Shown in pieces: positions 1-64,000 of a stretch of 64,000 nt of DNA. The DNA comes from Cytobacillus gottheilii (lineage in GTDB: Bacteria; Bacillota; Bacilli; Bacillales; Cytobacillaceae). Position 1 is the stretch's first letter, and each line of letters begins with the position of its first letter. The position numbers were made by a program, and so were the translations under genes. The notes under the pieces are model-generated. The model was not told the origin of the DNA. It did no database searches and saw only the letters and a list, made by a program, of their open reading frames with translations. The stretch is taken from assembly GCF_900166665.1 (NCBI RefSeq), contig NZ_LT800494.1, forward strand, positions 86,459-150,458. The letters are read 5' to 3'.

Positions 1-48
<48 letters not shown>

Positions 49-93
49 ACATAACGGTAAAGTTATATGCTTTTCAATAAGAGATTACTCTCT

Positions 94-121
94 CAAAACT
101 GAACGAACAAATAAAGACGTC
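94..121 (-). other. 3' arm of the 16S precursor processing stem
   Basis: This segment is the inverted complement of positions 1769-1798 on the far side of the 16S gene (shared core AACTGAACGAACAA). In the precursor transcript the two would form the long stalk that brackets 16S rRNA, normally cut by RNase III. The pairing is seen in the sequence; the processing role is from known rrn biology. Confidence 0.75.
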
Positions 122-148
122 TTTTAATGAAGATAAACTTCATTTCAT

Positions 149-1704
<1,556 letters not shown>

Positions 1705-1768
1705 AGAGTTGATTAGCTCTTGTGTACATAATGTACATTTTGATTCCGAAGAATCTTTTTTAAACGTT

Positions 1769-1802
1769 GACGTTTTATTGTTCGTTCAGTTTTCAAAGAG
1801 CA
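1769..1802 (-). promoter_or_regulatory. rrn leader: boxA antitermination site and 5' arm of the 16S stem
   Basis: Minus-strand TGCTCTTTGAAAACT at 1802-1788 matches the Bacillus rrn boxA element, which recruits NusB/NusE for antitermination. It overlaps the arm (1798-1769) that is complementary to 121-94 on the other side of 16S. Confidence 0.75.
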
Positions 1803-1838
1803 ATTTCATTAACTCCGCCGCTCAGAAGCGACTTTATT

Positions 1839-1867
1839 AATATATCATGTGTGCATTTCAATGTCAA
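1839..1867 (-). promoter_or_regulatory. rrn promoter P2 (sigma-A type)
   Basis: Minus strand: perfect -35 TTGACA (1867-1862), 17-base spacer, -10 TATATT (1844-1839), about 130 bases upstream of mature 16S and just before boxA. Confidence 0.85.
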
Positions 1868-1918
1868 CAAGTTTTTTTAATTCGTTTTTTTAATATGTCT
1901 TTCTTGCTGACTTGAATT

Positions 1919-1947
1919 ATTATATCAGCATAAAACCTATATAGCAA
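1919..1947 (-). promoter_or_regulatory. rrn promoter P1 (sigma-A type)
   Basis: Minus strand: -35 TTGCTA (1947-1942), exact 17-base spacer, perfect -10 TATAAT (1924-1919). Together with P2, 80 bases downstream, it forms the tandem promoter pair typical of Bacillus rrn operons. The rest of the 1705-2200 gap holds only the leader and AT-rich DNA without a recognisable gene. Confidence 0.85.
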
Positions 1948-2201
1948 GGGGGTTTTTATATTTTTTATAAAATAATTGTTGTGATTACTCTAACCAGCAA
2001 AACCTTTAAGTTAAGCTTTTTTACGCCTAATACCCTCTATTTTATTTAATCTTTTTAAGACTGTTCCATATCTGCAGCGAAAGATATGGGAAAGAACCTA
2101 GAGGGGTAGTATAAGAACGGCAGCTTACGAGAAGTTAATAGATAGTTAATGGAATGATTTTATTGGTTAACTATAAACCCTAATCCCTACTGGTGGTATA
2201 T

Positions 2202-2228
2202 CAAAAAAAAACCGCCAATGGCGGTTTA
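2202..2228 (-). terminator. Intrinsic terminator of the HD-GYP-type gene
   Basis: Minus strand: stem AACCGCC / GGCGGTT with a 3-base loop followed by a run of T (2210-2203). The stem overlaps the stop codon of the upstream gene. Confidence 0.85.
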
Positions 2229-3314
2229 CGATAAAACTTCTTCAATATATATCTGGCGATGACGCTCTAAGTGAATGATTTCTCCTGATTCATCTAACTT
2301 AACAAGTGGTCTTGTGGGAGACTTTTCCTCATTAAACAGCACATGAGCTACCTGTCCATCTGAAAGCTTAACCTTACTGCCCACAGAAAAATTCATCATA
2401 CCTGAAGCAACTGCTTGAATAGCCGTAATATCATATTTTCCAAAACTATCTTCCAGCAGTAATTCTAACACTTTAAATGGGGACTGCTTTCTTCTATATT
2501 GCCTTTGAGATGTCATAGCATGAAATACATCAGCAACAGCAATAATTCTAGCAACTTCATTTACTTTCTGATCACGGTCCCCTAGTGGATAGCCGCTGCC
2601 ATCAAGACGTTCATGATGCTGAATGATCCCAGCTTTAGTCAAATCACTTAAAGAAGAAATATTTTGTAACATTTTGTAGCTATAAATTGAATGCCTTTTA
2701 ATCTCATCAAATTCCTCAGCTGTAAGGGATCCTTTTTTATTTAAAATGGAAGGTTTAATCTTTGCCATGCCACAGTCGGATAAGCAACCGCCCAAAGCAA
2801 GCTGAATGATTTTCCCCTTTTCCATATTTAACTTTTTGCCTATATATGCGCTGATAGTTCCAACAGCGACTGCATGCTGATAGATATATTGTTCTTCAGT
2901 AGACAAATGGTACAGAGAAAAAATATCTGCTGATGTTGCTTCCTCCATTTTTTCGATAAGAGGCAGCATAAAATTACGGATTGTTTGAATTTCTACTGGC
3001 ATTCCAGATTGCCATCCCTTAAATTCCTTCTCATATTGCTGAGCTGCGTGAAGGAAAACAGCAAATAAGGTCTTATTATCATCAGTAACTTCCAATGCAG
3101 CAAGCTCATCTTTTATATTTAATGAGGGAGCAAATGGAAGTCCAGTAACGAGGGTGTTAGCCACATCTACCTCTTTAACAAGGAAAGCCTTTAACACATC
3201 CATAATTTCTCTTGTTACGACTGAATTTTTACTTATGATCGGCCGATTAGAGAGACTAAAAACATCTTCTGTTAAAATACAGCCTTCTTGAAGATCTTCA
3301 ATCTTTATTTGCAC
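2226..3314 (-). CDS. HD-GYP-type domain protein with degenerate metal site
   Basis: The 362-residue product has an N-terminal region of about 130 residues without a motif I can name, then an HD-GYP-like domain (about 135-300). Recognisable parts are H147, H208, HHE at 233-235, DGSGYP at 238-243 and D262. Canonical HD-GYP proteins are metal-dependent phosphodiesterases hydrolysing cyclic di-GMP. The first HD pair reads SD here (S179-D180) and the usual lysine context after it is altered, so catalysis may be lost or changed. It lies between gyrA and the rrn operon, the position of yaaC in B. subtilis, in the same orientation and with terminators on both sides, so it is probably a single transcription unit. 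No membrane segments are seen. The family call is firm; activity is uncertain. Confidence 0.85.
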   Translation of the reverse strand: MQIKIEDLQEGCILTEDVFSLSNRPIISKNSVVTREIMDVLKAFLVKEVDVANTLVTGLPFAPSLNIKDELAALEVTDDNKTLFAVFLHAAQQYEKEFKGWQSGMPVEIQTIRNFMLPLIEKMEEATSADIFSLYHLSTEEQYIYQHAVAVGTISAYIGKKLNMEKGKIIQLALGGCLSDCGMAKIKPSILNKKGSLTAEEFDEIKRHSIYSYKMLQNISSLSDLTKAGIIQHHERLDGSGYPLGDRDQKVNEVARIIAVADVFHAMTSQRQYRRKQSPFKVLELLLEDSFGKYDITAIQAVASGMMNFSVGSKVKLSDGQVAHVLFNEEKSPTRPLVKLDESGEIIHLERHRQIYIEEVLS

Positions 3315-3362
3315 TACAATACACCTCAGTAATTAGTTATAACAATAGTTTACTTTATTTCA

Positions 3363-3394
3363 CTAAAAAAGAGGAACACATTTTTGTGTTCCTC
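3363..3394 (-). terminator. Intrinsic terminator after gyrA
   Basis: Minus strand: perfect 10-bp stem GAGGAACACA / TGTGTTCCTC followed by TTTTTT, 16 bases after the gyrA stop codon. Confidence 0.9.
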
Positions 3395-3409
3395 CCATTT
3401 AAATAAAAT

Positions 3410-5929
3410 TTACTCTTCACCATCATCATTAACTTCTTCAGTGTAATCATTACTGTTTTCTAATGGCTTTGTAAGTTCATCTTCTGACTTCTCTTCATCT
3501 TTTTCAACTTTAGCTACTGTCGATACGGACTCATCCACATTTTCATCCAGACGAATAAGTCTCACACCTTGTGTGTTACGTCCCATTGTCGAAATATCAC
3601 TTACGGCCATCCGGATGAGAACCCCGCCGGTTGTAATCAACATAAGATCCTCTTCGCCAGTGACTGCCTTCATAGAAACTAGACTTCCGTTCTTATCTGT
3701 AACATTACATGTTTTGATCCCTTTTCCGCCACGGCCCTGAACACGGTAATCCTCGGCCGGTGTGCGTTTTCCGTAACCCTTTTTCGTAACAATTAGAATT
3801 TCTGTATCTTCTTCCAGGACTTCCATTCCAACAACGGCGTCATCTTTGCCAAGTGTAATTCCTTTTACACCCGTCGCAGTTCTGCCCATTGAGCGGACAT
3901 CCTCTTCTGGGAATCGAATCAGCATTCCATTGCTTGTACCAATGATGATTTCTTTTGTGCCATCCGTAAGTTTAACAGAAATAAGCTCATCATCTTCACG
4001 CAAATTCAATGCAATTAACCCATTATTTCGGATATGAGCAAATGAAGACAACGGTGATCTTTTTGAAATTCCTTGTTTAGTCGTAAAGAACAAGAACCAA
4101 TCGTCTACAAAATCCTCCACTGGAATGATGGCATTAATCCATTCATCTTTTTCAATGCCTAGGAGATTGATAATCGGAATCCCTTTAGCTGTACGGTTAT
4201 ATTCTGGAATCTCATATCCTTTTGAACGATATACTTTTCCTTTGTTTGTGAAAAATAGAATCGTATCATGTGTCGAAGTTGTAATGAGATGTTCAACAAA
4301 GTCATCTTCATTTGTGCCCATTCCCTGAATTCCTCTGCCTCCCCGTTTCTGTGCGCGATAAGTAGAAACAGGAAGACGTTTAATATAGCCTTTATGTGTT
4401 AACGTTAAGACAATATTTTCCCGAGGGATTAAGTCTTCATCCTCAATCATTTCAAGTCCGCCTGATACAATCTCAGTACGTCGTGTATCATTAAAGCGAT
4501 CTTTAATCTCAAGCAATTCTTCGCGGATGATTTCAAGAACCTTTTCTTCATCAGCCAATATTGCTTTTAATTCAGCGATCAAAGCAAGCAGATTAGCGTA
4601 TTCTTCTTCGATTTTCTCACGCTCTAAACCTGTTAAACGCTGCAGTCGCATATCTAAGATAGCTTGAGCTTGCTTTTCTGAAAGGCTGAATTCTCTCATT
4701 AAGCCTTCTCGGGCAATATCTGTCGTTTGCGAGCTGCGAATTAAACTAATAACTGCATCCAGATTATCAAGAGCAATTCTTAAACCTTCTAAAATATGAG
4801 CTCGTGCCTCTGCTTTTCGCAATTCAAATTCTGTTCTTCGGCGAATGACGACTTGCTGATGATCCAAATAATACTGAAGACATTGCTTAAGGTTCAGCAC
4901 CTTCGGCTGGCCATCAACAAGTGCCAGTAAATTGATTCCAAAGCTTGTCTGCAGAGCCGTTTGCTTGTACAAATTGTTTAGCAGAACGTTTGCATTTGCA
5001 TCTCTTCTGACTTCAATTACAATTCGCATACCGTTACGGTCAGATTCATCTCGCAAATCGGTAATTCCATCAATCTTTTTATCTCGTACAAGCTCAGCAA
5101 TTTTCTCAATGAGTTTTGCTTTATTCACTTGGTAAGGAATCTCATTAACGATTATTACTTCTTTGCCGTTTGATTTTTCCTCAATTTCTACCTTTGCACG
5201 AAGAGTGATGGATCCGCGGCCAGTTTCATATGCTTTACGGATTCCGCTTCTTCCTAAAATAAGACCGGCCGTTGGAAAATCCGGACCAGGGATAATTTCC
5301 ATTAACTCTGGCAATGAAATCTCAGGATCTTTACTGATCGCTAAAACACCATCAATAACTTCTCCAAGCTGATGAGGCGGAATATTTGTTGCCATCCCAA
5401 CGGCAATTCCTGATGTACCATTTACTAATAGATTAGGAAAACGGGCAGGAAGCACAACCGGTTCTTTTTCTTCACCATCATAGTTATCCTGATAATCAAT
5501 CGTATCTTTATTGATATCGCGTAATAGCTCCATTGAGATCTTAGACATGCGAGCCTCTGTATAACGCATTGCTGCAGCGGAGTCTCCATCTACTGATCCA
5601 AAGTTGCCATGTCCATCAACAAGCATGTAGCGGTAGTTAAAGTCCTGCGCCATCCGCACCATTGTCTCATAAACAGCTGAGTCACCATGCGGGTGATATT
5701 TACCGATTACATCCCCGACAATACGGGCGGATTTTTTATAAGGCTTGTCCGAATGCATTCCGAGGTCATGCATAGCATATAATATTCTTCGATGAACAGG
5801 TTTAAGCCCGTCTCGGACATCTGGCAATGCACGCGAAACAATAACACTCATCGCGTAACCAAGGAATGATTCGCGCATTTCCTCGCTAATATTTCTTTCT
5901 TTAATTTGGGACCTTGGCGTTTCAGCCAT
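3410..5929 (-). CDS. gyrA: DNA gyrase subunit A
   Basis: The 839-residue breakage-reunion subunit of the A2B2 type II topoisomerase that introduces negative supercoils. Catalytic Tyr123 lies in [12 protein letters not shown]. The quinolone-resistance region has wild-type residues (HGDSAVYE, Ser84 and Glu88). The GyrA-box (KRGGRGIQG) starts the C-terminal beta-pinwheel, and the protein ends in an acidic tail (repeated E/D). An AGGGAGG-type ribosome site (minus strand) precedes the ATG. It follows gyrB by 92 bases in the same orientation, the conserved Bacillus order, and has its own downstream terminator. Confidence 0.99.
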
Positions 5930-6021
5930 TTAAAGAACCTCCCTTTACTAAGGGCCTATGACCCTTAATTGTTTTATATGCCAGCTATGTAAAAGCAGGA
6001 TAGAATTTCTCTATCCCGTTC

Positions 6022-7959
<1,938 letters not shown>

Positions 7960-8025
7960 CTACACTTTCCATTCACATAACTTCATTTTTAAAATCTATA
8001 TAAAGAATGACATATGCCAATCGAA

Positions 8026-8274
8026 TTAAAATTCTGGGACAGTCATTTTTCCTGAACGTCTTTTTAAAGTATTGGAGGACAGTGGGGAAAAATAAACTTT
8101 TTCAGTTGTAATTACAACCGATTTGAATCCGCTTTTCGAAAGATTTACTGCTTCTTTCTCATAACGGCGCAAAAACTCTTCTGCGTACGGAGAAGAGCTC
8201 GAGCTTTCTTTATCAATAATGGCTACAATATCCTTTGCACGAACTAACACATCTTCACCTACATGAATGTACAA
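8026..8274 (-). CDS. remB: Extracellular matrix regulator RemB (DUF370 family)
   Basis: A small protein of 82 residues beginning MYIHVGEDVLV and ending with the family signature YFSPLSSNTLKRR, as in B. subtilis RemB/YaaB. The family relates to RemA, a DNA-binding regulator of matrix genes; RemB's own role is less clear. It sits 9 bases after recF and upstream of gyrB, its conserved location, probably in the recF transcript. Confidence 0.93.
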   Translation of the reverse strand: MYIHVGEDVLVRAKDIVAIIDKESSSSSPYAEEFLRRYEKEAVNLSKSGFKSVVITTEKVYFSPLSSNTLKRRSGKMTVPEF

Positions 8275-8283
8275 ATTATCACC

Positions 8284-9402
8284 TCATTGAATGATTTTTA
8301 TCGTCCCTGCTTCCACATTAAAAGCTGCAGCTTCCTTCAATGTCTGATGATCAATCCCATCTACACTTGTTGTAGTGACGAAGGTCTGTACCTTCCCCTG
8401 TATGGTGTTTAATAAATGTGATTGCCGATAGTCATCCAGCTCTGATAGTACATCATCAAGCAGCAGGATCGGATATTCCCCTATTTCAGCATGAATAAGT
8501 TCAATTTCAGCAAGCTTGACAGACAATGCTGTTGTCCGCTGCTGTCCCTGTGACCCAAATGTTTGAACATCTCGGTCATTTACATAAAAAAGCAGGTCAT
8601 CACGGTGAGGACCAAACAAGGTCATTCCCCGGTCTATTTCTCGCTTTTTCACCTGGAAAAATTTCTCTTCATATACTTCTATCATCTTCGACAAGTCTTG
8701 GTCTTCTGATACATCTGCCGACGGTTTGTACTTAATTTGCAGCGTTTCAAGCCCTCTTGAAATGCCTTCATGAATAGGTATGGCCCATTTTTCAAGGAGA
8801 TGGAGGAATTCATAGCGTTTTTTAATGATCTTTGCGGCTGCAGAAATGAACTGCTCTGTTAAAATATCTAGCATTGTTTCATCTGTCTGCTTCCGAGTCT
8901 GCAATAATTTTAAATAATGATTCCGCTGCTGCAGCACCTTTTGATATTGGCTTACTGCATGCAAATAGACTGGTGATACTTGTCCAATTTCCATGTCAAT
9001 AAAACGACGCCTTACTTGAGGACTCCCTTTTACTAAATGGAGATCTTCTGGCGCAAACATAACAACATTCATATTTCCGACATATTGGCTCAATTTTTGC
9101 TGTTCCAAATGGTTGCATTTAGCTTTTTTACCTTTTTTGGAAATCACCAGCTGCATGGGAAGCGGACCGCTGCTTTTCTGGATCCTGCCTTCTATTTTAG
9201 CATATTCTTGATCCCAGCGAATAAGATCTTTGTCATTTGAGGTCCGGTGTGATTTTGCCATGGCGAGAACATAAATCGACTCCATCACATTTGTTTTCCC
9301 CTGTGCATTTTCCCCTAGAATGACATTTACTTTATTTTCAAAATTCAATTCTAATTGTTCGTAATTTCGGTAATTTTTTAATTGCAGCTGCTCTATATAC
9401 AT
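8284..9402 (-). CDS. recF: DNA replication and repair protein RecF
   Basis: A 372-residue SMC/ABC-type ATPase that helps load RecA at single-strand gaps together with RecO and RecR. Walker A is GENAQGKT (30-37), the ABC signature region is [20 protein letters not shown], and Walker B with D-loop is [11 protein letters not shown]. An AAGGATG ribosome site lies just before the ATG. The gene is 15 bases downstream of yaaA, as in B. subtilis, and likely co-transcribed with it. Confidence 0.98.
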
Positions 9403-9417
9403 AGGCTACATCCTTAT

Positions 9418-9630
9418 TTAATCCGTTACAACAAACGAACCATGATCAGGTATCTCGATTGTATCACCGGCTCTAAGCTTTCTGCCGCGGCGCTGATCCT
9501 GTTCACCGTTTATATAAACTTCGTATTCACTTAGAAACCATTTAGCCATCCCGCCTGTTTGAATGACGTCCGCAACCTTTAAAAACTGGCCAAGCGTAAT
9601 AAACTCTGTTTCAATTTTTATTTCCGTCAT
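9418..9630 (-). CDS. yaaA: S4-domain RNA-binding protein YaaA
   Basis: A small S4-like RNA-binding protein of 70 residues with the family core TLGQFLKVADVIQTGGMAKW and RRGRKLRAGD. The open frame runs up to 9675, but the ATG at 9630 has an AAAGAGTGA ribosome site and gives the length and N-terminus of the family (B. subtilis YaaA is 71 residues). YaaA has been linked to ribosome assembly in B. subtilis; the precise role is not visible here. Located between dnaN and recF. Confidence 0.93.
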   Translation of the reverse strand: MTEIKIETEFITLGQFLKVADVIQTGGMAKWFLSEYEVYINGEQDQRRGRKLRAGDTIEIPDHGSFVVTD

Positions 9631-9715
9631 ACTTTCACTCTTTCTTATGAACTGACTTGAATGGAACATCTGCACAATATATTAAACAAGGATCATATTC
9701 TGCATCTAATATTTT

Positions 9716-9744
9716 ATTGTACTAAATAATTGCAAGATACACAA
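9716..9744 (-). promoter_or_regulatory. Possible promoter for yaaA-recF
   Basis: Minus strand: -10-like TACAAT (9721-9716), 17-base spacer and a weak -35 TTGTGT (9744-9739), about 85 bases before yaaA. It is supported mainly by the terminator behind dnaN, which implies that a promoter is needed in this gap. Weak match. Confidence 0.35.
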
Positions 9745-9848
9745 AAAAAGTTAAACAAATAATCCAATCTTCATAGTTAGTAAAGAAGCTCACTTCCTTC
9801 TTTCTTTAAAAAGCAGATTCAAAACACACAAATATCCTATTCTTTAGC

Positions 9849-9886
9849 TGAAAATTAAAACTGCCGGAATGACTGCCGGCAGTTTT
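9849..9886 (-). terminator. Intrinsic terminator after dnaN
   Basis: Minus strand: perfect 11-bp stem AAAACTGCCGG / CCGGCAGTTTT with an 8-base loop and a T-rich tail. It sits 17 bases past dnaN and separates dnaA-dnaN from yaaA-recF-gyr. Confidence 0.85.
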
Positions 9887-9902
9887 GTTGATTGGTGTAC
9901 TT

Positions 9903-11039
9903 TTAGTATGTTCTTACAGGAAGGATCAGCTGCAAAATGGAATCATCATTTAGCGGTTTAATAATAAATGGTCTCATTGCACCAGTGAAGCTGATATTGA
10001 TATCGGTACCTTCTAACGTTTTTAAGGCATCCATCATAAATTTTGCACTAAAAGATATTTTTAGATCCTCTCCTTCAATAGAGGAACTCTGCACCTCTTC
10101 AACAACCTTTCCAATTTCAGGTGTATTGGAGGAAATCTCAACCACGTTATTTTCAATTATTGAAAATTTAACGACATTATTTCTTCCCTCTCTTGCCAGA
10201 AGAGAAGCACGATCAATAGCCTGTAAAAATTCTTTTGTTTGAACGACTACTTCAGTTTTGCTGTCAGTTGGAATTAACCTTGAAGTATCAGGGTAATTTC
10301 CTTCAAGTAATCTTGAGAAAAACAGTAAGTTTTCAGCTTTAAACAACACTTGATTCTCTGTAATAACAATTTCAACTGGTTCATTTTGATCATCCAGGAT
10401 CTTACTTAGTTCATTTAAGCTTTTACCTGGAATAACCACATTGTATGAATCCTCTGCTATTGTCTCAATCCGCGCTTTTCTTAAAGCGAGTCTATGACTA
10501 TCTGTTGCAATACAGATTAACTCGCCATCTTCGACCTTCCAGTTTACACCTGTCAAGATAGGGCGTGTTTCTGAGGTGGACACTGCAAAGACTGTTTGTC
10601 TGACCATTGCTTTTAGAAGATCGGTTGGGATTTTAAAAATATTATTTTCTTCAATTTGCGGAAGATGAGGATATTCTTCTGCATCTAGCCCATTTAAATT
10701 AAATTCAGAATTTCCAGAGCGAATTACCGTCTGCAAATGGTTTTCTACACGAATTTCAACTAAATCTGTCGGCAATTTTTTAACAATTTCGCTGAAAAAC
10801 TTTGCCTGCAGAACAATGGCACCAGGCTGAATAATCTCAACAATCTCTGTATCATCTTGTTGAGCTGGTATAAATGATTCAATTGAAATATCTGAATCAC
10901 TGCCTGTTAAAGCAACTCCTTCTTCATTTGCAACAATTTTAATCCCCGTCAGAATCGGAATCGTTGTTCTGCTCGGGACGGCTTTCATTACATCTTGAAC
11001 ACTTTGAACAAGACGGTCACGCTGGATGATAAATTTCAT
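9903..11039 (-). CDS. dnaN: DNA polymerase III sliding clamp (beta subunit)
   Basis: The 378-residue ring-shaped processivity clamp, starting MKFIIQRDRLVQSVQDVMKAV and ending in the typical LILPVRTY. Three tandem clamp folds of about 125 residues are expected from the length. An AAACGGAGGGA ribosome site precedes the ATG. It lies downstream of dnaA across the oriC unwinding region, the standard dnaA-dnaN order. Confidence 0.99.
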   Translation of the reverse strand: MKFIIQRDRLVQSVQDVMKAVPSRTTIPILTGIKIVANEEGVALTGSDSDISIESFIPAQQDDTEIVEIIQPGAIVLQAKFFSEIVKKLPTDLVEIRVENHLQTVIRSGNSEFNLNGLDAEEYPHLPQIEENNIFKIPTDLLKAMVRQTVFAVSTSETRPILTGVNWKVEDGELICIATDSHRLALRKARIETIAEDSYNVVIPGKSLNELSKILDDQNEPVEIVITENQVLFKAENLLFFSRLLEGNYPDTSRLIPTDSKTEVVVQTKEFLQAIDRASLLAREGRNNVVKFSIIENNVVEISSNTPEIGKVVEEVQSSSIEGEDLKISFSAKFMMDALKTLEGTDINISFTGAMRPFIIKPLNDDSILQLILPVRTY

Positions 11040-11044
11040 TTGAG

Positions 11045-11218
11045 ATTCCCTCCGTTTTTAAGCATATTTTAAAAGCTATTGAATATATATTTTATTTAAA
11101 AGATTTTATAGAAGTACTAGTAGGGCTTGTTAGTATGTGGATAACTGCATTTTTGAATGGAAACACAGCCTATCCACATGTGGACAGACTGTGAGTAATA
11201 AAAGCAGAGTTATACACA
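11045..11218 (-). other. oriC, dnaN-side part: DnaA boxes, DnaA-trio-like run and AT-rich unwinding region
   Basis: The dnaA-dnaN gap contains a perfect DnaA box (TGTGGATAA, 11136-11144) and near-perfect boxes at 11170-11178, 11179-11187 and 11210-11218. Reading the minus strand from the perfect box towards dnaN, a short GC patch (AAGCCC) is followed by triplets CTA-CTA-GTA-CTT-CTA (about 11123-11108), then a very AT-rich stretch to 11050. This is the architecture of the B. subtilis basal unwinding system, where DnaA loads from the boxes onto the trios to open the duplex. Confidence 0.85.
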
Positions 11219-11338
11219 TTTTATTGACTCTTCTTGGCTAAAAAAAGATGCCCAAATGATATTTGGCAGCTAAGAAGGGTTGTACAGTGAACAATCAGAG
11301 AGGATTTAAAAAATCCAATTGCCTAATGATCCTTCACT

Positions 11339-12685
11339 TTATACTTTTAGCAATTCGTTGATTTCTTTAAGCTGTTTCTGGAATTGAGCATCTGTTTGCA
11401 GCATTTTAGAAATTTTTTCATGAGCATGAATGACTGTCGTGTGATCACGGCCGCCAAATTCTTCTCCTATTTTAGGCAGTGAGAAGTCAGTTAGTTCTCT
11501 TGAGAGATACATGGCAATTTGACGCGGAAATGCCACTGACTTGGTTCGTTTTTTGGCAGCAAAGTCTTCTAGTTTTACATTGAAATATTCTCCAACAATA
11601 CGCTGGATTTCATGTATAGTAATGACTTTTGGCTTCGAGCTTGGAATAATATCCTTTAATGCTTCAGCAGCTAAGTCTGCGTTAATGTCTTTATTAATAA
11701 GCGATGAATAAGCAACTACACGTATAAGTGCACCTTCAAGCTCACGGATATTGGAGTCAATTTGGTTAGCAATATAAAGCATGACTTCGTTTGGAATATC
11801 GAGCCCTTCTGCTTTTGCCTTTTTACGCAAAATAGCAATCCTGGTTTCAAGATCAGGTGGTGTAATATCTGTGATTAAACCCCATTCGAATCTTGATCGC
11901 AGCCTGTCCTCTAGTGTTGGAATTTCCTTAGGTGGACGGTCACTCGAGATGACAATTTGCTTGCTTTCTTCATGCAAGGTATTAAAAGTATGGAAAAATT
12001 CCTCTTGAGTTGATTCTTTTCCAGCAAGAAATTGAATATCATCTATAAGTAAAACATCTACTTTTCGATATTTATTGCGGAAATCAATGGCTTTATTATC
12101 ACGGATTGAGTTAATGAATTCATTTGTAAACTTTTCAGAAGACAAATAAACCACTTTTGCCTTTGGGTTATGGTCGAGAACATAATGGCCAATGGCATGC
12201 ATTAAGTGCGTTTTACCTAACCCAACACCTCCATATATAAAAAGAGGGTTGTATGCTTTTGCAGGAGCTTCGGCAACAGCGAGCGATGCTGCATGTGCAA
12301 AGCGGTTACCGGACCCAATAACAAATGTATCGAATGTATTTTTAGTATTAAGCATATTAAAATGCGGTTCGGGCTGTTCTTCTTCTGTGTTTCTTCTTTT
12401 GACTGGTAGTGGAAGATCATCCTCTTCTTCATTCTGGTTTTGAGGAATAATGAACTTAACCCCCAGTTCCTCACCAGTTAAATCATATAAAATGCCGGAT
12501 ATTAATTGGGAATAGCGCTCTTCCAGCCAATCACGGGCAAACTCATTAGGAGCTTTTATAACGAGCGTGTCTCCTTGAAGAGAATGTGCTTTCGTTGATT
12601 TTAGCCATGTGTCATAGCTGGGTTTGCTTATTTTCTTTTCAATATTAGACAGCGCTTGGTTCCAAAGGTCCTCAATATTCTCCAA
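11339..12685 (-). CDS. dnaA: Chromosomal replication initiator protein DnaA
   Basis: The initiator ATPase that binds DnaA boxes and melts oriC. With the TTG start at 12685 it has 448 residues: domain I ([11 protein letters not shown]...), a variable acidic linker (about 83-108), AAA+ domain III with Walker A GGVGLGKT (152-159) and Walker B LLIDDIQF, and domain IV with the signature [15 protein letters not shown]. The TTG is preferred because AAAGGAGGG lies 7 bases upstream and the N-terminus matches other Bacillus DnaA; the frame is open to a GTG at 12718 that overlaps the ribosome site. The gene is flanked on both sides by DnaA boxes, implying autoregulation. Confidence 0.99.
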
Positions 12686-12833
12686 TGTTTTCCCTCCTTT
12701 GCGGTTCGTTTCGTGCACAAAATGGGCAGGCTATAAATGCAGCTAACCTATAAATTTATAAATATACGAAACTGTGTATGTGGAAAAATATATAATAAGG
12801 AAGTAAAGTGGAATTTCGACAGTATCCACTGTC

Positions 12834-13097
12834 TGTGGACAAAGTTTTACAAAGGGCTTGGATAACCTGTCCACATGTTATCCACAATCTGTGGATAAAG
12901 AAGATATTCACAGTGTGTTATTAAGTGTGAAAACACAAATATGATAACAGATAATAATAGACGTTGCAATGTTTTTTCAAACGTTATCCACAAGGTTCAG
13001 TCCTTGTGCACAAACATTGTCCACAGGTAGTGGTTCTGTGAAAAACCTGTCTATATGTGGTGTGGATAACATAAAATTTGTCGAAAACTCATCCACA
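12834..13097. other. oriC, upstream DnaA-box cluster
   Basis: Perfect DnaA boxes (TTATCCACA or its complement) occur at 12878-12886, 12890-12898, 12984-12992 and 13061-13069. Near matches are at 12834-12842, 12867-12875 and 13089-13097. The cluster covers the dnaA promoter side, corresponding to incA/incB of B. subtilis, and fixes this as the origin. The surrounding 12,686-13,474 stretch has no supported gene. Confidence 0.92.
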
Positions 13098-13474
13098 AAC
13101 AAAAATGGGTGAGTTTTCATCATTTTCAATTCTAAAAATTCATCTAGAGAAGGTATTGAAAAAAAAGTTGGCCAGCTGGTGAAAAATCCTTGAAAGCTGA
13201 ATTTAAAATTAGCTATCTATAAGAAGGCGACTTAAATTGGCCCATTTTAAGCAGATATTTGTTCCATAAGAGAAATTACCGGATTTGCTATGAGATAATA
13301 ACAACAAAAGTATCTAGTAAGAGGATGTCTTAACTTCAAAAATTTATTCAAATAAAGAAGGACAGTTTTCGAATCGGAAGATCTCAGACGAAAAAAAGAA
13401 AAAATTTGCAGATGACAATTCGGGAAAAAAAGGTTAAAATTCTAAGGTATGCATTTTACAGGCTGAAGGTGGAG

Positions 13475-13685
<211 letters not shown>

Positions 13686-13712
13686 GCCACTGAAACGTCA
13701 GTGGTCTTTTTT
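13686..13712 (+). terminator. Terminator or attenuator between rpmH and rnpA
   Basis: Stem CCACTGA / TCAGTGG (13687-13693 with 13698-13704) followed by a T-rich tail directly after the rpmH stop. It would lower rnpA expression relative to rpmH. Confidence 0.8.
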
Positions 13713-13913
13713 CTACTATCTTGTAGTATGAATTCAAATGTAAATATAAATAAATTGCAAAATATATATATCTAAAGGAATGGCTATAATAAAAGCTAAC
13801 GTCCATATAATTATCACGAAATATGGATTAATTTGCTTCGTTATTGTTCTCTGTTCATTACGATGAGCAGACGAGAGATAGCGGAGCTTTGCATGAAGAA
13901 GGTGTAAATGACG

Positions 13914-14285
13914 ATGAAAAAAGAGTTTAGGGTAAAGAAAAATAAAGAATTTCAAGATGCCTTTAAAAAAGGCAAGTCATTTGCAAATCGGCAATTTGTC
14001 GTTTATTCCCTAACGAAAAGCAGCCAGGAGCATTTCCGAATTGGTTTGTCAGTCAGCAAAAAGCTCGGCAATGCTGTAAAGCGCAACCAAATTAAACGCT
14101 ATATACGTCAAGTTTTTCATGAATTGGACGGGGAACTGAAAAATGAGTTTGATTATATTATTATTGCCAGAAAACCAGTTGCTGAAATGGATTACCATGA
14201 AGTAAAAAAAAGTTTGATTCATGTTTTAAAGCTCTCGAAGGTATTGGATCGAAGCTTTAATGGAAATAATGCAAAAAACATATAG
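13914..14285 (+). CDS. rnpA: Ribonuclease P protein component
   Basis: The small basic protein subunit (123 residues from this start) that helps the RNase P RNA cleave tRNA 5' leaders. Conserved core: FANRQFVVY...[27 protein letters not shown], including the RNR-like motif (KRNQIKR), and IIIARKP near the C-terminus. The ATG at 13914 is 9 bases from the AAGGTG ribosome site; an in-frame ATG at 13908 is the alternative. Confidence 0.97.
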
Positions 14286-14522
14286 TTATGGATTCTCTTT
14301 TAATATAGTAAGACTTCTATTGTAAAAGATGTTAAAATACAATACATATGGCCAGTTGTTCAAAGAGAAGAATGTGTAATTGAGGAAATTGGATTTTATC
14401 TAAGATAGAATCGGGGTCAGAGTTTACGCATTTTCTTGGGAAGGCACATTTTTTGCCCTGGATGGACAGGCTTGAAATAGAAAAAAATAACTATGTATTT
14501 GGCATTAAGGAGGAAAAAACGC

Positions 14523-15311
14523 TTGAAGAAAAGAATACCGTTAATAATTGGTTTAATTCTTGTAACAGTCCTATTATCAGGCTGTACTGAATTTAATGAG
14601 CCGATTACATCTGAAAGTGAAGGATTCTGGAATGAATACATTGTATACCCGCTGTCTCTATTTATCGTAAAAGTTGCTGAATTCGCTGGAGGAAGCTATG
14701 GGTTATCCATTATTATTGTTACAATCCTGATCCGATTATTAATATTGCCATTAATGATTAAGCAAACAAGAAGCTCAAAGGCAATGCAGGCTCTACAGCC
14801 AGAAATGCAGAAGCTGCGTGAAAAATATAGCTCAAAAGATCAAAAAACACAGCAAAAGCTTCAGCAGGAAACAATGGCTTTATTCCAGACTCATGGTGTA
14901 AATCCATTAGCTGGATGTATGCCGCTCTTTATTCAGATGCCGATCTTAATAGGCTTCTACCATGCAATTTCCCGAACTAGAGAAATTGCAAACCATAATT
15001 TCTTATGGTTTGACCTTGGTGCACCAGATCCTATTTATCTTCTGCCGTTAATTGCTGGCTGTACAACATTCATTCAGCAAAAGATGATGATGGCAGGCAC
15101 ACAGCATACTCCGCAAATGGCTGTTCAAATGAACATGATGCTTTGGTTAATGCCGATTATGATCGTCATTTTTGCGATTAACTTCCCAGCTGCACTTTCT
15201 TTATACTGGGTAGTCGGAAATATCTTTATGATTATCCAAACATACTTTATTAAAGGTCCGGACCTGAAAAAAGCGGCTGTATCCGGAAATGCAGGAGGAG
15301 CGAAAAAGTGA
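14523..15311 (+). CDS. yidC: Membrane protein insertase YidC (SpoIIIJ type)
   Basis: Lipoprotein insertase of the YidC/Oxa1/Alb3 family that inserts and folds membrane proteins; in B. subtilis, SpoIIIJ is also needed for sporulation. The 262-residue product has a lipobox LLSGC, a conserved 5-TM core (NYGLSI-like [26 protein letters not shown] is partly visible as [15 protein letters not shown]), then [19 protein letters not shown] and [19 protein letters not shown]. The TTG start is chosen because AAGGAGG lies 7 bases upstream; the frame is open to an ATG at 14493, but that start precedes the ribosome site. The stop overlaps the jag start. Confidence 0.97.
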
Positions 15312-15937
15312 ACGAAATAACTGCTACAGGACAAACCGTCACGGAAGCAGTAAACTCAGCACTAGCTCAACTAAACACAACGAAAGACCGCATAGATATT
15401 ACGATCATTGATGAAGGCAAAAAGGGGATATTTGGCATTTTTGGTTCCCGGCCAGCAGTTGTGAAAGCTGTTATGAAGCTAGATCCAATAGAAGAGGCAA
15501 AAAAGTTTTTATTGGATGTTGGTGAAAAAATGGGCGCGCTGATCGATGTTGAAGTGAAACAAGACGGAAAAAATGTTCAATTTATATTATCCGGAGATAA
15601 AATTGCCATCTTGATCGGTAAAAGAGGACAAACGATTAATTCACTGCAATATTTAACACAGTTAGTGATAAATCGATATTCTAATCAGTATTTCAATGTG
15701 CTGCTGGATGCGGAAGATTATCGCAAGCGACGAAATGACACGTTAATCCAGCTGGCGGAAAGGCTTGCTTCTAAAGCAGTTCATACAGGTCAGAAAATCG
15801 CACTTGAACCGATGCCATCTTATGAAAGAAAGGTTATTCATACAGCATTGGTTGCCAATAAAAAGATTAAAACATACTCAGCTGGCAGCGATCCACATCG
15901 TCATATTGTTATTGAACCATCAAAAAGTCGATCATAG
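15308..15937 (+). CDS. jag: RNA-binding protein Jag (KhpB/EloR family)
   Basis: A 209-residue cytosolic RNA-binding protein with an N-terminal Jag domain (about 1-50), a KH domain ([18 protein letters not shown], about 97-114) and a C-terminal R3H domain (YERKVIH with R-x3-H). Family members act with KhpA as RNA chaperones affecting cell elongation. The GTG start overlaps the yidC stop by four bases (GTGA) behind GGAGGAG, showing translational coupling in a yidC-jag operon. Confidence 0.96.
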
Positions 15938-15941
15938 ATAG

Positions 15942-15977
15942 AAAAAACCCCAATCCATTGTGATTGGGGTTTTTTTC
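15942..15977 (+). terminator. Intrinsic terminator after jag
   Basis: Stem CCCCAATC / GATTGGGG (15948-15955 with 15962-15969), extended by an A-run and T-run, 5 bases after the jag stop. Confidence 0.92.
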
Positions 15978-16068
15978 TTTGCAAAAAATGTTGAGTCATT
16001 CCTATTAAAAATAGTCCGTGAATATTGCTGGATTAATGAATTCTGCTTTCGTTTTATTGTTATTCACA

Positions 16069-16150
16069 TGTGGATAAGTTAAAATAGAGCATATCAAATG
16101 GACGAATTGTGGATAAAATGATGATTAAGCTATTTTAGCATTGTGGACAA
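16069..16150. promoter_or_regulatory. DnaA-box cluster upstream of mnmE
   Basis: Two perfect DnaA boxes (TGTGGATAA at 16069-16077 and 16108-16116) and one near match (TGTGGACAA at 16142-16150), all in the same orientation, lie 110-190 bases before mnmE. B. subtilis has a known DnaA-box cluster at the same gene (thdF), one of several sites outside oriC bound by DnaA. It may regulate mnmE or titrate DnaA. Confidence 0.8.
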
Positions 16151-16261
16151 TTGATTTTGTTTGCTTTTCTAATAGATACGGATATGATATGCTGAACTTT
16201 TGGGAAATAAAATTTACTCGATTTTAAATAGATAAATGCAGGATAAAGAGAGGTGAATATA

Positions 16262-17650
16262 ATGTTGGAATTAGATACAATTGCGGCCATCTCGACGCCA
16301 ATGGGAGAAGGAGCAATTGCGATTGTCAGATTGAGCGGTCCGCAGGCTTTTGACATTGCTGATGTATTATTCAAAGGTGTATCTGGAAAAAACGTGAAGG
16401 AAGTACCTTCACATACGATCCATTATGGCAATATTATAGATCCCAGCACAGGGCAAATTGCAGAAGAAGTAATGGTCTCTGTTATGAAGGGACCTAAAAC
16501 TTTCACAAAAGAGGATGTAGTTGAAATTAATTGCCACGGCGGACTTGTATCTGTAAACCGTGTACTTCAGCTGCTGCTTAATCATGGGGCACGTTTAGCG
16601 GAACCTGGAGAATTTACAAAAAGGGCATTTTTAAATGGGCGAATAGACCTGTCGCAAGCAGAAGCAGTTATGGATTTGATCCGCGCTAAAACGGACAGAG
16701 CGATGAATGTTGCGTTAGGACAAATGGAGGGCAGATTATCAAAGTTAATTCGCGGCTTGAGACAGGAAATTTTAGAAATCTTAGCTCACGTTGAAGTTAA
16801 TATCGATTATCCAGAATACGATGATGTAGAAGAAATGACCCATCATATGCTGCTTGAAAAATCTGCTTTTGTTAAACAAGAAATTGAAAAATTACTGAGA
16901 ACTTCCCAGCAGGGGAAGATACTGAGAGAAGGTCTATCAACGGTTATCGTAGGACGGCCGAATGTAGGGAAATCTTCTTTATTAAATAGTTTAGTTCACG
17001 AAAATAAGGCGATTGTCACTGACATTCCAGGAACAACACGTGATGTGATCGAGGAATATGTAAATGTACGCGGAGTTCCGTTAAGACTGCTGGATACAGC
17101 GGGTATAAGAGAAACTGAGGATATTGTAGAAAGAATCGGAGTAGAAAAATCGAGACAGGTTTTAAAGGAAGCTGATTTACTGCTCCTTGTCTTGAATTAC
17201 TCAGATGAACTCAGTGTGGAAGATGAAAATCTTTTCAAAGCTGTCGAAGGAATGGACGTTATTGTGATTGTAAACAAAACGGACTTGCCAGCAAAAATTG
17301 ATATGGACAAGGTTCGTACCTTAGCAGGTAATCATAAACTTGTGACGACTTCCTTATTGGCAGAACAAGGTGTGGATGAATTAGAAGAAGCAATTGCCAG
17401 CTTATTTTTCAGCGGCTCAATTGAATCTGGTGATATGACATATGTTTCAAATACCCGTCATATTGCATTATTAAATCAGGCACTCAACACCATTAATGAG
17501 GCCATACAAGGTGTTGAATTGGGAACACCCATTGATATTGTTCAAATTGACCTAACAAGAACATGGGAGCTGCTTGGAGAAATCATTGGCGACAGCGTTC
17601 ATGAAAGCTTAATTGATCAGCTTTTCTCTCAATTCTGCTTAGGAAAATAG
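16262..17650 (+). CDS. mnmE: tRNA uridine-5-carboxymethylaminomethyl modification GTPase MnmE
   Basis: Works with MnmG to install the cmnm5 group on wobble U34 of tRNAs. The 462-residue product has an N-terminal folate-binding domain, a helical domain holding an inserted GTPase domain with G1 GRPNVGKS (231-238), [13 protein letters not shown] and NKTD, and the C-terminal catalytic-Cys motif FCLGK (usually FCIGK). The ATG at 16262 follows AGAGAGGTG at a good distance; a GTG nine bases upstream overlaps that site. DnaA boxes lie upstream. Confidence 0.98.
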
Positions 17651-17680
17651 GAAACATATTAGAGAATGAATTAAGAACTT

Positions 17681-17749
17681 TGTCTAGCAGCAGCGTCTAG
17701 CCCCTCGAGGTTTACTAGTCAGGGCTGAGCAAGGCGCTTGCGCTTTTCG
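17681..17749 (+). repeat. Family A repeat, copy A1 (short form)
   Basis: A 69-base element starting TGTCTAGCAGCAGCGTCTAG and ending CTTGCGCTTTTCG. It is about 85 per cent alike to copy A2 38 bases downstream. It folds as an imperfect hairpin with a CTCGAG-containing loop. It fills the mnmE-mnmG gap and has no coding potential. Confidence 0.85.
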
Positions 17750-17787
17750 TATAGAGAATAACGTATCATTATTTTAACTTTGAACAG

Positions 17788-17856
17788 TGTCTAGCTCCAG
17801 CGCCTAGACCCTCGAGGTTTACTAGTCGGGGCTGAGCAAGGCGCTTGCGCTTTTCG
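17788..17856 (+). repeat. Family A repeat, copy A2 (short form)
   Basis: Helix 1 GCGCCT (17800-17805) pairs with AGGCGC (17839-17844) and helix 2 AGACCC (17806-17811) pairs with GGGGCT (17828-17833) with one mismatch, leaving a 5-base bulge GAGCA. The element ends directly against the AGGAGG ribosome site of mnmG, so the mnmG leader contains the hairpin. Confidence 0.88.
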
Positions 17857-17872
17857 TATAGGAGGTAAGAAC

Positions 17873-19762
17873 ATGCCATATGAGGCAGGGAATTATGATG
17901 TAATCGTCATTGGTGCTGGGCATGCAGGTGTTGAAGCTGGATTGGCTTCAGCGCGTTTAGGTGCTAAAACGCTGATGGTTACGATCAATTTAGATATGGT
18001 TGCCTTTATGCCGTGTAATCCATCGGTTGGTGGACCCGCTAAAGGAATTGTTGTTAGAGAAATTGACGCATTAGGCGGAGAAATGGGAAGAAATATCGAC
18101 AAAACCCATATCCAAATGCGGATGTTAAATACAGGTAAAGGTCCGGCTGTTCGGGCGTTAAGAGCGCAGGCGGATAAATTCACCTATCAGCATGAAATGA
18201 AAAAAACGATGGAAAACGAAGAGAATCTGACGCTTATTCAGGGAATGGTTGAGCGTTTAATCGTTGAGGACGGCGTATGTAAAGGTGTCATTACACAGAC
18301 TGGTGCCATCTATCAGGCAAAATCAGTTGTTATTACGACCGGAACCTTCCTGCGCGGCGAGATAATTTTAGGAGAACTGAAATATTCAAGCGGACCGAAC
18401 AATCAGCAGCCATCCATTAAGCTTTCAGAGCACTTGCAGGAACTTGGCTTTGATCTCGTTCGTTTTAAAACAGGGACACCCCCTCGTGTTAACAGCAACT
18501 CAATTGATTACAGCAAAACTGAGATTCAGCCAGGTGATGATGTACCCCGTGCATTCTCTTTTGAAACAACGAAATATATTACAGATCAGCTTCCGTGCTG
18601 GCTGACTTATACAAATGAACAGACACATACGATCATTGATGACAATCTCCATCGTTCACCAATGTATTCAGGCATGATCAAGGGAACTGGACCTCGCTAT
18701 TGTCCTTCAATTGAAGACAAGGTGGTCCGTTTTAATGACAAACCTCGTCATCAAATTTTCCTGGAGCCCGAGGGCAGAAACACCCAAGAAGTTTATGTGC
18801 AAGGATTATCAACAAGCTTGCCTGAGGATGTTCAGCATAAAATCCTTAAGACCATCCCGGGACTTGAAAATGTGCAAATGATGCGACCTGGCTATGCGAT
18901 CGAATATGATTCGATTGTACCCACACAGCTTTGGCCAACACTTGAAACGAAAAAGATTAAAAGCCTATATACTGCAGGTCAAATTAACGGCACATCTGGT
19001 TACGAAGAAGCGGCTGGCCAAGGGTTGATGGCAGGAATGAATGCAGGCTTAAATGCACTGGGCAAGGAAGAAGTGATATTAAGCCGTTCTGACGCTTATA
19101 TTGGTGTACTAATTGATGATCTCGTGACAAAGGGGACAAATGAACCGTATCGTCTATTGACTTCACGTGCAGAATATCGTCTGCTGCTGCGCCATGATAA
19201 TGCAGATCTGCGCTTAACTGAATTGGGTCATAAGGTTGGCTTAATTAAAGAAGATCGTTTTGCTCGTTTCACAGCAAAAAAACAAGCAGTTGAAGCAGAA
19301 AAAGAGCGTCTAAAAACACTAATGATTAAACCAACAGCCCAGGTTCAGGAGCTGATTCAATCACTTGGAGGCAGCGAGCTAAAGGATGGCATCCGTGCAG
19401 CTGACCTGCTAAAGCGCCCTGAAATGAACTATAGTCATATTAATCAGCTAGTTCCGGCAGACATACAGCTGGATGGAGATGTGACCGAACAGGTAGAAAT
19501 CCAAATTAAATATGAGGGTTATATTGAAAAGTCTCTTCAGCAAGTAGATCGGCTGAAAAAGATGGAAAATAAGAAAATCCCTGAGAATATTGATTATGAT
19601 GCCATTAATGGACTAGCTTCAGAGGCAAGGCAGAAATTAAAAGAAGTTCGGCCGCTTTCGATTGCACAGGCGTCAAGAATTTCCGGCGTCAATCCGGCGG
19701 ATATCTCCATTTTACTTGTTTATTTGGAGCAAGGCAGAATTGCAAAAATAGCAAACGACTAA
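17873..19762 (+). CDS. mnmG: tRNA uridine-5-carboxymethylaminomethyl modification enzyme MnmG
   Basis: FAD-dependent partner of MnmE (formerly GidA), 629 residues, normal length. The N-terminal dinucleotide-binding motif is [12 protein letters not shown] (about 12-23). Family signatures [11 protein letters not shown] and [16 protein letters not shown] are present, and the C-terminal helical domain that contacts MnmE and tRNA is complete. AGGAGG lies 9 bases before the ATG. It is separated from mnmE by two family A repeats but is otherwise in the usual mnmE-mnmG-rsmG order. Confidence 0.98.
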
Positions 19763-19790
19763 TCTGCTAATAGCGAGAAAGGATTGTCCG

Positions 19791-20507
19791 ATGAACACGA
19801 CCGAATTTACTGAAATGCTTGCGGCGAAAGGGATCTCCCTTTCGTCTGAGCAAATCAGACAATATGAAATTTATTATTCTACTCTCGTTGAGTGGAATGA
19901 GAAAATGAATTTAACAGCAATTACGGATAAAGAAGAAGTATATTTAAAACATTTCTACGATTCCATTTCCGCAGCCTTTTATTATGATTTTAATGAACCG
20001 CTGCATCTATGTGATGTAGGGGCTGGAGCTGGTTTTCCAAGCATTCCGATAAAAATTGCTTTCCCGCATTTACATATAACGATTGTAGATTCACTCAACA
20101 AAAGAATTGGGTTTCTAGAGCATTTAGCCAAGGAGCTTAACCTGACAAATGTCCGCTTTATTCATGATCGGGCGGAGACCTTTGGACAAAATCCGAATCA
20201 TAGACAGTCATATGATGTTGTTACTGCACGCGCCGTAGCACGGTTATCTGTGCTAAGTGAACTATGTCTGCCGCTTGTAAAGCAGGGCGGGACTTTTGTT
20301 GCAATGAAAGGGGCAAGTGCGCAGGAAGAGATCGATGCCGGAAAGAAGGCAATCGCAACCCTTGGCGGCCGCTTAAAGGAATGTCATACTTTTATATTGC
20401 CGCAAGAAGAAAGTGAACGAAATATTTTAATCATTGAAAAAGAAAAACAAACACCAAAAAAATACCCGAGAAAGCCTGGTACACCAAATAAAACACCCAT
20501 TGAATAA
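19791..20507 (+). CDS. rsmG: 16S rRNA (guanine-527-N7)-methyltransferase RsmG
   Basis: SAM-dependent methyltransferase of 238 residues modifying G527 in the 530 loop of 16S rRNA; loss gives low-level streptomycin resistance in other bacteria. The SAM-binding motif is [19 protein letters not shown], followed by [14 protein letters not shown] and the catalytic-face region VTARAVARL. An AGAAAGGA ribosome site precedes the ATG. It lies 28 bases after mnmG in the same operon. Confidence 0.97.
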
Positions 20508-20638
20508 CAATGAATGATTGGTGTATTCTTCACATTGAAAAACATAAAATGTGCAAAACATGTTATATTTATCATGCAGGAATTGTCATATCACTAGAGA
20601 ATATGTAATAGGGAGTTTCGTAAAGGTGGTGCAGGGTG

Positions 20639-21508
20639 ATGAAAAATTCTTTCTCACGCTTTTTTGGCCTAGGCGAAAAGGGAGAAGAAGTGGAAACAGA
20701 GAATCAGCTTGAAATAGATGAAGTTTCTGACCACGATGAAGTGAAAAAAATACCAATAGATAAAATCGTACCGAACCGTTTTCAGCCAAGAACGGTATTT
20801 GACGATGAAAAAATAGAAGAGCTTGCGCGTACGATTCATATTCATGGCATCATTCAGCCTATTGTTATCCGCGAGTATGCGGATGATCAGTTCGAGATCA
20901 TTGCTGGGGAACGAAGATGGCGCGCCATGAAAAAATTAGAGTGGACTGAAGTGCCTGCCATTGTAAGGAATCTGAGCGATACTGAAACAGCTTCAGTTGC
21001 CCTTATAGAAAATTTACAGCGCGAGGAGCTTTCCCCGATTGAAGAAGCGGTTGCTTACGGAAAGCTACTAGAGCTGCATAATTTGACACAAGAGGCGCTT
21101 GCACAGCGATTGGGAAAAGGGCAATCAACTGTCGCCAATAAGCTGCGTTTATTAAAGCTGCCAGAACAAGTTCAGGAAGCTGTCTTAAACAAAGAAATAA
21201 CAGAGCGGCATGCCCGGTCACTTATTCCTTTAAAGGATCCAGAAAAGCAGGTGATCCTGCTCCAGGAAATCATTGATAAAAACCTTAATGTTAAGCAGAC
21301 AGAAGATCGTGTTGTCAAAATGCTTGAGCAAAAACAGGTAAAGCCAAAGCCAAAAAGAAAAGCATTCAGCAAAGACATGCGAATTGCAGTCAATACCATC
21401 CGCCAATCTCTATCAATGGTAGAAGACAGTGGAATAAACTTAAACTCTGAAGAAGAAGAATTTGATGAGTTTTATCAGATTACCATTAAAATACCGAAGA
21501 AGAAATGA
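20639..21508 (+). CDS. noc: Nucleoid occlusion protein Noc
   Basis: ParB-family CTP-switch DNA-binding protein that stops Z-ring assembly over the nucleoid. The 289-residue product starts [14 protein letters not shown], an amphipathic N-terminal membrane-targeting helix typical of Noc. ParB motifs follow: PNRFQPR, GERRWRA (CTP-binding box) and [14 protein letters not shown], then the helix-turn-helix [31 protein letters not shown] lies 9 bases before the ATG; an adjacent upstream GTG is the alternative. It resembles parB in the same window, reflecting their known duplication origin. No Noc-binding palindrome was recognised nearby. Confidence 0.97.
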
Positions 21509-21706
21509 TCTTATTTTAGTATCTTATCTTATTCAAAATAAAGCCTTTTTCTGTGCGATTGCTGTTTTAATAATCATTCTTTAAAGAGAAGCAAATGTTT
21601 GTTGATTGTTGCGAAAGCGAGTAATCTGAAGTCGAATTCTTTGTGCATCTACTATGCAAAAGCAACAAAGTTTGAAAAAACAGCCAGAATAAAGATATAA
21701 CATTCG

Positions 21707-21734
21707 AGACCAATGAAATTTTGGTCTTTTTTTT
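21707..21734 (+). terminator. Intrinsic terminator in the noc-yoaS gap
   Basis: Stem AGACCAA / TTGGTCT with a 7-base loop and eight T, about 200 bases after noc. The 21,509-21,706 stretch before it has no supported gene. Confidence 0.8.
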
Positions 21735-21767
21735 GTTTGATTTTATATGGATAAAATGACTTTCGAA

Positions 21768-21822
21768 ATTGTTTTACAATAAAAAAAACATAATAAAAGA
21801 TAAAAATTTATTGTAAAACGAT
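21768..21822 (+). promoter_or_regulatory. Paired palindromic operator candidates before yoaS-yozG
   Basis: ATTGTTTTACAAT (21768-21780, perfect 5+3+5 palindrome) and ATTGTAAAACGAT (21810-21822, one mismatch) are the same motif in opposite orientation, 42 bases apart centre to centre (four helical turns). They form a perfect 13-bp inverted repeat, GTTTTACAATAAA with TTTATTGTAAAAC. They lie 50-100 bases before an operon encoding its own small HTH protein, which is the natural candidate binder. Inference. Confidence 0.6.
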
Positions 21823-21870
21823 AAATAATATGGTAAATTCAAATTGGTAAAATAAAAGTGAGGTGTATGT

Positions 21871-22353
21871 ATGAAACAAGTATCAACTCTTTTCTTAAAG
21901 ATGGCTGTTATTTTTATTGGAATACCGATTCTCGCACTATGTATATTTTTAGTGCCACAGATGGGAAAGGTTGCAGCAGAACTGCTCCCTGATTTTCCTG
22001 CTATTAAGTATATGGTTTATATGATTTTTTGGGGTTCTGCGATCCCTTTCTACTTTGCTTTATTTCAGGCGTTCAGCCTATTGCGCTATATCGACAGCAA
22101 CAAAGCGTTTTCCCAAGTTTCTGTGAATGCACTAAAGAAGATTAAGTATTGCGCTATCATCATCAGCAGTTTGCATATCCTTGCCCTTCCACTTTTTTAT
22201 CTATTTGCGGAAGTGGATGATGCTCCGGGTGTTATTCTTGTAGGAATGCTTGTCCCATTTGCATCGATGGTCATTGCAGTCTTTGCGGCAGTACTGCAAA
22301 AATTGCTGCAAGAAGCAATCGATATCAAATCAGAAAATGATTTAACGGTCTGA
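21871..22353 (+). CDS. yoaS: DUF2975 membrane protein (YoaS-like)
   Basis: A 160-residue integral membrane protein with four predicted membrane segments (about 12-30, 47-68, 91-113 and 122-145). Length, topology and the following YozG-like gene identify the DUF2975 family (B. subtilis YoaS); its function is unknown. GTGAGGTG precedes the ATG. It is the first gene of a three-gene unit (yoaS-yozG-yoaT) that sits between noc and parA. Confidence 0.8.
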   Translation: MKQVSTLFLKMAVIFIGIPILALCIFLVPQMGKVAAELLPDFPAIKYMVYMIFWGSAIPFYFALFQAFSLLRYIDSNKAFSQVSVNALKKIKYCAIIISSLHILALPLFYLFAEVDDAPGVILVGMLVPFASMVIAVFAAVLQKLLQEAIDIKSENDLTV

Positions 22354-22363
22354 GGTGAACATA

Positions 22364-22591
22364 ATGGCAATTATTATTAATATTGACGTCATGCTGGCGA
22401 AAAGGAAAATGAGTGTAACAGAACTTTCAGAGCGGGTAGGTATCACGATGGCAAACCTTTCAATTTTAAAAAATGGGAAGGCGAAGGCGATTCGTTTTTC
22501 AACTTTAGAAGCTATTTGTCAGGCGTTAGACTGCCAGCCTGGAGATATTTTAGAATATAAAAGTGATGAAAAAGGTCAAAGTGAAGATTAG
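22364..22591 (+). CDS. yozG: Small Xre-family regulator YozG-like
   Basis: A 75-residue Cro/C1-type helix-turn-helix protein; the HTH (SVTELSERVGITMANLSILKNGKA) is followed by FSTLEAICQALDCQPGDILEY, the closing signature of the YozG group. The ATG at 22364 uses the TGAGGTG site 7 bases upstream and starts 10 bases after yoaS. The tight coupling to a DUF2975 gene and the paired palindromes before the operon suggest autoregulation. It probably binds DNA as a dimer. Confidence 0.87.
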   Translation: MAIIINIDVMLAKRKMSVTELSERVGITMANLSILKNGKAKAIRFSTLEAICQALDCQPGDILEYKSDEKGQSED

Positions 22592-22639
22592 AACAATGAT
22601 ACAGCAGGGATGATAGCAATGAATAATGGAGGTGGAACC

Positions 22640-23464
22640 GTGAAGGCATTTAAGCAGCTTATTCATTTTGGCTGGGAACAGGCATTATCTTGTCTTTTCC
22701 CTGTTGTGATTTTTGCCTCATTAGCTTTAACACAGTTTGTACAGCTTCCTTTTTTTCACCGTTATGACTGGCTGTTGATCATTTGTCTATTGATGCAGTG
22801 GTGGATGGTGCGTTCTGGACTTGAAACGCGTGATGAACTAAAAGTAATTACCTTATTCCATATTATTGGTCTGGCTCTGGAACTCTTTAAAGTGCATATG
22901 GGATCGTGGTCATATCCGGAAGAAGGGTTTTTCAAGGTATTTGGAGTACCATTATACAGCGGATTTATGTATGCCAGTGTAGCCAGCTATCTTTGTCAGG
23001 CTTGGAGAAGACTGAATGTTAACCTTGTGAAGTGGCCGCCATTTTTAGCTGTTGTACCACTTGCCTCTGCAATCTATTTGAACTTTTTTACTCATCATTT
23101 TTGGGTGGATATCCGCTGGTGGCTATCCGCTCTCGTCATCATCGTTTTTTGGAAATCAGCGGTTACATATGAAGTAAATGGCTCGATCTATCGTATGCCG
23201 CTCGTCTTTTCATTTATCCTAATTGGATTCTTTATCTGGATTGCTGAGAATATCGCTACCTTCTTTGGTGCCTGGCAATACCCAAACCAAACCGAGGCCT
23301 GGAGTCTCGTACACCTAGGAAAGGTTAGCTCATGGCTCCTGCTCGTCATAGTCAGCTTCCTCATCGTTGCGACCTTAAAACAAGTAAAACGAAACCAGCC
23401 CTTTGACTCCAAAACGTATGACAAACAAGTAGTCACAGCGGAATTAAACGAGCAGAAACAATAA
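22640..23464 (+). CDS. yoaT: DUF817 membrane protein (YoaT-like)
   Basis: A 274-residue membrane protein of the DUF817 family with about eight hydrophobic segments. Recognisable family stretches are YPEEGFFKVFGVPLYSGFMYAS and the late FIWIAENIATFFGAWQYP; only parts are quoted here. The GTG at 22640 follows AATGGAGGTGG at ideal distance, so I prefer it over the ATG at 22610. Function is unknown. B. subtilis has the same trio yoaS-yozG-yoaT at another chromosomal position, so the cluster has moved as a unit. Confidence 0.82.
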   Translation: MKAFKQLIHFGWEQALSCLFPVVIFASLALTQFVQLPFFHRYDWLLIICLLMQWWMVRSGLETRDELKVITLFHIIGLALELFKVHMGSWSYPEEGFFKVFGVPLYSGFMYASVASYLCQAWRRLNVNLVKWPPFLAVVPLASAIYLNFFTHHFWVDIRWWLSALVIIVFWKSAVTYEVNGSIYRMPLVFSFILIGFFIWIAENIATFFGAWQYPNQTEAWSLVHLGKVSSWLLLVIVSFLIVATLKQVKRNQPFDSKTYDKQVVTAELNEQKQ

Positions 23465-23510
23465 TCATTGAACCCTTTCTGAAAATAACTCTCTAGATAG
23501 AATTTAGAAA

Positions 23511-23537
23511 AGCAACGAGGAATTGTTGCTTTTTTTA
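23511..23537 (+). terminator. Intrinsic terminator after yoaT
   Basis: Stem AGCAAC / GTTGCT with an 8-base loop followed by TTTTTTT. Confidence 0.8.
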
Positions 23538-23636
23538 TTGGTCTTTTTTATGAAAAAAATATTACTTAGTAAGTTAATAGTGAGGTCTCTTATTTATCCA
23601 AAGGTTTTTAAAAGGGTTATTTGCAATACACATCTT

Positions 23637-23757
23637 GGTTGGAACGGAATGGTGCGAGACTCCTGCGGGAGAAGTGAGAAAGATGAGACCCTATAGGTGC
23701 GCCGAGGAGGCTCATCTCTCACCCGCGGAAAGCGAGTACCATGTAGTGGAAACGATA
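23637..23757 (+). repeat. Family B structured repeat, copy B1
   Basis: About 120 bases alike to copy B2 at 62,190: GGTGCGAGACTCCTGCGGGA near the start and CCGCGGAAAGCGAG near the end. Internal arms GTGAGA and GATGAG pair with CTCATC and TCTCAC. It lies in the yoaT-parA gap. Its left half is more eroded than B2. Confidence 0.8.
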
Positions 23758-23908
23758 TTACTTTTTTAAAAGTCACCCTAACTTACAAAACAACTGAATA
23801 AAAAATGATTCTCCTAATCAATTCATGATAAAATAGAATACGTGATTTAAATTCTTACCAATAGTCCATTTATTAATAGAAACTTTTGATATGAAGGTAG
23901 GTGACATC

Positions 23909-24670
23909 GTGGGCAAAGTAATATCCATTGCGAACCAAAAGGGCGGAGTAGGAAAAACAACCACCTCTGTCAATTTAGGTGCATGCCTTGCTCATATGGG
24001 GTATAAGGTGCTGCTCGTTGATATTGATCCGCAAGGGAATGCCACCAGCGGTGTTGGTATTGAAAAAGCCGATGTTGATCAGTGCATTTATGATGTTTTA
24101 GTAGATGATGTAGAATCTTCCAAGGTGATTAAGCCAACCTCTGTGGAGAATTTATTTGCTATTCCTGCAACAATCTCTTTAGCGGGAGCGGAAATAGAAC
24201 TTGTTCCAACGATTTCAAGGGAAGTACGTTTAAAACGGGCTCTAGATGAAATTAACAATGAGTATGATTATATTCTTATAGATTGCCCGCCATCGCTTGG
24301 TTTGCTGACTATTAACTCTCTTACAGCTTCAGATGCGGTCATCATTCCTGTTCAATGTGAATATTACGCATTAGAAGGGCTAAGTCAGCTATTAAATACA
24401 GTGCGTCTTGTGCAAAAGCATCTGAATCAAGACCTTAAAATAGAAGGTGTATTGCTGACTATGCTGGATGCAAGGACCAATCTTGGCATTCAGGTAATTG
24501 AAGAAGTGAAAAAATATTTCCAAGATAAAGTATACAACACGATCATTCCAAGAAATGTACGTCTAAGTGAAGCTCCAAGTCATGGTCAGCCGATTATTTC
24601 GTATGATGCAAAGTCAAGAGGAGCAGAAGTTTATTTAGATTTGGCAAAGGAAGTGGTTGCGAATGGCTAA
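23909..24670 (+). CDS. parA: Chromosome partitioning ATPase ParA (Soj)
   Basis: Deviant Walker-A ATPase of 253 residues that works with ParB in origin segregation and regulates DnaA in B. subtilis. Motif KGGVGKTTTSVNLG (11-24) with the signature lysine, VDIDPQGNATSG and IIDCPPSLGLLT are all present. The GTG at 23909 gives the canonical MGKVISIANQKGG start and follows AGGTAGGTG; an in-frame ATG lies at 23891. It overlaps parB by 8 bases. Known as soj in B. subtilis. Confidence 0.97.
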   Translation: MGKVISIANQKGGVGKTTTSVNLGACLAHMGYKVLLVDIDPQGNATSGVGIEKADVDQCIYDVLVDDVESSKVIKPTSVENLFAIPATISLAGAEIELVPTISREVRLKRALDEINNEYDYILIDCPPSLGLLTINSLTASDAVIIPVQCEYYALEGLSQLLNTVRLVQKHLNQDLKIEGVLLTMLDARTNLGIQVIEEVKKYFQDKVYNTIIPRNVRLSEAPSHGQPIISYDAKSRGAEVYLDLAKEVVANG

Positions 24671-25523
24671 AGGGTTAGGAAAAGGACTCAATGCTTTCTT
24701 TGGAAATATGGATGAAAATCAAGAGGAAATGGTTCAAGAAGTAAATTTAAAGGAACTTCGCCCCAATCCGTATCAGCCGCGGAAGATCTTTGACCAAGAA
24801 TCGATTGAAGAGATGAAGCTTTCTATTCTTGAGCATGGGATCCTGCAGCCGATTATTGTTCGCAAAAGCATTAAAGGCTACGAAATTGTCGTTGGGGAAA
24901 GACGTTATCGTGCCGCAAAGGAAGCAAAGCTGGACAAGGTCCCCGTTATTATTCGAAATCTCTCAGAACCGCAAATGATGGAACTTGCTGTTCTGGAAAA
25001 CCTGCAAAGGGAAGATTTAACACCGATTGAAGAGGCAGCTGCTTATCAGCTTCTTTTGGACAAGCTTAAACTTACACAAGAAGAACTCGCCAAAAGATTG
25101 GGAAAAAGCCGCCCTCATATTGCTAATCATATTAGACTGCTTTCTCTTCCGCCTTCAATACAAGAATATATCTCTGAAAAGAAAATCTCAATGGGGCATG
25201 GAAGAGCATTGCTCGGACTTCGCAATAAAGATAAATTGAATGCAGTTGTGCAAAAAATAATCAAAGAAGGCTGGAATGTCAGACAGCTTGAAAGATTTAT
25301 TGCGCAACTTAATGAACATGTTTCACGTGAAACAAAAAAGCCTGAGAAGAAAGATGTATTTATTCGCGAGAAGGAAACATCACTGCGAGAGCGTTTTGGA
25401 ACAAATGTTATAATTAAACAAAACAAGAACAAGAAAAAAGGGAAAATCGAAATTGAGTTTTTCTCCAAAGATGATTTAGAGCGCATTATCGAGTTACTGG
25501 GCTCTGAAGAATCTGATTTGTGA
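24663..25523 (+). CDS. parB: Chromosome partitioning protein ParB (Spo0J)
   Basis: A CTPase DNA clamp of 286 residues that loads at parS, spreads and recruits SMC. It begins MAKGLGKGLNAFFG (ParA-interacting basic N-terminus), then PNPYQPRK, GERRYRAAKEA (CTP-binding box), ENLQREDLTPIEEA and the HTH LTQEELAKRLGKSRPHIANHIRLL. The ATG at 24663 lies inside parA. A perfect parS is embedded in the coding sequence at 25319, as in B. subtilis spo0J. Confidence 0.98.
   Translation: MAKGLGKGLNAFFGNMDENQEEMVQEVNLKELRPNPYQPRKIFDQESIEEMKLSILEHGILQPIIVRKSIKGYEIVVGERRYRAAKEAKLDKVPVIIRNLSEPQMMELAVLENLQREDLTPIEEAAAYQLLLDKLKLTQEELAKRLGKSRPHIANHIRLLSLPPSIQEYISEKKISMGHGRALLGLRNKDKLNAVVQKIIKEGWNVRQLERFIAQLNEHVSRETKKPEKKDVFIREKETSLRERFGTNVIIKQNKNKKKGKIEIEFFSKDDLERIIELLGSEESDL
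25319..25334. other. parS centromere site inside parB
   Basis: TGTTTCACGTGAAACA, a perfect 16-bp palindrome identical to the consensus ParB-binding site. It is read in the parB frame as Val-Ser-Arg-Glu-Thr. Confidence 0.97.
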
Positions 25524-25552
25524 CCATCACAACCATGATGGTTATTTTTTTC
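25523..25552 (+). terminator. Intrinsic terminator after parB
   Basis: Stem ACCATCA / TGATGGT (25523-25529 with 25536-25542), then TATTTTTTTC. The stem starts at the last base of the parB stop codon. Confidence 0.82.
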
Positions 25553-25592
25553 ATTCAAAAAGATCTTTTTATAAGAGGGATAGGAGATTCAC

Positions 25593-26297
25593 ATGTTTTT
25601 ATTAGGTGCAGCGGTCAACGGGATTTGCATTATTCTGGGGGCATTTTTAGGTAGATTATTCCACCGGATTCCTGAGAATATGAAAACAACAGTCATGTAT
25701 GCTATTGGTCTATGTGTCATGGTTCTTGGACTGCAAATGGGTTTAAAAAGCGAAAACTTTCTAATTGTCATTTTAAGTCTTGTATTTGGAGCCGTGATTG
25801 GAGAATTTCTGGGATTGGAAGATCAGCTCAATAAGTTAGGAAATTGGCTGGAAAGGAAAATTGGCACAAGTGGCCAAGGCAGTATTTCACAAGGCTTTGT
25901 AACGGCCACACTTATCTTTGTCATTGGCGCAATGGCCATTATTGGCGGATTAGATAGCGGCATTAGGGGAGATCATTCGGTTTTATTCACGAAATCAATT
26001 ATTGATGGATTTACCGCTCTCATTCTAGCGACAACATTGGGAATCGGCGTCATCTTTTCTGCAATTCCCGTCGTTTTGTATGAAGGACTAATTGCCCTGT
26101 TTGCAAAAGGAATAAATAATGTCATCCCAGAGGCACTTTTAAATAGTTTTATTACTGAGATGACAGCAGCAGGCGGCATTATGATTTTTGCGATTGGTCT
26201 TAATTTAACAGGATTAACAAAGGTTAGAGTTGCTAACCTGCTGCCGGGTATTATCGTGACAGCCATTATTGTGACCATTTTATATATGTGGGGATAA
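25593..26297 (+). CDS. DUF554 family membrane protein
   Basis: A 234-residue hydrophobic protein with about seven membrane segments. Family-type stretches include GAAVNGICIILGAFLGRLF at the N-terminus and FVIGAMAIIGGLDSGIRGDHS in the middle, typical of DUF554 (possible transporters, function unproven). AGGGATAGGAG precedes the ATG. It stands alone between the parB terminator and a bidirectional terminator shared with yyaC. Confidence 0.85.
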   Translation: MFLLGAAVNGICIILGAFLGRLFHRIPENMKTTVMYAIGLCVMVLGLQMGLKSENFLIVILSLVFGAVIGEFLGLEDQLNKLGNWLERKIGTSGQGSISQGFVTATLIFVIGAMAIIGGLDSGIRGDHSVLFTKSIIDGFTALILATTLGIGVIFSAIPVVLYEGLIALFAKGINNVIPEALLNSFITEMTAAGGIMIFAIGLNLTGLTKVRVANLLPGIIVTAIIVTILYMWG

Positions 26298-26300
26298 AAG

Positions 26301-26335
26301 AAAATGAGGCGGTGATTATTTACCGCCTCATTTTT
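26301..26335. terminator. Bidirectional terminator between convergent DUF554 gene and yyaC
   Basis: Perfect 10-bp stem ATGAGGCGGT / ACCGCCTCAT with A-run on the left and T-run on the right, so it works in both directions. Confidence 0.92.
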
Positions 26336-26337
26336 GT

Positions 26338-26967
26338 TTATTGCGTTTGTTCTGTTTCTATTTGCCATTTAATTGCTGACCAAGTCGGATGCCGAGGGAA
26401 ATCCAGACTCGCTTCATAAATGCCTCCTGCAATCATTTGCGCCATCTTCATAACCAGATGCAATCTAGTATTTTGTAAAACAAAAAATTCCATAAAGCCG
26501 CTCACATTAACGATGCCTGTTATATGCATATCTCCCACTTCAGGCAAATCCTTATTTACTCCCGCGCCAGGTTTTACAGGACCGTCACCAACTTGGATAA
26601 TGCCCACAGATTTCACTCTGCCTAAACACGCATCGATGCCGATGATAAATGGATTAAAGTGCTTTGTGCGAATTTCAGCTAATTTATCCTGAAGGTTAAC
26701 CGCATGAATGGGATCTTCTAAGGTGCCGTAAACATAAAAGGATTCCATCTTTTTTTCTTGCAGCAATGTTCCGACGAGTGGTCCTAAAGAGTCGCCGGTC
26801 GAACGATCAGTGCCGATGCAAACAAAAACAACAGGACGGATGCCTAATCTTGCTGGCAGTTTATTCTTTAATTCAATCGCCAACTTTTCTTCTGCACTTT
26901 GTTCATCGTGCTCAATCCGTTTCGTTCCGCCAGCTTTTTTATCAAAAAGATTTGTTTTAAAATTCAT
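26338..26967 (-). CDS. yyaC: Spore protease YyaC (DUF1256 family)
   Basis: A 209-residue protein of the Gpr-like YyaC family found in endospore formers. Key stretch: VFVCIGTDRSTGDSLGPLVGTLL, with the aspartates resembling the germination protease active site, and IIGIDACLGR. Its role is in the forespore or spore; the substrate is not settled. GGAGAGAAG precedes the ATG on the minus strand. It is the only minus-strand gene in the 13.5-54.5 kb core, but the orientation relative to parB is the one known in other Bacillus. Confidence 0.93.
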   Translation of the reverse strand: MNFKTNLFDKKAGGTKRIEHDEQSAEEKLAIELKNKLPARLGIRPVVFVCIGTDRSTGDSLGPLVGTLLQEKKMESFYVYGTLEDPIHAVNLQDKLAEIRTKHFNPFIIGIDACLGRVKSVGIIQVGDGPVKPGAGVNKDLPEVGDMHITGIVNVSGFMEFFVLQNTRLHLVMKMAQMIAGGIYEASLDFPRHPTWSAIKWQIETEQTQ

Positions 26968-27312
26968 CGGCTTCTCTCCTTCAAATTTTCTGCTGTATCG
27001 TTGTTTGGCTGCTTAATTTTTTGCTAATTAAATCATTCATATGTCCATACAGACGCCTTGTATTTTTCTGAGTAGTAACAGTATACGGAATTTTATAAAA
27101 ATCTATACGTATGTCTTACATAGATCTGCAGAAAATGGAATTTTTTATTTTAAAAAGTGCAAGTGATATGAAGTAAGGTTCATTTTCTGCCAATGTGGCA
27201 GTTTTTTAGAAGAATTAAAAGTTTAATGCTCTCTGCTACAATGTAGGAAGAAAAGTTGCTAATATAGATCGTATACCATGTATAATTAACAAAATTAAAG
27301 CAGGTGAAACCC
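26968..27312. other. Intergenic stretch before the MscS gene
   Basis: Divergent gap between yyaC and the mechanosensitive channel gene. It must hold the promoters of both, but I recognise no strong -35/-10 pair. The only clear structure is the terminator-like hairpin at 27187. No gene is supported. Confidence 0.5.
27187..27208 (+). terminator. Orphan terminator-like hairpin upstream of the MscS gene
   Basis: CTGCCA / TGGCAG with a 3-base loop followed by TTTTTT. No plus-strand gene precedes it for 890 bases, so it could end a short untranslated transcript or attenuate the channel gene. Confidence 0.6.
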
Positions 27313-28206
27313 ATGGACGGTCTGGATACTCTTCTAGCAACGATACGAGAACAATTATTTAATGAAGCGTTATGGTGGAAGATCGGTGAAGGCGCATTAA
27401 GAATTTTGCTTATTATCATTATGACGCGAATCATCATTAAGACAGGAAAAATTTTAATTCACAAGCTGTTTACGGTACGAACACGATCAGCCATCAGAAT
27501 TACTGAAAGACGAGAAGCTACATTAATGAAGCTGCTGGAAAATGTCCTGACATATGTCACATCCTTTATTGCCTTAATGATGATTCTCCAGGCATTAACA
27601 ATTAATGTAGGGGCTTTGCTTGCTGGAGCGGGAATTGTTGGTCTGGCAGTCGGATTTGGTGCACAAAATCTTGTAAAGGATATTATCACCGGTTTTTTCA
27701 TTATTTTTGAAGATCAATTCTCAGTTGGCGATTATGTGCGAATTGATCAGTTTGAAGGCACTGTGGAAGAGATTGGTCTAAGGACGACGAAGATAAAAAA
27801 CTGGACAGGAGAGCTTCATATTTTACCCAACGGGAGTATTATCCAAGTGACGAACTTCTCCTTAAACAATAGTGTTGCCTTTGTGGATGTCAGTCTCACA
27901 TATGATGCAGATTTCACAAAAGCAGAAGAAGTACTGCAGGAGCATTTTCTCACTTTGCCTGAAAAGTATAGTGATATGGTTAAGCCACCTGAGATTTTAG
28001 GAATCCAAACGATGGCTGGAGCGGATGTTGCCATCAGAGTTACTTCCGAAACATTGCCGATGCGTCACTTTTATATTGCCCGTATATTAAGAAAAGAAAT
28101 CAAATTCTGTTTAGAGCAAAACGGCTTTGAAGTTCCATTCCCAAGAATGGTCACGTACAGCAGAGATCCTGAAATAAATAGCGGCAAAATGAATATGGAG
28201 GGGTAA
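27313..28206 (+). CDS. Small-conductance mechanosensitive channel (MscS family)
   Basis: Turgor-release channel of the inner membrane, 297 residues from the ATG at 27313 (GCAGGTG ribosome site; an in-frame GTG lies 9 bases earlier). Membrane segments lie at about 24-41 and 75-95, and the pore-lining helix is rich in Gly/Ala (GALLAGAGIVGLAVGFGAQNLV), of which key parts are AGAGIVGLAVGFGAQ. The beta domain follows (FSVGDYVRI, LPNGSI) and then the cytoplasmic alpha/beta vestibule. It ends two bases before the yyzM start. Confidence 0.95.
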   Translation: MDGLDTLLATIREQLFNEALWWKIGEGALRILLIIIMTRIIIKTGKILIHKLFTVRTRSAIRITERREATLMKLLENVLTYVTSFIALMMILQALTINVGALLAGAGIVGLAVGFGAQNLVKDIITGFFIIFEDQFSVGDYVRIDQFEGTVEEIGLRTTKIKNWTGELHILPNGSIIQVTNFSLNNSVAFVDVSLTYDADFTKAEEVLQEHFLTLPEKYSDMVKPPEILGIQTMAGADVAIRVTSETLPMRHFYIARILRKEIKFCLEQNGFEVPFPRMVTYSRDPEINSGKMNMEG

Positions 28207-28208
28207 AT

Positions 28209-28418
28209 ATGGAAAAGGAATTTGAATTAAACGATATTGTAGAAATGAAAAAGCAGCACCCTTGTGGAACAAACCGCTGGAAAATCATTCGCATGGGAGC
28301 GGATATCCGCATTAAATGTGAAGGATGCGGCCATAGTGTCATGATCCCAAGACGGGAATTTGCCCGTAAAATCAAGAAGATCTTAATAAAGAACGACCCT
28401 TCGTCCGCTTCATCTTGA
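28209..28418 (+). CDS. yyzM: DUF951 zinc-binding-like small protein YyzM
   Basis: A 69-residue protein with the diagnostic DUF951 core: VEMKKQHPCGTNRWKIIR, GADIRIKCEGCGHSVM and PRREF. Three cysteines plus histidines could bind zinc, and the basic C-terminus suggests nucleic-acid contact; neither is proven. It is directly coupled to the MscS gene (2-base gap, GGAGGGG ribosome site), the arrangement seen in other Bacillaceae. Confidence 0.92.
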   Translation: MEKEFELNDIVEMKKQHPCGTNRWKIIRMGADIRIKCEGCGHSVMIPRREFARKIKKILIKNDPSSASS

Positions 28419-28447
28419 ACTTTAGGGTACAGAATGTCGTGATTAGT

Positions 28448-28556
28448 CCCTCAGGTGTCGGGGCTGACCAAGGCGCTTGCGCTGTTCAGTAGTGTCTAGC
28501 TTCAGGGGCTAGGGACTCGAGGTGTCGTCCCTGGGCCAGCCCCTTGCGCTTTTCGG
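28448..28556 (+). repeat. Family A repeat, copy A3 (half element plus full short form)
   Basis: A 3' half (28448-28487, GTCGGGGCTGACCAAGGCGC...) is followed by a full element (28492-28556). In the full one, helix 1 is GGGGCT (28505-28510) with AGCCCC (28538-28543) and helix 2 is AGGGAC (28511-28516) with GTCCCT (28527-28532). Sequences differ from A2 but both helices are perfect. Confidence 0.87.
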
Positions 28557-28646
28557 TTTACCTCTCTATAATTGTGGGAGGTTAATTGATTAGGATTGCA
28601 ATGGTTTTTTAGTATAGATTATGAAGATTAGAGGAGTGACCTTTGA

Positions 28647-29747
28647 ATGGCTTTAACAGCTGGGATTGTTGGTTTGCCGAATGTAGGTAAATCTACCTTA
28701 TTTAATGCGATTACACAGGCAGGAGCAGAGTCTGCCAATTACCCGTTTTGTACAATTGATCCAAATGTCGGAATTGTTGAAGTACCGGACCATCGTTTAA
28801 CAAAATTAACAGAGCTAGTTCAGCCGAAAAAGACTGTGCCAACTGCTTTTGAATTTACTGATATTGCTGGAATTGTAAAAGGGGCGAGTAAAGGGGAAGG
28901 CTTAGGGAATAAGTTTTTGTCACATATTCGTGAAGTTGATGCGATTTGCCAGGTTGTCAGATGTTTTGCTGATGATAATATTACCCACGTTTCAGGAAAA
29001 GTTGATCCGATTGATGACATTGAAACGATTAACTTAGAACTAATCTTAGCAGACCTTGAATCTGTTGAAAAGCGAATTGGCCGTGTCGGCAAATTAGCAA
29101 AGCAGAAGGATAAGGAAGCTGTTTATGAATTAGAAGTATTAGAAATGCTGAAAGAAGCATTTGAATCGGACAAGCCTGCACGTACAGTTGAATTTACAGA
29201 AGAACAGATGAAAATTGCTAAAGGCATGCATTTGCTGACAATCAAGCCAGTTCTTTATGTAGCAAATGTATCTGAAGATGATGTCGCAGACCCTTCTGGC
29301 AATGAGTATGTTCAGCAAGTAAGAGAGTTTGCAGCAAAAGATAACGCAGAAGTGATCGTGATTTGTGCAAAAATTGAATCTGAAATTGCGGAGCTTGAGG
29401 GCGAGGAAAAGGAAATGTTCCTTCAAGAGCTAGGCATCGAAGAATCTGGGCTTGATCAGCTCATCCGTGCTGCCTACCATTTGTTAGGCCTTGCTACTTA
29501 TTTTACAGCTGGTGTTCAAGAAGTAAGAGCATGGACTTTCCGTAAAGGCATGAAAGCTCCGCAATGTGCTGGTGTAATTCACAGTGATTTCGAAAAAGGG
29601 TTTATTCGTGCGGAAACTGTTGCATATGAGGACCTGTTAGCTGCAGGAACGATGACAGCTGCAAAAGAAGCGGGCAAGGTTCGTTTAGAAGGAAAAGAAT
29701 ATATCGTAAAAGATGGAGATGTCATGCATTTCCGTTTCAATGTATAA
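28647..29747 (+). CDS. ychF: Redox-regulated ATPase YchF (Obg family)
   Basis: A 366-residue P-loop protein, TRAFAC class, that hydrolyses ATP rather than GTP in characterised members and associates with ribosomes. G1 GLPNVGKSTLFNA (8-20), FTDIAGIVKGASKGEGLGNKFL is present in part (DIAGIVKGASKGEGLGN), and the C-terminal TGS domain ends TAKEAGKVRLEGKEYIVKDGD (partly quoted). AGAGGAGTG precedes the ATG. Called yyaF in B. subtilis, in the same position before rpsF. Single gene with its own terminator. Confidence 0.98.
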   Translation: MALTAGIVGLPNVGKSTLFNAITQAGAESANYPFCTIDPNVGIVEVPDHRLTKLTELVQPKKTVPTAFEFTDIAGIVKGASKGEGLGNKFLSHIREVDAICQVVRCFADDNITHVSGKVDPIDDIETINLELILADLESVEKRIGRVGKLAKQKDKEAVYELEVLEMLKEAFESDKPARTVEFTEEQMKIAKGMHLLTIKPVLYVANVSEDDVADPSGNEYVQQVREFAAKDNAEVIVICAKIESEIAELEGEEKEMFLQELGIEESGLDQLIRAAYHLLGLATYFTAGVQEVRAWTFRKGMKAPQCAGVIHSDFEKGFIRAETVAYEDLLAAGTMTAAKEAGKVRLEGKEYIVKDGDVMHFRFNV

Positions 29748-29755
29748 AACAACAG

Positions 29756-29789
29756 GCTGCCAGCACTTTGGCAGCTTTTCTTTTTTTTA
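29756..29789 (+). terminator. Intrinsic terminator after ychF
   Basis: Stem GCTGCCA / TGGCAGC with a 6-base loop followed by a long T-rich tail. Confidence 0.9.
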
Positions 29790-29900
29790 GATTCATGCTT
29801 TTATAATTACAATAAAAATTTTATGAAAATACTAAATTTATAGAAAATAATTTCTGCCTTTGATATGATTAATATAAAAAAGAAATTCGGGGGAGGAGTT

Positions 29901-30821
29901 ATGGAGATTACAAGAGCTTTCCTGAAACAGGTGCTGCTATATTTTTTAATTATTTGTGCGCTTGTTTTAATCGTTTTATTTCCGCGGAATTTATCAGTGG
30001 GAACAGTTGGGGGCACCGCTGAAATAATGCTGGAATATCAATTTTCATGGGCAGAGTACAAAAATAATCTAACACATTATTTTGAAACGCTCTGGAATGA
30101 TAAAAGTCTGGGTGATACAAGACATGAAAGAGTGACGGTTGAAGATGAGCTCCAGAGATATGTGCCAGCGAGCCTGAAGATCATCTTTCCTGCCTTTTTT
30201 CTCAGTGTGTTTTTAGGCATTTTTAAAGGGATTTTTGATTACCGGCGCAAGGGTACAAAACTTAGTGTGTTTGGAAATGGATTGACCTGGATGCTGCAGT
30301 CAATCCCGGATTTTTTTATTGCCGTCTGTATGATCTGGGCTGTCACCATGTTTGTACCTGACCTAAAACTTCTCAGTCAAAATACTTCCTATAGTTTTCT
30401 GCTGCCGACCATTTTAGTATCCATTTATCCAATGATGTACATTGCTAGAATTACCTCTACTTCCCTTTTAAATGAAGACGGTCAATATTACATTCAGGTG
30501 GCCCGCTCTAAAGGATTCACGCAAAAAAAGGTTGTGTACCGGCACATCCTGCCGAATGCTCTAAAGCCTGTTTTAGCGCATATGACATCCATAATGGTTC
30601 ATTTGATGACCAGTCTGCTGATTGTAGAATATTTACTGGGATATGAAGGCATGTCTTACCGATTGTTTACCGCTCTCGGATATAGCAATACAAGTGAAGG
30701 ACTCAGCATTGGAGTATTTGAGCATGGAGTCATTATTGGTATAGCACTCATTATTATGCTGCTTGTAATGCTTGCGCAGCTGACCGGTTTTATCATTAAA
30801 AGAAGTATGCGGATTGTATAG
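29901..30821 (+). CDS. ABC transporter permease, DppB/OppB-like
   Basis: A 306-residue inner-membrane permease with about six membrane segments. The EAA-loop region reads YIQVARSKGFTQKKVVYRHILPNALKP, resembling the DppB/OppB peptide or nickel permease consensus (ARAKG...HxLPNA); only parts are quoted. The ATG at 29901 follows GGGGGAGGAG; the frame is open to 29865. It pairs with the next gene, 14 bases downstream, to form a heterodimeric pore, but no ATPase or substrate-binding gene is in the window. Substrate unknown. Confidence 0.88.
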   Translation: MEITRAFLKQVLLYFLIICALVLIVLFPRNLSVGTVGGTAEIMLEYQFSWAEYKNNLTHYFETLWNDKSLGDTRHERVTVEDELQRYVPASLKIIFPAFFLSVFLGIFKGIFDYRRKGTKLSVFGNGLTWMLQSIPDFFIAVCMIWAVTMFVPDLKLLSQNTSYSFLLPTILVSIYPMMYIARITSTSLLNEDGQYYIQVARSKGFTQKKVVYRHILPNALKPVLAHMTSIMVHLMTSLLIVEYLLGYEGMSYRLFTALGYSNTSEGLSIGVFEHGVIIGIALIIMLLVMLAQLTGFIIKRSMRIV

Positions 30822-30835
30822 GGGGGCTGAACAGA

Positions 30836-31732
30836 ATGAAGAAAAATTATTATTTGCTTGTTGGATTCCTCATGGCTGCAATCCTTGCATTTATTACATT
30901 TGTAGGCCCGCATCTTCCTTTTATTGATAAAGATTTGAGCGGGGAACGAATTTTGTTTCCTTCCTCAGGTGTGATTAAAGTTGCACCCTTCCCGCCATCA
31001 GATGAGTTTATTTTAGGTTCTGATCGTGAAGGAAGAGATATGCTCAGCTTGCTTGTCGTTGGAGCGAAAGACACCTTTATGCTCATTTTCTTTATTGTAA
31101 TTCTCAGGTATATCATAGCTCTTCCACTCGGTTTACTGGGAGCAAAGGATAAAGGCTTTTTTGCTTGGCTTGTCCGCGGCTGGAGCCAGCTGTTTTCAAG
31201 TTTGCCGGTTGTCATTATCGTTGCGCTTATCCTGTGCCTGCCTCCGCTGCTGTTTCATGAGCATCGCTTTTTTATTGCAATTTTAGTTATTGCACTTGTT
31301 GATGTCGGCCGTGTTGCGTTTATTATCCAAAAGCAGGCACACGAGCTTTCGAAGAAACCATTTGTTGAGGCGGGAGTTACCATCGGAAATAACCCTATAA
31401 AAATGCTATATCATTATTATTTACCAAATCTTTTGCCTGAAGTAGTTGTGAATTTCTTTAGCGAAGCAGCTCGTGTAGCTATGCTGATTGGACAGCTGGC
31501 GGTTCTAAGTGTCTTTATTAGCCAAGGGTTTGTACAAACAGGGTATGGAAGCTTTTCTGTTGAAAATTTGAGTCATGATTGGGCGACACTTATTAAGGAT
31601 GCGAGAGCCGATTTTGTAACGGCCATATGGATTCCATTCTATCCAATGCTTGCGATTGTTGTCGCTGCCTTAACATTTAATATTCTTGGTGAAGGTTTCC
31701 GAAAGCATTTTAACAGGCATATGCCTCTGTAG
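30836..31732 (+). CDS. ABC transporter permease, DppC/OppC-like
   Basis: A 298-residue permease with an N-terminal membrane segment, an extracytoplasmic region containing EFILGSDREGRDMLSLLVVG (the FxLGTDxxGRDxxS signature of DppC/OppC proteins) and about five further segments. The EAA loop is degenerate (KKPFVEAGVTIGNNPIKML...YLPNLLPE). GGGGGGCTGAA precedes the ATG. It is the second gene of a two-permease unit inserted between ychF and rpsF; the missing ATPases must be supplied from elsewhere. Confidence 0.87.
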   Translation: MKKNYYLLVGFLMAAILAFITFVGPHLPFIDKDLSGERILFPSSGVIKVAPFPPSDEFILGSDREGRDMLSLLVVGAKDTFMLIFFIVILRYIIALPLGLLGAKDKGFFAWLVRGWSQLFSSLPVVIIVALILCLPPLLFHEHRFFIAILVIALVDVGRVAFIIQKQAHELSKKPFVEAGVTIGNNPIKMLYHYYLPNLLPEVVVNFFSEAARVAMLIGQLAVLSVFISQGFVQTGYGSFSVENLSHDWATLIKDARADFVTAIWIPFYPMLAIVVAALTFNILGEGFRKHFNRHMPL

Positions 31733-31763
31733 CATGATTTGTGTTTGATCCATAGATAGCTCG

Positions 31764-31792
31764 TTGCATTAAGTTTGGGAATGTGGTATACT
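31764..31792 (+). promoter_or_regulatory. rpsF operon promoter (sigma-A type)
   Basis: -35 TTGCAT (31764-31769), exact 17-base spacer with a TG two bases before the -10 region, -10 TATACT (31787-31792). It lies 27 bases before the S6:S18-type leader. Confidence 0.82.
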
Positions 31793-31818
31793 TTCAACTT
31801 GTGAGTAATGAATAATTG

Positions 31819-31855
31819 CTCCTTGCCCATTAAGGGCCGCTTAGACCAAAAGGAG
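31819..31855 (+). promoter_or_regulatory. Ribosomal leader resembling the S6:S18 complex-binding RNA
   Basis: Outer helix CTCCTT (31819-31824) pairs with AAGGAG (31850-31855), inner helix GCCC (31825-31828) pairs with GGGC (31834-31837), leaving an asymmetric bulge CGCTTAGACCA. The CCG-type bulge beside the hairpin is the hallmark of the known rpsF leader that mimics the 16S site of the S6:S18 pair. The 3' strand contains the rpsF ribosome site, so folding would block translation, giving autoregulation by S6:S18. Confidence 0.75.
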
Positions 31856-31864
31856 GTGCAAATG

Positions 31865-32152
31865 ATGAGAAAGTACGAAATCATGTACATCATCCGCCCA
31901 AACATTGAAGATGAGGCTAAAAAAGCTCTTGTTGAGCGTTTTAACTCAATCCTAACTGACAATGGTGCGGAAGTAATCGAATCAAAAGATTGGGGTAAAC
32001 GCCGTCTTGCATACGAAATCAATGATTTCCGCGATGGATACTACCAATTAATGAGTGTTAACGCTGGAACTGCAGCTGTTGATGAGTTCACTCGTCTTGC
32101 TAAAATCAGCGAAGACATCATTCGTCAAATCGTTGTTAAAGATGAAAAGTAA
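31865..32152 (+). CDS. rpsF: 30S ribosomal protein S6
   Basis: A 95-residue S6: [39 protein letters not shown] and [14 protein letters not shown]. The ATG at 31865 is 8 bases from AGGAGG and gives the family length; an adjacent ATG at 31862 and an open frame to 31808 are alternatives. It leads the rpsF-ssb-rpsR operon and its ribosome site is part of the putative S6:S18 leader hairpin. Confidence 0.98.
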
Positions 32153-32189
32153 TAGATAAATTATATTTTGCTGAAGGGAGTTGATTCTG

Positions 32190-32717
32190 ATGATGAACCG
32201 AGTTGTTCTTGTCGGACGGTTGACAAAGGATCCGGATTTACGCTATACGCCGAATGGTGTTCCAGTTGCCACGTTTACACTTGCCGTGAATCGTACTTTT
32301 ACGAATCAGCAAGGTGAACGGGAAGCAGACTTTATCAATTGTGTTATCTGGAGAAAGCCAGCTGAAAATGTAGCAAATTTCCTTAAAAAAGGAAGTTTAG
32401 CTGGAGTTGATGGGCGTATTCAGACACGTAATTTTGAAGGCCAGGATGGAAAACGTGTTTATATCACAGAAGTTCAGGCAGAAAGTGTGCAGTTCCTTGA
32501 GCCAAAAAACAGCTCAGGCGGCGGCGGTGGCAGATCCGAGCAATATGGCGGCGGATACGGCAGCAGCCCAAGGGAACAGCAGGATTTCCCATTCGGCAAT
32601 CAGAATCAGCGTCAGCAGGATAATCGCAATAATAACCAAGGCTATACGCGGGTGGATCAGGATCCGTTTGCAAATGACGGTCAAATAGACATTTCAGATG
32701 ACGATCTTCCATTCTAA
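32190..32717 (+). CDS. ssb: Single-stranded DNA-binding protein SSB
   Basis: A 175-residue SSB: N-terminal OB fold ([44 protein letters not shown]), a Gly/Gln/Asn-rich flexible linker from about residue 107, and the acidic interaction tip ISDDDLPF that binds partner proteins. The ATG at 32190 follows GAAGGGAG; the next ATG codon is adjacent. Placement between rpsF and rpsR is universal in Bacillus. Confidence 0.98.
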
Positions 32718-32739
32718 TATAAACTTGGCATACAGTTAA

Positions 32740-33006
<267 letters not shown>

Positions 33007-33015
33007 TTGAACTTC

Positions 33016-33056
33016 AAAGCAGTGTAGAGTTTCGGTCTCTATGCTGCTTTTTTATT
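33016..33056 (+). terminator. Intrinsic terminator after rpsR
   Basis: 14-bp stem with one mismatch (AAAGCAGTGTAGAG with CTCTATGCTGCTTT), 7-base loop and T-run. Confidence 0.92.
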
Positions 33057-33285
33057 TGTACATTTAGATATCAGCATCATTTTTAAAAGCATGATTACAT
33101 CATGCCTGTTCACGTGTTGAAACTCACTAAGCTAATTGATTGAGATGTTCTGCGTATCAATGGGAAATAATGAATGATGAAATCAAAAAATGGTCCTTCT
33201 CAGCATGTTGGATCGGCAAGGTTGAATGCGGTGATAAATGTAGCTACAATAGTTCTTATGGAATAGCTGTTTAAAGAGGTGGAAA

Positions 33286-34227
33286 ATGAAGAATGTACAT
33301 AAGCTAACGGAAGGTGCCGTATTCTTGGCGATCTTCGCCGTTTTATTAATGATAACCATCTATGTGCCGGTAATTGGTGCAATAGTTAATTTTGTACTGC
33401 CGGTGCCGTTTATGATGATTGCCGCAAAGCATGCTAGAAAGGATGCACTCCTGTTCTTTATTGCCGCGATCCTGATTTCCTTTATTACAGGAACTATTTT
33501 TGCGGTGCCTGTCACGCTTTTATTTGGTTTAACAGGACTTGTGATCGGGGATTTCCTTAGAGAGAAGAAAACCCGTTTAGAAACTTATATTGCTGGTTCT
33601 CTAGCATTCCTGCTGGCTACGCTGGGGATATATGCGGTTTCTGTTCTATTGATGGATATCAATTTTGTGGAAGAAAGTATATTGGTCATGAAAGAATCAA
33701 TGGCGATGGTAAAAGATATGATGGCGGTGATGGGGCAAGAAGGGGATGAGCTATTCGAACAACTTGATGCAGGAGTTGAAATGATTCAGACATTAATCCC
33801 AACTCTACTGATCATGTCTTCATTTCTAACTGTATTTTTCCTGCAGCTCATTGCATTTCCGATTATGAAACGATTTGGTGTGGAAATTAGTAAATCTAAG
33901 CCGTTTAGAGAGCTGTCATTCCCAAAAAGTATTTTATGGTACTATTTGCTTGCTGTCATTGCCTCTTTGCTCTTTCAGCCTCAAGAAGGAAGTTATTGGT
34001 TTTTGGCACTTGTAAACTTAACCTATATTCTTCAGATTTTTATGGTCATACAAGGGTTCTCTCTCGTTTTTTATTATAGTTATAAGAAGGGGCTCCCAAA
34101 TGCTTTCCCGATCATAGCTGTCGTACTTTCGCTATTATTGCCGATTCTCCTTTATATTGTGAGATTATTAGGTATAATTGACTTAGGGTTTGGATTAAGA
34201 CAAAGAGTAGAAAGCAGAGATGTTTAG
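33286..34227 (+). CDS. yybS: DUF2232 membrane protein YybS
   Basis: A 313-residue membrane protein with about eight hydrophobic segments. It begins KLTEGAVFLAIFAVLLMITIY, with the ECF-S-like fold suspected for DUF2232, and FVLPVPFMMIAAKHARKDAL follows. AGAGGTGG precedes the ATG. It lies 11 bases before gdpP, the conserved yybS-gdpP-rplI-dnaC order of B. subtilis. Function unproven. Confidence 0.92.
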   Translation: MKNVHKLTEGAVFLAIFAVLLMITIYVPVIGAIVNFVLPVPFMMIAAKHARKDALLFFIAAILISFITGTIFAVPVTLLFGLTGLVIGDFLREKKTRLETYIAGSLAFLLATLGIYAVSVLLMDINFVEESILVMKESMAMVKDMMAVMGQEGDELFEQLDAGVEMIQTLIPTLLIMSSFLTVFFLQLIAFPIMKRFGVEISKSKPFRELSFPKSILWYYLLAVIASLLFQPQEGSYWFLALVNLTYILQIFMVIQGFSLVFYYSYKKGLPNAFPIIAVVLSLLLPILLYIVRLLGIIDLGFGLRQRVESRDV

Positions 34228-34238
34228 GAGCTGAAAGG

Positions 34239-36212
34239 ATGCCTTCATATTTAGAAAAGCGGTCCATCCGCTATCCGATTTTTGGATTAATGGGCGTAAC
34301 AGCGGTGCTTCTTGGGATATTAGCATATTACAATTGGATCATCGGTCTTATAGCATTACTTATTGCAATTCTTCCTTTTTATTTTCTGTTCAAGCTAAAT
34401 AATGAACAGATCAAAGAAACGGAGGAATATATTTCAACTCTGTCCTATCGGGTAAAAAAAGTTGGAGAAGAGGCATTAATGGAGATGCCAATTGGCATTA
34501 TGCTCATTAATGATGATTATTTTGTTGAATGGACGAATCCATTCCTTGCTACTTGTTTTGATGAAGATACGCTTGTGGGCAGATCGCTCTATGATGTAGC
34601 GGATTCACTTGTTTCTATTGTGAAGCAAGAGGTAGAGAGCGAAGTGATTACACTTCATGACCGGAAGTTCCGTGTCATTCATAAGCCAGAGGAACGTCTG
34701 CTGTATTTTTTTGATGTAACAGAACAGACAGAAATTGAAAAGATGTATGAGGCGGAAAGAACGGTTCTAGCTATCATCTTTTTAGATAATTATGATGATC
34801 TTACTCAAGCGATGGATGATCCGACAAGAAGTAGTCTTAACAATCTTGTCACGTCCATTCTGAATCATTGGGCAACAGAAAACGGAGTCTTTTTGAAGCG
34901 TGTGTCTTCAGAACGTTTCATTGCTGTTTTTAATGAAAACATCCTGCGCCTTTTAGAAAAAGGGAAATTCACGATATTAGACGAGGTCAGAGAAACGACC
35001 GCAAAACAGAATGTGCCGCTTACCCTTAGTATAGGGGTTGGCACAGGCGTCTCAAGCTTGCCTGAATTAGGTACACTGGCACAGTCCAGTTTAGACCTGG
35101 CTTTAGGTAGAGGCGGCGACCAGGCGGCGATTAAGCAGCCGAATGGGAAAGTGAAGTTCTTCGGAGGGAAAACCAATCCGATTGAAAAAAGAACAAGGGT
35201 GCGTGCGAGAGTTATCTCACATGCGTTAAAAGAGCTGATTGCTGAAAGTGATAAGGTAATCATAATGGGTCATAAACGCCCCGATATGGATGCGATCGGC
35301 GCGGCTATAGGCATTCAGAAGGTGGCGCAAATGAACCAGCGTGAAGGCTATATCGTCATGAATGCGCAAGAAATTGACATGAGTGTACGCAGGCTTATGG
35401 GTGAAATTGAAAAGAATGAAGCCTTGTTCTCTAAATTTATTACACCTGAGCAGGCGATGGAAATGGCTACAGATGATACATTATTAGTGGTTGTTGACAC
35501 GCATAAGCCTTCTTTAGTGATTGAAGAAAAGCTGCTTGCGAAAATCGATCATGTAGTTGTCATTGACCATCACCGCCGAGGCGAAGAATTTATAGCGAAT
35601 CCGCTTCTTGTTTATATGGAACCATATGCTTCTTCAACAGCTGAGCTCGTAACAGAATTACTTGAATATCAGCCGAAAACGAGCAAAATTGAAATGCTTG
35701 AAGCGACAGCTTTATTGGCTGGCATCATTGTGGATACAAAAAGCTTTTCATTGCGTACAGGTTCACGTACCTTTGATGCGGCCTCCTATTTGCGTGCGTT
35801 AGGAGCAGATACGGTTCTTGTTCAAAAGTTTTTAAAAGAAGATGTTGATACGTATATTAAGAGAGCTAAATTAATTGAGACGGTTTCTTTTTATCGAGAT
35901 GGCCTTGCTATCGCAAAGGGAGATCCAAACCAGGAATTTGATCAGGTACTCATTGCCCAGGCAGCGGATACCTTGCTTACTATGGATGGAGTGGTGGCAT
36001 CCTTCGTCATCTCTTATCGCTCCGACCATATTATTGGTGTCAGCGCTCGATCGCTCGGCGACGTGAATGTACAAGTTATTATGGAAAACTTAGAAGGCGG
36101 CGGGCACTTGACAAACGCAGCCACCCAGCTTCAGGATGTTTCTATTAATGATGTTGAAATCAAACTTAAAGAAGCAATTGACGATTACTTTGAAGGGAGA
36201 AAGAACGAATGA
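34239..36212 (+). CDS. gdpP: Cyclic-di-AMP phosphodiesterase GdpP
   Basis: Membrane-anchored c-di-AMP hydrolase of 657 residues. Two membrane segments (about 11-30 and 33-51), a PAS-like domain (about 80-165), a degenerate GGDEF domain (about 172-305), a DHH domain with metal ligands H345, D349, D351 and D420 and the DHH triad 443-445, and a C-terminal DHHA1 domain with GGGH. By controlling c-di-AMP it influences potassium transport, cell-wall stress and beta-lactam tolerance. GAGCTGAAAGG precedes the ATG. The stop overlaps rplI (ATGA). Known as yybT in B. subtilis. Confidence 0.97.
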
Positions 36213-36658
36213 AAGTAATATTTTTAAAAGATGTAAAAGGTAAAGGCAAAAAAGGCGAAGTGAAAAATGTTGCAGATGGTTATGCACAAAACTTCCTAAT
36301 TAAAAATGGTCTTGCAGTTGAAGCAAACCAATCAGCTGTCAGCACACTAAATGCTCAGAAGAAAAAAGAAGAAAAGGTGGCTGCTGAAGAATTAGAAAGT
36401 GCAAAAGAACTAAAAGAAACAATCGAAAAGCTAACGGTTGAATTTTCAACCAAAGCCGGAGAAGGCGGCCGATTATTTGGTTCAATTACAAGCAAGCAAA
36501 TTGCAGAAGAACTTCAGAAAAAACACCAAATTAAAATCGACAAACGTAAAATTGAACTAAATGACGCCATCCGTTCATTAGGATATACAAAGGTTCCGGT
36601 TAAACTTCATACTGAAGTGACAGCGACTCTAAATGTCCATGTAAAAGAAGCAAACTAA
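36209..36658 (+). CDS. rplI: 50S ribosomal protein L9
   Basis: A 149-residue protein with the L9 N-terminal domain ([30 protein letters not shown], quoted only to [11 protein letters not shown]), a long lysine/glutamate-rich connecting helix (about 41-75) and the C-terminal domain. It starts within the gdpP stop (ATGA overlap) behind GGGAGA, so it is translationally coupled to gdpP. Confidence 0.98.
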
Positions 36659-36700
36659 TATTGGAAATACAGAAATGAAATAAACATGTTACAATAGATT

Positions 36701-36748
36701 AGTCCTAAAAAATGTGATCGGTTCCGGCTGGTCACATTTTTTAGGACT
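36701..36748 (+). terminator. Long perfect hairpin after rplI
   Basis: A perfect 17-bp stem, AGTCCTAAAAAATGTGA (36701-36717) with its exact complement (36732-36748), and a 14-base loop. The inner part GTGA...TCAC followed by ATTTTTT is a standard intrinsic terminator; the A-run on the left makes it potentially bidirectional. The complement extends beyond what termination needs. Confidence 0.82.
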
Positions 36749-36828
36749 TAAAATGGCTATTTACGTCCTTTATATATAAATTTGTTAATGATTTTGTAGA
36801 TTTTTAGCGCCTAATTCTTCATATTCTT

Positions 36829-36860
36829 CTCTGACCGAGCAAGGCGCTTCCGCATTTCAA
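36829..36860 (+). repeat. Family A repeat remnant
   Basis: CTGACCGAGCAAGGCGCTTC followed by CGCATTTC matches the 3' end of family A elements, 17 bases before the dnaC start. The 5' half is missing. Confidence 0.7.
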
Positions 36861-36876
36861 ATTAGGGGGTTTTATT

Positions 36877-38241
36877 ATGAATGAAGCATATGCTGATCGT
36901 CTCCCTCCGCAGAATATGGAGGCCGAACAAGCTGTATTAGGAGCCATATTTTTGGAGCCTTCCTCCCTTACTCTAGCATCTGAAATTTTAATTCCAGAAG
37001 ATTTTTACCGGGCAGCACATCAGAAAATATTCAATGTCATGCTGAAGCTGAACGATGAAGGAAAAGCAGTCGACCTCGTCACCGTTACAGAGGAATTGAA
37101 CGCAGCCAAGCTGCTGGAGGATACAGGCGGCGTCAGCTATTTAAGTGAGCTTGCCGGCTCTGTGCCAACAGCTGCCAACATGGAGTATTATGCAAAAATA
37201 GTAGAGGAAAAATCACTGCTGCGGAGATTGATTCGCACAGCTACCAATATTGCGCAAGACGGCTATTCCCGTGAGGATGAGGTTGAATCTTTATTAGGTG
37301 AAGCGGAAAAAAGTATTCTTGAAGTGGCACAGCGCAAAAATGCAGGTGCTTTTCATAACATCAAGGATGTACTTGTCCGCACCTATGATAATATTGAAGT
37401 CATGCATAACCGCAAGGGTGATATTACCGGGATTGCGACTGGCTTCGCAGAACTGGATAAAATGACTGCCGGGTTCCAGCGTAATGACTTAATCATTGTG
37501 GGTGCCCGTCCTTCCGTTGGTAAAACAGCCTTTGCCTTGAATATTGCCCAAAACGTAGCTGTAAAAACGCAAGAAAATGTGGCTATCTTTAGTCTCGAGA
37601 TGGGTGCAGAGCAGCTTGTTATGCGTATGCTTTGTGCCGAGGGAAATATTGACGCACAGCGCTTGCGGACAGGTTCCCTCACAGACGATGACTGGGGCAA
37701 GCTTACAATGGCGATGGGAAGCCTATCAAATGCGGGTATTTTTATTGATGATACGCCTGGTGTCCGTATTACGGAAATTCGTTCAAAATGCCGCCGCTTA
37801 AAGCAAGAACATGGTCTTGGCATGATTCTAATCGATTACCTTCAGCTCATTTTAGGTAGCGGACGCTCAGGCGAAAACCGCCAGCAGGAAGTTTCTGAAA
37901 TCTCCCGTTCCCTAAAGGCTTTAGCGCGTGAGCTGCAAGTGCCTGTTATTGCCTTATCACAGCTCTCCCGTGGTGTGGAGCAGCGTCAGGATAAACGGCC
38001 AATGATGTCTGATATCCGTGAATCGGGAAGTATTGAGCAGGATGCCGATATTGTTGCCTTCCTGTACCGTGATGACTATTATGATAAAGAGTCTGAAGAC
38101 AAGAATATTATCGAGATCATTATCGCGAAACAGCGTAACGGCCCAGTCGGAACCGTTCAGCTAGCGTTCGTAAAAGAGTATAATAAATTCGTAAACTTAG
38201 AGAAACGCTATGATGATGCATACGCGCCGCCTGGTGCATAA
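36877..38241 (+). CDS. dnaC: Replicative DNA helicase (DnaB family, DnaC in Bacillus)
   Basis: Hexameric fork helicase of 454 residues. The N-terminal primase-interacting domain starts LPPQNMEAEQAVLGAIFLEP. The RecA-like domain has Walker A GARPSVGKTAFALN, Walker B MILIDYLQLI and the arginine-finger region SGSIEQDADIVAFLYRDDYY (partly quoted). AGGGGG lies before the ATG. In B. subtilis nomenclature this gene is dnaC; elsewhere it is dnaB. It closes the yybS-gdpP-rplI-dnaC cluster. Confidence 0.98.
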   Translation: MNEAYADRLPPQNMEAEQAVLGAIFLEPSSLTLASEILIPEDFYRAAHQKIFNVMLKLNDEGKAVDLVTVTEELNAAKLLEDTGGVSYLSELAGSVPTAANMEYYAKIVEEKSLLRRLIRTATNIAQDGYSREDEVESLLGEAEKSILEVAQRKNAGAFHNIKDVLVRTYDNIEVMHNRKGDITGIATGFAELDKMTAGFQRNDLIIVGARPSVGKTAFALNIAQNVAVKTQENVAIFSLEMGAEQLVMRMLCAEGNIDAQRLRTGSLTDDDWGKLTMAMGSLSNAGIFIDDTPGVRITEIRSKCRRLKQEHGLGMILIDYLQLILGSGRSGENRQQEVSEISRSLKALARELQVPVIALSQLSRGVEQRQDKRPMMSDIRESGSIEQDADIVAFLYRDDYYDKESEDKNIIEIIIAKQRNGPVGTVQLAFVKEYNKFVNLEKRYDDAYAPPGA

Positions 38242-38271
38242 AGGGATCAGTTCAAAACTGATCCCTTTTTG
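38242..38271 (+). terminator. Intrinsic terminator after dnaC
   Basis: Perfect 11-bp stem AGGGATCAGTT / AACTGATCCCT with a 3-base loop and TTTTT, starting at the dnaC stop. Confidence 0.92.
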
Positions 38272-38286
38272 TTTGCTATTTTCATA

Positions 38287-38332
38287 TATTACGAACGTAT
38301 TTTAATATTTTTATAATAAATGTTCGTGTTTT
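38287..38332 (+). promoter_or_regulatory. Inverted PurBox-like pair upstream of purA
   Basis: ACGAACGT (38291-38298) and ACGAACAT on the opposite strand (38327-38320) are two inverted copies of the CGAAC core of the PurR box, with AT-rich flanks, ending just before the purA -35. B. subtilis purA is repressed by PurR through such paired boxes. Spacing between cores (25 bases) is slightly larger than the usual 22-23, so the call is moderate. Confidence 0.6.
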
Positions 38333-38333
38333 G

Positions 38334-38363
38334 TTGACTTTTAACCCGTATTATTGATAAAAT
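38334..38363 (+). promoter_or_regulatory. purA promoter (sigma-A type)
   Basis: -35 TTGACT (38334-38339), 18-base spacer, -10 TAAAAT (38358-38363), about 48 bases before the start codon. Confidence 0.75.
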
Positions 38364-38411
38364 TAGTTTGTTTGAAAAGGGATTTAAGTTAACCTCGGAG
38401 GTGCATGTTAA

Positions 38412-39704
<1,293 letters not shown>

Positions 39705-39722
39705 TAGCAGGTACGACCTTTA

Positions 39723-39753
39723 GGCCAGAGGGGAGCTCTCTCTGGTCTTTTTT
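39723..39753 (+). terminator. Intrinsic terminator after purA
   Basis: Stem GGCCAGAG / CTCTGGTC with a 9-base loop followed by TTTTTT. Confidence 0.88.
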
Positions 39754-39804
39754 GTGTGTGGTATCGGAGCATACGGATCGGGTCGTCCCTCTAGTTGGAG
39801 GTTT

Positions 39805-39913
39805 GGCGGATAAATTTTTTACAGCGGATATATCAAAATAACGGCGGAAATAGTGGTTTTTTCGGCGGATATTTTCCCTGGACGGCGGATAGACAGTTTT
39901 TTTGTGGCGGCAA
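39805..39913 (+). repeat. Array of six GGCGGATA-type direct repeats, about 20-bp period
   Basis: Copies start at 39805, 39823, 39843, 39864, 39884 and 39906 (GGCGGATA three times; AGCGGATA, GGCGGAAA and GGCGGCAA as variants). Spacers are AT-rich and unlike each other, several with T-runs. The steps of 18-22 bases average about two helical turns, putting all copies on one DNA face. The remaining purA-tRNA gap (39,705-40,206) shows no gene. Confidence 0.75.
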
Positions 39914-40206
39914 ACGGGTAAAATGTGACGACAGTAATTTATATTCCAATCTCATTGGGTGATAGGAGTTAAAAAGCGAGTAATATGTTCAAAATATTGC
40001 ATGATTTGAAGCTATTCCCGTAAATTTTTACGATATATCCTTAAAAGAGGCATTTTATCAAAAATAGTAGTCTTTAACGCAAAAACTCTATCTTTTTCCG
40101 TAAACAACATAAACTGTGTGAGTAACGAAAATTTATTTTAAAAAACTATTGTCTATTATGCAAGGCTATGATATTATAAAAAGCGTCGCCAATGAGCATT
40201 ATTCAT

Positions 40207-40282
40207 GAGCCATTAGCTCAGTCGGTAGAGCATCTGACTTTTAATCAGAGGGTCGAAGGTTCGAGTCCTTCATGGCTCACCA
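40207..40282 (+). tRNA. tRNA-Lys (TTT)
   Basis: Full cloverleaf: acceptor GAGCCAT / ATGGCTC, anticodon loop CTTTTAA with anticodon TTT, T loop TTCGAGT, and an encoded CCA end. First of four tRNAs downstream of purA, corresponding to the trnY group of B. subtilis. Confidence 0.97.
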
Positions 40283-40298
40283 TCTTCACTAATAATAT

Positions 40299-40370
40299 GG
40301 CCCCTTGGTCAAGCGGTTAAGACACCGCCCTTTCACGGCGGTAACACGGGTTCGAATCCCGTAGGGGTCA
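40299..40370 (+). tRNA. tRNA-Glu (TTC)
   Basis: Acceptor GGCCCCT / AGGGGTC, anticodon loop CTTTCAC with anticodon TTC, T loop TTCGAAT. The 3' CCA is not encoded (TCG follows the discriminator A), so it depends on CCA-adding enzyme. Confidence 0.97.
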
Positions 40371-40440
40371 TCGGCATTTGGCAGCTGGGAGCAGACCGAC
40401 AAGAGCGGTCAGTCTCTCAGACGCCATATAAAAATTAAAT

Positions 40441-40517
40441 GGTCCGGTAGTTCAGTTGGTTAGAATGCCTGCCTGTCACGCAGGAGGTCGCGGGTTCGAG
40501 TCCCGTCCGGACCGCCA
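40441..40517 (+). tRNA. tRNA-Asp (GTC)
   Basis: Acceptor GGTCCGG / CCGGACC, anticodon loop CTGTCAC with anticodon GTC, T loop TTCGAGT, discriminator G and encoded CCA. Confidence 0.97.
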
Positions 40518-40538
40518 TTTACATAATTAAAAATGTAT

Positions 40539-40611
40539 GGCTCAGTAGCTCAGTCGGTAGAGCAAAGGACTGAAAATCCTTGTGTCGGCGGTTCGATTCC
40601 GTCCTGAGCCA
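40539..40611 (+). tRNA. tRNA-Phe (GAA)
   Basis: Acceptor GGCTCAG / CTGAGCC, anticodon loop CTGAAAA with anticodon GAA, T loop TTCGATT. CCA is not encoded. A strong terminator follows within 10 bases, closing the tRNA operon. Confidence 0.97.
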
Positions 40612-40617
40612 TCTCAA

Positions 40618-40652
40618 AAAAAGCTGCCTTGAAACAATCGAGGCAGCTTTTT
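40618..40652 (+). terminator. Terminator of the tRNA operon
   Basis: Perfect 12-bp stem AAAAAGCTGCCT / AGGCAGCTTTTT with an 11-base loop. Confidence 0.93.
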
Positions 40653-40913
40653 GCATTTAAGCACTAAATTTTTTAAAAGTGAAAGATTACAGTCCATAAT
40701 TTAAAACAGTTTCGAATCTTAAAATCCACTCTTCGACAAGACTTATACGCCATAAAAGTAATAAAATGTCAGTTATTATACAATTTTGTTACATTATCGC
40801 GTCTGCTCTTTTTTAGGTAGATTCATATGGTAAAGTATAGGGGTGTGAAATTTTAGTAGATACATAGAACTATGTGTTTGGAGATTTGTTACAGTAGTCT
40901 AGGAGGAGTCACA

Positions 40914-42386
40914 ATGTATAATTGGAAAGAATCCATAACTACATATACAGTACAAACAACAGGGAAAATGTTCAGTCAGCTAAAACGTCTTTGTGTTACG
41001 GCTCTAGCCGCAGGAGCAGTTACCTTGGCTGCGGGTTCCGCTGCATATGCAGATGAGAATGAGTTAACGACTGTTTATTACGTATATATGGATCATGAAT
41101 ATATTGGTACCGTTTCAGATAAAAACTTAATAGAAGAAAAAGTAAAAAGACAGCTGGAAAGCTTGGAAAGCGAGTATAGTGACTTAGATGCTACCTTGAA
41201 GTCACAAGTTTCTTATATTCCTGAACAAGTATTTGCTTCCAAGGCCAATACTGATGATGAAGAAACTGCAGAGAAGATTAATACCTCAATAGCAGTAAAG
41301 GCGGAGGCATCTGCGATCGTTCTTGACGGTGAACAAGTTGCTTATTTACCTGATGAAAAGCAGGCAGAAGAAGTGCTAGAGCAACTTAAGCTCAGCTATG
41401 TATCCGAATCAGATCTGCGGGCAATAGAGGTAAGCGCAGCAGCTAATGAACCTTTACCCGCTCTTGAAGAAGATCAAACCCGAGTTGTAGATGTTTCTTT
41501 TACAGAGAATGTTGACGTCTCACCAGAAACAATAGCACCGGCTCAATTAATGACCGTTAAAGAAGCAGTCACGTTACTTAAAAAAGGTTCATTAGAAGAT
41601 GAAAAGTATGCAGTAAAAGAAGGGGATGTGCTTGGAAGCATTGCTGGAGCATATGACCTGACAACGAATCAGCTGCTCGAACTAAATCCAGAACTAAAAG
41701 AAGATTCAATCTTAAATATTGGTCAGCAATTGAATGTAACAGTTTTAAAGCCTTTTGTAGATGTGATCGTACAAAAAGAAGCTTTCAGCAAAGAAAGTAT
41801 TGCCTATGAAAATGAAGTAATTGAGGATTCTTCCATGTTCAAAGGCGATACAAAGGTGAAGCAAGAAGGTAAGGAAGGCTCGAGACATGTTACATATGCT
41901 ATAACAGAGCAAAACGGCAAACAAACAGCAAAAGAAGCAGTGAGCGAAGAAATAATCACAGAGCCTGTTAAACATATTGTAGTAAAAGGAACAAAAGTGA
42001 TTCCTTCTCGCGGTGACGGCAGCTTTGTATGGCCGGCATCAGGCGGCTATGTATCAAGTAAGCTTGGCTATAGATGGGGAAAACTCCATAAAGGAATCGA
42101 CATTGCCAGACCTAGCAATCGAACAATTAAAGCGTCAGACAATGGTATAGTTGTATCAGCCGGCTGGGATGGCGGCTATGGCAATAAAATCATCATTGAC
42201 CATCAAAATGGCTATCGTACGGTTTATGCTCACTTAGATTCAATGAGCGTAAGTTCTGGCCAAACGGTGCAAAAGGGATCAGCTATTGGGGTAATGGGTT
42301 CTACAGGACATTCAACAGGCGTCCACCTCCACTTTGAACTATACAAAAATGGCAGCTTGCAAGATCCTTTAAATTACGTTCGATAA
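40914..42386 (+). CDS. Secreted M23 peptidoglycan endopeptidase with LysM and G5-like regions
   Basis: A 490-residue exported cell-wall hydrolase. N-terminal signal sequence (basic KRLC then a hydrophobic stretch ending AAYADE), an uncharacterised extracytoplasmic region with YYVYMDHEYIGTVSDK-type start, a LysM module (YAVKEGDVLGSIAGAYDL...LNIGQQLNV, partly quoted), a G5-like beta region, then the LytM/M23 zinc peptidase domain with HKGIDIA, YAHLD and HLHFEL carrying the metal and catalytic histidines. The ATG at 40914 follows AGGAGGAG; the frame is open to 40872. The position just before walR fits, since WalRK controls cell-wall hydrolases; control of this gene by WalR is inference. Confidence 0.93.
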   Translation: MYNWKESITTYTVQTTGKMFSQLKRLCVTALAAGAVTLAAGSAAYADENELTTVYYVYMDHEYIGTVSDKNLIEEKVKRQLESLESEYSDLDATLKSQVSYIPEQVFASKANTDDEETAEKINTSIAVKAEASAIVLDGEQVAYLPDEKQAEEVLEQLKLSYVSESDLRAIEVSAAANEPLPALEEDQTRVVDVSFTENVDVSPETIAPAQLMTVKEAVTLLKKGSLEDEKYAVKEGDVLGSIAGAYDLTTNQLLELNPELKEDSILNIGQQLNVTVLKPFVDVIVQKEAFSKESIAYENEVIEDSSMFKGDTKVKQEGKEGSRHVTYAITEQNGKQTAKEAVSEEIITEPVKHIVVKGTKVIPSRGDGSFVWPASGGYVSSKLGYRWGKLHKGIDIARPSNRTIKASDNGIVVSAGWDGGYGNKIIIDHQNGYRTVYAHLDSMSVSSGQTVQKGSAIGVMGSTGHSTGVHLHFELYKNGSLQDPLNYVR

Positions 42387-42393
42387 ATGAACT

Positions 42394-42429
42394 AAAAAGT
42401 CTCTAGTAATTGACTGCTAGAGACTTTTT
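42394..42429 (+). terminator. Intrinsic terminator after the M23 gene
   Basis: Perfect 11-bp stem AAAGTCTCTAG-type arm (42396-42406) with its complement (42417-42427) and a T-run. Confidence 0.9.
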
Positions 42430-42530
42430 CTATTAAACAGACGAAAACGCTGCTCAAGAAATGTGGTAAATTAAGTATGAAAGCCGCTAAAAGATGAATT
42501 CAGGCCAGCAAAATGATAAAATTTTATATA

Positions 42531-42652
42531 GAAAAGCGGAAGGCGCTTGCTCAGGGACGACAAGCTTAAGGCGAGATGTACTAAAGGTTGTTCTTTAACC
42601 TTTAGGGCAGATTGACTTAAGACCTCGAGTCCCTAGCGCCTGGAGCTAGACA
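42531..42652 (-). repeat. Family A repeat, copy A4 (long form, inverted)
   Basis: A 122-base element in opposite orientation to A1-A3. Helix 1 GGCGCT (42542-42547) with AGCGCC (42635-42640), helix 2 AGGGAC (42553-42558) with GTCCCT (42629-42634), bulge TGCTC, plus an extra apical arm CTAAAGGTT / AACCTTTAG around 42581-42605. Confidence 0.9.
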
Positions 42653-42656
42653 AAAA

Positions 42657-42778
42657 GAAAAGCGGAAGCGCCTTGCTCAGCCCCGACAAGCTTAAGGCAA
42701 GATGGCTAGAAGGTTGTTCTTTAACCTTCTGGACAGATTGACTTAAGACCACGAGGGGCTAGGCGCTGGAGCTAGACA
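42657..42778 (-). repeat. Family A repeat, copy A5 (long form, inverted)
   Basis: Helix 1 GCGCCT (42668-42673) with AGGCGC (42761-42766), helix 2 AGCCCC (42679-42684) with GGGGCT (42755-42760), same TGCTC bulge, apical arm AGAAGGTT / AACCTTCT. Tandem with A4, 4 bases apart. Helix sequences differ from A4 but pairing is intact. Confidence 0.9.
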
Positions 42779-42782
42779 GATA

Positions 42783-42845
42783 GAAAAGCGGAAGGCGCTT
42801 GCCCAGCCCCGATAAGCTTAAGGCAAGATAAGATGGCTAGAAGGG
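42783..42845 (-). repeat. Family A repeat, copy A6 (truncated)
   Basis: The first half of a third tandem long-form unit (AGAAAAGCGGAAGGCGCTTG, AGCCCCGATAAGCTTAAGG), broken within the apical arm at about 42845. The rest of the gap to walR is AT-rich and must carry the wal promoter, which I could not place with confidence. Confidence 0.85.
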
Positions 42846-42964
42846 TAATCGCTTCTCAAATTTGCACCCTTAAACATTAAATGTAAAAATAATATAAACC
42901 ACCGAAATTATGCAGAACATACAAATAGAAACTATCACATTTTTTTAAAGAGAAGGGGACATAT

Positions 42965-43675
42965 ATGGATAAGAAAATTCTAGTAGTAGACGATGAAAAG
43001 CCAATTGCAGATATATTACAATTTAACCTGAAAAAAGAAGGCTTTGATGTGCATTGTGCTTATGATGGCAACTCTGCGATTGAAATGGTAGAGGAAATTA
43101 AGCCTGATATGATTCTTCTGGATATTATGCTTCCGCAAAGAGACGGCATTGAAGTTTGCCGAGAGGTCCGCAAAAAATATGATATGCCGATTATCATGCT
43201 GACAGCAAAAGATTCGGAAATCGATAAAGTACTAGGCTTGGAGCTTGGAGCAGACGACTACGTAACAAAACCATTCAGCACGAGAGAGCTTATTGCACGA
43301 GTGAAGGCAAACTTAAGAAGACATCAGCAGATTTCGGAGCGTGCGGTGGAAGAAGAGGAAACCAATGAAATTGAAGTCGGTGCTTTAACCATTCATCCGG
43401 ATGCCTATATTGTTTCGAAACGCGGAGACCAAATTGAGCTGACACACCGCGAATTTGAACTTCTACATTACCTGGCAAGACATATCGGACAAGTTATGAC
43501 GCGTGAACATCTGCTGCAAACAGTATGGGGTTATGATTACTATGGAGATGTCAGAACGGTTGATGTAACCGTAAGAAGACTGCGTGAAAAGATTGAGGAC
43601 AATCCAAGTCATCCAACATGGATCGTTACACGACGAGGAGTGGGGTACTATTTGCGTAATCCAGAACAGGAGTAA
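42965..43675 (+). CDS. walR: Essential response regulator WalR
   Basis: OmpR-family regulator of 236 residues: receiver domain with phospho-acceptor D53 ([11 protein letters not shown]), Lys in DDYVTKPFS, and a winged-helix DNA-binding domain ending [16 protein letters not shown]. With WalK it controls cell-wall homeostasis and is essential in low-GC Firmicutes. GAAGGGGAC precedes the ATG. First gene of walRKHIJ. Also called yycF or vicR. Confidence 0.98.
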
Positions 43676-43684
43676 AAGAAATTG

Positions 43685-45517
43685 ATGAACAAGGTTGGGT
43701 TCTTTCGCTCGATTCATTTAAAGTTTGTGATCATCTATGTATTGCTGATTTTTATTGCCATACAAACCATTGGAGTCTACTTTGTCCGCCAGCTGGAAAC
43801 AACCTTGAAGGATAACTTTAAATCAACGATTGAAGATCGTGTAGACTTGCTTGCTTATTACTTGGAGGAACAGCTGTCTAAGGATCGGAATGTCGAGGAT
43901 GAGAGCGCACCGACATTGCAGGCTGACATTTATCGCTTATTGCGCGATTACTATTCAGAAGATGTGACAGAGGTGCGGGTTATTGATGAATACAACCGAA
44001 TACTCGGTTCATCTGATCCAGATAATCAGTATTTAGTGGGACAGACCGCTATCGATACGATTATCAATAAAACATTGGCAACGAGCCAGCCGGCAAATGA
44101 AGAACGCATCGATCGGCAAACAGGAAATCGGATTTGGAGACTTGTGACGCCAATTGAAACGAATGGAGAAATTGTTGGAGTCATTTATTTAGAAGGCAAA
44201 ATAGAAAATGTATATGAACAAATGAAGCAGATCAATAAAATCTTTGCTTCAGGTACGGCAATTGCCTTGGCTATAACAGCGGTTCTTGGTGTACTGCTTT
44301 CCCAAACGATTACCAAGCCGATCTCTGATATGCGTAAACAGGCTTTAGCTATGGCGAAAGGGAACTTCTCGCGTAAGGTTAAAATATATGGTCAGGACGA
44401 AATTGGGCAGCTTGCGATGACGTTTAACAATTTGACGAAGAAGCTGCAGGAAGCTCATGCGACCACTGAGGGTGAGCGCAGAAAGCTATCCTCTGTTCTT
44501 TCCTATATGACAGACGGGGTGATCGCAACGGATCGAAAGGGACGTGTCATTTTGATCAATGATCCCGCGGCTAAAATGCTGAATGTTTCACGTGAAACAG
44601 TACTGTCTTCCTCCATTGTTTCGCTGCTGGAGTTAGAGGAAGAATATACATTTGAAGCCCTTTTGGACGAACAGGATTCAGTCATTTTAGACTATAGTGA
44701 TCAGCCAAACCCACTAATTTTGCGTGCTAACTTTTCAGTCATTCAAAAAGAAACTGGCTTTGTAAACGGCTTGATTACAGTACTGCACGATATTACCGAG
44801 CAGGAAAAAATTGATATGGAACGCAGAGAGTTTGTGGCCAACGTTTCACATGAATTGAGAACACCTTTGACGACAATGAGAAGTTACCTGGAAGCACTGG
44901 CAGAAGGAGCTTGGGAAGACCAAGAAATTGCGCCGCATTTCTTAAATGTAACGCAAACAGAAACAGAGCGGATGATTCGCCTTGTAAATGACCTTCTTCA
45001 GCTTTCAAAAATGGACAGCAAGGATTATCGCTTAACAAAGGAATGGATTGATTTTATTCCGTTTTACAATCGAATTATTGATCGCTTTGAATTTACGAAA
45101 AGTCAAAATGTTATTTTTGAACGAAGGCTGCCTGAGCATTCAATTTTTGTAGAAATAGATGAAGATAAGCTGACACAAGTGTTGGATAATATTATTTCGA
45201 ATGCCTTAAAGTACTCACCTGAAGGCGGGAAAGTCTCGTTTAAGATTGAAGATCAAGAAGGCTACATCATCATAAGTATCTCTGACCAGGGAGTTGGGAT
45301 TCCAAAAGAAAATCTCAGCAAAATCTTTGAACGTTTTTATAGAGTCGATAAGGCTAGAACAAGAAAGCTTGGCGGCACTGGATTAGGACTCGCCATCGCT
45401 AAAGAAATGGTGGAAGCGCATGGAGGGAAAATTTGGGCTGATAGTATAGAAGGCAAAGGGACAACCGTTTCATTCAGTTTGCCTTATGACCGGACAGAAG
45501 AGGATGAGTGGGAATGA
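43685..45517 (+). CDS. walK: Essential sensor histidine kinase WalK
   Basis: A 610-residue membrane kinase: membrane segment at about 13-33, an extracytoplasmic Cache-like domain to about 180, second membrane segment at about 182-203, HAMP (TKPISDMRKQALAMAKGNF, partly quoted), PAS domain (about 263-370), HisKA with FVANVSHELRTPLTTM, and HATPase with N box IISNALKYSPEGG and G boxes DQGVGIP and GGTGLGLAIAKEM. The ATG at 43685 matches B. subtilis; an adjacent TTG at 43682 is better spaced from AGGAG. A perfect parS lies within the PAS-coding part. The stop overlaps walH. Confidence 0.97.
   Translation: MNKVGFFRSIHLKFVIIYVLLIFIAIQTIGVYFVRQLETTLKDNFKSTIEDRVDLLAYYLEEQLSKDRNVEDESAPTLQADIYRLLRDYYSEDVTEVRVIDEYNRILGSSDPDNQYLVGQTAIDTIINKTLATSQPANEERIDRQTGNRIWRLVTPIETNGEIVGVIYLEGKIENVYEQMKQINKIFASGTAIALAITAVLGVLLSQTITKPISDMRKQALAMAKGNFSRKVKIYGQDEIGQLAMTFNNLTKKLQEAHATTEGERRKLSSVLSYMTDGVIATDRKGRVILINDPAAKMLNVSRETVLSSSIVSLLELEEEYTFEALLDEQDSVILDYSDQPNPLILRANFSVIQKETGFVNGLITVLHDITEQEKIDMERREFVANVSHELRTPLTTMRSYLEALAEGAWEDQEIAPHFLNVTQTETERMIRLVNDLLQLSKMDSKDYRLTKEWIDFIPFYNRIIDRFEFTKSQNVIFERRLPEHSIFVEIDEDKLTQVLDNIISNALKYSPEGGKVSFKIEDQEGYIIISISDQGVGIPKENLSKIFERFYRVDKARTRKLGGTGLGLAIAKEMVEAHGGKIWADSIEGKGTTVSFSLPYDRTEEDEWE
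44584..44599. other. parS centromere site inside walK
   Basis: TGTTTCACGTGAAACA, identical to the site in parB, read in frame as Val-Ser-Arg-Glu-Thr within the WalK PAS region. About 31 kb from oriC and 19 kb from the parB site. Confidence 0.96.
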
Positions 45518-46845
45518 CGTATGAAAATATTAAAAATGTCATATTAGTCATTTTAGTCGTCATGAGCGGTGTTTTAACCTGGACTCTATGGACGTATCAG
45601 CCTAACCTCGAGCTGCTGGAAAATTTCAAAACGCTAAAAGAAGAACCCATCGGTCCTACTAATGAATTCAGCAAGCTCGTCTTGCCTGAGAAGGTTGTTT
45701 ACCATTATCCGAATAACGAACACTATGGAACAGTTGATATTGGCGAAATCAACAAAACGATTAACGAAATTAAAGAGTGGAACTTAACCGATTTCGAGGA
45801 CAGAAGCGATGAAGCAGATGTATTAATCTCTTCTATGTATGAGCCTGGAAATACGGTGATTTCTTTTCCTGATAATGTCCCGATCGAGCAATACAAAAAT
45901 GTGATTGCCATTGATGATGAGGTTCCATTATTGTTTGAATTTGACCATATTGTCATTAATTCAAATAATCTGGACAGGGAGGACGGAATTGTCTATTTTA
46001 TGTCCAAAAAGTCTAATACAGTCTTTCAAAGCCATGTAAGAGCGTCTCTTGTCCAATCCTTTAAAGATAAGTATTTTGAGAACTCGATTTTCAACGAGAA
46101 CTTTTCTAAATATTTTCGATACCAGCCATCTGGCGGAACGACGATCTTTGTTCCTTCAGGTGAAAGAGAACTTGTAAAGTATCAATATTTATCTGAGGAA
46201 TTCGAGTCCGATCGATTTAAAAACCTTCTATTCAGTGAACCTACGATTGTTCAGAAAAATGTCCAGTCTACAATGGAAGAATTCACTGATAGCTCCAGCC
46301 TGCTGAGGGTTATGCATGATTCCAATACGATTTCCTTTATTAATTTTGATACAAGTTCTGAATGGTCTCCTGTAGACAGTAATCTCTTAACTGAAAGCAT
46401 TGATTATGTTAATAGTCACGGAGGCTGGACAGACAATTACCGCTATGATTCGTTTGATCTAGCCAGTAATCGAGTTGTTTTCCGGCAGTATGAATTAAAT
46501 GGATACCCAATTTTCAGTGATAGCTCAAGTAAGTCAACGGTTCAAGTAAGCTGGAGTCAAGGGAAATTCCGTGAATATAGAAGAAGCAATTTTTCTTTTG
46601 ATGCACCTCTTTCTGATCATATAAAGGTTGGTCTTCCTTCAGGTGAGGCAGTTGTCAACTATTTGGAGAAGCTTGATGGAATGGAATTGAATCAGCTTGA
46701 GGATATAAAAATTGGCTATAAAATGACAAAGGATCCACAAACCAAATTAATTTATCTTGACCCTTCCTGGTACTACTTATATGGCGGGAATTGGATTATG
46801 TTGTCCATGGAGGAGACAGGAGGGATTAACCGTGGATTGGAGTAA
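45514..46845 (+). CDS. walH: WalK-associated regulatory protein WalH (YycH)
   Basis: A 443-residue protein with one N-terminal membrane anchor (NVILVILVVMSGVLTWTLW) and a large extracytoplasmic YycH fold. In B. subtilis YycH and YycI bind WalK in the membrane and restrain it. The ATG at 45514 overlaps the walK stop (ATGA), with AGAGGATG upstream; GTG at 45508 is an alternative. It overlaps walI by 14 bases. Confidence 0.93.
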   Translation: MTYENIKNVILVILVVMSGVLTWTLWTYQPNLELLENFKTLKEEPIGPTNEFSKLVLPEKVVYHYPNNEHYGTVDIGEINKTINEIKEWNLTDFEDRSDEADVLISSMYEPGNTVISFPDNVPIEQYKNVIAIDDEVPLLFEFDHIVINSNNLDREDGIVYFMSKKSNTVFQSHVRASLVQSFKDKYFENSIFNENFSKYFRYQPSGGTTIFVPSGERELVKYQYLSEEFESDRFKNLLFSEPTIVQKNVQSTMEEFTDSSSLLRVMHDSNTISFINFDTSSEWSPVDSNLLTESIDYVNSHGGWTDNYRYDSFDLASNRVVFRQYELNGYPIFSDSSSKSTVQVSWSQGKFREYRRSNFSFDAPLSDHIKVGLPSGEAVVNYLEKLDGMELNQLEDIKIGYKMTKDPQTKLIYLDPSWYYLYGGNWIMLSMEETGGINRGLE

Positions 46846-47620
46846 AATCAAAACCATTTTTATTATCGCTTTCCTGGTACTGGATGTGTATCTCGTCTAT
46901 GAATTTACAAAATTACGGGATGCCAGCGAATTGGCGCTGGAGTCAGAAGCGTCAGTAGAAAATCGGTTAAGAGCTGATGGCATTGAGTTTCCCGAACTGA
47001 AGAAAGACTACAATGAAATAAATTTAATTAATGCTGAACGCGAGGAATTCACAGAGGAAGATCTGGAAGATGCAAAGTTTGATGAGCAATCTGCTGAAAT
47101 CAATAGAGGCAAAGAATTAGTCGTCAGTTTAGATGAACCTTATTCAATAACTGAAGATGCCGATGCTGAGGAACTGAACACCTTTTTAGATACTTATGTC
47201 ATTCATGCAGACCAATATGCATTTTGGGAAAAAGGTGAAACAACGATTACCTTCTATCAGACTTTCGAAGGAAAAATGTTTTACAAAAACAATAATGGCC
47301 GGTTAACGCTGTTCTTGAATCCAGAGGGAGAAATCGTTTCTTATACTCAAACACTGCTCACCAATATTGAAGAGCGTGTAGAGGTTGAGGATCCGGTTCC
47401 GCCGCTTAGTGCAATGGAGACGTTGTATCAAAACAGCAAACTGCTTCCAAATTCAGTTATTACGGATGTAGAGATCGGTTATTACACATTCTTAAGTGAA
47501 AATACGACTACCTACACACTTACGCCTGTATGGCGATTTGTAGTAGAGGATCAAGGAAGTCTGTATGTAAATGTAAAGTATGGCGATATCATCGATTTAA
47601 GCAATATAGAGAATAATTAA
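46832..47620 (+). CDS. walI: WalK-associated regulatory protein WalI (YycI)
   Basis: A 262-residue single-anchor membrane protein starting (GTG)[20 protein letters not shown], the typical YycI N-terminus, followed by an extracytoplasmic YycI domain of the same fold as YycH. The GTG at 46832 follows AGGAGGG; the upstream open frame to 46757 lies inside walH and has no matching ribosome site. Partner of WalH in control of WalK. Confidence 0.94.
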
Positions 47621-47633
47621 TGGGGGAGAAATT

Positions 47634-48428
47634 ATGTCCATGCAATTCAGCGTTCTTGCAAGCGGAAGTACTGGGAACGCCATATATGTTGAAAACGGGG
47701 AACATTCCTTTTTGGTTGACGCAGGATTAAGCGGCAAGCAAATGGAAACCTTATTTCAGCAAATTGACCGTGATATGGGGAAATTGTCCGGCATCCTTGT
47801 GACACATGAACATAGTGATCATATAAAAGGCGTAGGCATCGTTGCCCGCAAGTATAAGCTTCCTATTTATGCGAATGAAAAAACATGGCTGGCCATGGAC
47901 AATTTAATCGGTCAAATTCCTGTTGAGCAAAAATTCACTTTTGGTATGGAAACAGTGAAGTCATTCGGAAGCCTTGATATAGAGTCATTTGGTGTTTCCC
48001 ATGATGCGGCAGATCCGATGTTTTATGTATTCCATAGCAGTGGAAAAAAGCTTGTTCTGATCACAGATACTGGCTATGTCAGCGACCGGATGAAAGGATT
48101 AATCTCCAATGCAGATGCTTATGTGTTTGAGAGCAATCATGATGTGCAAATGCTAAGAATGGGACGTTATCCTTGGAGCATTAAACGCCGCATTTTAAGC
48201 GACGTCGGTCATGTTTCCAATGAAGATGCTGCGATCGCGATGAGCGAAGTAGCGGGAGATCGTACGAAAAGCATCTACCTTGCTCACTTAAGCCAAGACA
48301 ACAACATTAAAGATTTAGCACGGATGTCCGTCGCTCAAACGCTTGAAACACAAGGTATTATTGCAGGCGAACAGTTTACCCTTTATGATACAGATCCGAA
48401 AACACCAACCATATTAACGGCGGTGTAA
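47634..48428 (+). CDS. walJ: Metallo-beta-lactamase fold hydrolase WalJ
   Basis: A 264-residue MBL-fold protein with metal-binding THEHSDH (HxHxDH) near residue 58 and ASGSTGN at the N-terminus. WalJ (YycJ/VicX) is a 5'-3' DNA exonuclease-like protein linked to coordination of replication with division. GGGGGAG lies before the ATG at 47634. Last gene of the wal operon, followed by a strong terminator. Confidence 0.96.
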
Positions 48429-48432
48429 AAAT

Positions 48433-48473
48433 AAAAAGCAGCAAAGGACCTAATGAGCCTTTGCTGCTTTTTT
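48433..48473 (+). terminator. Terminator of the wal operon
   Basis: Perfect 15-bp stem AAAAAGCAGCAAAGG / CCTTTGCTGCTTTTT with a 10-base loop and T-run. Confidence 0.95.
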
Positions 48474-48664
48474 ACATAGATGTTCGTATGTTAATAAAAC
48501 GCAAACAAATTATGAACAAACTCGTAAGATTAACAGAAGATAAGTGTTTTTTTTAGAATTTTATTTTTGACTGAGTATAATAATGGGTATAGAGGTAAAA
48601 TAAATGATAGCCATCATCTTATAGAAAAAACCTATACTTTAAAAAGGGAAAGGATGAATTACAT

Positions 48665-49882
48665 ATGGGCTATTATGATCAGGATTATGAAAATCGCTCA
48701 AGCCGGCAAAGAGGCAAAAAGAGCGGTTATTTTTTGGCGAGCCTTGTAGGTCTCATTCTTGGTGCCCTGCTTGTTGTCATTGCACTGCCAAAGCTGATTG
48801 ATTACAATGTGCTTCCATATTCTGCGGAAGAAACCGAGCAGCGTACAAATAATAACTCATCTAATGTTGAAACCCAGAATCTCTCTCTTGATGTGGTGAC
48901 AGATGTAACACAGGCAGTCGATAAAGCGGGTGATGCGGTTGTCAGCATTACAAACCTTCAATCGAATAGCTTCTGGGGTGGGCAGGAATCTGGAAGTGCT
49001 CCAGCAGGAACTGGATCTGGCGTCATTTATAAGAAAGACGGAAATAAAGCATTTATTGTTACCAACCACCATGTAGTCGATGGGGCGCAGCAGCTTGAAG
49101 TAAGTCTTGCGAATGGAACAAAGATTCCGGCTACCCTTGTAGGAAGTGATATATGGACGGATTTAGCCGTTATTGAAGTAGACGGAAATGAAATCGACAC
49201 GGTAGCTGAATTTGGCGATTCAGATGCACTGAAAACAGGTGAACCTGTTATTGCTATTGGAAATCCGCTCGGCACATTTGAAGGGTCTGTAACACAAGGA
49301 ATCATTTCCGGTTTAGAGCGAACAGTTCCGGTTGATATTGACCAAAATGGAACAGTGGATTGGCAGGCAGAAGTACTGCAGACGGATGCAGCCATTAACC
49401 CGGGAAATAGCGGAGGAGCACTTGTAAACATTGGCGGACAGCTCATCGGCATCAATTCCATGAAAATTGCTGAGTCGGCGGTAGAGGGAATTGGTTTAGC
49501 TATTCCAATTAATTATGCAAGACCAATTATTGATGATCTTGAGCAATTTGGAGAAGTAAAACGTCCTTATTTAGGTGTAGGATTACAATCAGTAACCGAA
49601 ATCCCAGGCTATCATCAGCAGCAAACATTAAAGCTGCCACAAGATGTGAAAAGTGGAGTAGCCATTACACAGGTAGAGCCAAATTCACCAGCCGCACAAG
49701 CTGGACTGCAGGAATTTGATGTTATAGTGGAAATGGATGGCGAGCAGATTGATGATGTCATTGGCTTGCGTAAGCATCTATATAACCAGAAAAAAGTCGG
49801 TGACCAAATGCAGATTGTCATTTATCGCAATGGTGAACAGCAAGAAGTAACCGTGAAGCTGAGTGACGTTACTACTTTTTAG
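48665..49882 (+). CDS. htrC: HtrA-like membrane serine protease (HtrC/YyxA)
   Basis: A 405-residue envelope-quality-control protease. Short cytoplasmic N-terminus, membrane anchor at about 22-42, trypsin-like domain with catalytic triad H136 (TNHHVV), D166 (TDLAV) and S249 (NPGNSGGAL), and a C-terminal PDZ domain (about 295-395). AAAGGATG precedes the ATG. In B. subtilis the htrC/yyxA gene follows walJ in the same way and precedes rlmH. Confidence 0.96.
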   Translation: MGYYDQDYENRSSRQRGKKSGYFLASLVGLILGALLVVIALPKLIDYNVLPYSAEETEQRTNNNSSNVETQNLSLDVVTDVTQAVDKAGDAVVSITNLQSNSFWGGQESGSAPAGTGSGVIYKKDGNKAFIVTNHHVVDGAQQLEVSLANGTKIPATLVGSDIWTDLAVIEVDGNEIDTVAEFGDSDALKTGEPVIAIGNPLGTFEGSVTQGIISGLERTVPVDIDQNGTVDWQAEVLQTDAAINPGNSGGALVNIGGQLIGINSMKIAESAVEGIGLAIPINYARPIIDDLEQFGEVKRPYLGVGLQSVTEIPGYHQQQTLKLPQDVKSGVAITQVEPNSPAAQAGLQEFDVIVEMDGEQIDDVIGLRKHLYNQKKVGDQMQIVIYRNGEQQEVTVKLSDVTTF

Positions 49883-49961
49883 GCAAGGTATTCAGCAGTA
49901 ATGCAAGATTTCAGAGCAAACAAACTCGGTTTGTCTAAAATATATGGAACCTAGAAATACT

Positions 49962-49994
49962 AAACAGGAGAGCATAACGCACTCCTGTTTTTTT
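49962..49994 (+). terminator. Intrinsic terminator after htrC
   Basis: Perfect 9-bp stem AAACAGGAG / CTCCTGTTT followed by a T-run. Confidence 0.88.
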
Positions 49995-50043
49995 CTGTGC
50001 AAAAATCAAAACACATAAAAGGTGTCAATATGTTAAGATGTAG

Positions 50044-50087
50044 TGTGGATAACTGGAAGATGTGAGGTTTTACAGAGTTTATCCACA
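50044..50087. promoter_or_regulatory. DnaA boxes upstream of the CxxH/CxxC gene
   Basis: Two perfect inverted DnaA boxes: TGTGGATAA (50044-50052) and TTATCCACA (50079-50087), 40-80 bases before the small gene. Confidence 0.8.
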
Positions 50088-50126
50088 TTGTTAATAAATT
50101 GATTGTAAAAGAGGAGCGTTTTGAAA

Positions 50127-50291
50127 TTGAAAATTTACTGCTGTGAGGAACATGTTGAGCTAGCCATTGATATGATTGTAGATGAGCTGGAAACTTTCCC
50201 GCAATTGACGCAAATGGAAGATGAACAAAAATTATCAACAGCCTGTGAATATTGTCGAAATACCGCAATATATGTTGTGGCGAACAAGTGA
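50127..50291 (+). CDS. CxxH/CxxC small protein
   Basis: A 54-residue protein reading MKIYCCEEHVELAIDMI at the start and TACEYCRNTAIYVVANK at the end. The C-x-x-H (CEEH) and C-x-x-C (CEYC) pairs suggest a zinc or metal knuckle; this matches a small Bacillaceae family named for these motifs, of unknown function. The TTG at 50127 is 10 bases from AGGAG; a TTG at 50121 is nearer. DnaA boxes lie before, after and (TTATCAACA, 50232-50240) inside the gene. Confidence 0.82.
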   Translation: MKIYCCEEHVELAIDMIVDELETFPQLTQMEDEQKLSTACEYCRNTAIYVVANK

Positions 50292-50303
50292 TTCCATACC
50301 ATA

Positions 50304-50346
50304 TGTGGATAGAAAATGTGGACATGTGGATAACTACTGTGGATAT
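50304..50346. promoter_or_regulatory. DnaA-box cluster between the CxxH/CxxC gene and dacC
   Basis: One perfect box (TGTGGATAA, 50325-50333) and three near matches (50304-50312, 50317-50325, 50338-50346), all in one orientation in 43 bases. With the boxes at 50044-50087 the locus has at least six. Confidence 0.8.
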
Positions 50347-50497
50347 GTTGTTTGTACCTGAGGATTGCCTGTGAATATCTATCTATTTTTCTAAATAAAC
50401 GGTAGGCCATCAGAATGAATTTACTGAAATCCTATATTCTTTTTCTGGAATTTTTCGATATACTATTATAAATTTCCATAAAGGATGTGAAGCTGTA

Positions 50498-52030
50498 ATG
50501 ATTCAAAGGTTTTACAGATCGAGAGCTTTAATAGCTGTTTTAGCATTACTCCTATTGGTACCTTTAACAGTCGGAGATCATGCCAGAGCAACAAATGATG
50601 TACAAAATAACTCGACAGCAGCAGAATCGACAGAAACAACATCCACAGAGAAGACATCATTGACAGAAGAATTAAATGTCATTCTTCAAGATGAACGGCT
50701 TGCCGGTGCACTAACAGGAGTAAGCGTAAGAAATGCTGAAAATGGAGAAATGGTCTATACCCAAAACGGGGATATCCGACTTCATCCGGCCTCCAATCAA
50801 AAGATTCTCACAGGGGCAGCAGCATTAGCAACACTTGGCGGTGATTACCGATTTTCAACGGAAATTTTAACAGATGGAATGGTAAGAGGGAAAGTACTTC
50901 AAGGAGACTTATACATAAAAGGCAAAGGCGATCCAACCCTTTTAAAAAAGGATCTGGATGCATTTGCTAAAGAACTGAAAGCAAAAGGCATTGAAAAAAT
51001 CAATGGAGATATTATCGGAGACGATAGCTGGTATGACGATGTGCGCCTGTCGACTGACTTGAACTGGGATGACGAATCGAACTACACAGGTGCACAGGTC
51101 TCAGCTCTTACCTTATCTCCTAATGAAGATTATGATATGGGCACAGTTATCGTAGAAGTGACAGCTGGGAAAAAGCCCGGCGATAAGGCGCAGGTTTCCG
51201 TTACTCCAGCAACGGACTATGTGAACATCGTAACCGAGGCAGCTACTGTTGCAAAAGGCGAATCAAAAAGCATCTCGATCAGCAGAGAACACGGCACAAA
51301 TGATATTGTCATTAAAGGGAAAATCCCGCTAGAAGGTTCAGCGTCGCGATCATGGGTATCTGTATGGGAACCAACAGGTTATGTGCTGGATGTGTTTACG
51401 AAGTCACTGCAAGAACAAGGAATCAAGCAGATTGGCAAAAACGAAGTAAAACGTGGCGTAACAGCTGAGGATGCAGAGCTGCTAGCCTCCAAACAATCCA
51501 TGTCATTAAAGGAATTGTTCCTGCCATTTATGAAGCTTAGCAACAATGGCCATGCAGAAATGATCGTCAAGGCAATGGGCAAAGAGATTCATGGGGAAGG
51601 CAGCTGGGACAAGGGTCTCGACGTTGTTGAAAGCCAGCTAGCCTCATTTGACCTAGACATGGAATCCATCCTGCTCCGTGACGGATCAGGCATGTCTCAT
51701 AAAAACCTTATTCCAGCAGAGCAGCTAACAAAGCTGCTTTATGAAATACAAGATGAACCATGGTATCCGCAATTTGAATATTCCCTGCCTGTCGCAGGAA
51801 TTTCAGACCGATTAGTAGGAGGAACATTGCGCAACCGACTTAAGGGTGAGAATACACAAGGAAACGTCAAAGCGAAAACCGGCTCCCTTACTGGTGCCAA
51901 CACCCTATCCGGCTACGTCACAGCAAAAAGTGGCGAGAAGTTCATCTTCTCGATTATGATGAACAACTATATCAGCGGGTCGATGACGGAAATCCAAGAC
52001 AGGATTGTGGAAACACTTGCGAAGCAGTGA
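50498..52030 (+). CDS. dacC: D-alanyl-D-alanine carboxypeptidase, class C PBP (DacC/PBP4a type, S13 family)
   Basis: An exported penicillin-binding enzyme of 510 residues that trims or cleaves peptidoglycan stem peptides. Signal peptide (RSRALIAVLALLLLVPLTVG), then active-site motifs S99-N-Q-K102 (SxxK), S-N-N in KLSNNGHAEM (SxN) and KTG in KAKTGSL, with the large inserted domain between SxxK and SxN characteristic of the S13 family. GGATGTGA precedes the ATG. A terminator follows. Confidence 0.93.
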   Translation: MIQRFYRSRALIAVLALLLLVPLTVGDHARATNDVQNNSTAAESTETTSTEKTSLTEELNVILQDERLAGALTGVSVRNAENGEMVYTQNGDIRLHPASNQKILTGAAALATLGGDYRFSTEILTDGMVRGKVLQGDLYIKGKGDPTLLKKDLDAFAKELKAKGIEKINGDIIGDDSWYDDVRLSTDLNWDDESNYTGAQVSALTLSPNEDYDMGTVIVEVTAGKKPGDKAQVSVTPATDYVNIVTEAATVAKGESKSISISREHGTNDIVIKGKIPLEGSASRSWVSVWEPTGYVLDVFTKSLQEQGIKQIGKNEVKRGVTAEDAELLASKQSMSLKELFLPFMKLSNNGHAEMIVKAMGKEIHGEGSWDKGLDVVESQLASFDLDMESILLRDGSGMSHKNLIPAEQLTKLLYEIQDEPWYPQFEYSLPVAGISDRLVGGTLRNRLKGENTQGNVKAKTGSLTGANTLSGYVTAKSGEKFIFSIMMNNYISGSMTEIQDRIVETLAKQ

Positions 52031-52064
52031 AACTAGTGGGAAACCACCAGTCCATGATCAGATA

Positions 52065-52101
52065 AAAAAAATCCTGGCGATTATTTCGCCGGGATTTTTT
52101 T
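52065..52101 (+). terminator. Intrinsic terminator after dacC
   Basis: Stem ATCCTGGCG / CGCCGGGAT with one T-G pair, A-run before and T-run after. Confidence 0.9.
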
Positions 52102-52198
52102 GCCTCCAAATGTAAGTTTCATTATTTACTCAAAAACAATGTTCATCATTATTGTTATAATAGGATAGATAAATTGAATGAGCGGAGGAACTATATTA

Positions 52199-52540
52199 AT
52201 GAGCCAATACCCGAATTGCCCAAAATGCCAATCTGCATATACTTACGATGATGGGACTTTTCTCGTTTGCCCGGAGTGCGGATACGAGTGGAGTGCGAAT
52301 GAGGAAACAGAAGCTGCTGGAGATACGAAGAACGTCAAAGATGCTAACGGAAATATTTTAAATGACGGCGATACCGTGAGTGTAATAAAAGATCTGAAAG
52401 TAAAAGGCAGTTCATCTGTACTGAAGCAAGGTACGAAAGTGAAAGGAATCCGCTTAGTGGACGGAGATCATGATATTGATTGCAAGATCACTGGATTTGG
52501 TGCCATGAAATTAAAATCCGAATTTGTGAAGAAAATCTAA
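52199..52540 (+). CDS. yjdM: Zinc-ribbon protein of the PhnA/YjdM family
   Basis: A 113-residue protein with an N-terminal zinc ribbon ([12 protein letters not shown]...CPECGYEW, four cysteines) and a C-terminal SH3-like PhnA domain ([29 protein letters not shown]). Despite the historical name no phosphonate function is established. The ATG at 52199 matches the family start; AGCGGAGGAA lies upstream and an in-frame ATG at 52178 overlaps that site. Confidence 0.93.
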
Positions 52541-52564
52541 GAAAATAAACAAACAGGAGCCACC

Positions 52565-53896
52565 ATGAAAAGACTACTTTTGATTATTGCTGCAGCCGCA
52601 GCAATGATCTTTTTCTTACTGAACATGAACGAACCCAAAGAACAAAAACAGGATCTATATGTAGCGACAGATGGAAATGATGAAAATGATGGATCCATAA
52701 CAAAGCCTTTTCGCACTCTGACAAAAGCTGCTTCAGAAGCGGAAGCCGGGACAACTGTACATATCCATGAAGGAATTTACGAAGAGCAGCTGGTCATCCA
52801 GCATAGCGGCACAAAATCAAATGGAGTTATTTTTCAGCCCTATCATGATGAAGAAGTGATTCTGAGCGGTGAAAACATACCAAGTGAGGAAGGCGATACC
52901 GCCCTCATTACGATCGACAGCAAAGACTATGTGACGATTAAAGGCCTCACGATTCAGGATTTAACGACGGATTTAACGGATGAAACCGTCATGGGCATTT
53001 TTGTGACAGGCTCCAGCAGCCATATTACATTGGACAGCAACCACATTCAGCATATTGAAACACATGCAGACGATGGAAATGGCCATGGCATTGCATTTTA
53101 TGGAACGGAGCCCATGGAGGACATTATAGTGACCAATAACACTGTACAAGACCTCAAGCTGGGTGCAAGTGAAGCACTTGTCCTCAATGGCAATATTGAT
53201 GGTTTTAAAATTGCAGATAACACTGTAAGCCGCAATGACAATATCGGCATTGATCTGATCGGCTATGAAGGAGTCGCTGCAGATCAAGATGCAGATTATG
53301 TGCGCAATGGAATGGTAGCTCGTAACACCGTTCATGACATCTCTACTTACGGCAACCCGGCATATGGCGAGGAATATAACGCTGCGGGCATCTACGTTGA
53401 TGGCGGAAAAGAGATCACAATCGAAGAGAATACCATCTATGGCAGTGATATCGGCATCGAAGCCACTTCAGAGCATGCTGATCAATACGCGGAAAATATT
53501 GAGATCATCAACAATAATATCTATGAAAACTTTTACACAGGCATCTCCATTGGCGGATACGACGAAAACCGCGGCGGTACAATCAATTCTTATATCGGAC
53601 ACAACATCCTTTTCCGAAATGATACCCTAGATCTTGCCGGCGGACAGCTAATGATCCAGCATGACGTAAAAGACAATACCATTGAAAAAAACACTCTAAC
53701 AGCCGGCCCATCCAGTATCTATATCGCAAACTTCTTCACGACCAATGAAAATACAACACTAAGCGATAATGTATTTCAAAAAGAAGATGGAGAAGACGGC
53801 ATTTGGATTTGGAAGAATGAAGAGTATACGTCCTTCGAAGAGTTTAAAGCAGCATATCAGGGGGACGGTTCTGTTGGAGAGCTTAAAGAGAAATAG
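52565..53896 (+). CDS. Exported right-handed parallel beta-helix protein (DUF1565/pectate-lyase-like)
   Basis: A 443-residue protein with an N-terminal hydrophobic signal (LLLIIAAAAAMIFFLL; no lipobox cysteine), the start motif YVATDGNDENDGSITKPFRT (partly, seen in PL9-type beta-helix proteins) and about ten beta-helix coils with repeated N-N-x-I/V steps (VTNNTVQDL, IEENTIYGS, IINNNIYEN). The fold suggests polysaccharide binding or lyase action. I cannot place catalytic residues, so substrate and activity are unknown. It lies between yjdM and rlmH. Confidence 0.85.
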   Translation: MKRLLLIIAAAAAMIFFLLNMNEPKEQKQDLYVATDGNDENDGSITKPFRTLTKAASEAEAGTTVHIHEGIYEEQLVIQHSGTKSNGVIFQPYHDEEVILSGENIPSEEGDTALITIDSKDYVTIKGLTIQDLTTDLTDETVMGIFVTGSSSHITLDSNHIQHIETHADDGNGHGIAFYGTEPMEDIIVTNNTVQDLKLGASEALVLNGNIDGFKIADNTVSRNDNIGIDLIGYEGVAADQDADYVRNGMVARNTVHDISTYGNPAYGEEYNAAGIYVDGGKEITIEENTIYGSDIGIEATSEHADQYAENIEIINNNIYENFYTGISIGGYDENRGGTINSYIGHNILFRNDTLDLAGGQLMIQHDVKDNTIEKNTLTAGPSSIYIANFFTTNENTTLSDNVFQKEDGEDGIWIWKNEEYTSFEEFKAAYQGDGSVGELKEK

Positions 53897-53963
53897 GTTT
53901 TTCAAAAGCTCTCCACCATTTGAGACATTATAAAAAAACGCAAAGAAAAGGAAGCAGCACACT

Positions 53964-54443
53964 ATGAAAATTACCATCATATCCGTCGGAAAACTAAAAG
54001 AAAAATACCTAAAACAAGGCATAGACGAATACCTAAAACGCCTCACAGCCTACGCCAACGTCAACATCATCGAAGTCCCTGACGAAAAAGCACCAGAAAA
54101 CATGAGCCCAGCCGAAGAAGAAGAAGTCAAAAACAAAGAAGGCAAAAAAATCCTCTCCCACATCAGCCAGGACACCTACGTTATTACCCTGGAAATAGGC
54201 GGGAAAATGCTTACCTCTGAACAACTCGCTGAAAAGCTTGATAGCCTTGCTACATATGGGAACAGCAAAATTGCCTTTGTTATTGGCGGATCACTTGGAC
54301 TTAGTGATGAAGTCAAGGCTGCCAGCAAGTTTGCACTGTCTTTTTCAAAAATGACGTTCCCACATCAGCTTATGCGGCTGGTGTTGGTGGAGCAGGTTTA
54401 TCGGAGTTTTCGGATTAATCGGGGGGAACCTTATCATAAGTAA
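53964..54443 (+). CDS. rlmH: 23S rRNA (pseudouridine-1915-N3)-methyltransferase RlmH
   Basis: A SPOUT-class SAM methyltransferase of 159 residues acting on pseudouridine 1915 in helix 69 of 23S rRNA. Family markers are [21 protein letters not shown] (in part), [12 protein letters not shown] and the C-terminal [20 protein letters not shown] (in part) with GEPYHK at the end. Also called yydA in B. subtilis; it is the last conserved-core gene of the window. Confidence 0.98.
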
Positions 54444-54511
54444 GTGATTTTTTTCGAATAGATATTGTTACCATTTAATTTTTAAAAGAAAATTGAAAAT
54501 GAACCAATCTT

Positions 54512-54542
54512 AAAAAGGGATGAACATGACTCATCCCTTTTT
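54512..54542. terminator. Bidirectional terminator between rlmH and the AIPR/Mrr pair
   Basis: Perfect 12-bp stem AAAAAGGGATGA / TCATCCCTTTTT with a 7-base loop; convergent genes on both sides. Confidence 0.93.
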
Positions 54543-54546
54543 AGAA

Positions 54547-55383
54547 TTAATCAAATAATTCTAATGATGGGGTTAAACAGAACTTTAAATCATTAGCTTT
54601 TTGCAAACCTATGTGATGATTAATCATTAGATCAACTAATTGATTCCCATCAATAAGTATGATTCCGCGCTCTTCACTTTTCAATTTTGCCTTATTCGTA
54701 TAACTAGAGGTAGTGACGAAATAAGCACCATTGTTATGTTTTTGGCTCCATGCTCCAATAAAATCCCGAATTTCTTGTTCACCTACTAGATTATTTTCTG
54801 AATATCTTTTAATTTGAACGGGTATTTCCCCTTGTTTGAGTAAGGTTCTATATAGTAGACCATCAATACCACCATCCCCGCTTTTTTTCGTAACCTCACC
54901 GTAGGGTGCTTCATTTGCTCGTACTAACACCTGTATTACTAATGACTCAAAATTATAGGGGTTCATATTCATTAGTAATGACTTAAGATATTTTTTTAAA
55001 TGAATTAAATACTCATCATAAGATTTAATTAATGAATTGAGTGCCTCATAATGTTTACTTGCAAATGGAGCCTCCAGTGTTTGCAACTTTTCTGAAGTTT
55101 CCTTTTGAAGCTGATTACTCCAAAAATCATTGATGTTTGAATCTGGATTAATCATTAATCCCCTACCATAATCTGTTAGTAGGAGTAAACCTCCGTCTAG
55201 CTCCTTTAAAATATTAAGTTGAAAAGACTTTTCAAGAATCGGATTGACCTCATAATCCTCAATGTCTTCGTCCAAATCGCTTTTAATATTTCTAAACAGT
55301 ATTTCCTTAGTACATGATGTCTCACTGACATTCCTTAAAATTGATTTTAAAACATCAACAACAAAATCATTCATTGTTAACAT
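54547..55383 (-). CDS. Mrr-like restriction endonuclease domain protein
   Basis: A 278-residue protein with an N-terminal alpha/beta region that may be a winged helix (about 1-85), a coiled linker, and a C-terminal Mrr-type PD-(D/E)XK domain. Counting from the TTG alternative start, the active-site residues are E151 (FESLVIQVL), D179 (GDGGIDG) and Q195-x-K197 (VQIKRY); ILIDGNQLVDLM follows as in Mrr proteins. Mrr enzymes cleave modified or foreign DNA. The ATG at 55383 overlaps the upstream AIPR gene by 17 bases (a TTG at 55398 is also possible), so the two are translationally coupled. Specificity unknown. Confidence 0.88.
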   Translation of the reverse strand: MLTMNDFVVDVLKSILRNVSETSCTKEILFRNIKSDLDEDIEDYEVNPILEKSFQLNILKELDGGLLLLTDYGRGLMINPDSNINDFWSNQLQKETSEKLQTLEAPFASKHYEALNSLIKSYDEYLIHLKKYLKSLLMNMNPYNFESLVIQVLVRANEAPYGEVTKKSGDGGIDGLLYRTLLKQGEIPVQIKRYSENNLVGEQEIRDFIGAWSQKHNNGAYFVTTSSYTNKAKLKSEERGIILIDGNQLVDLMINHHIGLQKANDLKFCLTPSLELFD

Positions 55384-56818
55384 TTTCTCTTTCTTCAATG
55401 CTCTGTCTGACTTGGTCCATCGTTAATAAACAATAGTTCCAGTGCTCATTGCTTTTGGCTACTTTATCAACATTTTCGTTTCTTGCTTTAGTTACTAGAT
55501 AACTAACAAGGGGCTCAATCATTTCTTCAAGTTCTTTATGGTGATCAGGATCAAAACCATCTATCCATTTATAATATCCGTCGTCATCCTTGGTAACTAG
55601 CATCCGGAATGAACCTATAATAGGATGTACTAATCCAGAAGGAACATCAAATTTCATACCGTTTAAGGTAGTTTTCTGCCCATCAGAATAAGTAGTAATA
55701 TTACGGAAATTTTTATATATCTCCTTTTTGTCTGATTTAGAAAAACCAATAAGTGCATAGTTGCCAGAGCTATTTGAGTCGGTAGCACCGACTCTATTGT
55801 ATATATCAGGTATATTTTTCTCCAAGAATGTATATATAGAAAAAATTCCGGGAATTATTCCTGCCATTTTTACATATTCAGAATCACGTTCTTCTTCAGC
55901 TGCACTTTCTACTTCTTGAATATATGCTTTTATTATTGGATCGGCTCCTGAGGCCCATTTCATTGGTGGTACTGAAGGTTTACGACTATATTTAGACTTT
56001 GATGAATATTTAGGAGTTCTTTCGAGATTAAATAAATCTAATAAACGAATTATATTTTCAACAGGTAACATCTTAGAGCCATCTTCCATTTTTTCGAATT
56101 GTTTGTACATTATTCTATTTGCAAATGGAAGATTTGATAAAAGGTCCTTAAGTATATCAAATCCACCTTGTAAATTTACAATTGAACGTGTAAGAACCTG
56201 AGCAGAAGTATTCCTTGCTTCGGCCAAGCGGGAAACATCTGTGAAATTTACAGTAATTTCAAATCTTACAAAAGCATCGAGGATTTCTTCATTCTTTCTA
56301 TAATCCATCACTGTGTTTTTTATGATTTTATAAGTATGCCCCCCATCGATGTTTCCCTCATTTTCTTTATCCATAACAATTTCCAAAACTTCAGGATTGA
56401 GATCAGTTTCATTTTCAAAAACTACATCATGAAGAATAGCAACCGTATGAGCAACTAAAACGATTCCTCTGTTCAATAAGTAGAAGGCTTGGTTGTGAGG
56501 GCGGCCATCTTCCGCAATTTCAGTATTTTTTAAACTTTGAGCTATTCTTCTTGATGGAGTGGTTTTAATATTTTGTTCGCGTGGATTCTTTTTCATAGGA
56601 ATGGTTATTTCATCTCCTAATCCTAGATCCATAACATGGACAAATGCAGAGTAAATGAGAGTGTGGTCCCAGTTGGTTGGGTCTGGCATATGGTCGTGAT
56701 TTGAGCGAAATCTCCTTAAATCATGTGGATTATACATGGTGGTTATTTGGTCACTACGAACTCTAAGAATGAAATTTTCTTCATCCTCCTCAAAGCGTTT
56801 TAGCATAATAGGCATCAT
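55367..56818 (-). CDS. AIPR-family (abortive infection phage resistance) protein
   Basis: A 483-residue protein whose middle matches the AIPR pattern: NRGIVLVA (116-123), GNIDGGHTYKII (155-166, family form NGxQT) and ARNTSAQVLTRSIVNL (201-216). AIPR proteins are found in phage-defence loci; the molecular activity is not established. The C-terminal half (about 280-483) resembles nothing I can name. GGGAGAG lies before the two ATG codons at 56818/56815. It is first in a two-gene unit with the Mrr-like nuclease, and the flanking DNA is AT-rich, suggesting acquisition by transfer. Confidence 0.8.
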   Translation of the reverse strand: MMPIMLKRFEEDEENFILRVRSDQITTMYNPHDLRRFRSNHDHMPDPTNWDHTLIYSAFVHVMDLGLGDEITIPMKKNPREQNIKTTPSRRIAQSLKNTEIAEDGRPHNQAFYLLNRGIVLVAHTVAILHDVVFENETDLNPEVLEIVMDKENEGNIDGGHTYKIIKNTVMDYRKNEEILDAFVRFEITVNFTDVSRLAEARNTSAQVLTRSIVNLQGGFDILKDLLSNLPFANRIMYKQFEKMEDGSKMLPVENIIRLLDLFNLERTPKYSSKSKYSRKPSVPPMKWASGADPIIKAYIQEVESAAEEERDSEYVKMAGIIPGIFSIYTFLEKNIPDIYNRVGATDSNSSGNYALIGFSKSDKKEIYKNFRNITTYSDGQKTTLNGMKFDVPSGLVHPIIGSFRMLVTKDDDGYYKWIDGFDPDHHKELEEMIEPLVSYLVTKARNENVDKVAKSNEHWNYCLLTMDQVRQSIEERENVNNE

Positions 56819-57089
56819 GATATCTCTCCCTATGTTTAATGAAAATTAATTCTTTAAACTGATTATATCAATTATTCTTTGAAAAGCTCATTAACAAAAT
56901 AACTTTAAATATGGTATTTATTAATTAATAATTAATGAAAATCTATGGCTCAATGCAACTGATTAATAAGTCTTAGAAACAATATGATAGCATCTTACTT
57001 TTTCTATTTCTCATTTAGATATATAACGGTGAAGCGTACCACAAATAGTTACAGATAAAAATTAAACAAGATAGATACCCTCTTAATAA
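56819..57089. other. AT-rich intergenic stretch before the AIPR gene
   Basis: About 270 bases, very AT-rich (for example around 56920-56940), expected to carry the AIPR promoter on the minus strand. I see no gene, repeat or clear promoter. Confidence 0.5.
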
Positions 57090-57136
57090 AAACAAAATAA
57101 AACTAGAGGAGACCGTTAGCACACATGGGTCTCCTC
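57090..57136 (-). terminator. Terminator after the VOC pseudogene
   Basis: Minus strand: GAGGAGACC arm (57114-57106) pairs with GGTCTCCTC (57135-57127), then a T-rich tail. Confidence 0.75.
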
Positions 57137-57144
57137 AAACCTTT

Positions 57145-57494
57145 TTAAACCACCACCTCACTCATCAACGCATGCCTATTCCCCTCACGATCCTCAAAAA
57201 ACACCATCCAAGTCTCAGTTTTCCACATTTTAGCCACCATATGAGGTTCATCAACAAACCGTACATCTGCAGCTGCTAATCGCTCATAAGAATCCCTAAT
57301 ATCACTCACCTGAAAATAAACAACTGAACTCGCATGTGCAAATTCTTTTTTCTCTGGAGGTGATAGCAAAAGTCTCAAACCATTGCTTTCAAAAAATGCC
57401 ATATTATCCATGTGCCTAGTTTCTGTTCATAGAATTCAATAGCTCTATCTAAATCTTTAACAGGTATGCCAATTTGTCCAAGTTTTTGAATCAT
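57145..57494 (-). pseudogene. Broken VOC-family (glyoxalase-like) gene
   Basis: Two reading frames together resemble one VOC (vicinal oxygen chelate) subunit. Frame 1 from ATG 57494 (AAAGGGG upstream) reads MIQKLGQIGIPVKDLDRAIE then FYEQKLG. Near 57412-57418 it shifts to the frame that continues DNMAFFESNGLRLLLSPPE and ends at 57145. The 7-12 residues normally found between these halves are missing, so a short deletion with frameshift has occurred. The downstream half alone could still be translated from the ATG at 57411 (88 residues) but lacks the first beta-alpha module with its metal ligand. Confidence 0.75.
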
Positions 57495-57520
57495 CTTTCA
57501 TTCCCCTTTCAATTAACCCC

Positions 57521-59449
57521 TTAATACTCTCCACGTTCTTCAGCAACCATTCCCGTTCGTGGCGACAAATCCTCATAAGCATCCGATCTATCCAAACGCT
57601 CTTTAAAATACTGATTCAATTCCGAATCCGTACAAAAGACAAAGCAGCCTTTCTGCCCTCTAGTCATTAAGGTTCGGTACGTATTTCGGATAATCCTGTC
57701 TGCTAAAGCTTGTGCTTCATCAGGATTTTCTTTTGCCAGAGTTTTGATACCTTTTAAAGACTGATCTGTTTTAGCACGTTTTGTGTAGTCTGTGATTACT
57801 TCGCCATCTTGACACACAAGATCAGGTCCAATAATGATGCCGACATAATCAAATTCCAATCCTTGTGATGTGTGGATACACCCAGCTTCGTAGACGGAGT
57901 CCTGGTCGATGGCCCATATGCTGTCAGAGAGATTCCAGCTGATTTTAAAGTTGTGTTCAGGTATTTCAATGTCTTTATGAAGAGTGCTGTTCCGTCCTTT
58001 TTTCGGCCATTCCCAGCAGTAGCCCGCTAGTATACGAGATTTGTTATTTTTCTTATTGAGGTCCTCAATTTCTTTGAGCATGGCATTTGGATCATCGTAT
58101 ACTCTGAAATCGTAGTCCAGACCGCGGTCATTGGCGTTGGCTGTCTCTCTGATTTGCAATACATCATCCAGCCAAGCAATATAGGCATCCGATCCGTCGC
58201 AGCGGAATTGGGAAACCAGTTTGCCCTGAATGAGTTCGGCATTTAATAGATTTGCATACTTTTTTATTACATCCACACTGCCAATGTCTTTTAATGTGAC
58301 TTTCTGATCTTCATCAATAAAGAAAATCGTGAATTTAGCAGAATGGATGACTTCTTTAATTTGATTTTCTCCTTTATTGCTGAAGAGACCTGATTTTTCA
58401 TTAAGGCGGTGTGCTTCATCGATAATGAGTACGTCAAATTCATTTGCTTCTGATTCAGTAAAGCTGCCCGATCCTTTGAAAAGGTGATCAATTTGTGTTT
58501 TCTTGATCGTTCCTTTTAATTTTGAAGCATAGACGTTCCGCGGTGCGGAGTTTTTGGATACATATAGAGCGGTTAATTCTTGGTTAATGAGATTTACAAG
58601 CAGGTTTATGGCCATAACAGACTTGCCTGTTCCTGGTCCGCCTTCAATGACTATAACGGTTTTCTGATTATGTTTAATAGATTCCAATGCCAGATGATAG
58701 GCATCTTCATAGAATACTTTCTGCTCATCAATCAGGACGAATTCTTGGTTTCCCTTTAGCATGCTTGCGAGCGTGTCCTGCAGCGATTTGGAAGGACGAA
58801 TTTTTCCATGCTCAATCTGGTAGATTAACTGGTTCTGATCACCAAAACGAACGTACTTTTTTATGAAGTCTCTTAATCTCTGGATTTCTCCTTTTGTAAA
58901 AAGAGGGGCTTTGGCCAAATGAGCATCATAGTGAGAATCCATCAACGGATCATTGTCTGCTTTCCGGTAGTTATGTAAATATGCACATGGGTTTAAAACG
59001 ATTTGCTGATCTTGTACATTTTGATTAAAATCCTCAATTAAGGCTGCGTAAGACCATGCTTGATAAGAGGGGTGTGTGACAGTGCGTTTCCCTCCGCCAA
59101 GATAAGTAGACACAAGTGCATCCTTAGAGGTTACCTTTTCTGCCTCTGACCATTGTTTCAACTCCACAATGACCACGTGATCCTGACTGCCATCGTGGCC
59201 AGCAACCAAAAAATCTACGCGTTTTGATGTGTTGGGAATCTTAAACTCTATAGCTACGGATGTATCATCAGGAATTTCTATATCCTGCATAACGTTCGAC
59301 ATGCGCTGCAGGGAATTTTCCCATGACGTAATTTCACTTTTAGAAGTCCGTCCAATTTTCTTTTGATAAGACTCGTAAAGACGTTCAACGAGGAGCTCGT
59401 TTGTTACGTCAGATATAAATTCCAATTTTGTCGCTTCATATATGATCAA
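57521..59449 (-). CDS. RecB-like nuclease fused to DUF2075 helicase (DNA/RNA helicase)
   Basis: A 642-residue two-part protein. The N-terminal domain (about 60-140) has a PD-(D/E)XK pattern: D79, E96-L-K98 and Q130-x3-Y134, the QxxxY feature of RecB-family nucleases. The C-terminal superfamily 1 ATPase (DUF2075) has Walker A GGPGTGKS (270-277), Walker B IIDEAH (342-347), SQFRCDG (413-419), HTSQGLEFDYV (526-536) and the arginine-finger-type YRTLMTRGQKG (591-601). Similar nuclease-helicases occur in phage-defence islands and the Schlafen-like group 3. The gene stands between a broken VOC gene and a lipoprotein gene. Role in defence or repair is inference. Confidence 0.85.
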   Translation of the reverse strand: MIIYEATKLEFISDVTNELLVERLYESYQKKIGRTSKSEITSWENSLQRMSNVMQDIEIPDDTSVAIEFKIPNTSKRVDFLVAGHDGSQDHVVIVELKQWSEAEKVTSKDALVSTYLGGGKRTVTHPSYQAWSYAALIEDFNQNVQDQQIVLNPCAYLHNYRKADNDPLMDSHYDAHLAKAPLFTKGEIQRLRDFIKKYVRFGDQNQLIYQIEHGKIRPSKSLQDTLASMLKGNQEFVLIDEQKVFYEDAYHLALESIKHNQKTVIVIEGGPGTGKSVMAINLLVNLINQELTALYVSKNSAPRNVYASKLKGTIKKTQIDHLFKGSGSFTESEANEFDVLIIDEAHRLNEKSGLFSNKGENQIKEVIHSAKFTIFFIDEDQKVTLKDIGSVDVIKKYANLLNAELIQGKLVSQFRCDGSDAYIAWLDDVLQIRETANANDRGLDYDFRVYDDPNAMLKEIEDLNKKNNKSRILAGYCWEWPKKGRNSTLHKDIEIPEHNFKISWNLSDSIWAIDQDSVYEAGCIHTSQGLEFDYVGIIIGPDLVCQDGEVITDYTKRAKTDQSLKGIKTLAKENPDEAQALADRIIRNTYRTLMTRGQKGCFVFCTDSELNQYFKERLDRSDAYEDLSPRTGMVAEERGEY

Positions 59450-59541
59450 GTATGGCCACCTCTTTAAGAAGTCTAGTGACTATATTTTACCATTTTTGGA
59501 TTGGGAGATAGTAGTTATAAAAGATATCTTTGCTGTAGAGT

Positions 59542-59588
59542 AAAAAAAAGATTCAAAGCAGGCTTGAATTCCAAGCCTGTTTTGAATC
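59542..59588 (-). terminator. Terminator of the YusW-like lipoprotein gene
   Basis: Minus strand: stem GATTCAAA...CAGGCTTG / CAAGCCTG...TTTGAATC with a 4-base loop and seven or more T. It overlaps the stop codon of the gene. Confidence 0.9.
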
Positions 59589-60073
59589 TACTTCCGATAT
59601 TCCTTCTCAGTCCCACCGCTAAACTGGATCTCTAACTCAATATTTTGAGCGTCCTCAGGAATGCTGAATGCTTCACTTATTGTAGTCAAAACTTCTTCAT
59701 CAGGTGTATTTTCATCAAAGTTAAAGGACGAGAATATACTGTCCAGTTCTTCTATTGCTGCGTCACCATTTAAATCGATATCTTGTGAATGATCTTGATA
59801 GGATGCTTCCATTTGGTCATTGGTTTCATTTTCATAGTCAACTTCTAGGGCATCATTATGGTCTTGATAATCTGCATCAAGATCAAAGTGTGTAAAATTG
59901 TATCCAGTAGTATCATTGTTATCGTTCGTTGCATTATTTTCTTCTGTTTGCTGCTGTTCGTCCTCTGCAGTGTTTTGTGGAGGATTTTCTACCTCATCAT
60001 TATCACCACAAGCAGCAAGTAATAATGATAACATCAGGAAAATACCGATCCATAATATTCTTTTCTTCACCAT
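59588..60073 (-). CDS. YusW-like lipoprotein
   Basis: A 161-residue exported protein: lipobox LLAAC (Cys22), a low-complexity Asp/Asn/Glu/Gln linker (about 25-57), then a YusW-type domain with two copies of a YQDH-containing module (DADYQDHNDALEVDYEN and EASYQDHSQDIDLNGD). Expected to be anchored to the outer face of the membrane. YusW function is unknown. The acidic sequence could bind cations, but this is inference. Confidence 0.85.
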   Translation of the reverse strand: MVKKRILWIGIFLMLSLLLAACGDNDEVENPPQNTAEDEQQQTEENNATNDNNDTTGYNFTHFDLDADYQDHNDALEVDYENETNDQMEASYQDHSQDIDLNGDAAIEELDSIFSSFNFDENTPDEEVLTTISEAFSIPEDAQNIELEIQFSGGTEKEYRK

Positions 60074-60277
60074 GACAGCACTCCTTTATCTTGTGTTACA
60101 TTCATTTTTACCTAAATAAAAGTATAATAAACAAATTCATTGGGGCTGTGATTACTACTCTTTTCTTCATAAATATATCTTTGTTAAAAATGTTAAAAAT
60201 CAGAATTATTAGCTACGGCTTTATTTCTAATGTTTTAAACCGATATAAAGAAAAATTAATAAGAAGGAGCTCGATTT

Positions 60278-61114
60278 ATGAATTCAACGATTCAGGCAGT
60301 AATCAATATTGCCCCGATTATTAAAGATACACTAGGACCGACAGCTGCACTAGGTGTCCTGGATACAGAGAAATTTGTTTACTATTCTCCATCCACTCTC
60401 TTGAATATTAAGGTAGAGGTAGGAGTATCCAGACTGGATGAATTTGATGCTTATCTGCGCGCACTTAAAGGAGAACATTTTATTTCTAAAACATTAGATC
60501 CTACCATATTTGGTGCAGCAGCTGTGACTTCTATTACGCCGATTCATGATTTAGAAACAAATGAAATCGTTGGTCTGTTATCGTTAACGAGAACTTTGGA
60601 GCATCAGGAGAAGCTAGATAAAGAGCTTAGCAGACTAAATGATGTCATCGATGCATTACAAGGAAAGGTACAGCATGTGGCCGCACAGTCAGAAGAACTT
60701 TCCGCAACTAGCAGTGACATTAACGTACAAGCGCAAAGTGCAAACAAAAATTCACAACAAATAGGGGAAGTCGTTCAATTAATTGAACAGATTTCTACGC
60801 AGACAAATCTTCTTGGCTTAAATGCAGCCATTGAAGCAGCTCGTTCTGGCGACGCAGGAAGAGGCTTTGGGGTCGTGGCAGATGAAATTAGAAAACTTTC
60901 TAATAGTACAAAGGATGCAGTGAAGACAATTGATCAATCTTTAACTGAAATCAGATCCAGTATTGAAAACCTAACACTCAGTATTAATGAAGTATCGACA
61001 TCTTCTGATGAGCAGTCGATCACAATGGTTCAATTCATGCAGGATATACAGGCATTGGATGAAAAAAGCAAACAAATCATCGAAAAAATGAAGCAAGTAA
61101 CGAACCAGGAATAG
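60278..61114 (+). CDS. Cytosolic methyl-accepting chemotaxis protein (YfmS-like), copy 1
   Basis: A 278-residue soluble chemoreceptor without membrane segments. N-terminal PAS/Cache-like sensor (about 1-110), then a short receptor signalling module whose hairpin tip (about 176-207) reads [16 protein letters not shown] and [14 protein letters not shown], the CheA/CheW contact consensus. B. subtilis YfmS has the same compact soluble design. AAGGAGC precedes the ATG. It is 11 bases before a paralogue with which it probably forms mixed or separate receptor arrays. Confidence 0.9.
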
Positions 61115-61125
61115 GAGATTAAAAT

Positions 61126-61953
61126 ATGAATTTAACACTGCAAGCATTTGTGAAATTAGCGCCGGAAATCAAAAAGAACCTTGGTGAAAATAGTGCAGTT
61201 GTAGTTACTGACAGAGAAAATTTTATTTTCTCTTCCCAATCGAAAGATTTGGATTATAGTGTTAAAATTGGTGACTCTGCATTTACTGAAGATAATGTAT
61301 TCTTACTTAGAGCACTTGAAGGAGAAAAAGTACAATTACATATTCCAAAAGAAAGCTATGGCATCGGTATGCACTATTCTGCCAACCCTATTCGTGATGA
61401 AAACGGTGAGATCGTTGGTGTATTCCAAATTACTAAAACATTGAAAGATGAAGAGCTTTTAGACGAAGATCTAGATGAATTACGCTCCATTGTCAGCAGT
61501 CTGCAAGGAAAGGTCGAGCAAGTTGCAGCCCAAGCTGAGGAACTTTCCGCTACGAGCACGGATATAAATGATCAAGCAGCAAATGCAAATGCGAACACTC
61601 AAGATATTAGTAAGGTTGTTAAACTAATTGAAGATATTTCTGCACAGACGAATCTGCTTGGCTTAAATGCAGCAATAGAAGCAGCCCGCTCTGGCGAAGC
61701 AGGAAGAGGCTTCGGTGTTGTGGCAGATGAAATACGTAAGCTTTCGATCGGAACGAAGGATGCAGTAGGTACAATCGCTCAATCCCTTCAAGAAATACGG
61801 ACAAATATGGAGAATTTGAAAGCGAGTATTGATGAAGTATCCATTGCCTCAGCAGAGCAATCGCGGGTAATGGTTGAGTTTATGGAAGATATACAAAGCC
61901 TTAATGTACAAAGCAATGAAATCGGGCAATACATCAAAGATATCACTAATTGA
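61126..61953 (+). CDS. Cytosolic methyl-accepting chemotaxis protein (YfmS-like), copy 2
   Basis: A 275-residue paralogue of the preceding gene (same start pattern [16 protein letters not shown], same order: sensor domain, linker, signalling hairpin [19 protein letters not shown]). The N-terminal sensor diverges strongly from copy 1, while the hairpin tip is almost identical, so the two likely sense different signals through the same output. TAGGAGA precedes the ATG. No che genes are in the window. Confidence 0.9.
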
Positions 61954-62189
61954 AATTCCCTTTAAATACATAGGGGAGCACTACATACTGACTTGTTTAC
62001 TATGAATAGCCGTTGTAAACTGGTTGGTCAACGTCTCTCCAGATAGATAGTGATTAAATAATCGTAATTAAAAAGAATAATAAATTTAACCAAATACATG
62101 GATGTCTCCAGACGTCTTTGATAAAAAAACAAGGCTCTTTTCTAAGAGTTTGTTGTTTTTGGACAAGTTTTCTATTTGATAAAAGACTA
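61954..62189. other. Intergenic stretch after the chemoreceptors
   Basis: About 235 bases to the family B repeat. I see no gene or clear terminator. Confidence 0.45.
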
Positions 62190-62318
62190 GTTGATTGGAG
62201 CAGAAGGTGCGGGACTCCTGCGGGAGAAGTGGGACAGGTAAGACCCCGCAGGAGCGTAAGTGACGAGGAAGCTCAGCGCCTACCCCGCGGAAAGCGGGCA
62301 TCTGGAGCGGAAATCAAC
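62190..62318 (+). repeat. Family B structured repeat, copy B2
   Basis: 129 bases bounded by GTTGATT (62190-62196) and AATCAAC (62312-62318), inverted complements. Inside, CTCCTGCGGG pairs with CCCGCAGGAG, and AGGTGC pairs with GCATCT (one G-T pair). It matches B1 at 23,637. No coding potential is supported; the remaining gap to the dehydrogenase gene (62,319-62,570) holds no recognised element. Confidence 0.85.
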
Positions 62319-62570
62319 CTCTACTTATTTAAGTTAACAGCAACAATGTTTACGAAACAGTCAAAAACAAAGATGTTCTGGGGCATAGGATACGGAAGAG
62401 CAGAGTAATTGTAATAAGAAAGTAAGTTATATATAGTAAGTAAGGTATTGCAGATTTAAAAGTGATGGTAGGATGGATCATCGGAAAGCATCTACTATAT
62501 GATAGAGCTTCAAATTAAGTATCTATCATTCAAGGGTACAACTATTTACTGAAAACTGGGGGATTAAGAG

Positions 62571-63587
62571 ATGAAGTCTTTGGTATATTACGGTTCAAAA
62601 GATGTGAAAATTGAGGAAATTAATGCACCAGAAGTTACACAAGGAACGGTAAAGGTGAAAGTTAAATTTGCTGGCATATGTGGAACTGATTTACATGAAT
62701 ATCTACATAAAAGTTTCGTAACAGAAAATAAAATGATTTTAGGCCACGAATTCACAGGAGAAATTGTTGAAGTTGGCAAGAATGTAACGAAGTTTAAAGC
62801 AGGCGATCGAGTCGCTATTGAACCGATTTGGGGATGTGGTGAGTGTGAAACATGCAGAACAGGTAATTATAATATTTGCCCTGATATGAAATCATATGGT
62901 ATTCACGAAAATGGCGGCTTTGCTGAATATGTTGTTGTTAAAGAATCAAATGTATTTTTGCTGCCTGAAACACTTAGCTATGAATTTGCAGCTTTAATAG
63001 AGCCTCTTGCCGTTGTATTGCAGGCAATTCGAAAAAGTAAGTTTAAAATTGGGGACCGTGTAGCTCTTTTTGGAGCAGGACCAATTGGACTCCTCTTATC
63101 TGAAAGCTTAAGAGCAGCAGGAGCTAGTAAGATCTTTGTAGCGGAAGTTAGTGAGGAACGCAGAAAATTAGCCTTAAAAATGGGTGCAGATGTTGTCATT
63201 AATCCACTCGAAGAGGATGCTGTTCAAGTGATCAAAGAGCATACAAATGGGGGAGTAGATGTTTCCTTTGATGTTGCTGGTGTGGAAGCTACGTTTAACC
63301 AATCACTTGATGTCATCAAACCGAATGGTGAGTTAATGATTGTTAGTGTGTTTGCCAATCCAATCCAGTATCATCCAACAACACAAGTAATCGGCGAGAA
63401 AAAAATCAATTCTTCTCTTGGTTACAATAACATCTTCCCTCAAGCAATCGATTTGTTATCAAAAGGATCATTGAATGTTGAGCCAGTCATCACGAGTATC
63501 ATAAGTTTAGATGATATTGTGGAAGACGGGTTCGAAAAACTAATCAGCGATAAAAGAGAATGTAAAATTTTAGTTCGTCCGAGCTAA
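62571..63587 (+). CDS. Zinc-dependent medium-chain alcohol dehydrogenase (2,3-butanediol dehydrogenase-like)
   Basis: A 338-residue MDR-family dehydrogenase. Catalytic zinc ligands C37 (GICGTD) and H59-E60 (GHEF), and structural zinc cysteines C89, C92, C95, C103 are all present, with the NAD-binding motif GAGPIGLL near 168. The pattern GxEPIWGCGxCxxCxxG is close to the butanediol/sorbitol dehydrogenase subgroup, so a secondary alcohol or polyol is likely; the exact substrate is open. TGGGGGATT precedes the ATG. Monocistronic. Confidence 0.92.
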   Translation: MKSLVYYGSKDVKIEEINAPEVTQGTVKVKVKFAGICGTDLHEYLHKSFVTENKMILGHEFTGEIVEVGKNVTKFKAGDRVAIEPIWGCGECETCRTGNYNICPDMKSYGIHENGGFAEYVVVKESNVFLLPETLSYEFAALIEPLAVVLQAIRKSKFKIGDRVALFGAGPIGLLLSESLRAAGASKIFVAEVSEERRKLALKMGADVVINPLEEDAVQVIKEHTNGGVDVSFDVAGVEATFNQSLDVIKPNGELMIVSVFANPIQYHPTTQVIGEKKINSSLGYNNIFPQAIDLLSKGSLNVEPVITSIISLDDIVEDGFEKLISDKRECKILVRPS

Positions 63588-63601
63588 TCACGAAAATGGG
63601 A

Positions 63602-63661
63602 AAATGGGGCCAGACCCTTGATGTATTAAAGCATTAACGCATCAAGGGTCAGGCCCCATTT
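63602..63661. terminator. Long hairpin between convergent dehydrogenase and RNA-helicase genes
   Basis: A 22-bp stem with a single internal mismatch: AAATGGGGCC-A-GACCCTTGATG (63602-63623) with its complement at 63640-63661. Both arms end in A or T runs, so it could terminate both genes. Its length and GC-rich core exceed ordinary terminators in this window. Confidence 0.75.
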
Positions 63662-63671
63662 AAGCAATACT

Positions 63672-64000
63672 CTATTTAATCGCCTTACTAACTCTCAATT
63701 TCTTCCCTTTAACCGTTGAATTCTCCATCGCTTGTAAAACGAGTGAGCCCTTTCCGTTCAGAATATCAACATACGACATTTGATCGTGGATGGTGATAAT
63801 GCCGATATCTTCTGCGGTTACTCCAGGGATTTTTGCAATGGTTCCAACAAAGTCAACAGCGCGGATTTTCTTCTTTTTGCCGCCGTTGAAATGAAGCTTC
63901 ATAATATCTTGGTTGATTCGTGCTGTTTTATTGTTTCTTACAACCCGACGGCCGCTGAGTTTTTCTTCGAAAGCCGCTTTCCCGCCAGCGATTTCCTCTG
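63672..64000 (-). CDS. dbpA: DEAD-box RNA helicase DbpA/YxiN, C-terminal part only
   Basis: The frame is open to the window edge, so only the last 109 residues are visible. They contain the DbpA RNA-recognition domain: [19 protein letters not shown] (in part), [20 protein letters not shown] (in part) and [13 protein letters not shown] at the end. This domain directs the helicase to hairpin 92 of 23S rRNA during 50S assembly. The helicase core lies outside the window. Confidence 0.92.

Follow-up and report, generated by a model that had tools for sequence, protein, structure and literature searches.

We find that an AIPR-family gene and a gene for an Mrr-type nuclease together form the cargo of a small cassette at the 3' end of rlmH in the window, that is, the whole 64-kb stretch of DNA that was analysed. 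Judging from their sequences, the two products probably work together in defence against phages or other foreign DNA. The reading that we favour, with somewhat better than even confidence, is that of a self-contained module, gated by AIPR and executed by the Mrr-type nuclease, on a recombinase-less SCC-like cassette. SCC-like islands at rlmH have already been described (PMC10061031); what is new here is therefore not the kind of site but the cargo, AIPR plus Mrr being a new combination of known parts. The earlier note on this DNA knew of no named system of this composition, and we likewise found none in the open-licence literature. The features of the locus are as follows.

53964 to 54443, forward strand: rlmH (23S rRNA methyltransferase), an ORF whose 3' end is the insertion site
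54426 to 54443, forward strand: left att-like site GAACCTTATCATAAGTAA, overlapping the last codons of rlmH, weight-matrix score 29.0
54426 to 57048, no strand: whole cassette, about 2.6 kb, from the GC profile, the ORF list and synteny with G033
54511 to 54543, reverse strand: hairpin just 3' of the nuclease stop codon, its 3' arm containing U5, from RNA folding
54547 to 55374, reverse strand: Mrr_cat nuclease gene, 275 aa from ATG 55374, with a PF04471 match
55367 to 56818, reverse strand: AIPR-family gene, 483 aa, from the ORF list, with a PF10592 match
57031 to 57048, forward strand: right att-like site GAAGCGTACCACAAATAG, weight-matrix score 22.2

The AIPR-nuclease DNA has an SCC-type arrangement at rlmH, the gene at which methicillin-resistance cassettes insert in staphylococci. 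It is flanked on both sides by repeats of the rlmH 3' end, at 54426 and 57031, and the next-best site in the 64-kb window after these two scores 11.7. Of the 36 rlmH 3' ends of the genus, 30 went into the weight matrix, the one at 54426 included, and the other six did not fit the pattern used to build it; rlmH itself is present in all 36 genomes. The cassette has a GC content of about 33%, compared with about 39-43% in the nearby DNA on either side. No ORF of 50 aa or more lies between AIPR and the right att-like site, and the additional ORFs in the cassette are all antisense, within the AIPR and nuclease genes. The recombinase by which SCC-like elements are also recognized, a large serine recombinase (ccr), was not found in the cassette; matches to PF07508 in the same genome lie at 1.84 Mb and, in two pieces, at 4.15 Mb of a 4.71-Mb contig, with rlmH at 0.14 Mb.

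The nearest relative, G033, is 94.8% identical to the window over 1973 bases up to 54436, inside the last rlmH codons, and then diverges. Synteny restarts at 57095, and between these points G033 carries a different island of about 34 kb (L260-L261) with a large serine recombinase and three strong att-like sites. The island also contains an inverted, diverged rlmH-like gene, and the island's far junction showed no att-like site. An empty rlmH site was not found, G033 being occupied by the other island and its rlmH end altered. Across the genus (36 genomes, L203-L238), 35 further sites scoring at least 19 lie on the rlmH strand up to 8 kb downstream, with one such site on the other strand and none in 1.92 Mb of random sequence. 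They occur in 22 of the 36 genomes, the window's included. In three of these 22 (genomes G015, G022 and G025; loci L206, L232 and L238), rlmH is followed downstream by a second rlmH-like gene with about 55% identity, and the extra site forms the end of that gene. We regard the cassette as probably movable; in this genus, small cassettes accumulate at rlmH, and some of them carry defence genes. Passages of one study describe comparable SCC-like islands at rlmH in other Bacillota, with tandem repeats of the rlmH end and conflict genes (PMC10061031). The site directly after rlmH had been called variable in the earlier note; the position was right, relatives carry defence genes there, and the claim can now be put more strongly, since there is an att-like repeat on each side of the module.

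Downstream of rlmH, relatives carry what looks like a varied cargo that includes defence genes, transporters and enzymes. In a scan of at most three ORFs per genome in 35 genomes, from which the window genome and the AIPR and nuclease of G028 were left out, first genes after rlmH match models of HamA and HamB (Hachiman), ThsA, DRT2, a DNA methylase and a type I specificity subunit; one of 100 scanned proteins matched each of these families, which are among the 25 listed of 111 matching families. A GmrSD_N protein directly follows rlmH in G024. Just right of the cassette, the window has a Schlafen-group-3 helicase gene (57521-59449, reverse strand) with AbiO/Nhi-like matches in PADLOC and, at its N-terminus, a NERD match below threshold; G023, G001 and G026 have relatives of this helicase (61-76%) no more than 8 kb from rlmH. 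A glyoxalase-like gene at 57145-57500, also on the reverse strand, looks broken near its start, its 88-aa ORF covering no more of the 121-position Pfam model than positions 54-118.

With three copies found, the module is rare; in one of them the AIPR gene is broken. G028, another species of the genus, has the pair at rlmH (AIPR 69% and nuclease 48% identical to those of the window), inside a cassette with sites at positions 20 and 2786 of the oriented locus L209. Counting non-overlapping ORFs of at least 90 aa, both cassettes (54426-57031 in the window, 20-2786 in G028) contain only the AIPR and nuclease genes; their right ends share a stretch of 39 bases with 85% identity. The third copy, from a draft genome of Clostridium polynesiense, lies near a SinI-type endonuclease and a C5 methyltransferase; its AIPR gene (67-70% identical) is frameshifted into two pieces, and its nuclease ORF (46%) is intact. 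A decayed trace was found in another family, where G133 has 166 bases 88% identical to the window nuclease, ending within 2 bases of a 16-base att-like copy of the rlmH end. The rlmH region of G133 (L239, 6520-9523) also holds Thoeris ThsA (E 4.1e-188), ThsB and a TIR protein near this fragment.

The earlier note's view of the two genes as a unit is borne out by gene order and by phylogeny. The nuclease gene directly follows the AIPR gene, with overlapping frames, in all three copies (window, G028 and, with its frameshifted AIPR gene, C. polynesiense). The three form one clade with full support both in the nuclease tree (57 rows, with the G133 fragment and duplicate loci omitted) and in the AIPR tree (a quick tree of 69 rows, with one C. 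polynesiense piece dropped and six other sequences added). The branching order of the pairs is also the same, G028 being nearer to Clostridium than to the window, with an inner fork of 100/93 for the nuclease and 87 in the AIPR quick tree.

Both frames lie where the earlier note had placed them, according to the ORF list of the window; of the 17-base overlap claimed there, the overlap itself stands and the length probably does not. Besides ATG 55374, the nuclease could start at 55383 or 55398; ATG 55383 gives an overlap of 17 nt with AIPR and ATG 55374 one of 8 nt. Because the C. polynesiense nuclease ORF begins at the equivalent of ATG 55374 (MNDY/MNDF), with the same 8-nt ATGAATGA overlap, the overlap in the window is probably 8 nt as well; in G028 it is 11 nt. 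On the AIPR side, the G028 relative starts at the equivalent of a second ATG, at 56815; ORF starts in our scripts were assigned mechanically. Codon identities between the window and G028, 49% at third and 85% at second positions for AIPR and 43% and 71% for the nuclease, indicate protein-level constraint on both genes. The hairpin downstream of the nuclease (folding of 54500-54560 gives -22.2 kcal/mol and z -4.72, equalled by none of 200 shuffles) is probably a terminator and could serve both strands. It is absent from the list given by a consensus terminator scan, and promoter-like sites stayed below the shuffle level (9 versus 14.5).

The window nuclease belongs to the Mrr family of PD-(D/E)XK nucleases by its Mrr_cat domain (PF04471, E 2.4e-24, 86.1 bits against a cut-off of 21) together with the residues E, D and QxK. 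These residues (E151, D175 and D179 in (G/H)DGGIDG, and Q195-x-K197) are invariant in the three aligned nucleases, in keeping with the catalytic pattern that the earlier note had read from the letters. In PADLOC the protein matches mREase_IV (E 1.7e-22), Type II methyl-directed enzymes, the candidate system PDC-S02 and, weakly, LmuA. The catalytic domain spans residues 143-258 in the numbering of the 283-aa ORF, and the region N-terminal to it matches no Pfam family. Solved structures gave only weak hits, to AspBHI (E 0.21) and to the winged-helix protein F93 (E 0.33), the latter, very weak match falling in the N-terminus. Of the 30 listed among 58 plasmid matches, 29 begin no earlier than residue 107 and the remaining one begins at 82; a few genome matches extend back to residues 62-94.

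Conservation within the three pairs bears on which protein would read the target. AIPR is 69-77% identical (for C. polynesiense, over the downstream piece only), and its first 72 residues are 54% identical between the window and G028; the catalytic domain of the nuclease is 59-69% identical, and its N-terminal ~110 residues are only 29-42%. Since AIPR is the most conserved part and the nuclease N-terminus the most variable, target recognition more likely sits in the nuclease N-terminus. The earlier note had offered AIPR as a possible specificity factor; these values do not support that role, AIPR being the conserved partner, and AIPR as the variable specificity subunit was rejected.

AIPR matches PF10592 with E 1.9e-15 and 57.8 bits (Pfam cut-off 25), which places it in the family, and it matches no PADLOC, NCBIfam or PHROGs model and no solved structure at E<=1. 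Our alignment of 64 rows contains 57 of the best 80 loci and five of the six viral ones, selected by hand; the C. polynesiense gene, being broken, was entered as two pieces. The motifs DGGHT and NPR each occur in 62 of 62 aligned rows, the window's included, most rows having been retrieved by patterns that contain DGGHT. Published passages describe the AIPR family as bearing an N-terminal HEPN toxin domain with the motif Rx4-6H (PMC3506569). By a motif test, which is not a test of fold, no such pattern is common to the AIPR N-termini of the window and G028; the sole shared match is RGIVLVAH at 117, which overlaps the NRG motif, and Rx4-6H occurs anywhere in the sequence in 18 of 62 rows. A HEPN toxin in AIPR was therefore rejected, the motif not being conserved. 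In the parts of the literature available to us, AIPR proteins are described as encoded in many restriction-modification operons (PMC2292703; PMC3506569), a link that goes back to at least 2008 (PMC2292703), and a figure legend lists AIPR among the domains of P4 satellites (PMC9122126). A published activity for AIPR proteins was not found in the open-licence literature.

A possible clue to what AIPR does comes from DndB. The AIPR motif DGGHT occupies the place of DGQHR in DndB, and an alignment of AIPR against nine DndBs gave a weak match (hhalign E 0.015), colinear over 96 columns. Controls gave 0.24 for AIPR against Mrr, the sole AIPR control, and 0.12 and 0.19 for the other Mrr controls; against two near-identical DndBs the match was lost (E 0.54). 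No similarity was found between AIPR and GmrS (hhalign E 0.74); DndB and GmrS match at E 4.8e-6. AIPR could, by sequence, be a distant relative of the DGQHR/ParB-like DndB. Two neighbouring DndB-family genes lie elsewhere in the window genome (G000:C4:2666840-2668829; L272 and L274). In GmrSD, BrxU and SspE, according to passages of the respective papers, a ParB/Srx-like NTPase domain controls the nuclease (PMC4619093, PMC10952713, PMC13251355).

We propose that AIPR and the Mrr-type nuclease would form one functional complex, in which AIPR acts as a gate, a nucleotide- or DNA-state-dependent switch, and the nuclease recognizes its target via the divergent N-terminal domain and then cuts. The assignment of the gate to AIPR and of reading and cutting to the nuclease follows the conservation pattern, the weak likeness to DndB and the analogy with GmrSD, BrxU and SspE. 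The gate, the NTP and the trigger are inferred, and for the gate the AIPR-DndB similarity is only suggestive. As the cassette contains no partner methyltransferase, the host's own DNA might be spared in either of two ways: only modified or foreign DNA would be recognized, as by Type IV enzymes, or AIPR would license the nuclease only during infection. A Type IV system would cut modified DNA and have no cognate methyltransferase; no methyltransferase lies in the window and G028 cassettes, and a C5 methyltransferase lies near the C. polynesiense copy. Restriction-modification of Types I-III was rejected for the same two cassettes, which hold AIPR and the nuclease and no methyltransferase. A more detailed version, which we put forward tentatively and think rather less probable than the module reading as such, is that AIPR is a ParB/Srx-type NTP switch and the pair a new NTP-gated restriction system, with Mrr replacing HNH, specificity in the nuclease N-terminus, and a two-gene SCC-like cassette mobilized in trans.

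Among the best 80 of 176 AIPR relatives (one genome per species, some contigs ending soon after AIPR), Mrr lies directly beside AIPR in two, C. polynesiense and L118; in a third, L095, a single methylase-like gene separates them. L118, an Oscillospiraceae MAG, pairs AIPR with a HARE-HTH-Mrr nuclease, its HARE-HTH match being below the Pfam cut-off. Its AIPR falls well outside the three-member clade and its nuclease falls outside with moderate support (90/78), so the combination probably arose at least twice. Of 398 genomes of the phylum, 22 have AIPR, and Mrr lies within the ~1.5-kb flanks only in the window genome. AIPR relatives occur in three of 151 relatives (window, G028 and, at 36%, G005) and, at E<=1e-10, in five of 397 genomes drawn from the order, namely the window and four at 31-36% identity. 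The earlier note's fixed coupling is thus not supported for AIPR proteins generally; by its own criterion, homologues that are rarely adjacent, a general coupling would be refuted. With Mrr adjoining AIPR in only two of the best 80 relatives, the coupling marks a rare clade and one probably independent pairing, and AIPR must do something without Mrr.

These counts also favour the foremost alternative, which we nevertheless think unlikely, that the nuclease is an ordinary Type IV (modification-dependent) enzyme acting alone and AIPR a separate abortive-infection gene, the two being co-carried without physical partnership since each would benefit the cassette. Mrr without AIPR is common (25 of the 398 phylum genomes match the nuclease at E<=1e-12, and of these only the window genome is among the 22 AIPR carriers), and AIPR without an Mrr neighbour is the rule in the sets examined. 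Against simple co-carriage speak the overlapping frames in three of three clade members, the congruent trees, the pair as the only cargo of two cassettes, and the second AIPR-Mrr pairing outside the clade (L118).

A toxin-antitoxin-like arrangement, in which the nuclease attacks host DNA, AIPR restrains it, and infection or loss of the cassette frees it, appears quite unlikely. The genes do overlap, with the putative antidote first, and a small mobile cassette would presumably profit from addiction. However, the frameshifted AIPR beside an intact nuclease ORF in the C. polynesiense draft argues against AIPR as an obligate antidote, although a mistake in the draft or poor translation of the nuclease might account for it, and most AIPR relatives examined have no adjoining Mrr nuclease.

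Least probable is that AIPR serves chiefly to regulate transcription of the module in the manner of DndB, with the nuclease as sole effector: DndB is described, in the passages available, as binding the promoter of its own operon (PMC4507180), AIPR has a weak similarity to DndB, and the divergent HTH_3 (Cro/C1-type) regulator found near many AIPR relatives (26 of 44 upstream ORFs scanned, candidates picked from 86 loci) is missing in all three clade members, which have no divergent ORF upstream of AIPR, but AIPR, with 483 aa, is the conserved partner, and relatives with an HTH regulator of their own would not obviously need AIPR as one.

AIPR genes on plasmids were seen next to a small divergent HTH gene in L034, L035 and L037-L039; among these is a 5.6-kb Enterococcus plasmid on which AIPR is one of five annotated genes. 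AIPR is followed by a DGQHR-motif gene in L072 (5914-8263) and L077 (5605-8264), probably the two DndB-family members counted among the AIPR neighbour families, which were taken from 27 downstream proteins selected by length and strand. A phage-borne module was rejected: phage records gave one AIPR match (27%) and two nuclease matches (32-33%). Viral contigs gave no match to the window AIPR as query and no nuclease relative; with the AIPR alignment as query they gave six AIPR relatives at 22-29%.

The pair, a natural two-gene unit making up the whole cargo of a 2.6-kb cassette, is a minimal object for learning what AIPR does. It resembles three groups of known systems, each in part. With GmrSD, BrxU and SspE, as far as these are described in the passages cited above, it would share the logic of a DGQQR-type NTPase gating a nuclease, AIPR having DGGHT in a comparable place; it differs from them in that AIPR has no detected similarity to GmrS and the nuclease is Mrr, not HNH. 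With Mrr-family Type IV enzymes it shares the catalytic domain, the motifs and the mREase_IV match, whereas the N-terminal region of the window nuclease is without a Pfam match. With SCC and SCC-like islands of staphylococci and other Bacillota, as portrayed in parts of PMC10061031, the locus shares integration at the rlmH 3' end, end repeats, tandem composites and restriction-type cargo, but the window and G028 cassettes are only 2.6-2.8 kb long, recombinase-less and limited to two genes.
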